A DNA stretch of 64,000 nt, from positions 558,001-622,000 of the forward strand of contig JAACJP010000015.1 in assembly GCA_013368375.1 (NCBI GenBank). The letters run 5' to 3'. The position numbers and the translations under genes were made by a program. The stretch is from Tricholomella constricta. Its lineage: Eukaryota > Basidiomycota > Agaricomycetes > Agaricales > Lyophyllaceae. Below are positions 1 to 64,000 of this stretch, piece after piece. Below the pieces are notes generated by a model that saw nothing but the letters and a program-made list of their open reading frames with translations, made no database searches and had not been told where the DNA came from. Every line of letters begins with the position of its first letter. Within the stretch, counting starts at the first letter, position 1.

Positions 1-1415
1 GAATTTTGCAAGGGATAGGATTTGCCTATGCGAGAAACAGATATATGTGTACGTCAGTAAGCCTTCCTTCGTGATTAACTCAAAACACACAGTAATTGGG
101 CACCATCGGCAAAATCATCTACCTGAGTAGGTCAACTCCACTCCCTGAATGAATTCCCGAAAACTGACATCATCAGGCTGGTAATGCCGCAGAAAGGCCT
201 GTCGACTACATCAAGGCGTACTTCAAAGCTTGTTTGCCAAACCGTCAGAGGACATACGGTGGAAGCAGGCATGAAAAGCGTCAAGCTGCGACACCCGAGT
301 CTTACGGAAGCCGCTCTTCGTTCCGAAATAAGCTAAGGCTCGATTGATGGGCTCGCGATTGCAAAATGAGTGTCGTTGAGAGGCGCGATGATAAGAAGGC
401 TTCATAAGCATCAATGAACAAGGTAATAATCCTGTCAGGCAATGCTATGCGCGTACGAGGGATGGTGTTGGAAGGAACCACAGAAACAGGAAATCCTTCG
501 CCTCGAAGTTTCCCAACTGACGCATCCTTGTTCAAGAACTCTAACTTGTGTAGAGACTCGAGAATACAAAGAGAATGCATAGTTAACGCGCATTAGAAGG
601 TTGTCAAGGTCAAGCGATGATGCAGCGTCAGACGCAACAGAAGAAGTTAGGTCCATTGACAGCTGTTGGAAGTGCGCTTCTCAACAATCGACAAAAAGAA
701 ACCATCTGAGGAGTTCGTTGACGACCGAAGGATTGTCTCTATTGGACTGAAAGGCTAGCGGAATACAAGAAAAGCTGTAGTGAGGGTCACATCCTGCCAT
801 ATATCGCTGGAATTATTCCGAGCGTAGAAAGAAGTCGAAGGAAAGACTTGACTGGTCGAGTATCCCATTGCAACGGGCCTCCTTGTACATAGTATTCATT
901 GCTGGCAACTGAGTCAGGAGAGTTGTTTGGTGGGGAGTTGAACTCGATTTCTCCCCAGCACTCGTATGCGCATACGAGGGCCCAACGACGCGTCGACCGT
1001 TGGAGAAACTGGGCCGGAACGAGGACGTGCATACAGCAACGGGACAAAATACGCGCTACACGGAGTAGCTCGTTCATGAAAGGTCATAAGATATCAAGCA
1101 GTACCAAGATATACCGAAGTAAGTAGGTATGTAAGTAAATCTGAAGAGATCCCTTAAATTCCACCATTCAAGTGACGAAGGGTGTACAGATAACGCAGAT
1201 CACTGGTCCAAATCCCAGACTTGAAAACCCAACCAAGAAAGAGGTAGCGGTGACGCTGGTCAACCGTCAGGGTCCATCATGGACACCTTCATACGCCCAG
1301 TGTGCATGTATGCATCCACCGGACAGACGCACCATTTCAGGGGCGTAGAACCCAAGACCCGTTCATCCCCACCAACTGGCCTGCCTGACGCTGCGCAATG
1401 CAGAATGAAGAGACC
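1..1415. other. No supportable gene
   Basis: I see no gene that can be defended here. Short open stretches occur on the minus strand (about 302-656 and 787-1077) and some read like protein. I could not join them with good splice sites or match them to a family. The right part is the 3' flank of the minus-strand membrane-protein gene that ends at 1416. A gene truncated by the left edge is possible. Confidence 0.5.
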
Positions 1416-4009
1416 TTACATGGGCGTCCAGTTGTTATCCAACCCGGCGGCCCAGGGGGCACTCGAGAGCTGCGATAGGGGACTCGTCGGCTCAGGGGAC
1501 GAGGCCCGCCCCGCCGTAGCAGCATCTATATCCAGCGACGCTGCCATCCGATGCATCCCCGCGCGCTCCGGGACGAAGTGTGCTGTCGGGGGCGCGTTCA
1601 GAACTGGAGAGAGAGCAGGCGGGCTGCGTGAGCGGCTTCCGAATGCAGACATGGCGGGAGAGCCGCGTTTGCGTGCGTCGGAGGAGATGCTACCGGAGTG
1701 CGCGAGGGAATGGCCGCTGCTGTGTGTGCGCGCGGCTGCGGAGAAGGCCGAGGGTCGGGAGGAGCCAGAGCCGAAGGAGCCGGAGAGGTCGCGTCTGGAG
1801 GCTGGAGCGGAGCCTGTTGAGCGACTGTGCGCGGGGCTCAGGTGTGAGCGCATAGAGTATAGCGAGACTTCTTCTGAAGCGATGTCAGGAGGAGAGATGA
1901 ACTGTATAAGAATGGGTAAGCAGAGAACAGACGGGGAGTGTTAGGCAAACACATACCTGACCGAACGTTGTCCTTCGGCCACCGAGGATCCCTTGTTCAG
2001 CAGCCAGGGATCTCCAGCCCTCTCCAGGAGCGGGAGGTGCTTGCTCAAGAACATCGATGGAGATCCCAGTCGGGCTATGCTGGTTTGACAAGATAGACAA
2101 CGGCGGATTGACATGCGTGGCAGTTGAAGACTCATCTGTCCAGGACTTAGTGGGGAGTACACCAAGGCCAGGCGGGAAAGGATGCGCCGAGAGCCCTGTG
2201 CTGCTGCCTGTAGCTGTGTCACGTAGGGACGAAAACGACGACGTTGATGCAAAAGGCGAGACCGCGGCGGGGGCAGGTGTGTCAAGGATATCGTGACCAA
2301 CGGGAAGGCCATGATTAACGTTGGTGATGCTGGTGGAGTATGAATGGGAGGGATCGGGGAGGTCCGTGGCGGGCGCAGTGGGAACTGGAACGGTAAAGTC
2401 GGGCGGCCAGACAGGCTGAGGCGTTGCAGGTCCAGAGGGTGTCAAGGCTCGTGGCAAGGGAGCGAGAGGAGTGCGTCCGGAGATAGGTGTCCCAGGGATG
2501 GAGGAGTTGGCGTCGTGGTACACGGTAGCTACACTTCGACCACTGGCAGTTGACATGGGACGCTCGCCGTCAAAGCCCATGCCGAGCCCAATGGGCCGAG
2601 AAGTTTGAGTCTCGGACATCTCAGGTCCCAGGAGCGCTTTACCGATTTCAAGATCATCGTCGTTGAGAGGAGAACCAAAGAACGAGTTAGTACGGGAATT
2701 GCGCCGGGAGTGGCCGTCGAGGTTCTTAAACCAGCTCAGGCGGCCTAGGCCCAGGTTGCTCAAGAATCCGCCGCTGTTCCGATTGGAACTACTCTCGCCA
2801 CCGAGAGGTCGTGTCAGTTGAGGCGGTGACCGAGAGGCGAGATCCTCTACACGAACACGGCGCGCAGTCAACAAGGTGGCAGCTTCATCAGCATCTGGAT
2901 ACGCCGAGAGCGAAAATTGCGAAGACTTGGACGTGAAAGGAAGATTATCGGGGCCGGGCGCCCAAAGATCAGGGTCGACCAAACGAGGGGGCGGAACCAG
3001 AGGCGAATAGTCAGCATTCGGTGGGAGTACTGATTCGTCTTCCAGGCGTCGCTGCTCCTCCGGAGATAAAATATGGCCGCGTCGTTGTCGATCAAGTTCC
3101 TCTGTGGTAGTTGGTAAGAGGTTCAGGGTCGGTCGTTCGATGAGGACGCCATATCCAGAGTGATTTGTGGACGAGGACCCTGCAGAAGATTGACTGGCAG
3201 CGGGTGGAACTGGGACCCGTGGAATGCCGACATAAGGGGGAGCGCTAGATCTTCCGCCCATTTCAGGATCGGGGGCCTGGCTGGGGGTGCCGGCGCCGCT
3301 TCGCCGAAGGAAAGGATCAGCCTCTTCGCCACTGTGGCGCGGAGAACGTTCGCCCCATGTAGTGCGGCCGTCACGTCCTACGACTTCATACCCTTCGTCG
3401 AGACCACCACCCCCCACGATCGTGAAAGGGGGACCCTCGGCGCGGCTTCTGCGGCCTTTGCAGCAAAGGTACAGGAGGAGCGCGACGATGAAGAGGAAAA
3501 TGAATCCAAGGACGCTGGCAACAATGACGCCGATAAGCTGGCCGCGTGAGAGGTTGCTGGCGATCGGGGGGATGGAGGTAGGGGTGGAGGTGGGTGACGC
3601 AGATGATATAGAAGTCGTGAATGAAGATGATAAAGATACAGAAGAGGAGAAGGAAGAGGTAGATGTCGCAGCGGATGTTGATGAAGTAAGTGTGGATGAG
3701 GTAAGGGTCGGGGGTAAAGAGGAAGGTATCGCAGTTGTTGTCGTAATTTGAGTTTCTGAGGTTGATGACGGCTCGGTCGTCGATGCTGGCGGTGTCAACC
3801 CACCATATGTCCAGTCCGAATTCAGTGGTATCTGCGCAGAAAATAAGTATATGCATCGCGCCATCCTACTTCGCACTCACACTTGGCCCGTAGTAGGTCA
3901 ATGGCAAGTATAGCACCGTCGTCGAAGTGGTTAGTGCACCATTGCCGTCAAAAACGACAGTCGGCACTGGAGTTAACCATGGAGGGTATTCCTGAGTGGG
4001 TGCAGCCAT
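1416..4009 (-). CDS. Single-pass membrane protein, Ser/Thr-rich ectodomain, long disordered tail
   Basis: Function unknown. Three exons (4009-3881, 3831-1957, 1901-1416) give 829 aa; both introns (49 and 55 bp) are canonical. The first exon starts at the ATG at 4009 and is followed by a GTGAGT donor. Residues about 1-65 hold an aromatic segment (PPWLTPVPTVVFDG, then NSDWTYGG). A Ser/Thr tract of roughly 70 residues follows, then one membrane helix (GVIVASVLGFIFLFIVALLL) and a Cys-Arg-Lys stop-transfer stretch (CCKGRRSR). The remaining roughly 650 residues are Ser/Pro/Gly-rich and lack a recognisable domain. I see no clear N-terminal signal peptide, so the helix may be a signal anchor. The plan of short O-glycosylatable stalk, one helix and long cytosolic tail is common in Agaricomycetes and recalls cell-surface sensors. 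That role is inference. Divergent from the F-box gene at 4536. Confidence 0.85.
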
Positions 4010-4274
4010 TGAGCCGATGGTTTTATTGTTTAGTATTGGGCTGAAAATGTCGTTAGTAGAGAGCGTGGGGTTTCTGGAAAAAAAAAGGTAGAGATCAGAA
4101 CTTCTGGAGTTATTTTCGACCAGTTTAATAGGGTACCGTGTTCAATCAATCCCTGGGGATTTTAAAAGCAATTTGTGTCGTTTCGACGCGTGGAGAGAGG
4201 AGGGGGAGATGAGGGAGGGCGACAGGAGGAAGTGGGTGGCAACAGGAACAGAACTTGCTGATATCGAACCAACA

Positions 4275-4302
4275 TCACGTGGTGCGCACTTTTTCTCACG
4301 TG
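4275..4302. promoter_or_regulatory. Pair of TCACGTG motifs in a divergent promoter
   Basis: TCACGTG occurs at 4275-4281 and again at 4296-4302, 21 bp apart or about two helical turns. They lie in the 526-bp divergent intergenic region between the membrane-protein gene (start 4009, minus) and the F-box gene (start 4536, plus). CACGTG is the E-box core bound by bHLH factors such as Cbf1 or USF-type proteins. The rest of the interval, 4010-4535, holds nothing else I recognise. Regulatory use is inferred from position and spacing only. Confidence 0.4.
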
Positions 4303-4535
4303 CCACGGTGTTCCTGGTTGAAACGTTGAAGGTTAACTAAAAACGTAAATTCACCTCGAGTTTACTACGACGCTACACGGACTCTGGGCGACTCTCAGAG
4401 CTTGTTTCCACGTTAAACATTAACTTCGTTGCATACTAGACTTATTTTGCATCTGGTTGGCCCATTCTGTCTTAAACCCGAGGAAGCATCCGAACTAATC
4501 ATCTGTTCATCAAATCCAGAATCCGTTTAGGCCGC

Positions 4536-5957
4536 ATGACCATAAGCATGGGCCGTACCTCGCCAATTTCCAAGCCGTCCAAGTTCTTGGATGTCGCTCT
4601 TCTTGACCTAGGTCCATCGACAGGAATCATCGCAAAGCTTCCAGTTGAAATTTTAGTGGCAATCTTCTTTGAGATGCTTCCTGAACACACGACGCCAAGC
4701 AGGCGGGCTCCCCAATCCATCCTCTGCAGTGTTTGTCAACATTGGAGAGGAATAGTTCAGGGCACCCCGATATTGTGGGCCTCCATGCAAGTGGACATCT
4801 TTACTGCCCAATCCGAACCACGCCGCATTCGACGTTTTGAACACTGGCTGGAACGATCTCAAGCCTGTCCTCTCACGCTCTGCTTTACAGATCGTGGATG
4901 CATCAGGATATTTTGCGATGTTTTTGAACTCTTCCTTACCCAGATTCATCGCTGGCGACGCATGAGTTTCGTCATTGATCATGTCGCCTTAGGGGTCCGT
5001 GTCGACAAAGCAATGGCCCTCCATAGCCTTGAGGTCCTTGCTTCTTCATTTCTACCTTGCGAAACAATGAAACTCGCCGGGTTCCTGCAAACTTTCAGCA
5101 ATTTCAGGGAATTTGCCTGGTCAGATTATATCCCCCGGCGACTGGCGTACAGTCACCTTCCATGCCCTCAGCTGAAAGAAGTTCGTCTCTTTTGCCCACT
5201 TTCGATGGATGACTGCATCAGTTTCCTATCTCAATGTCCATGGATCATCGACGTATTCATTATGGATGTCACTGAACCCTCGCTTATACCATCATCGTCT
5301 AAAATTGTGCTTCGAAACCTCGAAACCCTGGCAATATCATCGCTATCATCAAGGAGAGTTTCCTCTCTCCTTTTGCATATCCTCTGTCCAAAGATGTCCA
5401 ATCTCAGCATCAGCGAATCGCCAGCATGCAGGCAAAGCCGTAATGATTTCTGGGAGTTCTTGGCAGAATCCAAGTGCGATTTGGAAACACTCCGCGTTGA
5501 CGACCCCTGGTTATCGGACAGTGACGAAAGCGCACTCCTCGCCATTCCACAGCTCCGCTCACTTCGACACCTTGACCTGTCTTGCTATGGGACAAAGGAC
5601 TCGATTATCAAACAACTTACAGTCAGCGACGACAAACCCCTCCTTCCTTTGTTAAAGTCCATCTCGCTTCCCTTCTGCTGTTCGACGGACGGCCTAGTGG
5701 CAGAAATGGTTGCCTCCCGACGGAACAATACGGGAGAGTCTGCTGGAAAGGCGGGAGTGTCCCAGCTGGAATCGTTGAAGGTTATTTTCAACGACATATC
5801 GTCAACGGGGTTTCCGACTGCCTGTGGACAGAGTATGAGCGTTGATGACCCCGATACCGTCTCTCAACAACATTGGCAGGATATCCATCGGTTTCACAAA
5901 TTTTCAGCTGACGGAATGCAGATAGAGTTTCGGGGCCACCTGTCCTCTGTGGATTGA
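4536..5957 (+). CDS. F-box domain protein
   Basis: One uninterrupted reading frame of 473 aa from the ATG at 4536. The F-box lies at about residues 32-85: the LPVEILVAIFFEMLPE helix is followed by ILCSVCQHWRGIVQGTPILW, the typical Agaricomycete F-box end. The remainder looks like a degenerate leucine-rich-repeat array (for example LKEVRLFCPL, LETLAISSLSS, LRHLDLSCYG). F-box proteins bind Skp1 and present substrates to an SCF ubiquitin ligase; the target here is unknown. The family is greatly expanded in these fungi and usually has no assigned role. It converges on the lipase gene, with 65 bp between their stops. Confidence 0.88.
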   Translation: MTISMGRTSPISKPSKFLDVALLDLGPSTGIIAKLPVEILVAIFFEMLPEHTTPSRRAPQSILCSVCQHWRGIVQGTPILWASMQVDIFTAQSEPRRIRRFEHWLERSQACPLTLCFTDRGCIRIFCDVFELFLTQIHRWRRMSFVIDHVALGVRVDKAMALHSLEVLASSFLPCETMKLAGFLQTFSNFREFAWSDYIPRRLAYSHLPCPQLKEVRLFCPLSMDDCISFLSQCPWIIDVFIMDVTEPSLIPSSSKIVLRNLETLAISSLSSRRVSSLLLHILCPKMSNLSISESPACRQSRNDFWEFLAESKCDLETLRVDDPWLSDSDESALLAIPQLRSLRHLDLSCYGTKDSIIKQLTVSDDKPLLPLLKSISLPFCCSTDGLVAEMVASRRNNTGESAGKAGVSQLESLKVIFNDISSTGFPTACGQSMSVDDPDTVSQQHWQDIHRFHKFSADGMQIEFRGHLSSVD

Positions 5958-6022
5958 TATGTGGCGTCGTTATCCAGGGCTCCGGTTGGTGGGTAATGAC
6001 CTTGGTCAATGGAGGTGAGGTG

Positions 6023-7518
6023 CTAGCGTTTTGGACATTGCATGGTATAGAGAAACATCCAGCAAACATGGCACATACAGTAATCATTATTTGCGCAAAG
6101 CAATATACACTCCTTCACAAACAAAATGGTGTTGAAACGACGATCCCAAAATACTGTTTCAGACGTTCGTTGTGGCAGTCTGCGGACCGGAATAATTCGC
6201 AAGGGACGAACCATAGCATGAGCGGGGGTAATGCCCCGAGAAGGGATCGAAGCAGAACAAGTCGGGTCTTCGCCGTCAGCCGAGCACTGAAATGTCGTGT
6301 CCTTGGATGCTGGATCTTCGCTTTGCCAGTATTCGATTCCTTGTTGAAAGATCATCGCCGAAGGTCATAAAGTAGAGTGGTGTAATAATTCTCCTACCAT
6401 GGTGATGGTACCCGAGAGAAGTCGAAATGATAGTCGGAACTCTAAATTTGTCAACTTCAAGACATCTACAGAGCAGAAGATTGAACGACATACCCGTCAG
6501 TCGTGTGCACCACTGTTTTTAGTATTTTGATTACATGCGAGATACATGACATATGAACCACTTACCGCGGAATGCTCTGGGGCCAAAGTCTGCGTTCACG
6601 TATTCCGCAAATTCTTTATTCTGTAGGACCTTGGGGTGGGTGTAAAATTAAACTTCTTGAAAAAGACGTACACCAATCCTTGGCGCGCCATATGAGTAGG
6701 TTCGAATTTCGCTGAAGGGTGACTGAGATGGTGTCAGGCGCAACGAATCAGCTAGAAGTACCTACGTCTCAGGAAAGTTCTGTTTCAAAGTGACAGCCGC
6801 GAGAGTTGCCAGAGCTCCTCCCAATGAATGCCCCACTGTTACAAGGGAGTACCCGAAATGTGCCTTTAGCTGTTGGGTCACGATAGCGAGAACCTGTACG
6901 ACGATTGAATTCCAGCTAAAAGAAAAGGTAATTTGACAATGAGGAGGAATACGTGCAAATGTGGTTTTCTTACGCGACAAGGAATCCAGTATGCACTTTG
7001 GTACCAGCTGATAAATGAGTCTAAGGAAGATGGCCACAAGAAATGGATCTCATTGACTGACGCGGTGCTGACACTCCCGGTGTTATTAAAGGTACGAGAA
7101 GTACCTGCGTGTCCAGTAATAGGTCGACGATGGATGCACTGCGACCAATCGAATCAATTTTAGGATGACACGGGTGGATCATTCTAAAGTGCCTTCCGCG
7201 TATAGCAATAACGATCTCTTTCCGTTTCGAATCACGAGCGACGAATCCTTGGATGTCCGTCATTGCGTTTGAGAACTGTTAGTACATCGCATGAGCGTGC
7301 TTGTCCACGAAGATCAGAATTGAGAATAACAGGCCTGGAGGACCAGGGTATTTCCATTGGGACGCGGACAGATGACATTATACGCTGAAGACGCGTATTT
7401 GAAGTAATAAATTAGGTCTTTGTAGGTAGCTTCTATTTCACATAATTGAGTATGAGATGCTTGAACTTTATAATGACAGAAGCTCACCAGAGATGACAGA
7501 GTGCTGGAGACTGGACAT
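6023..7518 (-). CDS. Lipase class 3 family protein
   Basis: An alpha/beta-hydrolase predicted to hydrolyse acylglycerols or related esters. Eleven exons (7518-7488, 7432-7335, 7275-7193, 7138-7062, 7007-6974, 6915-6766, 6711-6672, 6620-6566, 6512-6494, 6441-6398, 6339-6023) give 315 aa with all phases agreeing. Family landmarks in order: YYFKYASSAYNVICPRPNGN, GFVARDSKRKEIVIAIRG (oxyanion-side strand), VHTGFLVAWNSI, the nucleophile elbow VGHSLGGALA, RTYSYGAPRIG, and the late VPTIISTSLGYHHHG and EYWQSEDP motifs. Catalytic Ser is in GHSLGG; the Asp and His are probably in the late exons. Odd points: introns 2 and 3 begin with GC, neither being the usual GCAAGT form. No signal peptide is visible although most relatives are secreted. 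The last roughly 60 residues do not look like the usual family end. It may be a decaying or alternatively spliced gene. Confidence 0.8.
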
Positions 7519-7737
7519 CTGGTATATATGTTGGATGTAAGCTATGAAGGTTAGAGGAATATGAGTGTTCCGGGACTCCGGCTAAAAGGCGGGAGGCAAG
7601 ATTAGATCGGATGGGCCGCTCGTTCCAGGATGATCCTCACGTGATAGCTTAGGGCCGGTATCTTCGCGGTGAACATCGTTGGAAATTTAGACTACCACGT
7701 TCTTGAGCCAAACGTAAATATTTCTCTGGTGGCTTGC

Positions 7738-10700
7738 ATGAAACGTCGCGGTAACAAGTCAAACAAGGTATGTATCAGCTGCATTGCACATCTTGATACT
7801 ACGTATTGAGATACCTTGCAGGTTCCGAATGTTAAACTTCGTCCACCGCAGGAAGGTGCGGTAACGCGACTTCAACGACGCGAAAGCTCGGTTTGCTGGG
7901 CCCAAGATAGTCAACTGGGAAGCGATGACACGTCTATAGTGGATGTGTGCCCGCGCCCGTTCAAAGGAGTGGTGCTCTGTGCGACGGGTATCGTGGACAA
8001 GGTGAGAGCGGGTAGCCAACCAAAGTTGGCATCTCAAACTGATTTATGGTGAAGCCGACTCTGTTCAAACAAGCTTTGGAGCTTGGTGCAACATCTACGA
8101 GCGCGTTTACAGACCGCGTAACGCACTTGGTGGCAGTAGAGTATGGCGGTGCGAAGTACAATGTGGGTGGGTTCAAGGCAGGCCTCATCGTCTATTCATG
8201 AAAGTTTTCGCCTTCAGTGCGCACTCGAGCGGAAAATACCAATACTACAACCGTCTTGGGTAACGGAGAGCTATCAAATTTGGCTGAGGGGAGATGATGT
8301 CGAAGTGCACGAGGTGTGTCACTGTATTCATTGAGCGTCCAACCATCACTGACGTTCATTAGAGTATTGAACAACATCGCCTTCCTATCTTCTCTGGGGT
8401 CGTTCTGTGCCCATCCGGCATTACTGATATAACTCGTCGGACTCAAATCAACAAACTCCTTACAGCACATGGAGGAGTCTATCTGAAGAACCTCGAGCGA
8501 CCCGTCAAAGTGACCCATCTGCTTTGCTCCGGCGACGAGGAGACGGATAAGATGCGATATGCAGAGAAGTTCAACAGCCGAGGCGAAGCCAATGTCCATC
8601 TGGTGTGGGAGGAATGGTTCTGGGACTCGCTGGAGTTCGGAGGTAAGTGCTACGAGAGTCCCACTTCAACTAGTTTTCCTGATCTCCCGCCTTAGGCAGA
8701 TTTGATGAAGAGAAATACCAAGTAAGGCGTCCGAGGCCAGAACGCAAATCTTTGCCCGAAGGTATGCGGAACCTTCACGCTGGTGGGCGAAGTGCTGACA
8801 ATTCGTTCCAGCAGCCAGCTCTCCCCCTCCTTCATCTCCAGTCTTAGCTGACCTCCCCGATGAGCCAGCTCCACCAAAAGCTCGAGAAAGCTTGCCCCAG
8901 GATGAAGCAGAGGAGGAGCTCGCTGCTGTCCAGCGTTTGCCGGCGGCAACGCTGCAGCTATGGGGGAGTCTCTTAGGGCGTCGAGGATACGAAATATCAG
9001 ATGGCGAACTCATTAAGAGCCCCTCCAAAGCACCGCGGCCTCCCGTGCCATCACGGCCGGAATCGCCGGAAAAGGGAAATGGGAGCCTGATCTCCCAATT
9101 TAGACGCTCTAACTCCTTCGCACCCGTGCGATCGGACAGATTGCCGTCGGCTTTGCCGCAGCCATTCAGGCGGACGCGTACCGTTTCAGCGATGAACGTC
9201 GTGGACGATGCAACTGGATCCTTTATGGCATCTGCGCAGCCTGTTCGGGAGAATAATGGGGAGTGCTCGAAAAAAGCTGCAAGAGCAACTTCTGGAATCT
9301 TTACCGGTATCAGATTTGTAGCGCTGGGTGAAGCTAAGAGCGCCTCCGTGCGAGCGGCGATTGAGGATAATGGGGGTAGGATGATGTTGGATATCGAAAA
9401 CGATGATGTGGACTTCATTATCGTTCGATTGGTCAGGTTGGCGTGATCTCTATTACTCTATGGATCGATGCTTATCGTTGTTTTTTATACTTCAAAGCGG
9501 TAGCAAATTGTATCGCGAAGAATCAGACAAGTCCCAGCGGCTAAAATACCGGACAGAATGCTGGTTAGAGCGTTGTGTATTTCAAGATTCCGTTTGTCCA
9601 CCAGAAGATCACATCACCTTCTCACCATTGGAAATTCAGCCACCTGTTGCAGGTTCGCTATTTCTTGTTCATGATATATTACATGCTCACACTTCCTTCC
9701 AGGTGCTGAACAAATAAATTTGAGCTTCTCCGGGCTGGACCAGGCAGAGGCGATGTGGGTAACGAGACTCTTGCGCGCGCTAGGTATTCTCTTGTTATCC
9801 ACCACACCTCCTACATTCTAAAGAAGTCAATTCAAATAGGAATTAATCTAGAACAGTTCTTTTCACGCAGGTCAACCCATCTGTTGTGCCCGTCTGGCAC
9901 TGGGGCTAAGTTTGACAAGGCGTGCCAATGGGACATACCAGTGGTCACCATGGAGTGGTTGGCGGCGATTGCTACCACTGGACATATTCCACCCACAGCG
10001 GATTTCCTGGTTCCTGGCTCCAAACAAAACGTCTCACGACGCGGAACGGAGGAGGCCATGGAGGTCGATATTGATATGAAAGGGAAAGGAAAAGGAAAAG
10101 CCGTCGATAAAGGCAAAGGGAAGATTCTCGTTGAGGATTCTGTTACAGAAACCATGTCCTCTGGCGTTGGCGGCATGTTTATTCAATCATTGCCTCTGAA
10201 TTGAGCTAACGTCGATAAATTTCTTAGACGTTGACCCATTTTCAACCCAGTCGCTGGAGCAACCTTCTCTACAAGGCCTAATACGACGCCAAACTACGGT
10301 GTCTCCACAGAGAACGCCTCTTGAAGCAATCCCGATAGGTCATACTAAGCCTCTGGCCACCTCTACACAACGACACCACCCACATCCATCGACTCCTACT
10401 CGCATGAAGTCCCATTCGCAAAAGTTACCTTTCGGAAAACCAACGGCACTTTTGGGCGGCCCTTCACACCTGCTTAAACTTGCTACCACACCCAGAACAA
10501 AGTCGACACCCGTTATCCAGACTACACCCCAGCACCGCAACACCCAACCCAAGGCAGCCTCAGCCCCGGCTCTCTCATTGGCGCGACAACCAACTCCCAG
10601 AGAGATTGAACACGAACGGAAGCAGGCTCGAATACCATCATCTAGGTCGCCCTCGCCTCTGAAGGTTCCCCGACATCCTCAGACTCGTTTACAGACCGAA

Positions 10701-11153
10701 TCGCCCACCAGGATCCCGAGGGACGTGGCAAAGGCCCTTGAGGATAACATCACAACGTTGCTGGGTAAACGCCAGCCGTCCGAAGAGGACGCGGCACCGA
10801 GTAACGCACGACCAGGCAAACGACAGCGGCCACAGCGTCCTACGAGGGTGCAATCACGACAAACTTCCGAAGCGCAGCTTTGCGAGATCCCTGCCGTACC
10901 GATGGCAGCCTACGACGATTCGATGAATCCTTTCGAACCTCTTGACGAGCTTAACCTGCTCGATAATGTGGCGGAGAATAGCATACGCGTCACGTATGAA
11001 GATCCAAAACAGAAGGCGGAGACGAAGAGGCTGATGAGTTTGCTCAATGTGGGCTCGAAAAGCGAAGCCGGGCCGTCTGATGTCGTTGAGGGCAAGGGTG
11101 GTCCGAAGGGGTCCTTGAGGACGCGGAAAAGCGCTAGAATAGCTGGGTTCTAG
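7738..11153 (+). CDS. rad4/DPB11: Four-BRCT replication/checkpoint scaffold (Rad4/Dpb11/TopBP1 family)
   Basis: Nuclear scaffold that in yeasts links CDK-phosphorylated Sld2/Sld3 to replication initiation and activates the checkpoint kinase; this role is from the family. Exons: 7738-7767, 7822-8001, 8055-8162, 8218-8313, 8363-8642, 8696-8761, 8812-9436, 9498-9652, 9703-9783, then 9840 to about 10165, and about 10251-11153 (near 949 aa). BRCT1 starts PFKGVVLCATGI and ends ILQPSWVTESY. BRCT2 starts LPIFSGVVLCPSGI and ends HLVWEEWFWDSL. A linker follows, then BRCT3 (GIFTGIRFVALG to YRTECWLERCVF) and BRCT4 (LSFSGLDQAEAMWVTRLL to VTMEWLAAIATTG). The tail is basic and disordered and ends RKSARIAGF. 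The junction between exons 10 and 11 is the least certain; GTTGGC donor to AACCCAG acceptor keeps frame. Starts 219 bp from the divergent lipase start. Confidence 0.88.
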
Positions 11154-11232
11154 GCTTTGTGTTCTCTCTTGGAGAATTGTAATATCTATAACGGTTGTTG
11201 TATCTTTTATGTCGTATTTACATATAATACCT

Positions 11233-12148
11233 TCACGAGCTGGAGACACTGGGCTGTGCCGCCGGCACGGGTCGTAAGGTAGTCGGACTCTTGACCGGCG
11301 GGATACTCTTGTATTTTCCTTTGTCCGATGAGTCAGATCGTGGCCTCTCCATGTCTTTAATCTTAAGTCCGTTCGTCGACTCAGATCCCATGATGATATC
11401 GCACGTCGCATCATTGATATTGACTGCTACAACGTGGTCGTACTAAATCCAATATTGGTTCAGGCATCATTTTCTCAGCTGGATGACCGTCTTCAAACAG
11501 TGGTAGCAGAGGGGACAATGACATTCTCGAGTAAAGGAACGGCACATCTGAGAGATTAGCGGGAGGCTCTATCGACCTTGGATACATCAGCGTGGCCAGG
11601 GTGTCTCCTGAAAGCTGTGTATCGTCCCCAGTAGAGCTTTTGGAAGATCTGCAACGATGAACATGTTCTGGCTGTTAAGAGGTGGGAATACAAGGCCGCT
11701 CGGGGATCAAGCTCAAGCTCTATCAAACCCTTAACAGTGTTGCCTGTAAATCATGCGGTAAATGTAAATCGCGAACAGGGGAAGAGATACCGTATCGACT
11801 GAAATCATGTTAACCTCGAGGATGCCTCGAGGCAAATGCTTTGAAAGACCCGAGACGAGTCACCGGCGTCTTGTCAAGGTTAAGAAAACTCAGCTGGGAA
11901 AAAATGTACAGAATCAACGACTTGCATAACTTAGTAACTATCACACTACCTCCATCTCGACAAAACGTACCTCACTGTAAGCCTCCGCCTTCCGCCATGA
12001 CTTTCTGAATCTCTTCACCAAGGCAGTGCCTCTCTCTCCTTTTGTAATCCAATTCGGCATATCTTTTCTGGAATGCCTCTCCCGCTTCGCAGAATTTTCG
12101 ACTTCCTCTTTCGAAGTTTAGAAGTCTCCAACCTGTGCGGTCCAACAG
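11233..12148 (-). CDS. Hypothetical protein, 5' end unresolved
   Basis: Not recognised. Four exons can be followed with agreeing phases: 12148-11976, 11798-11736, 11648-11444 and 11379-11233, with the stop at 11233-11235. The first visible exon is charged and helical (GEAFQKRYAELDYKRRERH, then GEEIQKVMAEGG), possibly coiled coil. Later exons are Ser/Pro-rich with PLLPLFEDGHP and a basic tail ending PVPAAQPSVSSS. I could not find a convincing start codon, which probably lies further right, within 12149-12400. The intron before 11798 would be 177 bp, long for this locus. It converges on the BRCT gene with 79 bp between stops. Protein-like composition and consistent phases support a real gene; nothing indicates a function. 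Confidence 0.5.
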
Positions 12149-13038
12149 CTGACTCGTTTACCCGAAGTTGAAAACACACAGTGCACAACGAACTTGGACG
12201 ATCGGAAGGAGAAGAGAAAATATAGATGTTCTGCCAGTTCTGCCATCACGCTTTTAGTATCCCCAAACGCATCATCATGATGTCCGAGCACAGCCGCTGC
12301 TCTTCACATTCTCTTCACAGCCATTTTACCCGCCCGATTTGGAACAACAGCTTGTCGTCGGCGGTCGCGCTCTCGTTCGTTGTCGTCGTTCTCAACGTCC
12401 GAAGGACTCTTCTACAATCTTCATTGGCTCATTCTTGACCCTTCATTGAGCCCGCACCATACCTGCCCATCATCAATCAATATTTCAAAGCTTCTTTGCA
12501 GTCCAACACCTTCAAGACCAAGTACATTTCTGAGTCAAGCATCGGCAACGCACTTTCAGAGCGGACAGCAGCCAGACCGTTAGCGGCCCCGAAAAGACCT
12601 ATGACAGTAGGAAAAGGGCAGCCCAGGCATGGGATAGCGGTTTGACGCGCTTCAGTGTCAAATTTTCACCCACGCCCAAATCCTCCTGACAAGTGACAAC
12701 GCTTGAACAACGAGGCTTTCTTTGTACGTTATTGCAAGTATTTTCAGAAGGCTGCACGAATACAACGGCATTTTGCGAGAGCAAACAACGCGACATCGTT
12801 TCGTGAGTTACGACCTTAACGTCTTGTTTCCTTCCCTCTGACAGTTTGACAGAACTATAACAAGCGTACCAGCCTCATAAGGAAACTTTGTGTTTCCTTC
12901 ATCCTCCTTAGCGATGAGAAGGAATGACTTGTGATGTGCGCGAACACCCACGTCAGCACCGTGAAATTTCAGGGTTCACAGTTATAAAAATGGGCCGTCT
13001 GTGTAGAACATTGCCCTATCCCCCTTGACATTAACAAG
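12149..13038. other. Intergenic, probably holding the 5' end of the upstream minus gene
   Basis: Beyond possible upstream exons of the minus-strand gene and the TATA box at 12983-12990, I see no conserved feature. Confidence 0.4.
12983..12990 (+). promoter_or_regulatory. TATA box
   Basis: TATAAAAA ends 48 bp upstream of the ATG at 13039. That spacing fits a core promoter with a short 5' leader. It suggests a regulated or strongly expressed gene rather than a constitutive housekeeping one. Confidence 0.55.
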
Positions 13039-14267
13039 ATGCCTTACTACTCCAGAGAGAGGACTCCTAGCTACCACAACCAAACCTATGACTATCGCCG
13101 GCCTTTGGGTAAGGGCAAATGGTTTCTCCGATCCGTTGATTTGCTAAACAAAAGAACTTCCGCCAGACGGGCATTATTCTTATAATCCAAAGCCACTCAA
13201 CCCCCAATATGTGCCCGTAACCGATGGACCGTATCCAAATTTATACCATGATCTAAGTGAGCCGTTTAGTTCAAACACATTCCGACTGATCTAACTCGCT
13301 GCAAACAGGTCGCTATCCAGACATCTCACAACACCACAGCCGACCAGGCAGACACGATCCAAATTACTTTGACTCGCATGAAGCGAAACCTCGCCATCTA
13401 GACGAACGCTTTGGGCGCACCCCGTACCGGGATACGTACCCTGATCATAGGTCATTCGCCAATATGTCCATGAATGACACAAAGGCGGTAATTCAGCACC
13501 CCAGACATCATGATCAACACAGCGAGCGAAGGCGTCGTCATAGTGATACGGGTCATCGCGCAGGTCATGAAAGCGCGCGCCATCTGGGTCGTTACTTTGA
13601 CTCCAACGATCGACGACAAGAACCGACCGGATTCATTGCGATACAGCCACAACACGATCGCAGAAGAGCTCACAGCCTAGTCAAAGAGCGAGGAGGAGAG
13701 TACAGGATGCCTGCTGACAGACACGGTATTTGTCCTTATGAATGGATACAATCATTTTCTAACGCTTTGTCCAGAATCTCGACATCATATCTCCAAACAT
13801 AGAGATAGGAGCGCTGAATATGATCGTACGTCCCCTCAATTGCTCGTTAGGATCCACTGTTTACGCGTTGTCGTGACAGGTTACGATGGGCATGGCAAAT
13901 CGCACCGTTCCAGAGACAGTGAGTCTCTTATTTTATCCACTCTTCGATTCCGTACTTCCACGGTCGACATTGAATATAGGATACGATTCGACTTCACATC
14001 AATATGGCAAGCACAAAGAATACCGCGACATGCACAGAGAGCCCAAAGAGTACCGTGACGTGGGAAGAGCGAGAGGGCACGACGAGTGGCATGGTGCCTG
14101 GGACGGTGCGTTCAAAGCCTCCTTCCTGCTCGAAAGAAACCTACATGCCCTTCGTAGACCATCGAAGGAGTAGCAGGCACAGGGACGACGAAAGTCAGAC
14201 AATCAAGGTCCTGGTTGGATCCTCGAAGACGTCGTTACGGAAGATCGTCAATTTTTTCAAGGATTGA
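13039..14267 (+). CDS. His/Arg/Asp/Tyr-rich orphan protein
   Basis: Function unknown. Seven exons (13039-13108, 13155-13256, 13309-13725, 13775-13825, 13880-13918, 13980-14105, 14137-14267) give 311 aa, every intron being canonical and phase 1. The protein is hydrophilic and dominated by His, Arg, Asp, Tyr and Ser (YYSRERTPSYHNQTYDYRR, RHHDQHSERRRRH, KHKEYRDMHREPKEYRD). There is no signal peptide or membrane segment, and it is predicted disordered. Only the C-terminus changes character, to a small basic amphipathic segment (GSSKTSLRKIVNFFKD). The many short in-phase exons suggest exon-wise growth of a repetitive sequence. A TATA box at 12983 indicates a true promoter. The composition would suit binding of metal or nucleic acid, but that is speculation. 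Confidence 0.7.
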
Positions 14268-14340
14268 TTGCTACACTGACTTTAGGGATTCGGCGGAGAC
14301 GCCCCCCAGAGAAGTCGCGCTTATCTGCAGGTATCGTTGA

Positions 14341-14540
14341 GTGGCGCGGAGAGGACATTATGGACAGAAGAGCTCCGAGAATCCTATATATATATCAGTT
14401 GTCTTTTTTACAGAGAACGGACATGGTCGTGATAGTGACAGTGGGCCGGAGAGGAGACTATGGACAGAAGAGCTCCGAGAATCCTACATGTATCAGTTAT
14501 CTTTTTTAAAGAGAACGGACATGGACGTGATAGGACAGTG
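14341..14540 (+). repeat. Two-copy tandem repeat, period 100 bp
   Basis: The block carrying ATGGACAGAAGAGCTCCGAG begins at 14360 and again at 14460, exactly 100 bp apart. The copies differ at a handful of positions, mainly in a TA-rich stretch. It lies just 3' of the His/Arg-rich gene and may be part of its 3' UTR. Confidence 0.8.
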
Positions 14541-15231
14541 ATAGCTAAATTTTTCCGATCGTCGTTTTCGTTATAGAATTAATTGCATATTGTGTTTAGT
14601 ACAATCTGACCGTGCCACCGTAAGCGTGCCCTTTCATTGTGCAGATCAAAGGCTCTTTTTCTTTTCTTTAACAACAAAAGACTGCAATCGTGTATTATGC
14701 ATAATACTCTACCACGCACGCACCTGTAGACGGACTAAGGGTGAGCAAACTCACTGATGATTTTACTGAACCATATCATTGTTATAGTATTAAACGTACT
14801 ACTATTGGTATGACATAACGATACAGTCCATATACGGACCAAGGTTATATTAATCGTACAGCTGCAAATTGGATTGCTACTAGATTGGAATCTAACCTGT
14901 TATCTGCGTAGAAGATACTCTGGTCACGGGTACTCGCTTATGTATTTCCCTCACACAGTTTTTTGTTGAAGCGCCACACAAATGTTACATCAATCCATCA
15001 GTATATCGCAATGGCAGAGCCTTGTGTCTGTAGATGACAAAATTCCTTTATCCGGTGAAAACAACCCAGAGGTGTTGCTCCAACTTCAACGTGTTCTCTA
15101 ACTGGGCGGCTAATCCCATAGCACTTCCCACAACCGTGACAATAAGCGCTGTGGGTCGGTGCTGATAGACTTTTTGTGATGTGAGCTGCGGTGAGTCACA
15201 AGTTCAACGCTCGGTTGACTCAACCGCGTGC
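14541..15231. other. Intergenic, no gene seen
   Basis: AT-richer than its surroundings. I find no coding frame with splice support, RNA gene or repeat. Confidence 0.5.
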
Positions 15232-15779
15232 GATGAATCGATCGACCCGAGCAAGGGGCAGTGCCTTCTACCTCTGCGTTGTAGGTTAGGCTCAGCTGCG
15301 ACCTTTTCTCTCCCACTACTGCTTCCCCACCAGCGCTTATCCGAGAAAATTTAGCTGGCGAAATGACTACACCACAGGATTCAAATGAACGCTTGATCGA
15401 CGGAATCGTTTATGCTTATCCCTGCAATCCTGCAGAGAATCGGGGACCGCAGGGTGTCATTCATTCTCCTGGACATCACAGCGCCACACAAGCCGGGTAA
15501 TATACATGTAGTGAATCAATCGACCTGAATAGGGGGCACTGCCTTCCACCTCTGCGCTATAAATTAGAAGGCCTCAGCTGCCACCTTTTCCGTCCCACTA
15601 TTTCCTCACCAGCGCTTATCCGAGAAACCATCACTGGCGAAATGACTACACCAGAGTATCCAAACGAACACTTAATCGACGGGGTCGTTTACCCTCGTCC
15701 CTACAATCCTGCAGGGACTCAGGGACCGCAGGATGACATTCATTCTCCTGGACATCACAGCGCCACACAAGCTGGGTAC
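15232..15779 (+). repeat. Tandem segmental duplication of promoter and first exon
   Basis: Copy 1 (about 15232-15500) and copy 2 (about 15510-15779) align with an offset of 278-279 bp. They share the upstream stretch (GCACTGCCTTCCACCTCTGC-like), CACCAGCGCTTATCCGAGAAA, the ATG context GCGAAATGACTACACCA, and the end ACATCACAGCGCCACACAAG. The copies have diverged at many third-position-like sites, so the duplication is not recent. Confidence 0.85.
15363..15500 (+). pseudogene. Truncated copy of the next gene's first exon
   Basis: From the ATG at 15363 this frame runs 45 codons parallel to the start of the gene at 15642 and stops at a TAA (15498-15500), where the intact copy continues with a Tyr codon. 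The two peptides share the pattern MTTP, LIDG, YP, NPA, GPQ and IHSPGHHSATQAG. The rest of the gene is absent after the stop. It could still be expressed as a short peptide from the duplicated promoter, but is best called a partial duplicate. Confidence 0.7.
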
Positions 15780-17604
15780 GACCATGCGCGGGCGATCGGC
15801 GCTCCACAGGTGAGTGGTATTGGAGTATTGGATGTCCTGGAGGCCCAACGCACTTTGCGCCACGCGCTGGATTTATCTGAGGTTTCAGCAGGTCGCAGGT
15901 GGTCCCATGTCTGCTCTGAGTCCAACGCCAACGGACACGCAGGAGCTATTGACCTTTGGCTCTCCACTGGCCCTTCCGGGTATACCTCTTCGAGGTCCTT
16001 CGCCCATTAGACTTACTGCTGAACCACCAGCCTTCCTGGGGAGCTCACTCGGGGCTCGTATGGGCGACCTCTTCCGAGAAAAAGGCCCGCCGACACAGAG
16101 CAACAGCATTTCAGAACCAGGCGGTCATCCATATTCTTCGAATTCGATCTCATCTATTGCTCCCCTCGTAGATACTCAACGAAGAACCCACGGCCCGCCA
16201 CATATGGAGCCTCCACGTCCGTCTCCACGCGTCCCGGACTCCGAGGCCCTCTGGATTATTCCTGCGGTTCCGGAAGCCTCAGCTCCTGACACCATGCCTC
16301 TGGCAGTGGCACGCCGAACGTCGGATATACCTCCGCCCCAAGTTCACAGGTCACGGCATGACTCGGGCGCTGCGGCGGACAAGGACAAGGACAATAAGAC
16401 TGGATCAGGCTTCAAGGAGACCCACAGCCTGCCACGTCCACGTAGGGAGCCTTCACCTCCGTCTTCACGCGTCCCGCAGCCCCTTCGAAGTAACCTTGCT
16501 GTTCCGGAAGCCTCAGCTCCTGACACCATGCCTCTGGCAGTGGCACGCCGAACGTCGGATATACCTCCGCCCCAAGCTCACAGGTCACGGCATGACTCGG
16601 GCGCTGCGGCGGACAAGGACAAGGACAATAAGACTGGATCAGGCTTCAAGGAGACCCACAGCCTGCCACGTCCACGTAGGGAGCCTCTACCTCCGTCTTC
16701 ACGCGTCCCGCAGCCCCTTCGAAGTATTCTTGTTGCTCCGACAGCCCCAGCTCCTGGGACCATGTCTCTGGCACTGGCACGCCGAACGTCGGATATACCT
16801 CCGCCCCAAGCTCACAGTTCACGACACCGAATGTCGGACATACTTCCGCCCCAAGCTCACCGGTCACGACGCCACTCAAGCGCTGCGGCCGACAAGGACA
16901 AGTATATAGCTGGACCAGGCCCCGCGGAGACCGGGCTCACATGGCACAATTACAGCGTCGAGGAGCTGAACCGCCGTCATCTCCATCAACATCATCGGAT
17001 CCAAGCTCACCGGTCACGACACTACTCAAGCGCTGCGGCGAACGAGGACAGGTATATAGCTGGACCAGGCCCCGCGGGGCCCGGGTTCACCCTTCTTGTC
17101 GAGGAGCTGAAGCGCCGTCATCTCAATGAACAGCTGTTCCACCAATTGCGCACTGCGATTCCTCCTCCGGCTCCGACTTACACTGACAATCAGTGGGCCC
17201 TGGACCCACGATTCAGATGCCACCGAGAATCGACCTCGTATAAAGACAACGCGCCTCCAACTCCCCACTACAGTTTGCGGAATCCAGCCCCGTTTTTGTA
17301 CACTCAGACTCTGGAGGGGGCCCCACTAGATGCGCCGAACGGCTGGGTGTTTCGACAATGGGCAGACCTGAAATTGAAGCGATCCTTGAAACTTATACCG
17401 CCGGGAGTGCACAGGCGGTTACGGGTAGGAATACGACCTTTCTTTTTCGTCATACATCTGTCCAATGGCTCGCATGCTTGGGCTGAAAGATTACCGCCAA
17501 ACCTAGTCGTAGAACTGATGTGGGATGTTGACGACAAGCGTGGTAGGGCGTTGTGGATATTTCTGGGAGGCGAATGGAGAGAGCTGTCATTTTTGCATGC
17601 TTGA
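15642..17604 (+). CDS. Pro/Arg-rich orphan protein with internal 78-residue repeats
   Basis: Function unknown. Two exons (15642-15809 and 15889-17604) joined at a GTGAGT donor give 627 aa. Residues 1-56 match the duplicated partial copy upstream. The middle consists of three copies of a 78-residue unit (VPEASAPDTMPLAVARRTSD, then PPPQ, HRSRHDSGAAADKDKDNK). These are followed by two degenerate units carrying SSAAADKDKYIAGPGPA and VEELNRRHL. The last roughly 110 residues are different: WADLKLKRSLKLIPPG, RPFFFVIHLSNGSHAWAERL and LGGEWRELSF look like a folded domain, which I do not recognise. The repeat zone is basic and disordered. The gene seems young and expanding, with intragenic repeats plus a duplicated 5' end. 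Confidence 0.7.
16267..16968 (+). repeat. Three tandem coding repeats of 234 bp
   Basis: Units begin near 16267, 16501 and 16735. The first two are almost identical over their whole length; the third is diverged in its second half. The period is 234 bp (78 codons), so copy-number change keeps the frame. Confidence 0.85.
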
Positions 17605-18000
17605 GGCTGAAAAAACCGCCCAATGATCTGACGTCCTACATGCTGTCTATCTTTGTAACTTGATGTTCTCATATGCAATATAACGAGTCCCCGTTTCCTC
17701 GAAGGGTAAGAGTTACCAGGCACTCCGGAATAAGTAAGTGTCCTGAGCCTTGACTTAACATGTGAAGATATGAATCTCAACCAAGAACTCGCCTAGACAA
17801 GGCTAACTCGATTTCAAGCACTAGAATTTCTCAAGATCGGGAATATTCGGAAAATGTCGACGGACTGGATCGAGCTCCAGCACACGGATACGTTGACCCG
17901 AGAGAACTTTTGAACATCGTACAAGCATCCACATCACGCATTTGATATTAGTGAGAATGAAAGATAGGATTGATGCAAGGTGTAATGTTAACAACAAATT
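17605..18000. other. Intergenic, no gene seen
   Basis: 3' flank shared by the convergent orphan gene (plus) and acyl carrier protein gene (minus). I see no further feature. Confidence 0.5.
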
Positions 18001-18585
18001 TTAGTGAGCTGTCGGAAGAGTGAATCAGTCGACCGTCGTATATACAGACAGGAAGTACAAACCTTCCGGGGTCTTCGCAATATAGTCAATTGCTGGTGAA
18101 GAGATGTGTCATGAGAGCGGGTCCGGAGAAAGCTCAGGCCACGCGCACCTTGCTGGACTGTCTGTATCTCGTCGGCTTCCGCGTCTGGAATTTCAATTGC
18201 GAACTCCTAACGGTCTCTTGGTATTAGAATAATCAATTGGGTCGTATGCAGTCTTCCGCACCTCCTCAACTGCCATAACGACTTCCACCGCATCCAAGCT
18301 GTCCAGGCCAAGGTCGTTGGAGAACGACGCCGACAGCGTAAGCTAATCCCCCCAACACTCAGCTCCTCTTCGATATCAAGTCCCGCTTTCACTGCTCACC
18401 TTTGCAGGATCCACCTTCTCAAAGCCCTTTAACACATCCAGAACACGCGACTGGATGACATCCCGTGATAGCCCCGCAGCTGCGGAGAACGCTGCACGTT
18501 GGACAAGTTGGCGTTGTACGCGAGGAGCAGTCCAGGCGAAACGAGGGAGAGCAGAGGCGCGGGCGGCCAGACGAATGAAAGACAT
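18001..18585 (-). CDS. ACP1: Mitochondrial acyl carrier protein
   Basis: Carries acyl chains on a phosphopantetheine arm in mitochondrial type II fatty-acid/lipoate synthesis; as LYR-protein partner it also serves complex I and Fe-S assembly (family knowledge). Five exons (18585-18400, 18342-18262, 18206-18149, 18092-18063, 18008-18001) give 120 aa. Residues 1-40 are an Arg/Ala-rich targeting sequence (MSFIRLAARASALPRFAW). The attachment Ser is in the DLGLDSLDAVEVVMAVEEEF motif, and EIPDAEADEI plus AIDYIAKTPE complete the fold. The final coding exon is only 8 nt, giving the end PEAH. An in-frame upstream ATG exists at 18621, but the start at 18585 gives the better presequence. Confidence 0.93.
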
Positions 18586-18873
18586 GATTTTGCGAGTAAA
18601 CCAAAAAACCAGACACGCCAAACTTTAGTCACGCCGGCATTGCCCGTGGCGAGCCAATTTGTCAGCAACAGCATTCATGAATGACTTGTTGCGATCTATT
18701 CGTTTTCAAATTTCAGCTTTACAACGCTATCTGATTGGGATCCTTGATACATTTTCGACCAGACGACACATCAGACGGTAGGTAGTTGAAGCAGCTGAAC
18801 CTACTGATGCATGCACTCCTTAAGCTTGAGTTCATGGTCAACAGAACTAATATTGCAAGATTAAGAACAGGCT
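18586..18873. other. Short intergenic stretch
   Basis: Promoter side of the acyl carrier protein gene and 3' side of the TBC gene. No distinct motif is recognised. Confidence 0.4.
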
Positions 18874-21800
18874 CTATGATATCAACTTGCTAAGAGTAGC
18901 AACATGTGCCTTCCGTCTATTGACGAGATCCGCATGCACCATCGATCCTCGCAGATCGACCTCCAGCTATTTGGCCACACAACCAATGTCAGCTTCCACC
19001 GCGAATATGAAACAACAAACCAATAAATAGGGCACCGACCTGTATGAGCTTGTCCGCTTCCCACATCCTCGTCGGTAGATTCTCCAAAGCCACATACACC
19101 GCCGGTATGGACTCGCACTGCAAGAGCTCCTGCTCGTTGCTGCGCAGAATGCCAAGCGCCACGCGGAAGAGCACGTCTAGTCCATCCACAAGGAATACAT
19201 CCCATACCCGAAACAGGGTCTGAGGACCAGAAATTTTACTAAATGAGTTCGGAGTGTGTGCAACAGGATTGAAATGCGCACCTCGACAGGCAAACAGTCA
19301 GTAAAAAGGGACAGGAACCAGGAGAAGCATATGGCAGCCAAGTCAACGCCCAGCTCTGTGAGATGAGCATGCAGCTTCGGCACGAACTCCTGCACGTAAT
19401 CAAGCAGGACGAGGGGGCACGCGCGCGAGGGAAGCAGGGACGGCGAGAAGAAATCTTCAGGCAATATCCGCTCTACGATAGCCGAGAGCGTCCAAAATGC
19501 CTCCTCTTCGTCTGCATGGACGAGAAGCAACGTCGACGTGATAAGGTTCATGCCCTGGCAATACCCCACCGCCGGATTACGCCTTTACAACAGCACAAGC
19601 AACATCGTTTAGCAAACCCCGGCGTCAGATCTCCACAGAAAATTATGCAAACGCACCGACTATACGCAATCAACACCCTCCTAAGCTTCTCCACGCCCGC
19701 CCCGTCACCCCCAAAGAACATATTAAGCGGCATCGTCCTCCCCACATCCTTCTCAATCTCCCCCAGCACACTCCCAGGGCCCTCCAGCTCCGCCAACAGA
19801 TCCTGGAACAGCCCCGGCTCGCGCATCTCCAAGCCCCCGCTGCACTCCAGCCACACCTTTGAGCGGTACACCAACGGGATCCCGCTCTTCACCAGCCGGT
19901 CGAACTCGCGTCGCTCATCGCGGTTGGCCGAGAGCCCGAGCTGCGCAAACCCGATCAGGCCCTCGGAGTGCGATAGCTCATCCTCCTCGCACGCCGTGCC
20001 GAGCCCGAGGATCGCTGCGGCGCCGCTGGCCGGGGAGAACGACGACGCAGGCGGCTGCTGTGCGTAAGGCTGCTTTAGTGCCCGGCCCTTGCTGCTGCGC
20101 TGCTTGACAAAAACGTCCCACTCGCGCCGCTGCACCTTCTGCCGCTGGTCGTGGATCTCCGTGAGCTGGTCGAGGAGCTTCCGCACCGTGTTGGCGCACG
20201 CATGCCGCGGGGTGTCAGAGGTCACGGAGAGGATGGACGTGGTGGAGGTCACACCGGAGGAGGCGATGGCAGAGGTTATCGTAGATGAGCGTTTGCGGCT
20301 CTTGGACGACGAGCGCGATTTGATGCTCACCGACTGGGTATCGGCGCTGGCGGAATCGGCCGCGGTGGACTGTGGGCTGACGTAGCCCCACTCGCCCTCG
20401 CACGGGCAGCTCTCCTTCACGATGTCGATGGCGTCCTTGTCGTCGTCGTCGTCGTCTTCGTCAGGCCAGTTGTTATTCTCTTCACGGTCGGCAATCTTCA
20501 CTCCCGTTAAACACGCAGGTGCAGTGTTGCCGCACTCCTTGGCGCGGATGAGCAGGAGTACATCGTACTGCGAGACGTCGTACATGAAGCCGTAGCGGTC
20601 CGTCAGTGGTCGCTGGCTCTTGTCGTCATGGTACACCGTGAAGCGCGTGGCGTTCTGGGGTAGCGGAATCGAAAACCGGAACTCGCGTGAAGTGAGGGGC
20701 GTATAGGTCCGAGACAGGTACTGCGTGGGTGGCTTGGCCATTGCAGGTATGATAGACTCGAGCGGGACTGACGCCGGCTTTCGGATAGTGTTAGATCCCA
20801 TGGGCGGGGTGGCAGCAGAAGCCCCTCCTTGTCGCACTTTGGGGGCAGAGGAGTCTCCAGGCGTCTTATCCGCGGCATTCGACGGTTTTCTCTGCTGTTG
20901 GATGAACGATCCAAAGATGGGCGACGCGAATGGGGTCGCTGCCTGCCTGACAGACGCCGTCCTGGACTTGGACTTCCTGAGTCCATCCATTTGACTGGAT
21001 AGCGCACGGCTCAACGTCATAGTCGCGTCGACACCATTCAAAGGGCTGAGAATTGGCGTTGGTCCCAGTCTGTCTTGTGCATCATTCACAGTACTTGACA
21101 TGTCCGACTTGGGGTCTCGCCGGTCCTTGGGTCGTTCACGGAAGATGACGCTTTCGTCACGCGCATTTCTGATGAGGTCAAACGCGAGCTGTGCAATGAG
21201 TGGGCTGGTGTACCGCCCCTGGTCCGCGAGGATGCTAGCCGCCTCCGTCGTCATGACACGGGTAGCGTTGGCGATGGCACGCAGCGAAGAGCCTTGCGCG
21301 ATCGCCGAAGAGTCGTCATTATTAGACGTGGCAAGCGTCGATGAAGATGTCTGGAGCATTTCGGATGGGTCTATGGTAGTGGTGAGATGGGGAGCGGCCA
21401 GGGTTGGGCCGAATGTGGGCTGCATTGGTGACGAAATGGCGGACGCAACAACAGACAATGTAGGAGGCGTAGTTCGCGTCGACCGGATCGATTCTGCATC
21501 AGAGGACGTCGCAGTCGTAGTTGTGGTGACAACAACAGTATTGTCCACCACTGTCGAACGCCGCTTCGGAGGGACAGGATTCAGCAAGGATATTCCCAGA
21601 TTCCCGAATACGCTTTTAGCAGATCTACGGACAGCCCGGTGCGGCGGCGGCGGTATAACGCTCGAAGACATGTCCTCAGGAGGGAGAGGTGGGTCACTAT
21701 TCGCCTCCAAATCTGAGCTGGGTTGTGAAGAGCGGGAACGTGGTTTAGCTCTGGTTCCCCACCAGCTCCCCATCCATAACGAGGGACGCTCTTGGCGAGG

Positions 21801-22881
21801 CCTATGTGGAACCAGGGTGGGGTCGTTGCGGGTTTCTGCGGTCTCAGGGATATCAGCTTTGGTACTGACTGGCACAGTAGGGGTGGCCCGGTCGTCAGAT
21901 GCCAGGGATGTGGTCGATTGAGTTGGAAGGGACGTAGGCTCAGCTGTAGACTCTGGCTCTTCCGGCATAGTTGTGAGTATTGACGGTTCTGGAATATTGT
22001 GCGAGAGGGCAACGTCATCCTCTAGGGCTTCGCTGAGTGACTCCGCGAGAGACTGTAGATATAGTGAGCTATCGACTCAAACACGGTATATCTGAACTGC
22101 TCACCACAAAGCTTTGCTGTCGTCGGACTTGGTGACGAGTCTCGTCGGCGTCGGTGAATATCGACTGTATAACACGCCTCGCGACATCTTGTTCCAAAGG
22201 TTGCAACTCCTTCATCAACGCATCCGCCCTTTCGCGTCGATAAATCTCCTTCTCTTGCAGAATCTTCCTGTTCTCCTCCAACTCGACTCTGACGCGCGAT
22301 AAATTGTGCAGCGCAGAGGACAGGACGCGCAGTGCAGTGTGATATGGATGGGTGGAAACATCGGCAGGGGATTCAGAAGCGCCGATATTAGAGATGGCAG
22401 ACTGGATAGCGTCGTCAGAATACTCGTGCCACTTGGTTATCAGAACCTGTGTCGTAACAGCGGGCCCGTACGTCTCTGTGTCTGATTCGCTGGTCACTAT
22501 GACGTCGGGATTTCTGGCTCCAGAAACACGCGACGGCGGCGCCGTGGAGTCGCGAGAGGATCCCACGACGAAGAGAGGGGCTGCACTGGTCGGTCTGTCC
22601 CACATGCCCGAGAGCGAAGTCGAGGAGCCTTTCCGTCCGGCGCTCTTGGCACCGACAGTCCTGTCCTTGTCTCCTTTACCGTATCCCCGCACACTTCCAT
22701 CCCAGTTTGATCCATTCGAGCTTTCAGCCTCAAGCTGAGCTCGCAAAGTAAAATAGTTGCTGGTGGGCCGTTGGGGGTCCGAGTCGTGGTTGCCACGGCT
22801 TCGTCGACTTCGGGATGGAGTGTCATCCCCCGGAGAAAGCGGATGGGAGTGCACTGGGGTCTTGATGTGAGATGCAGCCAT
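18874..22881 (-). CDS. TBC-domain Rab GTPase-activating protein
   Basis: Stimulates GTP hydrolysis on a Rab GTPase in vesicle traffic. Five exons (22881-22105, 22052-19657, 19582-19282, 19219-19040, 18966-18874) give 1,248 aa. Residues about 1-260 hold a charged region with a helical segment (VRVELEENRKILQEKEIYRR) probably forming a coiled coil. A long Ser/Thr-rich disordered part follows. The TBC domain fills the last third: GIPLVYRSKVWLECSGG, the arginine-finger motif IEKDVGRTMPLNMFF, the glutamine-finger motif GYCQGMN, then AICFSWFLSLFTDCLP and RVWDVFLVDG. Both catalytic fingers are present, so the protein should be active. The Rab target cannot be told from sequence. Divergent from the CK2-beta gene. 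Confidence 0.92.
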
Positions 22882-23257
22882 AGATTAAGATCCAGGAAGA
22901 GCGCAAAATCTCATTCTTTGACCTGTCGAATGCAAGATAACGTCAGGCCCGTCGGGTCCTCCGCCTCGTGGTGTGACAGGCGGCGTCAGGCGACAGAGAA
23001 AATTCACAGAATGACCGCCTTAGAATGGCCCCGAGTACCCTAAAATCCACTTTCAAATATGCCGCGTTCTGCGCCTGTATAGACGCGTTTTGGGCTGCGT
23101 TAACTGTGGTGATTTGGTGGTTGGAACGGGTACTGAACTGACTAACTTGAGCTTGTCCTTGTTAGATTCAGACGGCGCAGGGCTCTGTCTCGTCGTCGCG
23201 CCAGCCAGCCATCATTCAAAGCTACCTCTTGATATCCTCGTTTATCTTCTCAATACA
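22882..23257. other. Divergent promoter region between TBC and CK2-beta genes
   Basis: 376 bp serving both genes. I see no TATA box or repeated motif; the 5' leader of the CK2-beta transcript must lie at the right end. Confidence 0.4.
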
Positions 23258-24447
23258 AGTGGGTTCTTGGGACTACTATGACAAACGACTAGGAAAATTG
23301 ATAGCTCTACATTGATGCACAGTGGAAGATCCATCGACTGGTTCCGATTCAGATTATTCTAGGTGCATGCAATAAATCTCACTTTGTTTCTCAAATCTAA
23401 CGGGGCCATATCTTCAGCTCGGTAGGACCCCTCTAGTGGAGACATAAAATCACCGGAACTTACGCCGCGACGTAGTGGATATCATGGTTTCTGTCGTCCA
23501 AGGGCAATGAATACTTCTGCGAAGTCGATGAGGACTTCATCCTGGATCGGTTCAACCTGACAGGCCTGAACAACGAGGTCACGAACTACCCTCAAGCCCT
23601 TGATCTCATCACCGACAACCTCGGTGAGTGGCTCAAAACCTTCTTCTAAAGGAGAGGGTTCACAACTTGACCACACCGGCGCACAGACGATGAAATCCAA
23701 GACGAGATGCGAGGTTCACTCGATGTCCAAGCCCGACTCCTCTACGGGCTGATCCACGCTCGCTGGATCGTCACAGCACGGGGGCTAACAAAAATGGTAC
23801 GCAAACCTTCTCCATCCCATCCTCCGCTCTCCGCTCTCCGCATGGCACAAAACACAAACGAAAACACCAACCATGCCCTCCCCCCCAGCTCGAAAAATAC
23901 AAACGCGCCGACTTCGGGCGGTGCCCCCGCGTGCTCTGCCAGCTGCAACCCCTCCTCCCCGTCGGCCTTACCGACGTCCCCTACGAGAAGTCCGTCAAGC
24001 TCTATTGCGGGCGCTGTGAAGACCTATACTCCCCCAAATCCACGCGGCACGGCTCGATCGACGGAGCGTACTTTGGCACGACCTTCCCCCACCTTCTCTT
24101 CCTCGTCTACCCAACACTAATACCCCCGAAGAGTGGCCCGACGGACCTTGGTAACATGTCGAAGGACAGCGATGGGAAGAGTAGGAGGAGAATGAGAGAG
24201 GAGCAGGATGTGTCGGCGGCGGAGGGGGTTGGGGAGGCGATTAGCACGGCGACTGCCGCACTCAAGGCGGAACGGTATCGACCTAGGATATATGGCTTTC
24301 AGTTGAACGAGACTGCCAAGCTGCAACGGTGGCAGGAAGCTGTCAGGGATAGGTACGTTCTTTGGCTTACTTCGCTTCTTATCTTACTCTAAATTTTGGC
24401 TCATCAGGCAAGTGACGCGGTTGGAGGCATTGGAAAATCGGTCTTGA
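23258..24447 (+). CDS. CKB1: Casein kinase 2 regulatory beta subunit
   Basis: Regulatory subunit that dimerises and docks the catalytic alpha subunits of protein kinase CK2. The model has exons 23258 (the A of ATG only), 23323-23362, a 4-nt microexon 23418-23421, 23476-23623, 23687-23796, 23889-24352 and 24408-24447, giving 268 aa. Landmarks: [32 protein letters not shown], the dimerising zinc finger (CPRVLC and, after a spacer, CGRC), [20 protein letters not shown] and [11 protein letters not shown]. The acidic loop is QDE-type and short. The 5' part is the inferred piece. Every other joining I tried between 23362 and 23476 meets a stop or loses frame, while the microexon has canonical sites on both sides and a CTAAC branch point upstream. 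The start is an ATG split as A|TG around a GTGGGT intron. Confidence 0.9.
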
Positions 24448-24921
24448 GACAATTCAACGATGATCGTTTTTCAAAGCATTCCGTTTAACCGCGCGGGTGC
24501 TGAGCTGCTTTTTCCCAAGTCGTGATCCTTTGTCTTTTTGGTTGTCCTGTCATGTGCCGCGAACACGTATTGTCGGTGTTCAATTTTTCCTTTCTGCTAC
24601 GCATTTGAGAGAACTGAAGCTGTCATCGCCGTATGCTTATACGGAGAATGTCAGCAGAGCTTGCCTTTTCGCCGTTAAAGATGGTAACGAGTCTACTTAC
24701 CAACAGCTCCCAGCCTCTCGACCTCGAGGTCCATTCACGCGCCTCGTAACTTCTCGAACGAATTTTATTTTACAACACGCAGTTGGAATCAAAGCTGTAC
24801 AAGAACAGAACACAACACAGGTATCACAAAAATGACAAACGAAACCAGAATACCGTGACAGAACAACAACGACCACAAAAAAAAAAAACAAAAAAAAAGC
24901 GACAATCCAATCTTACTCCTC
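24448..24921. other. Convergent 3' region
   Basis: Between the stops of CK2-beta (plus) and the leucine-rich-repeat gene (minus). It carries an A-rich run near 24878-24898 and no coding signal I trust. Confidence 0.5.
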
Positions 24922-26726
24922 CTAGGCGGCATCAACCCCAAGGATCATATCCCTGACCAACATATCCGCCCTCCTCATCTCCAAAATCCCACGGAGGCGC
25001 TCCACCATCTCGACTTTCCCCCCAGCAGCGATTATATCCGAATTCTTCGCCGCATGTGCCCCCAGATTGCGCTGCAGCGCCGCAGTGGACAGTTGCGCAC
25101 AGACGTCCGGATCCGTGATAAGCGGCGGGCGCGGGTCGAGGGCGTACATCTTGTGCATCTCTGCTGATTAGGCATTTATCAGTTCTCTGTCACAAGTCAC
25201 CATGCATAGGAGGGGGGGGGGGGGGGAGAATGAGAGGAGCCGCACGGTCGACGTAATTCTCGCACGCGGTGGGGATCTCGATGTCGATGACGCGGTCCTC
25301 GTCGTAGATGGTCCTCGCGAGGCGGCGGAGGCCGGGCATGTGGATGCTGGTGTCGAGGATGGAGAGGAAAGACAGCTTCGTGAGGAGCAGGAGGGCAGGA
25401 ACGGCGTCGTCGTTGATGCCAGGGTTGGAACCGATGGAGAGTTGGGTGAGGGAGCGCTTGAGGGGTACGAGGAGGAAGATGCTAGTGTAGCGTGCAGTTA
25501 GCCTAGAAGATAGAGAGAACTTTGCGCACGCGCACGCTTCGTTTGAGATAGCAGAATTATCGAGTAACAGGGTTGAGAGCTTGGGAAGGCGCTGGATATA
25601 CGTAAGGTCAAAGTCGCTGACTTGGGTGTCGCGGAGAGAGAGTTCAGATAGGAAAAGGAAGTTATTGGGTTGGCTAAAGGCTAAAGAACAAGTTTAGTCG
25701 GCGAGGCTTGGTTTTGAAAGTCCTTACAGGGCAGAATATCTCCACAGAGATTAAGCCCGTTCGCATTCTGCAGGGATTCGGTGAGGGTGATCCAGCGGAC
25801 CTCTAGGGTTCTAAAGAGGGCCAGGACACGCGAGTTGAGGTAACCTGCACGCCACTGAGACTTGCACGAGATTGAGCAGATGGGATCCTACCGTTCGCGC
25901 CAAGGAAATCGACGATGGATTGGTGAGAGAGGACGGACAGCTGAGCGAGGCGCTCCTTGAGTCTGATGCCTGGGAGGGTGCGATCCAGGAGCTCGATGAA
26001 CGATTGGATGCTGCGCGGACTCTCAGTCTCGGTGCGAGATCCATACAGCTGACCTGGCACTCAATCACATCCACGTCACATTTATCAGGTGGAGATGCAT
26101 GTCGCACCTCCAAGATCTCGGACTTTGAGCGGCAGAACAGACTCCGCGTCACCTTCTATCCTTAAAGCTTTGGTCTTGTCAATAGAGCCCGGAGCAGCAA
26201 AGTACGAGAGCTTTTCATGCTTGACGACGACATCGAAAGAGCTGTCTTGCACAGATTGAGCTGACCTCGCATAAGCAGGTGGGCCGCGAAGGTCACTGAA
26301 TCTTTCCCGTTTTCGCTTCAGGCCCAGGTCCAATGGCACTGGTTCAAGTTGGCCAGATCCATCACGATTGCCTTGCAAAGTACCCCAAAAGCCCTGTACG
26401 TCGTCCCGCTCCCACGCAGGGATAGCATAAGAGAAGTTGGGCAAGTTCTCCGAGTCTTCGCTTGAGGTCGAGGTCGTCCGAGGTCGTTTGAAGAGGAGTT
26501 CGGGATAGCTTTCATCGTCGGAAGAGCCTAGAGCATTCGAATTCGTAACAAGAGCTTTTTCCAGTATACGGGCGAAGGATTGCAGGAATCGGTCGTTCCG
26601 ACTCGGTTTGCCTCGAGTATTTGGGCGACGTTGGTGGCGGAGAGATTCAAGATAGGATGCTGCAGTTACAGAGGGGCAGTATAGCGGATTGTTCTCGTCA
26701 ACAGAAGGAGCGTCAAAGCGTAGCAT
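24922..26726 (-). CDS. Leucine-rich-repeat protein of unknown function
   Basis: Five exons (26726-26108, 26053-25892, 25844-25728, 25680-25246, 25160-24922) give 523 aa with consistent phases. The first about 200 residues are polar and lack repeats ([31 protein letters not shown]). From about residue 210 a short RNI-like LRR series appears: [89 protein letters not shown]. The end is helical and charged ([19 protein letters not shown]). No F-box, signal peptide or membrane helix is seen. It is probably a protein-interaction scaffold. The last intron (25161-25245) contains an uninterrupted run of about 16 G on the plus strand. Confidence 0.78.
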
Positions 26727-26832
26727 GATCTATGGTTTGCGGATGAAGCGCGCGCAGGTGAGAGTGGACACTAGAGCGTGTCAGGTCACCTGACCGCTTA
26801 TGGAATCTCATCTTATTCACGCCCATTGCAAA

Positions 26833-27900
26833 CATCAGCAAATTGGCCTGGGTCTTGTGAGGGGTCTATGACTTCCATAAATAGCCTTACAAACAATATA
26901 ATTGATCGCAATCCGCTCACAATATGTAAAATCTAATAAAGGTGATTATGGCTGGATAGCAGTCCTTACGGTCCGAGTGCAATTTGACTACAACCACAAC
27001 AATTATTACTCAATCTTGCAATATAAGCAACCATTGTAGACCTTATTGTGGGATACAAGGGGATTGTGATCACATTACAACAGCTTATAGGACAGGTAAC
27101 TTTTCCTTTTGACTCTAGACTCAACACATAAGATGAGATGCAGCATGAAAAATATATTGAGTGCTGAGAGTAATACAAGGGACAGCCTGGTGAAACCGTA
27201 AACTAGAAACCGGCCATAAGCACCATGGCCACGACACGCAGCCAAACAAAAGGTGAGGGATGCGAGCGCACAAACAAGTGATGGGAAGCGCAATGCCGGG
27301 CCAAAGACTTGGACACACAGCGAAAATGAACAATAAGGATACACAGATGGGGGGACATGACAAGGAAAGACAAAATATGTGCCTGTGCCCAACATGGGGT
27401 GCCCACAGACTAGGCAGTGGTACAGATACCACAGGCATCACTGAGGAGAACAGCCTCCACACAAACACTGTCATTGCACCGCACTGGAGTTGGGGGGAAA
27501 GTCGAAGTGCTCTGGGAGACCCGCAAATTTGTGACGTGGCAAAAGTGCTGAATTTAAAGCGGAGCTTGAAATAACTTTGGGTTGCTCCGTTGACAGTGCA
27601 GTCTGAGTTCGATAGATTTCATTGAAAGGATCGGTTTCCCTAGCTCATTTTTCATCAGCAGGGGTTTAAAGGCCTTCTGAGATTATTTTCTGAAAATGCT
27701 TTCTATAGTTAATCCACAATCGAAGTGCAGCTGACCGCAACCCGGTCACAATCACCATAATCTGTTGGACACATTGCAATCACATTGCAATTTCTGCAAG
27801 GGGTTAGAATACAAATATAAGCCAATTACCATTTTTGGAAACATTGTAACTATCACAATTGCTCAAAATGGATTACTTACGGCGGGTTTTTTTGCTGATG
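26833..27900 (+). mobile_element. Non-autonomous DNA transposon, copy A (1,068 bp)
   Basis: Begins CATCAGCAAA and ends TTTGCTGATG, a perfect 10-bp terminal inverted repeat. It is flanked by AA on both sides, a putative 2-bp target duplication (AAA/AAA also fits). Subterminal motifs of the type CGCAATCCGCTCACAAT recur near both ends. Internal open frames are short (up to 117 aa) and not transposase-like, so it is presumably moved in trans. Copy B at 28560-29627 is the same sequence in reverse orientation. The superfamily is not assigned: the termini are neither CACTA nor TA-flanked mariner. Confidence 0.85.
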
Positions 27901-28110
27901 AAAGTCTGCTGTTCATCCACATGTGTCATATCTAACTCAGGCTTCCTTCGTGGCGCAGGCAAGTTGCAATTGTACTCTTAGCCACCTAAATCGCCAAACA
28001 ATTTGCTGGCAATTCAAGTTGGCACACAATTATTTTGCGAGCTCAGCTGATACAATTCTATAGAGCCGCGTCGTGATATGTATGTACCACTACCTCTTTG
28101 TCAATGTTTT

Positions 28111-31100
28111 CTACATCGCAGCCTTGCCTGCCGTCTTTCAAAGAAGGAAATTTAGCCTCAGTCCGTGCCCAATGAATATGAATATGAATATATGAATAAC
28201 ATACCTCAATAGGCAAGAACATCATCAACACCGCCGAAACAATGAACAGCGCCGCCGAAACGAAGATCGACCTACAAGATCCCAAAATCGCATATATAAC
28301 ATGTATTGTGAAAGGTGATCTGAAGAACGCAAACGCACCCATTGGCCGAAGCCCCGCTGACAGCCGTGCCCGTGGCAGAGGTGGTGACGATTTTGATGAC
28401 AGGCGCGAGGATACCTGTGATTCTGTTGAAGCTGCTCGCGATCGCGTCTCCGGTGCCGCGATGCGGAGCTGGGAATACCTTTAGGTGTTCGTTCGAAGTA
28501 CGTTGAGTTGATTGTGACGAGATAAAAAGGTAAAGAAAGACAAGAGGCACACGCACTTCCATCAGCAAAAAAACCCGCCGTAAGTAATCCATTTTGAGCA
28601 ATTGTGATAGTTACAATGTTTCCAAAAATGGTAATTGGCTTATATTTGTATTCTAACCCCTTGCAGAAATTGCAATGTGATTGCAATGTGTCCAACAGAT
28701 TATGGTGATTGTGACCGGGTTGCGGTCAGCTGCACTTCGATTGTGGATTAACTATAGAAAGCATTTTCAGAAAATAATCTCAGAAGGCCTTTAAACCCCT
28801 GCTGATGAAAAATGAGCTAGGGAAACCGATCCTTTCAATGAAATCTATCGAACTCAGACTGCACTGTCAACGGAGCAACCCAAAGTTATTTCAAGCTCCG
28901 CTTTAAATTCAGCACTTTTGCCACGTCACAAATTTGCGGGTCTCCCAGAGCACTTCGACTTTCCCCCCAACTCCAGTGCGGTGCAATGACAGTGTTTGTG
29001 TGGAGGCTGTTCTCCTCAGTGATGCCTGTGGTATCTGTACCACTGCCTAGTCTGTGGGCACCCCATGTTGGGCACAGGCACATATTTTGTCTTTCCTTGT
29101 CATGTCCCCCCATCTGTGTATCCTTATTGTTCATTTTCGCTGTGTGTCCAAGTCTTTGGCCCGGCATTGCGCTTCCCATCACTTGTTTGTGCGCTCGCAT
29201 CCCTCACCTTTTGTTTGGCTGCGTGTCGTGGCCATGGTGCTTATGGCCGGTTTCTAGTTTACGGTTTCACCAGGCTGTCCCTTGTATTACTCTCAGCACT
29301 CAATATATTTTTCATGCTGCATCTCATCTTATGTGTTGAGTCTAGAGTCAAAAGGAAAAGTTACCTGTCCTATAAGCTGTTGTAATGTGATCACAATCCC
29401 CTTGTATCCCACAATAAGGTCTACAATGGTTGCTTATATTGCAAGATTGAGTAATAATTGTTGTGGTTGTAGTCAAATTGCACTCGGACCGTAAGGACTG
29501 CTATCCAGCCATAATCACCTTTATTAGATTTTACATATTGTGAGCGGATTGCGATCAATTATATTGTTTGTAAGGCTATTTATGGAAGTCATAGACCCCT
29601 CACAAGACCCAGGCCAATTTGCTGATGTCGGGGGTATAAGCGTAGAGGACGCCGTACATCTATCCGTCCGTCACTTATAGTCAGTAACCTGTTATATGCG
29701 ATCGAGAGGATCGAGGGGATGATACCAAAGTCCACGTAACGTACCGCATTTCTACACACAAGACGAGTCAGTGCTAAACGTCGACAGAACACAACCAAAG
29801 CAACAAAAATAACACATACTGCGTAAGCCCAGAAGCACACGAAAACCCAAGCACAGCCGCCTCGCTCTTGCTCGTAGTGAACAGGAACAAAAAGACACCA
29901 GTGAGCGCAGTTGAGACCGCCATCGTCAACTTCCTTCCGCCCACAGACCACTTGCTCTTCGATCCCCGCGTCCAGTCAACAACAGCACAAGCAATCATGG
30001 AGCCGGGTATCCCGAGGACGGATATGATAGTATAGTTGCGGTAGGTCTCGCTGACGCCTGCTGTACTGTCGACGCGCTCCCGGAGGTACAAGGGCAGGAA
30101 AGCGTTGAATAGAGGGTACGCTAACCCGATAAGACCTGTAGGACGCGTTCAAATCAAATCAGTCAAAGGTTGTGGTGACAAGAATCAAAAAAATTCAAAC
30201 AAACCCCACAAGATAATCGTGATGGAGCTGTTGATTGCAAGCTTGCGACCAGCGAATAAGGGTTTGACATGCGATCTGAAAGCGTGTATTTAATGCATTT
30301 CGAGCACGAAAGCAAGGGGGGGGTTACACGTACAAGGTGAAGGTCGAGAAAGTGCCCTTGATGGTTTGCATCATGCTCTTGGGGACATATTTTTTGCCAC
30401 CCTCCACAGCTTGGAACTGTTCGAGAGTGAGAGTGATGGTCTTTCCGTTTCGCTTGGCTATATGGCTTAGAACCTATGCGCCCACAACACACACCGTCAG
30501 TTCTGCGCGGGGGAGGGACAGTGGAGGGAGAGCGACATACAGCCATGGCTTCCTCATCCCGGCCCTTCGCAATGAGGTACTTGGATGATTCTTGGAGGTC
30601 GAAGATGACAAACCGCGAGATGAACGCGACGAAGGTCAAGGCCCCACTTCAATACCGAAATTGATTGAGAACAAAATTCACATCCAGGCTATGATCAAAC
30701 TCACAGGGTGTAACTAGCGACAGCGACTTAGCTTCGGTTTTGATACGTGAAATGAAGATGATCAGCATACCATGTATATCTCCATCCCATGTTGTCCGCC
30801 TTCAAGCACTGCCCTACGGGAGTCGAGGCATCGCACGAAAAGTTTCCAATGAAGCCCCACGCAACGACTGATGCGGTCAGCTGTCCGATTGCCCACCAAG
30901 CAGAGAGGAGGGTCAACGTCCACTGTTATTGTAAAGGTGTAAGGCGGGGAAATCAGGCGGAGAAAGCACCGTCGACAGACCTGATGTGACTGGGGAATGT
31001 GTTCGAGATATAGCGCGCCTATAGATCCGAATGAGCTCGGTGGCTGAGATTAAAACCCAAACAATGATAATCTGACCGTCAACTGGCAGACTGTAACAAA

Positions 31101-31878
31101 ACATCAGGACGAGGGTAGGTATCCGGAAGATCTTTTCAACTTACTTTCCGCCGATACCGAACCCAAGGCAGGCAACGAGAGCGGCAAAGGTGACGAAATT
31201 ATGTGCAGCGCCTGCTGCAATGCCGAAAACGCCAGCTAAAAATAGCGTGATCTAGGAACGCGCATCGGGATGTCAATGCCGCTGCTCGCGTGTATATCAA
31301 AAGGGAAACTTGCGTTAAACGACAATTTACGACCAATGAGGTCAGCCATGACACCCCAGACTGTGGCGCCCAAGATTAGCCCGACATATAGTGCTAGAGT
31401 TGCGAATTCAACGCGAACGGGTAGTAGTTCCTGTTGCACTTGGCCTAGCACGACAGCTACACCTTGCAGCCAAATGTCTGACGGACACTTTCGTGAGAAT
31501 ACAAATACGGTGTCGAAACGCGTGAGATACTCACTGTCTGCCATCCACCCAAAGCCTGTCAGGAGGAACAGTTGGATCTGGTACCTGCCAAAGCCAATCC
31601 TACGGGAGCGAGCAATTACGGTGAGCGAAAAGCAGGCGACATCGAGGTGACATACTCTTCCTGCATGCATTTATTGACTGCGGTTAAATACTATTGTCAA
31701 TGACGATTCTCAACCAAAACGCGACTTGTATATGTGACATACTGAGATCGCATTTGAGTCCATAAGCACGATCGATGCCCTCAGAGACGAAAAACGCCAG
31801 ATCGCGGTCCGAGGAGGTCTGGGACTCGGTGTCTGATGCCCGCGGGCTCGCCTTTTCGTCCTTCTCATTCAAACTCAT
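28111..31878 (-). pseudogene. MFS transporter gene split by a transposon
   Basis: Major facilitator (sugar-porter/SV2-like) membrane transporter with an N-terminal cytosolic segment starting MSLNEKDEKASPRASD at 31878. Recognisable blocks in order: INKCMQEE, GFGRYQIQLFLLTGFGWMAD, VEFATLALYVGLILGATVWG, GVMADLIGRKLSFN (the family motif between helices 2 and 3), RYTWY, DLQESSKYLIAKGRDEEAM, GLIGLAYPLFNAFLPLYLRE, and YGVLYAYTPE at 29640. The last block breaks off there, where copy B of the 1,068-bp element starts. The gene resumes at 28559 with the donor of the next intron, then VFPAPHRGTGDAIASSFNRI, AFAFFRSPFTIHVIYAILG and FLPIETAGKAAM with its stop at 28111. Reading into the element stops within a few codons. 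Unless the element is spliced out, the product loses its last helices. Without it the gene looks otherwise intact, so the break is young. Confidence 0.88.
28560..29627 (-). mobile_element. Non-autonomous DNA transposon, copy B (1,068 bp), inside MFS gene
   Basis: Same 1,068-bp element as copy A, inverted, with the same 10-bp ends. All open frames compared between the copies are identical residue for residue. On the plus strand it is flanked by TC on both sides (28558-28559 and 28628+1000, i.e. 29628-29629), a 2-bp target duplication. Removing it and one TC rejoins the MFS exon end with its GTGCGT donor exactly, which independently fixes the boundaries. Confidence 0.9.
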
Positions 31879-32592
31879 GTTGGTCGTTTATAGATGTGAG
31901 GACGTGTCGTGGCCGTAGTGATGGAGATTTATTTCGGCCTGGGAGAAGTGGGGTATCAAGCGCAAAAAAAATTGGGCTGATGAAAGGGAACCCAGATTGG
32001 TTTATACATATAAAAAAGATCCATAGAGTTCGGCATGGAAGCAGGTGAGCTTGGCGTGAAAAAACTGGTGGCTCCACAGCGATCACTTCTCGCAAGTGCT
32101 ACACGACAACCGGATAGGGGTCATAGTTCTCCCACAAAGCCAAGTACGACTTAGAGAAGCCTGCGACGAATTTTCGAAAAGCTTCGGCCAGTATTAGGGA
32201 CAGAAAAAGGGTCTATTGAGGATGTTAGTCCACTATACTGCGATTCAAGAGGACCTACATTGATGCAGGCCATATGTGCTGCGTGACAGTGACAGCGGGA
32301 TGCCACACGAAGTGACGTCATACCTTATGTCATCAACCCGCCGAGCCGCAATGAAGTTCCTTAAAAATACTGCAAGTTCGGAGCCATGCAGAAGTATCCC
32401 AGTTAACTCAGTGCCCATGTTGACTGAGCACCGAACGTCGACTAAATCCGACCCCACGCCAGGATAACCCTCGCGGGCTGTAAATTCACAACGGTCAAAG
32501 AAATTACGCAGAGTTTGGACGCGGCAGCAGTTGTCCAGTCTAGACCCGAGTTAACGACCTATGGATACTAATGGAATAATTTGGCGATAGTA
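31879..32592. other. Intergenic, no gene seen
   Basis: Upstream flank of the MFS gene up to the MITE. No coding or RNA signal is supported. Confidence 0.5.
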
Positions 32593-33252
32593 CAGTCATT
32601 AAGCGGTCAGTGGGACACCCAAATCTTTGCAAGGCAATAAAATTGTTTCCGGTGACTTCTGACATAATCGGAGTATATCACACAAGATTCTATATACAGA
32701 ACATGCATTCAACATATTTCTAGGCAAATCCATTGAGAGTTGCCATAGCTGTATGACAATCAGTAGAAAAAGTGCTTATCAGGAGAAATATCACTCAGTG
32801 GGACGCCGTCACATCACGCCCGGATCAAGGCCATATTAGGATCGATCCTCCATCTCACCCAACCACGTCTCGATTCAATGCGTGATGTGACACGCCACCG
32901 TTATCTAAGTTTCCCTCCTCCTCATCGACTTTCAATTTGAGAGCTACAGAGATATTCTTCAGTGAAAACAATGCCTGGCTGCATTGGTATATCTATATAC
33001 ATGATTATCCAGCTTGAATTCCGAGACAAGCTTTCTTAAATATGCTGATACAAGCTGAACACATTCAAATTGACCACAGATCAGTTTCCTGTACTTGCAG
33101 TTGTTAAGGAATAACTTTCTCAAGGTAGATAAATATGTGTTAGGTACAAATAAATATATGTGGAAGGTTATAGGTGCAGGGATGAAGCCGATCTCTCAAA
33201 ATTACCTACTGTCCCACTGAGTGATGGTGTCCCACTGACCGCTTAATGACTG
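32593..33252 (+). mobile_element. MITE 1 with TA target duplication (660 bp)
   Basis: Terminal inverted repeats of 27 bp start CAGTCATTAAGCGGTCAGTG and end in the complement. TA lies on each side (32591-32592 and 33253-33254), the signature of Tc1/mariner-type insertion. The module CAGTGGGAC occurs in both terminal repeats, again just inside the right one (after ATGGTGT spacing), and at 32796-32804. No transposase frame is present. It shares layout with the element at 48885. Confidence 0.9.
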
Positions 33253-33254
33253 TA

Positions 33255-34388
33255 ATCAAATTCATCATGCGATTTCCCAAGTGCGCGAAATGTGGTTCAC
33301 GAGATGGTCCAGTATTCTGCCGTCGATGAAAGGCGGAGCGATGATTTGCGATAACCAGAAGGAATATATCTACTTACAAGCGTTTGAGATCGACTCAGCA
33401 TCTACATCGTTATTTTTTAGGCACCCAGAATATCAAAGCTCACAGTCTAATGGCAACGAGGCACCGCGACGCACAAGGGCTGGATCTGGATCTGGAAAGA
33501 GACTCCCAGCATCATTCTGAACGGTCAAACCAGGACGACCAGGATGGTCCGCTATGCACGCATTATGCGATATGGTCCGTCGAGCTCAGCAACAATTGCA
33601 AGCGCTGAAAGGGCCGTCAGCAGTCGAATCCAGTGTTCCTGGGCCTGATCTGATCCATGACGTACATACTGGACCCGGACAGAGATGTTACTGAATCAAT
33701 CTTCCAGGCGCTGTGCACGGCCGTGCAGAAGATGGGACGAAGCGTCAAACGCAATGTTCGAAGCGCATCCTGAGAATCCGACGTATGTTAGAGGAATAAA
33801 TATAAATGGCATTTGTATTGTTGTGACCTCACTTTTGTTTGGGCGGGGCTTGCCTGGACCACCATGTGGAATCATGATCAGGCCAGAGCATGGGGTAAAC
33901 ATAGATTAGGTTCGATGGGCCAAGCCGCGGGTTGCAAGCACTGAACCGGAGAGGTAGGTTCCTCAGTCCATCCATACCCTGTACTAACAGTGGACACGAT
34001 CAAAGGAAACAAAGGCCAAATCGTCCTCAGAAGCCGCGCTGCGCAACAAAAGAAAAAGACTAGCGCCAAGAGTCGAAGTCGACCCCCGCAAAGCCAGTCA
34101 AATTTACACACTCCCGCACATGGTGCACACAACCAGCCAAAAATGCGCACAGTTACATGATAGCGATGCAAGAATTTTGCGAGGAACGCCAGTCGCGCGA
34201 ACGCTTCGGCGTTTTCCGTAGCGTCAGACTTTCAGATACAGCATGACATCATCGCGACGTCATAGTTTGGTGTTGCCAGTCTCATGAGCAGTGTGCAAAG
34301 CCACAAGCTCTCAGCGACACTTTGGTCTTGCCAACCACTTGCGCGACTTTTACAAAATCTTGTCAATTCAAGAATCCATCCAACTGCA
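33255..34388. other. Intergenic, no gene seen
   Basis: Several frames of 60-100 codons are open, but none has splice support or a known motif. Confidence 0.5.
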
Positions 34389-34798
34389 ATGTTTCGCCCG
34401 CAGTTTGTTCGCAGCGCATACGTAGCTCGAGCCACCACGCTTGCCCCTCGACATGGACTTGTAATCCGGAAAGTAAGACACTGCCTCCGTACAAGCTAAC
34501 GTTGACTACATCATAGCAATCACAACAGTACTCGGGGGGCACCACGCCCCCGCCCTCCGGGAAGCTGCCTCCCGACCCACCCGGGACCGGGCCCGGGAAG
34601 AAGCCTGACCCCAACACGCCCTTGTATGTGGCGCTCGGCGCGATGGCGGTGGCGGGGACGTACTATTATTATTTCAGGCCGGGGGTGAAGGAGCAGGCGA
34701 GGGAGAGGCTGAAGAAGGGGGGAGAGGAGGTGGAGGCGAAGGTGGGGGAGGCGAAGGTGCGGGCTGATGAGGCGGCGAAGAAAATCAGTCAGAAGTGA
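34389..34798 (+). CDS. Small mitochondrial-type single-helix membrane protein
   Basis: Two exons (34389-34472, 34517-34798) give 121 aa. The first exon is an Arg-rich, acid-free presequence (MFRPQFVRSAYVARATTLAP), suggesting mitochondrial import. A Gly/Pro-rich linker (SGGTTPPPSGKLPPDPPGTG) follows, then one membrane helix (PLYVALGAMAVAGTYYYYF) and a charged amphipathic Lys/Glu/Ala tail that may form a coiled coil (GEAKVRADEAAKKISQK). Proteins of this plan are common in basidiomycetes, but I cannot name the family. An inner-membrane location is inference. Confidence 0.75.
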
Positions 34799-35140
34799 AT
34801 GGGGATTGATATTGAGCAGTTTGTATTAATATTGAGAGAGCTCGAGGGGAACATTAATTGTATTTTGTTCTGTGTAGATGAAGCTTGTCGATCGCGAGGG
34901 GTTTGAAGGTGCTTCTTCAAGCGACGTTGGGGTGTTAGAGGAAAATCGAACGGGATAAAAGAGCTTAGGCTCGAACCCAGCCGTCTTCATGGTAATTCAC
35001 AGCTGCAGTGTTGTATCAGGGGAGCGAGACGTCCATGTTTAATCAGAATTTTTTATATTCTGTTTCTGGATCGGGTGAGGGGGGTAAACCGTAACGGCTG
35101 TGTCGAGCCTTTAAAAAGAGCTGTTCTCAATGGGGGAACT
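34799..35140. other. Intergenic, no gene seen
   Basis: Contains only the likely Pol III terminator of the minus-strand tRNA (AAAAA at about 35113-35117 on the plus strand). Confidence 0.5.
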
Positions 35141-35221
35141 TCCTTCTAGCCGACTTGAACGACTGACCTCGACATTGGTTTAGATACTAGGGTCGCGCTC
35201 TACCAACTGAGCTGAGAAGGA
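35141..35221 (-). tRNA. tRNA-Thr (AGT) with a 9-nt intron
   Basis: On the minus strand the acceptor stem TCCTTCT pairs with AGAAGGA. The D arm is GCTC-AGTTGGTA-GAGC and the T arm AGTCG-TTCAAGT-CGGCT. The anticodon loop reads CTAGTA followed by an intron of about 9 nt (TCTAAACCA), leaving a 72-nt mature tRNA with anticodon AGT. The layout parallels yeast tRNA-Thr(AGT). The anticodon stem CGACC/TGTCG has four pairs and a C-T mismatch next to the loop. A T run follows downstream. Confidence 0.85.
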
Positions 35222-35341
35222 GCTTGCCAGAAAGCGGCATTTATTCAATTAAAGTTCACGTGATCAACTGAGCTCTTCGCGGTCCTTTCAATTTGACCAT
35301 CCTAGTACTCACTACCACCATCACTACTACGCTTGAGCACG

Positions 35342-35693
35342 ATGGGCTGGTTCTCGGGAAAGTCAAAGTCTGAAGAACCTGCTGCTCTCTCACGGCAAGA
35401 CCGGCAAAAATGCTGGGAAAAACGAGACGCCTATTTCGCCTGTTTGGACCGGGTGGGTGTGGTCAAGGCAGGTGAGGAAGGAAAGTCTTGCTCCTCAGAA
35501 CACCGGCTGTACGAGGAGAATTGCGCGCATAGCTGGGTACGTCTTGCCCACCTCCCAAGTGTCAAAGCTGTCGCCGGCTGATTCCTGGTTGGACATAAAG
35601 ATCGAGTATTTCAACCAGCGAAGGGTGATAGCGGAAGCACAGAAGGACAGGCTGGCCCAGGCGAATACACAGGCCCAGAATGCTAGACGGTAA
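35342..35693 (+). CDS. COA6: Cytochrome c oxidase assembly factor COA6-like
   Basis: Intermembrane-space twin-Cys protein that assists copper delivery to the CuA site of cytochrome c oxidase (family role). Two exons (35342-35536, 35601-35693) give 95 aa. The paired helices carry CWEKRDAYFAC (CX9C) and CSSEHRLYEENC (CX10C), the COA6 pattern. The N-terminus is short (MGWFSGKSKSEEPAALSRQD) and the tail charged (FNQRRVIAEAQKDRLAQAN). There is no cleavable presequence, as expected for MIA40-dependent import. The start ATG lies 120 bp from the divergent tRNA. Confidence 0.92.
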
Positions 35694-36731
35694 CGTAGTG
35701 TGAATAGGTAAGCCCCTCCCGATCGACCCGAGGGATGGCCGTTTGATCCTTTCGCCCAGGTTCCAAGTATGTTGTTTCTTGAAGTGACCAATACGCGCCA
35801 TTCATAGGATTTGAACAAATACCTATCCAATCCTTTAATACATCTCATCCTCCATCGAAGGGTGTTACAACCAACAACGTAAGACGGGACATGTTTCAAG
35901 GCGCCATATAAGTCTGTCCATTCACACATCTATGATTTGCATCGCACACAAGCCCAGTCGTGACTATCTTTGTTCTTTGGGAGGGCAGAGTTCACCCACG
36001 AACCTAGAAGGAACTGATGTGATGATCATCCTGTCTCCAGAAGATTTGGCATACTCTATGACCAACCCAGCGCACTCTTGTCCTATATCAAATCAGAACT
36101 CATGAAAGCCAACCGATGAGCTCATCGACAGCATCTAACAAGGGCCGTAAAGGGGTCATAGCTGAGGTGTGTCTTGCCTTCATATCTCTGGCTTCAAAAT
36201 TGATGTCATCTATCCATCAGGTGATGGATTCTGTTGACCATCTCTTCCACACTTCGGCGCCTTGTAATCTCCTGAAAACAATCACCTGGGGCCTTCTCTG
36301 TTTCACTGAAGATCATGACGCGAAAATAGGTCGCCAAAATTTGGGCGTCTTTATCTTTTCCTCTGGACTTCTTTGATTGATGTGTAAGTCTTCATACGTT
36401 TCTGCTGGCCAAGGCTGTTCCCCCCAACGCGAGAGCGAGTCTAGATGATCGGGAATGGCCTGATGTTGCGAGTTTTTGGCGATCGAGAATACTTTGTCCG
36501 AGTCTTGAGGCAGATCCTTTTCAGTTCCGCGTCTTGTTCACGTCAACCCCTGAAATTCGACTATCTCCGTTGGTGTAGCTGGTGCTGTGCCAGAACTGCC
36601 CTCGTGACTACAATTGTCTTCACCGCCGCATTCCTGATATGCATGAGACCGGATTTTGACCGAGCTGACATATAAGCAACTGCTGAGAGCGACAGTTGTT
36701 TTTTCCTCAGCTTAGCTCCCTGGCACTCAAG
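35694..36731. other. Intergenic, no gene seen
   Basis: Two weakly coding stretches near 36116-36376 did not give a convincing model. A TATA-like ATATAAG at about 36669-36675 fits as the promoter of the next gene. Confidence 0.45.
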
Positions 36732-37808
36732 ATGTTACCGACAAGGAGTAACAGGTCTTATTCTGAATTCTTCACCTCTGGCTTCCGCGCCATGTCAAGG
36801 CGTCATGTTTCTGCAATCCCTTCACCTTCTGTGACGACCCCTGATTCCCCACCCACGACCCGCTCAACGCGCCGCCATAGCAGTTTCATCAGCTTCACGA
36901 ATCGTAGTTCACGCACGACCTCCATGATCATTTCATCCGCCGACTCTGTCAAGACCTTATCAACGGAATCATCATCAGCATCATCCTCATCCTCTTCTTC
37001 TGCACGTCGCCATCGACGTTCATCTTTCGTCACATTTTCCTCCTGGCTTTTCGATCGCAAAGGGTCCTCGGCCCACGCAGACAACTACTTGTCCTTCAGC
37101 AGCTCGCCCCCCAAAAACAAACGGGAACTCCTCGGCTCGTCCGAAGTCACGGAGGTGTGGATAACTGCTGGTGGTCCATTCACCCCGACCAGCATCTCTA
37201 AAAGGTGCGTACCTCCCTTCTCTCCCCCCCCACACATGTTTTCTGTCGCCTTTTTGCTTACCAGCTTATCTAGCTCTAGTTCCAACGGCGAACCGAGCCT
37301 CTTCCAGCCCATCGACCCATTCTCCGCGTCCCCCGATTCCAAATCCTTCTTCATCGATCTGACAGACAGCAGCAGCAGCAGCCCCTCCCTCTCCCCCTCC
37401 CCGCCAACGTCAACGTCAACAACAAGGCGCACGTCGAAGCGGGAATCCTTCTTATCCTTCTCCGGCTCCTCTCCTGATCGATCGTCCTTCTTGCACCTGC
37501 CCATGCCGCCGCGGCGCCGCGAGCGGCCCACGTCGGTCCAGACGCTGCCCATCCTCCCATCCCCATCCCCATCCACATCCCCATCCAAGTCCAAGTCCAA
37601 GTCCCGACGATCCTCGTACCTCTATCGCGCTCCAAGCCGAAGCCAGGGCCACTCTTCCCGCTACTCCTGGACGACGGTGGAGGAGGAGGAAAGCAGGGCT
37701 GGGACTCCCGAGCCTATGGTTGAGGACTTGCCAGAGGAGCGCTCGGACCCTGCACAGAATATCGACTGGCGGCAGTTTCATGTTGAGCTCCTCCGTGTCG
37801 AGGCGTGA
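36732..37808 (+). CDS. Ser-rich low-complexity orphan protein
   Basis: Function unknown. From the ATG at 36732 the frame is open to 37808. A 60-bp intron (37205-37264, GTGCGT to TACCAG) fits well and would leave 338 aa; because its length is a multiple of three and it has no stop, retention would give 358 aa. The protein is Ser/Thr/Arg-rich with repeated aromatic-basic patches: RRHSSFISFTNRSSRTTSM, RRHRRSSFVTFSSWLFDRKG, TSKRESFLSFSGSSPDRSSF, SRRSSYLYRAPSRSQGHSS. These RRxS sites look like basophilic kinase targets. No domain or membrane segment is seen. A TATA-like box lies about 60 bp upstream. Confidence 0.65.
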   Translation: MLPTRSNRSYSEFFTSGFRAMSRRHVSAIPSPSVTTPDSPPTTRSTRRHSSFISFTNRSSRTTSMIISSADSVKTLSTESSSASSSSSSSARRHRRSSFVTFSSWLFDRKGSSAHADNYLSFSSSPPKNKRELLGSSEVTEVWITAGGPFTPTSISKRCVPPFSPPPHMFSVAFLLTSLSSSSSNGEPSLFQPIDPFSASPDSKSFFIDLTDSSSSSPSLSPSPPTSTSTTRRTSKRESFLSFSGSSPDRSSFLHLPMPPRRRERPTSVQTLPILPSPSPSTSPSKSKSKSRRSSYLYRAPSRSQGHSSRYSWTTVEEEESRAGTPEPMVEDLPEERSDPAQNIDWRQFHVELLRVEA

Positions 37809-38489
37809 TCATCATCGATCATCGATCATCATCATCATCATCATCCGCCCCGCCCCCCCGCCTGGCTCTACGTTACCGTATGCGTTCCAGACCCGAACAC
37901 GAACACGAACACGAACACGAACTGAATGATCCTATCCCCTGTTCGACTGTCTTCCTGGACTGGAATGGACTGGACTGGACCCGACCCCCCCATGCACTAA
38001 TATTCACGTTTACTTATACATAGAAATGAAATAATAGTCGACTCGTTAATTATTATTCATGTATGTTACTTATTTACGCCGTTGTCCTAGCTATTATTAC
38101 CCCCCCCCTTCCCCTCCCCTCCCCGTCCTGAAAGCGTAGCCAGGATGGAGTGTGACCTGCGATGCAGTGCATCGTTGTTGTAATACTTACTCCCCTCAAT
38201 GACCTGTTTGGTTCGAAATACTTGCTTGGGATCCATGAAGGCAAGGAAATAATGATAGCTCGTGAAGTCAACATGGTCAAGTATCAAGAAGAGGAGGGAG
38301 GAGAGGAAGAGCCAAGAAGGAGATATAAGATACGTGAGGGTACCGGTACATACAGAAGAAACGAAGGAGCGAGAACCCCACGAAAAAATATGAAGCGAGC
38401 AAAAAAAGACAAAAAGAGACATGCATGTGTCGTCATTATCGAGCGTAAGATAGAGATAGAGATGGAGATAGACAGAGAGAGAAGGATAA
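37809..38489. other. Convergent 3' region with simple repeats
   Basis: Holds an ATC microsatellite (about 37806-37845), a GAACAC hexanucleotide run (about 37895-37920) and a C-rich tract near 38100-38125. No gene is seen. Confidence 0.6.
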
Positions 38490-41400
38490 TCAAGCAGCCT
38501 GGCCCTGGTATTTCTTGATCAGATCCCTCAGCCTTGCCTGCCCAAACGCCATCTCTCCACCGCCAGCAGCAGGTTTAGTCGTTGCAGACGCCGGCGCATT
38601 TGCATTAGCAGTCGAAATGCGTCCGCCTGAATCAGGCCGGGCCTCAACGATAGTCGGAGGGACCTTGAATTGGGGAGACCGGTTCTTGTTCTTGTTGGGA
38701 GATGGCCGGGCGAGGGAGGCTGTGGAGGAAAGCGTAGGTATGGCGTGTGATGAGGAGATGACGGCGGGGACAGAAGACGACGACGACTTGATCATCGGCC
38801 TCGGGCGTTTCCCTGCAGGCGTAGGTTTGGGCTCCGACGCCTGCGCGTGCGCCTGCTTGTTAACCGAGTGCGCGTGCGTGTGCGGGGCGCTGGCAGTCAA
38901 CAGCGACTTGACGGGTGTTCGTGGTGTTCGTGGTGGCGGTGGTGGTGGTTTGGTAATCAAGGGGCCGGGATCAGCAGCTCCAGCTAACAACCCAGGGGTA
39001 TCCCTTACTTCCGCTTCTGGCATGGGTGTGCGTCGTGGTTTTGGCGTTGATGAGGGAACATCTTTAAGAGGTGGGTTCGATTTGGCTTCAGGCCCTCCAG
39101 ATGCCCATATGGATGTGATGGCTGTCACTCGCCCGCCGCGGCCGCCCCGCGCAGATCGAATGTCGTATTTGACTTCGGGATCAGGCTGAGGTGGAAACGC
39201 GGGCAACCGCGCTGACTGCTGCGGAGTGATCTTCTTTGAAGGCAACGATTTCACGAGGCCCGGTTTCGAAGGAGCTGCCTTTGCTGCATTGCTGTTGTAA
39301 TGTTTAGCACCAAGTACGTCTAGTGCTGCTGAAGAGGAAGGGGGCGAGACCCTATGATTGGTTCTGATTGACTGGGCATGGGCAGTGCGTGGAGCAGGAG
39401 AGATCAGTGGGTGGATGGGGGAGATATCCTTCACTACTGGAGCAGATCTGTCTTTCTCGGCTGGAGACGACTTTAATGGCACCATGGCAGGAGGCGATGA
39501 TGGTGATGCCGATGACCAAATATCTGCGACACGCCTCGCCTCCTCCACCACGGTCGCGTCCCTTGCTAGGGGTTTGACAAATCGCGAGGAAGTTCCATGT
39601 TTAAAAGTGCCGATAGGAACAAATCCTGAGGACCGAGGGTTGGGCGCAGCGGAAACATCTTCTCCTTCCACGAATGCTGCCTTAGCTTCACCGCTGCCAG
39701 CAGTTGTCAAATCTGGTACAACCTCTGCAGACTTGTCGCTAGCGAGCTGAGGGGCATCATCGTTGTCGGGAGATGGTGATGGCTTCCTCGCTACGGCAGG
39801 GCTCATTGGGAGCACTTGTTCCACGGGTGGGACTTCTGGGTCGATGCCTCCCAGCCACGCCGCCACTCTCCCTTTTGCAGCCGCAGTCTTCTTCTTCCTG
39901 CTCACATGACTTTCCCCGTCCTTGCCTCGCTCTGAGCCCTTCTCTTTCTTCTTGCCCTTCTTCCTCCCTCTCTCCCCTTTCGAATTCCGTCGCGACTCCC
40001 CAGAGACACTAGACCGCCCAGCACGATGCGTCTTCTCATCCGAATCATGCTCGCCATCCACTTCCAACCCTCCATACACATCAACGTCCCCCTCTCCCAG
40101 GCCTGCACTGGCACCAACGCCAGCGCCAGCGCCGCCCTCCCGCTCACCCGCTAGTGTCAAGCTCGAAATCGCCGAGTCATTCAGCGGGTCAGACGGTGCT
40201 TTTTTGCACGGGATGTCGATCGGCTGCATACCCACGACGCTCCATACGGGCCTCCGCTCGTTCCCAACGTCCATCTTCCGTGTACCCACTTCCGCAAGTA
40301 GCCGCTTTTCCAGAGCATCAAGACCGCTCTCCCCTCCTTTCCCGCCTGGATGCAGCTGAGCATGGAACTCGGTCGACTTGGGCTTGAAAGGCAGCTTGAC
40401 AGGTGTCACCGCTGCGAGCGGCGTAGGCGGTGCTTTCACAGCAGCAGGAGCCGGTTCCGCAGCGAGGACAGGGGCGTCGGCGAAATAAGTGTCGATCCTG
40501 GGCCTGGCAGCCTGTTCCGCGTTTTCCTTTGTCATGGCTTTCTTGGTCGATGGAGGAGGGACAGGAAGAGTCTTGTTAATGTTCGACTCGGCCGGTATAC
40601 TAGGCACTACCACCGGAGGCGTCACCGGTTTCGCATCCAGTGGCTCAGCGAGCTTGGTGAGATCCGCAGATAGGTCCGAAGCCGTCTTCTCCACCTCTTC
40701 CGCCATGCGTTCGAGCTGTTCGACGCGTTCGCTCTTTGGCAGAGAATTAGTGAACGAGTGCTTGGGAGACAGGAAGGGACGCGGGGAGTGCACGATTTGT
40801 GCGGATAGATTGTCGTTCTGGGATGGGGGCGGCATCGTGAGAGGTGGAGGGGGTAAATTGCGCAGGCGGACCTCGTTGGGCTGCTGTGTCGATGACAGAG
40901 GGGCAATGAGGAGAGGATATCGCGGGGCTCCTGGTGGTGGTGCCGGAAGCGGGAATCGGTGCGATCTGGGCGAGACGGAGCGATGGCGCGAAGATAGGCG
41001 GAGGTGTTGCGTGACCCTCGTTGCGCGCTCGCCTTTACCTTCCTCTGGCTCCACGTTCCCGACAGGAATGAGATGCTGCGAGGTCGGCGGTGATACTGGT
41101 CCCATGCCTATTCCAATTGCATTTGATGAAAATGGATCGTTCGGCGTCGGTCCAGCGCTCAGAGGACGTGTCGGCAGGTAAGCAGGTATGTGGGCCTGCG
41201 GAGGCGGTGGGAAGTAGTACTGTTGCTCTGTGCCATTGATAGGAGGAGAAAAATACTGAGGTTGAGGTGTGTGCGATTGCGGTGGGGGTAGCCAAACCTG
41301 ATTCTGAACAGGATCTACGTAGGCTGCGGGAATGGGAGGAGTGACTGGGAGTGCAGGGTGTGCATACGGAGGTTGGAGGATGTATGGCGATGGTGTTGCA

Positions 41401-42645
41401 CCAGAAGCCGGATAAGGATTGTTATTATAGGGTGTTGATGGGTATTCAGTCGGTTCTGGGAGTGCAGCAGGATGAATTATTGGTACAGGGATATCGAGGT
41501 TTATATCTTTCCTGTTTTCATCGCGTTAACGTCCAAGAAAGTTGAGCATAGAAGAAAACTAACGTTCCGATCCCCATGTTGATCGTGATTCCCACTATGC
41601 ATCGCACCTCAAACAGAGACTCTGACGTGCGGCCCTCTGACTCGTCACCTTCCAAGGTACCACCGCGGACTCCTCGTGCATGCTTCGGAACATCAAACAC
41701 GAGACTTGCAACACCTTCTGCACCTGGTTGAATAACATATTCTGCACCACGGAACGGCACTGTAGTCAGGACGTCCGAAATCTGGAGCGCCGAAGGCTCT
41801 CCAGGTTTGACCCCCGGCAGCACAAGCGTACGGGATAAGACCAATGTCAGACCAGAGTTCTGCGGTGTCGCTGGTGAGAATGCAATAATATACTCGAATG
41901 TCGCGGAGTACCTTCTTGTTTGAGTGGTTCTTGACCTGCAGCTCCACACACGCACTCTCTCCAGCGATAAGGACCCCTCCTACGACTTTGCCCTGCACCC
42001 AAATCTTTCCAAATTCGCCAACGACGACGCCTTCAGGCTCCACGCGGGAGAAGTCAACCTCATAACTCTCCACAACCTCAATGTCTCGTTTGCAGGTCAC
42101 GAGCCGCTTCTCGCCCTTCCATGCCACGCCAACAGTTGCGCGGACCTCATACCGCACTCGCGCGAGGTCGGAACCAAAGCTGATTGAAGAGGGCGCCGAC
42201 GAAGGGAGTGGGATACGAAAAAGGAACGTGGAGATCCCCCGGCGAGCTTGATGATAGTTTTGTGGCAAAGGTGGGTCTCCGGGCAGCGGGTGTGCTTGCA
42301 CGGCATTGGAAGGAGGTAAGCCTGGGCCCTGGAAAAGCCGTCGGCTGTGCAAGAACGTCGATGTCGCAGAGTGATCACGAGATGTCAACTCTATCTCCAG
42401 TGATTAGTTTCGACTTCCAAGAATATTAAGATGCATTGTGGTGACATACCTTGGGATGCGAAGAGTTCTACCATCATGACGCTAATACCAAGACCCTTGT
42501 CGGCTCGACATTCCATCTCCATCTTGCCAGAAACGAATTTGCCTGCCACAAAGATTGGATGTGCAAGGGTCATCGACACCTTGACCTTGGAATGGTGCGG
42601 CGAAGAGTTCATGGGCTCCGGCCTCGTCTGTGCTGAGGTCGCCAT
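38490..42645 (-). CDS. Alpha-arrestin-like protein with a roughly 1,000-residue disordered tail
   Basis: Exons 42645-42450, 42390-41912, 41859-41564 and 41511-38490 give 1,330 aa. Residues about 15-330 form the arrestin fold: VKVSMTLAHPIFVAGKFVSG (N-lobe strand), LGISVMMVELFASQEL, ISTFLFRIPLPSSAPSS, ARVRYEVRATVGVAWKG, KIWVQGKVVGGVLIAGESAC (start of C-lobe), ACVELQVKNHSNKKNSGLTL and EVRCIVGITINMGIG. Alpha-arrestins of fungi bridge nutrient transporters to Rsp5-type ubiquitin ligases. Here the tail is Pro/Ser/Lys-rich and starts with a Tyr/Pro block (EPTEYPSTPYNNNPYPASG, YILQPPYAHP). I do not see a clean PPxY motif in it. The protein ends ARLRDLIKKYQGQAA, a short conserved-looking helix. A role in transporter turnover is inferred from the fold alone. 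Confidence 0.82.
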
Positions 42646-44401
42646 AGCAGATAAATCTTGCACGAAGGTTTAAAATGTATACAGAAAGGGTAAGAAGAAG
42701 ATTGGCCGAGGAAAGCTTGTAACTTGGACTGCAGAATCAAGGTCCGGACGGTGGATAAGATAATGGAAGAATTGGAATACGAATCCAAAGATTCACAGAT
42801 GACTTCAAGGGGAGAGTCATGAGGATTGAGATAGGAGAGGCATGGAGATCCAGTAACTTAGTGCTGGGCCATGGTGGTAAACGATATGTGTGGTGGCAGT
42901 GCAGTTGCCATTCATGCAATCATGCCTGAATCCCCTGGGAAACATTCCAACGTTGTTCTGTTGGTCACTCAACATTTAGCAAGAACTGTCACAGTAAAGG
43001 AGGACTTTTGCTTTCTCCCCTCAATAAAAAAGTATCTATTGCCAATTGGTACTGGAGTAGGAACTTCGGGGCAAGTACTGAACCTGGCAGGTTTACGTCA
43101 AGGCAAAAGCCAAGGACAACCAAGGCCCCTCAATGACCTTGATCTTCTTGAGAAAGGGGAGCTAGAACTGCGGTGGTATTAAATGTAAACGACATGCCGT
43201 TTTCGGTTGGATGTTGAGAGAAACGGGCCAGCAAGTACTCCTGTGTTCAAAAAGAAAACCGACTCTACTTATCTTGGGTGTTGGTTTGAGGAGCACTGTA
43301 GGTGAAGAGTAAATCATGCAACTCAAGTTGATTCCAAGTGGTGAACCTCGCCCAGCAAGCAGAGATCCAAAGTATTTTGAAATTGCGTCGAGACGGGGAC
43401 AGCCGAAGACGAGCTCTCCAAGAGGTGATGTGCCGTTAATGCTAAGCTGCAGGGTACGTCGAAGTAGGAAGAGTATGGCCTTTCCAAGTCCTAGGCATCA
43501 GGATTTTATCTTCCTAACATAAATATCGCATGGAACCAGGGTTATCGACACAGTCTAAGAGAGACAACGAGTTGGAGACATCGACGGTTTCAACTGCAAA
43601 GCACTGCGGTGAAAAGGGTCATATGTACTTTTACCTGGGTGGTAGCTCATGCGAACGTACAGGACGTTAGCAAGGCAGATGAGCAGCTATGGGGAAACAA
43701 AATGGGTGTGGAAGGGGTGATCGAAGTCAAGTTGAAGCTGCGCATCCTGCAGGATATAATCGGAGCTGAAGACACGTTTTTAATGCTTGGTCTGGCTGTC
43801 AATATGTGTTTTACTCACTGTCAACGTCCTGCCACTCATTCATCCTCCGTCAAAACGTATCCTCTTGTATTCTGCCAATATGCCCGAATGCTGTACAGGC
43901 GAAACACGGATGGAATTGTCTTCATACTTGAGCAAAATCTCGGAGCGTCTCCTTCCGATAGTACGTACTAGACTTCCAATTGTCAGATACGGATTTCCCA
44001 AGCCCGTAGGTTCAAGAAGTATCTAAAAGTGCCTTTGGCAGAACTGCCTCTAACATAACGATCAGGAGGACGAAGCAGGCCTGCCAACCCGGCAGGAACC
44101 CTGCCTAGACCCTTGTCTGGATGCAGCACAGCCCTTCGTCCGAGATTCATTTTGCAAGAGGCCCGATAGCCGACTCCTCCTAACTTCTCGTGGATGACAT
44201 GCCTTGCCAGCCTGTGCCCAAGTATAAAACAATTGCATGAGAGAAAGGCTGACAGCTGGATCCACCGTATCAGCGACACCTTCTTTTCCTGCGCCACTTT
44301 AGCGGGTATTCAAGGATATATCCTTCAGAGCTTCATCCCTTCAGGCTCTACCCCCAAACCCCATCATCCAATCCTACAGTTCCACTCTATCGGATCTTCT
44401 C
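42646..44401. other. Intergenic, no gene seen
   Basis: Plus-strand frames at 42871-43182 and 43609-43971 are open for over 100 codons but lack family motifs and splice support. A TATAAAA at about 44223-44229 may belong to the next gene with a long leader. Confidence 0.45.
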
Positions 44402-45060
44402 ATGGCCTCGTTTGTAGAAAAGTCTCGACTCAATAAAGCTGCAGCTGGTGTCCACCGACTGCTAAATTCGCGGAAGCTCGAGCACGCCTTCTTTGGAGGA
44501 TACCAGCTTGCACTTCTCGGCAGCACTCGGGGAACACGCGATATCGACGTCGCCGTGAAAAAGCCATTCCTACACGGCTTCGACAAGGTCAAACAGGCCT
44601 TTGTCGATGATGATGACTTCCTGGTATTCGATGGTAACCGTACCGACTGTGTAAACGCCATCCACAAGCCCACCGGGGTGCACGTCTTTGTCATGCTAGA
44701 GTGAGTCCCCAACACAGCCTCCTTCTTTTTCCCAAACGCGTGTTGATATCGATGGATCCTGATAATGATAGGTACCTGCCGAGGACCCTGGAATATATTT
44801 CAGATGACCCCAACCATCTCCCATTCTACACCCCTACCCATATGTTTATTCGGACGATCCGGAGCTTGGGCATCCGCTCGAAAGAGAGCCACAGACAGGA
44901 TCTGGTTTATCTTTATAACAAATTCCCGTTAGACTTGGCGAAGGTCTATAGGAAAGTCACGCACCTTGAGCGCGATGAGGCCCTCCGGAATTGCCTCAAT
45001 AACGAAAAGGCTGCTGCGATCCTCAACGGCCTTAACCTTCGACCGGAATCTGATCGTTAG
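44402..45060 (+). CDS. Small nucleotidyltransferase-fold protein
   Basis: Two exons (44402-44700, 44772-45060) give 195 aa. Residues about 30-55 read FFGGYQLALLGSTRGTRDID, the GG...TxDxD signature of the polymerase-beta nucleotidyltransferase fold as in AbiEii-type and related minimal enzymes; a third acidic position may be in HVFVMLE. The second half is helical (YTPTHMFIRTIRSLGIRSKE, DLVYLYNKFPLDLAKVY). There is no signal peptide. Substrate and reaction are unknown. Related proteins are scattered in fungi and bacteria, so horizontal origin is possible but not shown by this sequence. Confidence 0.72.
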
Positions 45061-45886
45061 ACTATATTTACTCCTTTGCCGATTCCTAGGTATGTCAATC
45101 TATGATCTTATTCATCATTCCTTCTTGATATAACTGTTTCTAGTGGCATCATCGCACTACATTGACACACTTCCATCGACTTCAAACCGCGTCTCGTGTA
45201 CCATACTTCCCTTCTCCGTAAATGCCGCCATTCTATCTACGACGTCTCGCCAAGCCAAGCCGCGGTAATTTGTTCTCACCACAAGCGGCGACGCATAAAA
45301 TTTTCCCTCCCCCCTGCGTTTTCGGACTCGCATGCCGCGCAATGGCTGCTGTATTTAAGTAGTTGGACTATCTTAGTTGTCATTCATAATGTTTTCTTTT
45401 CACCACCGTACTTGATATGTCTGTATGCTGTACCACTGCTATGTATCCAACCATATTTCGTGTCTCAGGCATTAAAACACTACTCTTGGCCCTCGAGCCC
45501 CTCAGTAACCGCGGAACAGGCCATTTAACCTGCCTACCCTGAAATGGCGACGCGTTATTTGTGCAGGCTATAAAGTTCACGTGCCGTCCGGTACAGCTCA
45601 ATTTAACTTGAACTTGAACTTTACTGGAAGTCGGCCTCGAGACTCAGTACTATGTACGCTTGAATACAAGGAGAACAGCCGTCGTGCGTTCGATATTCGT
45701 ACGAGACTCGTGGATCCAAGTCGGAACTCGTCTTATTAAGCAATACTTAATTTGAAGATTCCGCCATCGAACGCCATGATTAGCTCACCTGCCAGGTCAT
45801 CGGCGAGATGCCTGCAGTCTGTGAGCCCTTACTCTACACTCGCCTTTATAATATCCTCGGGTCACTGTGCGTGACGTCCAAGCGCG
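45061..45886. other. Intergenic, no gene seen
   Basis: Tandem-gene spacer before the permease. Nothing recognised. Confidence 0.5.
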
Positions 45887-47994
45887 ATGTCCCTTCGCGC
45901 AGCGAAAGCGAGTCACGAAAATTACGGCTCCATCAGCACACCGCTCCTCAATGAGGCTGTTGACCACGACGAAGGCCTGAAGAGGATAGGAGAAGACCAT
46001 GCCATCGACAATGAAGGAAAAACGCAAGAACAGAGACAGATTGGCACAGTATCTGCCGTCTTCATTATCTTCAACCGAATCATTGGAACAGGGTGAGTGG
46101 AAGGGCATTTTCTGGCCCCCGAGTATGCTCATGATTTCCTCTTTCCCTGGCGGTCTTGCAGAGTCTTCGCGACGCCCAGTACGATCCTTACCCACAGTGG
46201 TAGTGTCGGAATGTCCCTGTAGGTCGGATGCCATCGCCACCCACCACTTTCAAACTAATCCAGAGTGACGATGTACAGAATAATGTGGCTGGTTGGTGCC
46301 ATCATAACTGCTGCTGGAATGCAGGTGTACATAACCTGGGGCACGGTACGCGTTTCCGAGCCTCAGGGGGCGGAGTGCTAATATCATGAAATGATATCAT
46401 CCACGCATAGGCATTACCTCGGAACGGGGGCGAGAAGAACTACCTCGAATATCTCTTCCGAAAGCCCCGATACCTCATCACATCCGTGTACGCCTCAAAC
46501 GGCGTGCTACTCGGTGTGTCTTGTGCCCTTCTGCATGTCCATGACCTAATCGCAAACCGCAGCCTGGACGGCCGGGAACTCACTCGTATTCGGTGAATAC
46601 ATCCTCAAAGCAGCGAACAGGGAGCCCAGCCGATGGGGACTGCGCTTCGTCGCGCTCGGGTGCATAACCTTCGCCATGCTCCTCCATGGAACCGCGCTGA
46701 AGTGGGGACTCCGCCTGCAGAATTTTCTCGGCATGTTTAAGGTTCTTGTGCTGCTCATCGTTGTCGGTACTGGCTGGGTCGCGCTCAGCGGCCACATCCG
46801 CGTCGAGAAGCCGCGCAACTTTGAGAACATGTTCGAGGGCACGACTTCTGATCCTTCGTCGCTCTGCTTGTGCCTGTATAACGTGTGTCCCGTCCTTTTT
46901 GGAGTGCCGTCCTGTCCTGATACTTAGACCTGGACGTAAGGTCCTGTGGTCTTACGTCGGCTTTAGCAACGTGAACTACGCGCTCTCTGAAGTGAAGAAC
47001 CCTGCGCGGACGATTCGCATCGCAGGCCCACTCGCGATTGGCGTTGTCACTGTGCTATACATGCTAGCCAACGTCGCGTATTTTGCGGGCGCGTCCAAGG
47101 AGGAGATCACGGGCTCCGGCAGGCTGGTCGCAGCGCTGTTGTTCCGCAACGTGTACGGCCCGGAGGCTGAGCGTTTGCTTTCTGGATTCGTCGCACTGTC
47201 CGCACTTGGGAACGTTCTCGCTGTGGTGGGTCCATGTGGCTACGAGCTTGCATTCTTCTCTTCCCTGTAAATACTGACTGGGAAGTGGGAGTATTCAGAT
47301 ATTTGCGCAGGGTCGAGTTAACCAGGAGCTTGGTCGTGAGGGTATTCTGCCCCTCAGCAGGCTGTGGGGATCCAACCGACCTTTCAACGCACCTCTGGCA
47401 GGGCTCGCACTCCGTGAGTACCCCGCTTACATCGTATCTGACAACGACGCCATGCTAATTCAATACAGACTGGCTTGTCTGCCTCGTCATCATGTTCGCA
47501 CTCCCACCCGGAGATGCATACAACTTTGTCATCAACATCGCAAGTGTCTTATCCCTTTCCATCATCATTACCACCACCGCCATCTTACCCTACATACCTC
47601 CTTCCATTCTTTCTGATAGATATCATACCCCCTATCAATCATCAACGCTGCCATCTCCTTTGGTATCGTCTACCTCTCCTGGTGGCGACCCTACACGGAC
47701 TGGCCTCATGTTGGCGTGCCCGCGCAGATCGCGGCGGCGGCATTTGGCTTCGCGAACACGTTCCTGTTTGTCGTGCCGTTTATGAGGCCGCCGCCCGGGG
47801 GCGAGCCGTACGATAAGTTGCCGTATTGGACGCACGCGGTGGGGGGCTGGGCGATCCTGGGACTGGGCTTCTTCTATTGGTTCGTGTGGGCTATGCTGCT
47901 CCCGTATGTCGGAAAGTATGGTGTGGTGAAGATTGAGGAGTCTGGAAGCGATGGGATTGTGAGGCATGTTTTTAAAAGGATACCCAGGCTTTGA
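45887..47994 (+). CDS. Amino-acid permease (LAT/APC type, Mup1-like)
   Basis: Polytopic plasma-membrane transporter of the APC superfamily. Exons begin at the ATG at 45887; the first ends in IIFNRIIGTG with donor GTGAGT and joins VFATPSTILTHSGSVGMSL, so the substrate-binding IGTGVFATP motif spans the intron. Further blocks: MWLVGAIITAAGMQVYITWG, ALPRNGGEKNYLEYLFRKP, AWTAGNSLVFGEYILKAANR, LWSYVGFSNVNYALSEVKNP, GPLAIGVVTVLYMLANVAYF, QGRVNQELGREGILPLSRLW, GLALHWLVCLVIMFALPPGD and AAAAFGFANTFLFVVPFMRP. About 12 helices can be placed; the N-terminal tail (about 55 aa) is cytosolic and acidic. The pattern resembles fungal methionine/LAT permeases, but the substrate is not certain. Exact borders of the short middle exons were not all fixed. 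Confidence 0.88.
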
Positions 47995-48884
47995 TCAATG
48001 ATGTGGCCTCAGAGCTGCGCTTGTATTATTACTGACCACACCTTTAGAATTTAGATGATAACCCTGTGCGGAAAATTCCTCCGCGATGTCTTTCCTTCAT
48101 CCAATACGGGTGCATTGAAGGACGCTGGCCATCCTGTGATCCCTTCATATTGCCAACAACCACACTTCCAGTCGCGTAGGCCGAGCATGTGCAGAATATC
48201 GCTGAACGCTGAGTATCAACAAAACACGGTCATGCGTTCCGTTGGAACAGGCTCAATCCCGCCACGACGAAAACCATAAAGGCGACCTTCGGAATGTGGC
48301 CGACAATGCAACCTCTCATCGATCATCGATCATCACTTACCTGAGATGGTATTCCAATGGAACATCTTTTTGTTCCGTGCTGAAGTTCAAGCTTAAAGCG
48401 AAAAAGAACTGACAGAGGATATCCTAGATTCGGTGGAAAGCGAACAGGAACCGTAATGCATGGGCTTGATTATATTTGGAGCGGAGGTTCACACAGCTCT
48501 ACTGATATGGTGATGTCGAATCATTTGTCGAGCGCAGGATACAAGGAAGAGCTCGCCAACAGGTTCTCGTTGTGTGTATTGCAGGCAGGCAGGCGAAGAA
48601 AACTAGAGGGTCTGGCATTCGAGGGCTTTGCCATCGCTGGACAATGTTCACGAAGGACAATGGATGTAAACTCAGATTCTGGCAAAAGTGGCTGCGCCGA
48701 GCAATCTGACGAAGAGGTTTTTCATTAAATTGAAGGATATAGTGGAGAAGGCAGAGAGCCTAGCCTTATGTGTTCAAGCGACTTAACTTCCTGCAACTCA
48801 ATCTCTATTACATATGTTCTTCCTTTTTGGTCCGCGCAAGAAGTTCGAGGCAAGTATTTTGACTTTACGAAATAAAGGTCAGTA
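47995..48884. other. Intergenic, no gene seen
   Basis: 3' flank of the permease up to the second MITE. No supported frame. Confidence 0.5.
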
Positions 48885-49539
48885 CAGTCATTTACGGGTC
48901 CTCGATACGCTCAAATGAAGACGGGCCTCGGGAAAATGTATTTAAGTAGTCAAGCCCAATCTAACTATGTGGGACCCTCCATCAGTATATAAAGATGTAT
49001 AATAGACATTAAAATTGACTATCCATTGAGCGAAGAGGAAGGATGAAGGAAATCTTTTCGAAAGTTGCTTATCATTGAGAATTCTGTCCTCGATACACCT
49101 GTCACATCAGACTCACGTTGACGCTGATGCTCTGCTGGCGATTCCCTGTTTGGAAGGTGTGACGTGACAGATACAGCACCGCTCAGGCCTTACACCTCCT
49201 CAAAACCTTGAATCTCCACATCGTACCCTCCGACTGTGCTTCTGTTATCACCAATAGGTAGCCTTGACTATATAGAGAAGGGTCCCTGCTCGAAAAAATG
49301 GATAATAGTCCATATTCTTTCAAATGACAAAGTTTAATATTTCACAAATGTCCTTATCTCGACTGATTGTACTTCCCACCTCAATTCACACAATTACCAA
49401 CCCCCAAAAGTGGGGAGGACATGGAGACAAAGTACGTACATTAGCAAGAAAAAACTCCGGGACAATCAGAGCAGTGGATGTGGAGCTATTTGGTTTTGTA
49501 TCGAGGACCCATGGTGTATCGAGGACCCGTAAATGACTG
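48885..49539 (+). mobile_element. MITE 2 with TA target duplication (655 bp)
   Basis: Terminal inverted repeats of 24 bp start CAGTCATTTACGGGTCCTCG. TA lies on each side (48883-48884 and 49540-49541). The module GTCCTCGATAC occurs in both terminal repeats, again just inside the right one, and at 49086-49096. The layout and parts of the interior (for example AGT-GCTTATCA before the internal module, then GTCACATCA) match the element at 32593. There is no transposase frame. Confidence 0.9.
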
Positions 49540-49541
49540 TA

Positions 49542-50547
49542 CATACCTAATTGAATGATACGCAATAATCGGGGCGTCTTTGCTTATCAAGCCTACGCCT
49601 CGATCCCCAACTTCACCCCCCCAGGCGAACCGCATATTTGTCGAAGTCATCGTGCACTCAAATGTTGGCGAGCTGGGCCCAGACGTCGTCGCGCTGTTGC
49701 CAGTAGCGAGATGGCGAGGACCGGTAGAACGTTCTTGACATCTCTGACTTTGGGAAAGATGAAATGAGGTAGAGCCGTCCATAATAGGCTGCGAGAAGAA
49801 TAGCTTGCTCACGCGTTCGACGATGAAGGTTGAATTGGAACTGGCGCAGATTAATGACAGTGCGTAAGAATATCGTACATCTTGGAATGCCCATTCTGGT
49901 AGGGAGATGCGTGAATGAAAAGGATTGCGCAGCGAGAGTCACATCCCGCTTGATATTGACAGCCAGCCTCAACACGTCGGCGCCCTCAAGTTGGGGCACC
50001 CAGCGCAGAACCGTCGTTGTAAGGATCAGGCAGGAAACCTTGCAGACGACCGTGACGTCCTTCATGGAAGCGAATTATGGAGAAGGTATCTTCAATGTTA
50101 TTCCAGAAGAGATGCTCTACAAGTGCCAGCTGCCGCCAACAAGAGCAGGTAGATCATAATGCCTGCGGCCAATCTGGATGCTTAGGCGGACGCCAGATGG
50201 TCACCAAAGCTTCAAGGAGCACAAGGTACTTTTGACGGGAGCTTAGAGCCCAGATGGTCACCGTTGTGTGGAGCGAGAGACAGTCACAAAAGGTTTTCCC
50301 TGTCTACAAGTTGACGCTGCGTGATGCCAACATGGGCGACCTCAGAAGACAGACTGTGTCCTGGAAACAGACCAAGGCTTGAGCGCAGTTCCAGTAAAAA
50401 GGTTGTTGCTGTTCATGTGATGGTCAATCTATCCAGAGTTGACGAGTTCCGACTCTGAGAACAATAACAAATAAAGCGGTCATAATTACCCGTTCGTCCC
50501 AATTCTAGAAACCGTTGTCAGAACCTCAGCTAGTAGAAACTTCAATG
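49542..50547. other. Intergenic, no gene seen
   Basis: A minus-strand frame of 135 codons (49658-50065) and plus-strand frames overlap here without family motifs; possibly a decayed gene. The motif CCAGATGGTCACC occurs twice near 50200-50265. Confidence 0.4.
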
Positions 50548-50557
50548 CGATTCAAGC
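50548..50557 (+). repeat. Left target-site duplication of the MULE
   Basis: CGATTCAAGC immediately left of the element, repeated in direct orientation at 55177-55186. Ten base pairs is in the 8-11 bp range typical of Mutator-like elements. Confidence 0.85.
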
Positions 50558-50614
50558 GAGTATGTACCAAAGACGTAGAAGTAGAACTCAGAAATAGACC
50601 TCGGAAGATGCCGA

Positions 50615-50754
50615 CTTCTACTATCTACCGTGACTTCTACTATCTACCGTGACTTCTACTATCTACCGTGACTTCTACTATCTACCGTGACTTCTACTAT
50701 CTACCGTGACTTCTACTATCTACCGTGACTTCTACTATCTACCGTGACTTCTAC
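50615..50754 (+). repeat. Seven 19-bp tandem repeats in MULE left subterminal region
   Basis: CTTCTACTATCTACCGTGA repeats seven times without change (50615-50747), followed by a 7-nt partial unit. Each unit contains CTTCTAC, the complement of the GTAGAAG word in the terminal repeats, so the array multiplies a terminal motif. It may serve as transposase-binding or enhancer sites (inference). Confidence 0.92.
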
Positions 50755-51064
50755 GCTCCCCTCCCGCCCTCCCGCCCTCATGCCGCCTTCCCGCCTCCTG
50801 TGTGCTTGGGCCTCGCTGATGTGCCTTCTCAAAGCGGTCCTGCTTGCTGGTCCAGTGTCCTGCCCGCTTTCCCCTCTATGTCCTTGCAGAGACCCGACAC
50901 ATTGACCTTCCGCGACCTGTCTTCAGGCTTTGGGCCTCGCTTTCGCGAACTGCAGTAGATAACCAAGCCTATCTCAAAGCGCCTTCACGATGTCAAAGCT
51001 CGTTTCTGTAATATAAAATACTTGTTTTTTTGCCGCAGCATGGCGCTACCTCAATATCGAAGCT

Positions 51065-54000
51065 ATGCCTCAAGACGATTCAGACTGCACTGAACTTGAA
51101 CAACTCATAACGTTTGCGGGAAGAGAGAGGCTCATAGAGTATCGGGATTCAGTAAGTTCTCATTTCTCTCAACTTTACATCACGATCTAATCAGTGGTTG
51201 TAGGCTTTTCCTATCGAATTGCGGCAGATCAGTCCTGCATATTTTGCTGTCGAGAACGCCGAAAAGTGGGCTGTAGTTTCCAGCTTGCGCGACTGGTTGA
51301 CACATCACCTTCAGTCTACCTTGGTAACATCACGCCACAATTCCTCTTCACCGAGTACTCCCGACGCACCACAGCCATCGAGCGCTAGAAGACGCACTAC
51401 TTACACAACTTCAAATGCTCTCGAAGATTCTCAAGGAACTTCACGCTCTCCTCCTGCCACACGCGAAAATTTTCCACCACCTGTCGAGGCCGAAATCATC
51501 GATGACGACATCGTGGAGGTGCTTGACGTTAGGCCCAGTACGAAGCGCAAACGTGGAAGAGCCTCCGTTGCGACTGAGGTCATTGATCTATCAGATGATT
51601 CGGATGCACCTCTGGAGAAGAAAATACGATTTAAACTGCAGCCTCGCATCAAGATCACACGCCAACTTACTGTCAATGAGGTCATCCCACTCTACGAGTT
51701 ACCGACTCCTTGCTGGACTGTTCCAGCTGATGGCTGCGATGTTGCCTATCTTCTAGACTTGCGCGATGATGGCAGGGAATGGCGGGACAATAATGGTGAC
51801 CTGATTTCCATGTCCGGCATAATCAAGTCACAGGTATGTGTCTCACCGTCGACTTGTAATGAAACTCTAATAAAGCTCTATTCACAGGATCAAGATGCCT
51901 GGAAAGGTACTGCAGGATCACTTGGGAAGCCAACCACTATGAAAGATGTTCTCGATGGTGTTGAATGCCAGCGCTCATCGTACACTTGTCAAGGTATCGT
52001 TCACTGTGGCCAGTTGAATATGGGCCTTCTTGTAGACATTCAGCGCTACGAACCAACATTGGAAGATAGGAAGGATATCTGGGAGGCAGAAAGAGCAGTG
52101 AACGTGCAGCAGGGCTCGACAATCGAATCACTTGTCGCTACGTGAGTCCGCCCTTCAATCTTCGCACTTCAGCTAATCTTATTCATGGCACCTTTTAGAT
52201 TCTACAACCAGGTCATGAGGATGGCCTGCCCCTATATCGACGAGGAGTTGCAGGGCGAGCCAGTGCAGTGCCAAGGTGTTGCTGTCATACGGCGATTGAA
52301 GAATGTGCGTAAAAATCAACACCTTCACAAGTTGGATTCTGATCCACCTCCTTTAGCCAAACTTTGACGGTCAATATTGGTTTGTTGGTTGCTCCGGTTG
52401 GTCCATGGATCGCAAGAAGGGTCATAGGGCAATCTCGATTCCTCCGCAAATTGATGGCGACACACTTGCTGATCTCTTTAAAAATAAGGGAGTCTTCACT
52501 GCTGAAACCTCAAGCATGCATAGGATCGATACCGGTGAATGTGCGTTTGTGACCACATGTAGGAGCGAAGCTAAAGGGAAGAAAGTGTGCCGTATGTTGC
52601 CTGTGATTCTCCCGTCATTGATGAGACTAATTTTCCTACAGCATATACACATATCCAAGACTCGACTGCCATTGTCGGAAACCTGGTTTCTCGCTCTTGT
52701 CCGTCGAAGCTTTTAATATTTTTGCCCATTGATCGTACGGACCGTCGTGCAATTGTCGTCCTTGAGAAAGCACACAACCATCCTACACCACCGCCGACTA
52801 AAGTCACTCGTGAGGGAAAGGAGAAATATGAGGAAGCTATCCGAGCAGTGGGCCCAGCTGGTTTAACAGTTGGAAAATGTGATCGGGGTATGTAGAGCTT
52901 GATGAAATATGTTCGTGTATGCGGAACCTAATACACATCCAATTTACTTGCTTTATCCAGCCCAGACAACACGCAACATCATGGGTGGACACGATCCCGC
53001 ATCGTTGGATCCAGCTTTAGCAAATACACGCATCAAGCGCAAGATCCTTCATAAAATCAAGACGGCGGAAGCACCACATGGAACAGGATTACACGGTGCA
53101 GATAATTAGTGATTAATCTGTGCTAGGACTGCATCTGACAACTCTACCTCTGTTTAGCCCTCTATGATCTGATTAAGAAGGAGCGTGATAGCCTGCCATT
53201 GGACCAGCGGTACATCCATGAGGTGACCTCGCGTGACGGTGTAGACATGGTGATTACCATGCTTCCGGCACTCGCACAGTGTGTTCATTCAGCTAAGGCT
53301 ACTCTGCACGATAATACCTACAAACGCACTCATGATCGGAAATGGAAAGAATGGGAGGTCGTTGTTTGGAATGACAGGTTCAACATCCGTGCGTTGTGAT
53401 CATTACCAGCTGTTTTCTCATCTCATTGCCCATTCCAGGCCTCACAATTGCTCGGATATACTGCACCCATGAAACGCGTGCTGCATATAAGCAAATGTGG
53501 ACTGGATTGTGGGATACATTCGCGCGAGTGACTGGTAAGGCTGTCCAGTTTGCATTTTTGAATGGAACTGGACTACTGGCAATCCTCGTCGACGGCAACA
53601 AGCCTCAGGTTGAGGCGTGCAGAGACGATCTTGTCACACGTGCAAGCATTGCCGGATTCCCTGAGAAGGACCCTCAGTTGATAGTGATGCACATCGTTCG
53701 GACATGCATGGTTCATCTCAACCGGTGCGTCATTTATCCGCATGTTGCTGATTGTGACTGACGAGAAGTCAGTTTCTTTGACGAACTTGCTAACCATATC
53801 CCTCAAGAAGTACTGGACCGAGTGCGGCTCTTTCCATTTCTTGAGACCGATGCCAAACTCGAGAACTTCAAACTTTTTTGCAAGACTTCGCCACATAAGA
53901 AACTGCGAGGTGAGGAGTGTAGTATCTCTTCAGCACCACTGAAACTGATCAACAATCTTTTCATAGACTGGTACAAGGATAAAGAGCCTCATCCTTGGTT

Positions 54001-54935
54001 TTTTCCTTCAGTCATGCGACACTTCTCGAAGATTCCTCGCGACCGATGGTTTCTTACACCGGGAGACACCAATCTCAATGAAAGTGCGCACCCGTATACC
54101 AACAGCTTCACTGGTATAAACTTATCACTTCTCGATGCTATTCAAATGTGCATCTTCTCACATTCCGAAAGCTGTCAGTGATGTTGATCTTGCCCACAGG
54201 GCGCGTACTCTTGATTTGCAGATGTCCGAGAAACTTCGATTGGCAGAGGAGAACCACATCACCCCCAGACACCGAAATACTGTATCCCAACGCATGCACC
54301 TTAACATTCTCAGGAGGCAAGGCCAAATTCGAAAGAAGCTGCAGCATAACGAGGAATTGGGACTGGCTGAAGATATTGAAGCAGAACTTGAAGAAGAGGC
54401 CGAGCTTCGACGCGCATCCAACACTCGAACGAAGGAGCTAAAGGAGAAGAAGAAAGTGATGCAGAGTGTAAATGGTGTCCTTAAACGACGTCAACCTGGG
54501 AAGGCGCGTAAAGGCAAACCTAGTGCTCTGGAGCCCGATGACTGCGACCTCGATTCCTCCCGAGTCACAAACTCTCCAAGATCTCGCAGCTCCGGCAGCC
54601 CTGACCCTCTCGACACCCAACCGGAAGACTTCTTGATTGCAGATAGCGACGACCCGCAGTTATCTGCCAATGATGAGCTCCTCAAATATGCCGATGCTCC
54701 CCAGCACTTCGGATCAATGGCGGAGACTGACCAGGATGAGTCGTCATTGCAGCTTGATGATGAGCTGACTACGCTTCCTCTTCCTCAGAGCGAGGAGACC
54801 CTTGCTGTCAACACCTCCCTCCTGGATGATCCCGAATTCCTGGAACGCCTTCTGTCTTGGAAGCCGACGCACGAGGAGTCACTTGAAATCCAGAATCATT
54901 ACGACAACATTTTCACTAGTCAATACTCAGTGTAA
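51065..54935 (+). CDS. MULE-type DDE transposase with a Cys/His zinc-binding domain
   Basis: Twelve exons (51065-51151, 51204-51833, 51888-52141, 52199-52304, 52357-52591, 52642-52887, 52961-53095, 53158-53388, 53439-53724, 53773-53909, 53967-54147, 54179-54935) give a continuous 1,094 aa. Residues about 120-200 are disordered with a basic KRKRGR patch and acidic DLSDDSD. A WRKY/GCM/FLYWCH-like zinc module follows: NFDGQYWFVGCSGW, ECAFVTTCRSEAKGKKVC, then VVLEKAHNHPTPPPTK. Candidate catalytic acids: Asp in TLHDNTYKRTH, Asp in LLAILVDGNKPQVEAC 77 residues later, Glu in GDTNLNESAHPYTN about 130 residues further on. The C-terminus is a coiled-coil and acidic tail. The last intron would be only 31 bp, the weakest join. 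No internal stop or frameshift was found. Start chosen as the ATG that opens the frame before a GTAAGT donor. Confidence 0.85.
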
Positions 54936-55176
54936 CACGTAGACAGACGAAGTATTGATCAAATCTATTATCAGTTGCCTATATATAACATGTATTGCCC
55001 GCCGCCAAATCCTAAAGCGGCGGGGTGGCACACGCCGCCCCCCATGGCCAAGCGAGCCTCGCGCGCCGCCACCGTAGAAGTCGGGAGGTAGCGTAGAAGT
55101 GGGGGTGGCCGCTGTAGAAGTCAGCTCGTCGCTGTAGAACTCCGCCAGTTCTACTTCTACGCTTTTGGTCATACCT

Positions 55177-55186
55177 CGATTCAAGC
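55177..55186 (+). repeat. Right target-site duplication of the MULE
   Basis: CGATTCAAGC, the direct repeat of 50548-50557, immediately after the right terminal repeat and 165 bp before the next start codon. Confidence 0.85.
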
Positions 55187-55351
55187 TGTGAATAGGTAGA
55201 GATTTTATTTGCAGCTAAGTATTGTCCTTGGTAGCACTGGGTGGAGTTGAAGTTGAACGTGTGATGATCGAAGTTTGATCGCAAGCAGAATTCACACAAC
55301 GAGGACTGGAGCGCTTGATCACTGACCACTTTGCCCGCAGGCAACGCCTCA

Positions 55352-57395
55352 ATGGCTGCCATCGACTCCCCCAAACGCAGCGCGTTCTTATTCCCCTTCT
55401 TTCGCCGAAACAAGGACAAGCCTCCTCCCCCCGCCGAGGTCGGGGAGGTCAACCACCGCAAAGCCCTGGTCCAGGAGGGCCACAAGTACCTAGCCAAAGC
55501 GACAGATTTGATCAACAACCGGGACCACCAACATGCCTTTGAGCGCGGCCATCTCGAACTTCTCCAAGACCGATGGGCCGAGTGGGTCGCTATCATCTAA
55601 ATTCCATGTGCGCCCTTGCCTAACACCCCATCTCTAAGACTATATGGCTCCGCCCCCAAGGGCAAGAAACTCACCAAGGGACTGCTCGCACCTGAAGAGT
55701 TCCGTGAAAAGTCCAGGATCCTAATGGAAGATGTTCAGGTGTGTCACGTCTCTGCTGTCTTGAGAGCCTCATAGAACGCCCTGCAGGCAGCCTTCGACGG
55801 CATCAGGCTAGACCGCAGCGTGCCTTCATCATCCCATCACGGCGATCCCATGTCACAGCCGCCACCCCCCCTGGAGGCAAGTCTTTCCCCCTTCAATAAT
55901 TCATTGATGTTCATCCTCTCACGCTTACTCTCAGCATAGCATGTCAATCCGGAGGGAGCCCTCCCACCGCGCGCATTCCACCACTTTACGAGACCCTGGC
56001 CCAGTCCCGATAATCGCTCCTCCCCCCGAACGTTCCGGATCCTACAAGGAGGAGCGCCGCTCCTCCCGCAAGGTAAGAATCCAAACCCATCGTCGCCTTT
56101 TCTCTTGACACTCGCGCAATTCTCATCCCCCACACACACCAGAGCTCCACGCGCCACCGTGCCGCCGAGGAGCCCATTGCCGAACACGCAGAGGTCTCGC
56201 GGGAGAGCAGCAAGTCCCACCGGCACCGCAAGGCAAGTGTCTCCTCCATCCTCCATCGCTCCGTCTTCATCGCCATCGCTCCCTCCCTTATCCACATCTC
56301 AATTTCCACCTCCCGCAGGACCGATCCAAATACGACGACGTCGACGAACACCACCGCTCGTACCGAGATCGAGATCGGCCTCGTGACGATCGAGACGAGC
56401 GGCGGCGCGGGGACGATCGTGACCGTGACCGCGACCGCGAGCGCCGCAGGGATGACCGCTACGACGGGCACGGGCGGCGGAGGGACGAACGCTACTACTA
56501 CGACCGCGACCGCGAGCCTGAACGTGAGCGGGACAGGGAGAGGGAGAGGGACAAGTACAAGGAGCGAGACCGGGATAGGGACAGGGAAGACCGACATAAA
56601 GACCGGTACCGGGAGCGGGAGCGGGAGCGGGACAGCGATCGTCATCGCAAGGACAGCCACCGCAGCGATCGTGACCGTGACCGCGACCGGGGGGATCGTG
56701 AACGGTACTACCGGGACGATCGGTATTACTATGATGAGCGGTCGGATGAGCGACGGCGGCGGGGCAGCGAGGACAAGGGAAAGGACAAGGACAAGGACAA
56801 GGGCAAGGGCAAGGATAAATACCGGGAGGAGCGGCCTCGACGAGAACGCAGCCACCGGGCGGAGGAGGAGGAGATGATCCCGGAGGACCCGGAGGGTGAG
56901 GTGGTGGAGCATCATCGTGGGCACCACGCCTCGCAGCAGGGGATGATGATGGCACCGCCGCCGCCGCCCATAGCCACGACGCCGACGTTCATCCCATACC
57001 CCTCCGACGACGAGAAGCCGCGACGCGATCGTGATCGTGATCGGGACCGGGATCGAGACCGCCGGACGCGCAGCAGGCGCGAGGACCGTGACCGCGACAG
57101 AGAGCGAGAGAGGCACCATCATCATCATCATCATCGAAGTCGAAGTCGAAGCCGGGACGGCAGCGGCCGCCACCATGAACCCGAACACGGACACGTACAC
57201 GAGCAGCATGACGCTCATCATGTAGCGGTGCCGGAGTTGGTTGCAGGTCAGGACGAGTCTGATCAGCTGGCGCCGTTAATGATACCCCCTCGCAGAGCAC
57301 CCCCCACCACCATCGAACCCGAATTCCGATCACGATTCCAGGAGGATTTCTCGTCAATTTACGGAGGGAGCAGCGCCGGAGGAGCTGTAAGGTGA
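55352..57395 (+). CDS. Arg-Asp dipeptide-repeat protein
   Basis: Function unknown. Six exons (55352-55581, 55639-55738, 55787-55876, 55935-56072, 56143-56232, 56319-57395) give 574 aa. Introns 3 and 5 use GCAAGT donors (GC-AG introns); the other three are GT-AG. Residues about 15-115 are a helical region (NHRKALVQEGHKYLAKATDL, FERGHLELLQDRWAEL, KLTKGLLAPEEFREKSRILM) that looks folded, perhaps MIT-like. From about residue 215 the protein is dominated by RD/RE/DR dipeptides (RDRDRDRERRRDDRYDGHGR, KDKDKDKGKGKDK), with a short Pro run, a 7-His run followed by RSRSRSRDG, and a conserved-looking end (PEFRSRFQEDFSSIYGG). Mixed-charge RD/RE tracts occur in nuclear-speckle RNA-processing proteins; that placement is inference. 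The MULE sits just upstream. Confidence 0.72.
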
Positions 57396-58064
57396 TACGA
57401 TATGTATGATCTGTCCGATATGGGAAGAAAGTATATACAGTATATAGCCCGTCGTCGTCGTCATGATGATCAAGGGCGCGTCGTGTTGTTGTTGTCGTCG
57501 ATAATATGTTCTGGAATCTCGTAAGTAAGTAAAGTAAAGTAAGTATGTACAAATTGCTAGCATGATATAACTACATATGGTATATATGATGATGATGATG
57601 ATGAATGTGTTTGTTGGTTACGCTTCTGTAGTAGCGACACAAGTCCCGATTTTCCCATCGCTGTCGTTGCAGTCCGAGTCCGTGCCCGTGGCCCCGTGTT
57701 GTCCGTGCGTGCGTGCGTGCTCGTGATGCGTGATGTGGGAGAGATCCTTCCCACCCACTCCTTAAGCGACGGGTAGCCGCAAGGAGAAAGATGGATGGGG
57801 CGCCTGACGTAAGCCTAGAACCTGCGCCCCGCGAATCTTGCTCGTAGCGATTCGATCGACGTTGCCTTAGTAGGTGATGTCTCCTTAAAAAGAAAGAAAA
57901 AAGGAAGGGAAGGGGTGGGAGGGGTATTTTTTAAGCATATTGCACACAGCAAGAAAGCAAAAGGGGGGAAGGGGAAGGAAAAGTGTGGGGAAGCGCGCGC
58001 GCGGGTGGGGGAAGGGGAGGGGAGGGGAGGGGGGGGGAGGGGGGGATTGCAGGGGCGAGGGATA
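57396..58064. other. Convergent 3' region with microsatellites and a G-rich tract
   Basis: Contains a GAT repeat (about 57585-57603), GTGC repeats near 57708-57722 and a G-rich block (about 58007-58056) with several runs of four or more G on the plus strand. No gene is seen. Confidence 0.6.
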
Positions 58065-60199
58065 TCAACCCACCTGCTGCTCCACAACTATCATATTACC
58101 AAACGATTCGCACGGCACCTCTCTGCCCCTTGCGCGCTCCCTAAGGACGCCCCACTCCTGCCACCAATTATCCGCCTCGTCCTCGGCATCGTACCCAAAC
58201 ATGACCTTGATCTCCGTCCACTCCTGCGTCTCCTCCGCGTCCCCCGACGACTCCAGCGCACTCCGCCCCGCATCCCGCTTCTGCCGCATCATCGTGTCCC
58301 GCATCTCCTGCATCTCCCCCGGCGGCAGACTCATGAAAAAGATGTCCCCGAACTCCTTCTTCGTCACCGCCGCGCACCGCGGCTGCCGCAAATTCTCGAA
58401 CGCGTACAGGAAGTTCGGGATCTGGTCCTCCGCGCGCAGATGCGAGAAGAGCTTCGCAAGCACCGCTCCGTCCTCCACCGCCATCGCGCACGTCTGGATC
58501 GCACCCGGCTGTACAGAAACAAACAAAACAAACAAGGGTGAGAAAATGACGCAACACGTGACTGCAAGAACAAGAAACAACGGCGACTCACGGGATGGGG
58601 GTGGGCAGCCTCGCCGATAACGACCATACGCCCGCTATCGTGTACCCAGTCCTCAAGCTCCGGGTAGTCGAGCGCGGGCACGCAGATCGGGGGCCGCGCC
58701 AGTGCACCGAGCTTACGAAGCCTGAACGAGAGAAAAAAACACAAAATGTGAGATGACAACATTAAATATGAAATTCCAGCCACCTCTTGTCCTTGTGCGT
58801 GTGTGGCAAGGAGGGGGGAAAGGACAACAAAAAAGGTGACAGAGGTTCTTTGTGTGTCTCACCTTGGTTCTGCGGCTTCGAGGATCCGCCGCATCCCAGC
58901 GATGGGTGCTTCCGTCTCCCAGTCGCCGTCACGCCCGTCGTTGGGCCCGTATACGAATAATGCAAAGTCTTTATTTCCGCCCTATAGAATTTTTTTTTTT
59001 TCTTCGTTGAGGGGGGAATGTGGGGAAGGAAGATGCACGAGGGGCTTACGAGGGGGAAACCGAGCGACAGCCGCCCGTTTCCGAACCATGAGAACATGGA
59101 TCTCTGCCAGAGCGCGAACGTCAGCGAAAGGGTAACATGGAAGGTCGCGCCGACGTACATATTTCTGCCCGTATAGATACGAAGCCAGCGCCTTGTCTTT
59201 CAGAATTTCGGCCTTGGGAATCGTTGTGCTACGCATGATTTCTCGTTCATACCGGCACGTATCACGCGGAGAAGGGTGGGGGTGTGTGTGAACGCACCTG
59301 TACATGTTGATATTATGTGGCTCAGGCTCGTCGACATCGAAGAGCTGGCGCGACATGCCCAGCGTCCCGTCCGCGCCGACGATCACGTCCGCCGTGAGCC
59401 GTTCGCCGCTGACGAGCGTGACGCTGCCCGCGTCCGGATCTATCGAGCTCACGCGCGCGCTAAAGCGAATATGCACGCCCAGATCGACGGCCGCTTCGTA
59501 CAAGAGTTTGCGTAGGTCGCCGTACTAGGAGCAAATAAAGAGGATCAGAAGTCAGCGCTTGGATCTGTTGGTTGGGGGAGGGGGAGGGGGAGGGGGAGAC
59601 GCACATGTCCGAAAAGGAACTCGCCGCGGGCATCCCTCAGCATTTCCTCGTCCCACACATGCGATCCCAGCACCTCGCCCGTCTCATCTAGAATACAGAA
59701 GAAACAAACCCAATTTAAGCCTACAAGACGACGGAAACAGAATAAAAAGGGCGCGCACAAAGGAGCAGATCGATCGCCTGAGACTGGAGGGCGACGGGTG
59801 CGAGTTTCTCATGGAGGCCCCAGTGGTACAGGATTTTGGAGAGGTTGGGCGCCATTCTGCAGCCGCCCGAGTTCTTTTTTTTTTTTTTTACCATATGATG
59901 GGGAAGCAGTAAGAAGAAGAAGGGCATGGGCGTCAAAAAATAACGTTTTTGTTGGGTAGGGTGTGTGTGTGTGAAAGATCGCTCACTTCTGTATTGATGG
60001 AGGCGTCTGCTTCTACTACGACGACTCTATGTCCTACTCGCCGGAGAGCCACTGCGCATGCCAGCCCTGAGATGCCGCCGCCCACGATGAGGAAGTCGAT
60101 GAGGAGCAGCTTGGGGGTGTCCTGTGGGTTGAGGCGGGGCTTGGGCGTCAGTGAGTGTCGCGGTCAAGACAAGAGTGGAGTATAACGAACACTGACCAT
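58065..60199 (-). CDS. FAD-dependent monooxygenase (salicylate-hydroxylase-like)
   Basis: Flavoprotein aromatic-type hydroxylase using NAD(P)H and O2; substrate unknown. Exon 1 contributes only the ATG (60197-60199) before a GTCAGT donor. Exon 2 is 60121-59987, then 59873-59759, 59687-59605, 59524-59298 and further exons to the stop at 58065. Landmarks: the Rossmann motif FLIVGGGISGLACAVALRRV, GGCRMAPNLSKILYHWGLHE, the DG motif VIVGADGTLGMSRQ, KLGALARPPICVPAL and MVVIGEAAHPHPPGAIQTCA. The last is the GD motif but has Glu instead of the usual Asp. The C-terminal residues FGYDAEDEADNWW follow a long helix. Lies downstream of GUP1 on the same strand. One intron contains a poly-A/T run next to the acceptor. 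Confidence 0.87.
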
Positions 60200-60602
60200 T
60201 GGGCTGATGGGATTTCAATTAAGAAAGGATATGGGGGCCAGATAGATGTGGACAATTAAAGCTCTCTGGGCGAGTGGGCATGGGAAGGTCACGCAGCGTC
60301 GGTACGGAAGATTATTTTGTTCGAGCTTAGCGTCGAAGAATCCACGTGTCGAGGGCAACAAAACCCACCCTAGATCAGCCAACAAGATCGCCGTTGCAAC
60401 AAGACGAGTTACCGCAGATGGTTCCTTGCATTCTGATGGCGCTCCCGCTAGTCCGAAAGCCTGACAGCCGGTGAGAATGGCGACGGCGAGCATACGCGAG
60501 GGTCTAGTCTGCCCAAGCCGCCTCCAAGCCCAACCACCAAGCACAACGGATGTAAATCGAGAAAAATAATTAAATTATCATATTGATCGCCCTAAACAAG
60601 CC
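60200..60602. other. Tandem-gene spacer
   Basis: 403 bp between the GUP1 stop and the monooxygenase start on the minus strand; holds the monooxygenase promoter. No motif is recognised. Confidence 0.5.
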
Positions 60603-63031
60603 CTAACATCGCCGATAGATCCCCCGTCGCCTCTCCTCTTCTCTTTGAAAATAAATCCAGAATCAGCGCCATTGCCTAACCCTACGTGAACACACTCACC
60701 GGTACTCAAACATCAGCTGCACCCCCACAAACAGACACACGCACGCCGCCCCAAAGAACACCAGCCCTAAACAAATCTTCGTCAATCCATGCAGGGACGC
60801 TGTCCTTTTCTCCGCGCACCTTGAGTCGTGCCGAACAGCTCCCTGACAAAGAACTGAATCCCGTCCGTCCCGATAACAAACCCGACCAGGTTCGCACCCA
60901 TCATCATCAAGACGTTCGCGACCCCACCCAATGCACACACATGCCGGTACCACCGTTTCGTCCCGTACTGTGAACGCCAGATGCGGAAAAAAAAAAAGGG
61001 AAAGGAACAAAAAGAGGAAAAAAAAACACAGGGTTGTTAGCACCAGGGCCGCGTATCATGGGAAGTTGCAAAAAAAAAAAAATACGGCAGGGAAAACACA
61101 CACACCTTGGATGCCGGGAGCAGATACGTCGCGATCAGTTCGGGCAGGATGAACAGGCTCACGAGCCACCCCCACGCCAAGAGTCGGAACGTGAGGTCAT
61201 GCCACAGCGCAACGAACGTGAAGACCAGCGTCGTGTTCAGTATCAACCTACGTGAGCCGCCCAGCGGGACGTATATGTACCTGCCGGCCCGCACCCCTCA
61301 CGCATCAGCTTCGCACATCATGATTCACGAACAAGGTACACACCGGATGATCCAGAGGTTGTAGCTGCGGTGCCAGCTCCTCCAGAAGCCGAGCGTGGAA
61401 TAATTATTAGCCATGCACCGCACCATGTTCTCCGGCACCTCGATGCCGTCCATTATCGCCCACAGCCGGAAAAACCGCCACGGTATCAGGAGCTGTGTAG
61501 GTGGGTGCATGGGGGTCCATCCTGAGTGAGATAAGGGGAGATGGGACGCGGACGAACCTTGAGCCAGACGATGATGAGATTCCAGAATCCGATCATGCTG
61601 ATCTGCGCGGGGGTGTTGCCGACCCAGGCTTTCGTGTCCTTGATGGCGACAACGTACATGAAGTGGAGGATCAACTCCATCGTCAGCAGCGACGCGAGCA
61701 GCCGGATGAAGTACAGCATCGCCACGCGTGCATAGATGTGCATCGGCCGCCGGTGCTGCATCGACGTTAGCCCGCGGTGCCGCAAGATGGGACGAATCAC
61801 ACACATACCTGCCAAAGATAGTCGTTGAAGGACATGATGGGGCCCGCGATATAGAGCGGGGGGTATAGGACGTAGGATATGTAATTAATGTAACAGTACA
61901 TGTGCCTGGGATGGCTTGCTTTCCTTTCCTTGTACGTCGTCGTCCGATGGTGCCGATACTATACCGCGCAAGCTCAGACTCAACCCAAGTATCATTATGG
62001 GGGCACTCACTTCCGGAAAGTCTTTGGCGTGGCAAGCCCAGTAGTAGTCCATGTTGAAGGATACGAGACGGAGCATGGTCAGGTTGAACACGATGTGCCA
62101 CCGCGCGTAAGCACCTTGGTACGAGTCCTACATGTAAATGAGCAACGGGAGCGGCCCATACTAGCTGAAAAACACGCACAAGCACACTGAGCGACGGCAG
62201 GATGTCCCCGAAACGGTAGCCATTGTATCTATCATTCGCGAACAGCACAGCGCCGTTGAACACCCACGTGAGGACAGGCCCAGCCTTGCTCCCGCGGCAT
62301 AGACGGGCGATAAGGAAGTTGATGGTGAGGATGAGGAGAATCTTTATTAGGCTCGCGCCGTGGAGGCCGATCAGGAACAGCGCAGAGCAGACGAGGTTGT
62401 AGCGGATAAGGTAGAGGTTGCTCGGGGGCGGCGAGCGCGCGGACGTGATCCATACGAACTTGATGAAGAGGTAGGCGTTGGCGAGGACGGTGAGGAGCCA
62501 GAAGCTGTTCCGGAATCCGCGATATTGGGCGTCGCTGTTGTCCTAGATGTAACTTGATTGATTAGGACGCGTCACGTATACCCGCCGTAGAGATTCCCAG
62601 CCCATACACACCACTTTGCGGAACGGGATCCATCCGGGCGACAGGCGCTTTTCGAAAAACTGATAGTTCGGATTAGACGCTGTGTAGAGCCGCGCGGTGT
62701 TTAATAATTTTACGAGAAGATGAAGAGGTACAGTTGGGGACGTACACATGCTTAGAGAGATAGGTATCCATGCCATGATCGGGAGCACGACGCACGCCAC
62801 GGCGGTGTATATCCTGAACTCGAGCGTCCGCCATCGGGCCTTGGGATGCACATCCGGCTCGTTCGCGGGGACCTTGGAGCTCGCTTCCGGGAAATCGACG
62901 GTCAGGTCTGTGAGGATCATACGGTTGCGCACCGGGGGCGCCTGGACGCACCAGGGCTGGTGCTCGGGGAGGGTAGGGTCGTAGACGAATTCGGAGATGG
63001 GCGGCGGACGTGATTCTGATTCTGTGGTCAT
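60603..63031 (-). CDS. GUP1: Membrane-bound O-acyltransferase GUP1
   Basis: ER multipass MBOAT enzyme that in yeast re-acylates GPI anchors with a very-long-chain fatty acid. Start at the ATG at 63031 ([20 protein letters not shown]). Blocks in order: [170 protein letters not shown] (MBOAT signature), [20 protein letters not shown] with the catalytic His, and YGTKRWYRH. The last join matters: donor GTGAGT just after FEYR and acceptor at 60643 give a final exon (60642-60603) ending [10 protein letters not shown], matching the typical Gup1 end. Reading through instead stops at 60696. Confidence 0.93.
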
Positions 63032-64000
63032 GAAAGGTGGTGTGGCTCACTGTGTGGTGTGTGAAGTGAGCTTTATGACCGCTTGGACGAGGGCGCCAGT
63101 ATTGAAAACACGTGTGGGCAATGCGTCGATGTTATGGTCACGGGATCGACGTCGGACGACGTGAACGACATACACCTCCATCGCCTTTCACTGCCTCAGA
63201 CCAAAAGGCCGAACAATGATAAGGCGTCCACATCCCCCATGCGTCTTTCTCGTGTCCTCCATAAACGGAAAAAGGAAAACGCCCCATTGATCTCCATCAC
63301 GGTATCTGCTCTGTAAGAATGACATATGTACATATCCAACGACATCCATACCAAGGATACCGCGCGCACCAAAAAGAATCGGCGGGGCATAGCTCACCCG
63401 CCGACATATCAAATACACATTTCATCGATATCCACAACTACAAATTCACTTCTTCAAACTCCAAGCCCAAGTCCAAGTCCAAGTCCGAGTCGGGTCCCCT
63501 TCCCCTTCCCCACCCCACACCCCAACCCCAAATCTCTGGCCTCGTTCTGTCTGATAAACACTCTGATTTGGGTCTAATACTACTGGATCGATCCAGGAAT
63601 CACTGATCATGAGGGGATCGGCACCGGGCGTCGTGTCGTGTCAACTACTCATGGTCTATTCGAATTCAGGGATCCGATTATCTCTGCGATTGATATTGCC
63701 CAATCCGATTCAGAATCTGCCTAAGGCGCTTTATCTTCTTTACCTTTATACTGTCCGGTCCCAGCGCTCTACACACGCACGCATATGGCAGATGTAACAC
63801 GACACAATCAAGAAGTAACCACTTACGGGGGGGAGGAGGTGGGGAAGGAGCTGGCAAGGTCTCCGTCACGTTGACACCGCACAGGCGTACATCTATCTAA
63901 TCTTGCTCGCAGATCCCTAGGCCTCGACCCTGCATGCGCCTGACCCTCGCTCGTTCGACCCTCGGTCAAGCAATCGGCAATCGCGAATTGGAAATACAAG
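63032..64000. other. Intergenic, no gene seen
   Basis: GUP1 promoter side. A CAAGTC hexanucleotide run occurs near 63463-63490 and a C-rich stretch near 63495-63530. I find no gene before the right edge. Confidence 0.5.

What the first reader, a model, noticed from the sequence alone, without database searches (positions are those of the whole stretch)
50548..55186. Complete, apparently autonomous Mutator-like element with 10-bp target duplication
The 10-bp direct repeat CGATTCAAGC, roughly 30-bp terminal inverted repeats and a 1,094-aa transposase free of stops or frameshifts across 12 exons all coincide. The transposase combines a Cys/His (HNHP) zinc module with a DDE-type core and a long acidic coiled-coil tail. 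Intact target duplication and intact coding sequence point to recent movement. This is the strongest candidate in the window for an active, perhaps undescribed, transposon family.
Basis: partly seen in the sequence, partly recalled or inferred. Interest (0 to 1): 0.85.

Follow-up and report, generated by a model that had tools for sequence, protein, structure and literature searches.

The report
Divergent mushroom Mutator-like jumping gene
A mushroom genome carries one complete, undamaged-looking 'jumping gene' whose enzyme is so unlike its relatives that the standard protein library misses it, although its fold, active site and insertion scar place it with the Mutator-type transposons first found in maize.

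The parts
50548..50557 (.). left target-site duplication CGATTCAAGC (9-bp reading: 50549-50557; 11-bp reading: 50548-50558 with one mismatch)
50558..50588 (+). left terminal inverted repeat (~30 nt, imperfect)
50575..50582 (+). GTAGAAGT motif inside left TIR
50613..50754 (+). 7.5 identical copies of a 19-bp subterminal repeat (GACTTCTACTATCTACCGT), 8 ACTTCTAC motifs facing the opposite way to the TIR motif
51065..51151 (+). exon 1 of transposase (start ATG 51065)
51204..51833 (+). exon 2
51888..52141 (+). exon 3 (codes conserved Cys266, Cys273, Cys279)
52199..52304 (+). exon 4 (conserved Cys334, Cys348)
52357..52591 (+). exon 5 (conserved Cys371, His382, Cys421, Cys437)
52642..52887 (+). exon 6: His441, Cys457 and His482-Asn-His484-Pro, WRKY-GCM1-like zinc module
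52961..53095 (+). exon 7
53158..53388 (+). exon 8 with first catalytic Asp616 (codon 53310-53312)
53439..53724 (+). exon 9 with second catalytic Asp693 (53591-53593) and CxxH Cys731/His734 (53705-53716)
53773..53909 (+). exon 10
53967..54147 (+). exon 11 with Trp810 and catalytic Glu821 (54080-54082)
54200..54935 (+). exon 12, charged helical then probably disordered tail, stop at 54933-54935
   Evidence: homologue model
55074..55139 (+). right-end array: three GTAGAAGT (55074, 55093, 55114) and a GTAGAA (55134), spaced 19, 21 and 20 bp
55147..55177 (-). right terminal inverted repeat (edge 55176 or 55177), with one ACTTCTAC at 55153
55177..55186 (.). right target-site duplication CGATTCAAGC

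Best explanation
It is a complete, probably autonomous class II DNA transposon of the Mutator (MULE) superfamily, from a divergent Agaricomycete lineage, sitting outside any recognised coding domain in Tricholomella constricta. Shown: the element anatomy; an intact 12-exon reading frame (predicted); the conserved catalytic triad, CxxH, Trp and zinc ligands; a homologue's predicted fold closest to the IS256/MULE class; and motif arrays confined to both ends. Inferred: the N-terminal WRKY-GCM1-like zinc region binds the GTAGAAGT arrays; a multimer pairs the two ends; the DDE site cuts the element out; and it joins it to a staggered cut 9-11 bp wide, leaving the flanking repeat.
Against: No Pfam family at E<=10 for either gene model, and no transposase family among the 25 shown of 40 families matched by 42 homologues. 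The window locus is not among the 12 PF10551 matches in its own genome. Foldseek against PDB gave no match at E<=0.001 and its top rows are unrelated; the ISCth4 match comes from re-aligning Foldseek's 1000 best. The fold belongs to a homologue, 46% identical over the searched region, and the stretch around its catalytic Glu is of middling confidence (pLDDT 67-71). The best profile alignment to A3 runs from the finger only to about the first Asp; the longer one does not reach the Glu. The canonical-MULE profile did not match the single C9 relative (score 19.8). TIRs are short and imperfect for a MULE. Single copy; no expression, empty-site or mobility evidence.
Confidence: 0.9

Rival explanations
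1. A member of another long-TSD DDE superfamily that shares the CxxH motif and a helical insertion domain (hAT, P, Kolobok, Dada, Transib) or a distinct unnamed superfamily beside MULE.
For: The C/DxxH motif is shared by hAT, Kolobok, P, MuDR and IS256, and Dada (DxxH) is reported from Laccaria bicolor (PMC3706591, passages read). Direct sequence similarity to MULE is weak and Pfam MULE does not match.
Against: TSD 9-11 bp with TIRs, against 6-7 bp in Dada and no TIRs in Dada-U6/U1; hAT usually 8 bp (PMC12730594, passage). ISCth4 (IS256) scores 11.3 against 7.8 for Hermes and 7.2 for Transib, and ISCth4 also tops the MULE control, although the runners-up differ there. C457 and HNHP align with the canonical MULE finger.
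Confidence: 0.1
2. A domesticated transposase, kept as a host gene, whose old element ends happen to survive.
For: Single copy, intact frame.
Against: Ends and TSD are intact on both sides; subterminal repeats are identical. None of the 54 homologues is from Lyophyllaceae by the names listed (families recalled), and the nearest in the tree are Jaapia and Plicaturopsis. This is weak, because only the 7,984 candidates sharing most words were scored and the host's own protein was not listed either.
Confidence: 0.04
3. A recently dead or silenced copy: complete in sequence but no longer moving. (Compatible with the best explanation; it concerns only present activity.)
For: No second copy, and no deletion derivative found with the TIR patterns or either end's DNA.
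Against: No disabling mutation visible in the frame or at the three catalytic codons.
Confidence: 0.45

Closest known systems
Canonical Agaricomycete MULEs with Pfam PF10551 in the same genome (e.g. C6:643713, C7:889137)
   Same: Order of modules (zinc finger ending in HNH, then D..D..CxxH..E), ISCth4 as nearest solved fold (control P0061), TIRs with 9-10 bp TSDs
   Different: Those have GGATAA...TTATCC ends, an uninterrupted ORF of 615-664 codons, and match Pfam; this one has 1,087 aa in 12 exons, extra conserved Cys/His groups, other ends, and no Pfam match
Sister clade of the C9/C30 elements in the same genome (161 proteins at E<=0.001, 120 listed)
   Same: Same catalytic, CxxH, W and zinc columns; profile match E 6.9e-34
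   Different: About 23% identical, 6.56-kb element, HSH in place of HNH in the C9 protein, different TIR
IS256-family transposase ISCth4
   Same: DDE RNase H core with helical insertion domain carrying CxxH (PMC7780238, passages; fold match)
   Different: Bacterial, helix-turn-helix N-terminus, 8-bp TSDs, copy-out/paste-in
Muta1/Muta5 MULEs of Aedes aegypti
   Same: N-terminal zinc finger plus DDE, CH and W; Muta5 has 9 copies of a 15-bp subterminal tandem repeat (PMC5225508, passages)
   Different: Transposases of 416-554 aa, 8-9 bp TSDs, multi-copy
Dada (Laccaria bicolor and others)
   Same: DDE with C/DxxH, long many-exon protein (PMC3706591, passages)
   Different: 6-7 bp TSDs, no TIRs in the U6/U1 families, CCCC and CCHC zinc fingers, RNA-gene targets in several families

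Membership tests
Mutator-like elements (MULE) | 8-11 bp target-site duplication | tested here: met
   10 bp perfect (9 or 11 bp in the symmetric readings); range from PMC6446971
Mutator-like elements (MULE) | Terminal inverted repeats (14-500 bp in the survey) | tested here: met
   ~30 nt imperfect, 0 of 2000 shuffles as good; range PMC6446971, passage
Mutator-like elements (MULE) | DDE triad with CxxH and W between second D and E | tested here: met
   D616, D693, C731xxH734, W810, E821; each kept in 39-42 of 42 and 34-37 of 37 relatives; feature list PMC5225508
Mutator-like elements (MULE) | N-terminal WRKY-GCM1/FLYWCH-type zinc finger (often) | tested here: inconclusive
Mutator-like elements (MULE) | Significant match to Pfam MULE (PF10551) | tested here: not met
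   0 families at E<=10; not among the genome's 12 PF10551 matches. This is an annotation criterion, not a biological definition
Mutator-like elements (MULE) | Homology of the transposase to known MULEs by profile or fold | tested here: met
   hhalign 57.0 against 12.4-24.3 in 20 shuffles; ISCth4 best re-aligned fold for this family and for the MULE control
KDZ | KDZ transposase domain (PF18758) | tested here: not met
   no Pfam match; profile score 11.6, no better than reversed (13.3), small KDZ alignment; locus not among the listed rows of 157 KDZ matches in the genome, list cut short
Dada | 6-7 bp TSD | tested here: not met
   9-11 bp; Dada definition from PMC3706591
hAT | usually 8-bp TSD, and hAT transposase | tested here: inconclusive
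Active transposon | Excision and reinsertion | not testable with these tools
   needs strains or an assay

The most novel reading that the evidence does not exclude
This clade and its sister (C9 type) are an unrecognised deep lineage of MULE-type transposons in mushroom-forming fungi, invisible to Pfam. It has an unusually large DNA-binding half (13 conserved Cys/His, perhaps resembling a GCM domain rather than a single FLYWCH finger) that reads 19-bp-spaced GTAGAAGT arrays inverted with respect to the terminal site. It could be a relative of the transposase from which animal GCM transcription factors were recruited.
Probability: 0.25. Interest if true: 0.6.

Novelty: new variant of a known kind. 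Interest (0 to 1): 0.45.

Why it matters
Some 215 database proteins (54, 161; of the 174 listed, one carries a precomputed Pfam domain, an AAA ATPase) are, on this evidence, transposases that current annotation mostly calls hypothetical. That would inflate host gene counts and hide transposons from repeat masking. One complete element with both ends, an intact predicted gene and mapped candidate binding sites gives a testable starting point for a fungal MULE tool and for how this kind of zinc domain reads transposon ends.

Tried and rejected
My first gene model had 11 exons and 1,104 aa.

Pfam on the protein: nothing. Pfam on 42 of the 54 homologues: only weak chance-like matches, best E 0.012; 25 of 40 families were shown. 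PDB by sequence profile: 6 matches, best E 0.43, none a transposase. Foldseek against PDB: 0 matches at E<=0.001, top rows unrelated. Foldseek against viral models: one match at E<=0.001, an uncharacterized bracovirus protein (E 6.3e-11), not identified further. UniProt names beginning 'MULE transp' on P0215 and P0227 did not repeat as a Pfam match here, so they are not used as evidence. A first profile comparison with only four MULEs was weak (score 37.1, P 0.0017, reversed 22.8); deeper alignments raised it to 47.0 and 50.2-57.0. The canonical-MULE profile did not match the single C9 protein (score 19.8).

KDZ and Dada were considered and rejected. The paper on TET/JBP-carrying fungal transposons (PMC12730594, outline and passages) and the RNase H superfamily survey (PMC3985635, passages) showed, in the passages seen, no match to this family. 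PMC6446971 was seen as outline, Introduction and passages; its one 'Basidiomycota' mention is in a Hop sub-group. Literature searches were (listings only, apart from the papers named); no listed title or abstract start named this family, but Repbase and closed journals were not searched. Horizontal transfer was considered: the tree of 50 sequences puts the element with Jaapia and Plicaturopsis (support 0.87 for that trio) on a long branch of 0.57; without close relatives nothing is concluded. Domains of flanking ORFs: no Pfam match at E<=0.1. TSDs of canonical MULEs were read for three of the five copies fetched (L045, L046, L047); L044 and L048 were not resolved.

The GTAGAAGT motif was chosen after looking at the ends, so its confinement to them carries no independent chance figure.

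Full report
Observation. The element described is there. The 10-mer CGATTCAAGC stands at 50548-50557 and 55177-55186, with an expectation of about 0.0003 for a chance 10-bp match over 17x17 placements. Just inside, the two ends are inverted repeats of about 30 nt with mismatches and a 1-nt gap; the terminal 60-nt stretches align with score 49, and 2000 shuffles reached at most 31. The strict 10-bp reading leaves asymmetric ends. A 9-bp TSD gives symmetric GAG...CTC ends; an 11-bp TSD with one mismatch gives AG...CT ends. In the same genome a relative on contig C12 (L018:2325-7174) has AG...CT ends and a perfect 11-bp TSD (CACACTGTACC); its ends match in 21 of 23 columns within the outer 31 nt. 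One of two tandem relatives on contig C9 fits AG...CT with 10 of 11 bp; the other C9 copy shows no TSD at that spacing. So the edge is uncertain by one base and the TSD is 9-11 bp.

Gene. Between the ends lies one gene on the + strand, 51065-54935, 12 exons, 11 GT-AG introns of 48-73 nt, 3,264 nt of exons with the stop, 1,087 aa, no internal stop. Introns 10 and 11 were placed with the help of the family alignment after a first 11-exon model. No RNA evidence was available.

Host. The best hit for the C9 relative is a Tricholomella constricta protein on a contig of 1,071,764 bases, exactly the length of contig C9 of the window's assembly. That record is only 88% identical to my C9 model, presumably because the gene models differ. 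The host is therefore taken to be T. constricta, Lyophyllaceae. The element ends 175 bases upstream of a possible ATG at 55352; the short ORF there has no Pfam match.

Relatives. 54 proteins at E<=0.001 among 7,984 scored candidates, 31-48% identical, all 54 named hypothetical or uncharacterized proteins of mushroom-forming fungi (class recalled), none with a precomputed Pfam domain. The host's own protein is not in that list. Within its own genome the element is alone: the protein finds its own exons (8 of 15 matches) plus distant relatives on C12 (4), C9 (2) and C30 (1). Left-end DNA, right-end DNA and the left TIR pattern at up to 3 mismatches find only itself. The right TIR pattern at up to 2 mismatches finds both of its own ends and one further 2-mismatch site, with 2+4 hits for the reversed control. 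The C9 elements (6.56 kb, 100% identical to each other) belong to a sister clade: 161 proteins at E<=0.001 (120 listed) among 7,996 candidates; the C9 protein matches the window-clade profile at 6.9e-34, 23% identity.

Catalytic core and zinc region. In an alignment of 42 window-clade and 37 sister-clade proteins (36 plus the C9 model), D616 is kept in 41 and 34, D693 in 40 and 37, E821 in 41 and 37, W810 in 42 and 37, C731 in 39 and 34, H734 in 39 and 36; most departures are gaps, with single N, K, Y and G substitutions. The zinc ligands C437, H441, C457, H482 and H484 are kept in 37-41 of 42 and 32-34 of 37. Seven more N-terminal Cys and one His are conserved in both clades (C266, C273, C279, C334, C348, C371, H382, C421; at least 90% and 78%), so the DNA-binding half may hold two or three zinc sites rather than one (the site count is inference).

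Ends as binding sites. GTAGAAGT or its complement occurs 13 times in the 64-kb window, all in the two ends of the element and none between 50760 and 55060. On the left one copy sits in the TIR and eight lie inverted in a perfect 19-bp tandem array (50613-50754, 7.5 units). On the right one sits in the TIR and three lie inverted, with a shortened fourth, at spacings of 19, 21 and 20 bp. This mirror layout suggests transposase binding sites; binding is inferred, and the motif was picked after seeing the ends. An insect MULE, Muta5, has nine 15-bp subterminal tandem repeats.

Mechanism and status. Most likely the zinc region binds the arrays, ends are paired, the DDE site cuts and joins, and a 9-11 bp staggered target cut gives the TSD. 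Three canonical MULE copies of the same genome show 9-, 9- and 10-bp TSDs. Intact frame and flanks suggest a young insertion, but the single copy gives no age and no proof of activity; I put a still-mobile copy at about even odds.

Verdict. The finding is real and the MULE label is right in substance, with a divergent lineage that the family library used here misses. It is a new variant of a known kind. The word 'undescribed' cannot be tested without Repbase.

Noticed in passing
G000 C9:514665-521222 and 521326-527884 (L019, L020): Two tandem, same-strand copies of a 6.56-kb sister-clade element, 100% identical, about 100 bp apart; the second fits an 11-bp TSD with one mismatch, the first shows none. 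Could be local transposition or an assembly duplicate.
   Followed up: partly
G000 C30, L021:466-5882: A third copy of the C9-type element, 84% identical over 5.5 kb and missing about 1 kb at one end.
   Followed up: partly
G000 C9:660879, L053:1308-1529: Solo relic of one end (76% identical over 238 columns) of the C12 relative, so that family once had more copies.
   Followed up: partly
G000 C7, C30, C6 (L045, L046, L047): Canonical PF10551 MULEs with GGATAA...TTATCC ends and 9- or 10-bp TSDs; two copies of one family are 99.8% identical over 6 kb, so canonical MULEs here may have moved recently.
   Followed up: partly
G000 whole genome: 157 KDZ (PF18758) matches, many with equal scores: a large KDZ expansion, age not examined.
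   Followed up: no
BFVD O92526 (Bracoviriform inaniti): An uncharacterized polydnavirus protein has a predicted fold like this transposase family (E 6.3e-11, TM 0.45 by target); it may be a captured MULE. A MULE survey lists 'Ichnovirus' among hosts of its Phantom group.
   Followed up: no
P0235 (Exidia glandulosa): A sister-clade transposase record with a C-terminal AAA ATPase match (4.8e-9): gene capture or a merged gene model.
   Followed up: no
56109-57395: Long + strand ORF of Arg/Asp/Glu/Ser-rich repeats (RDRDRD..., RS-like) just downstream, no Pfam match.
   Followed up: no
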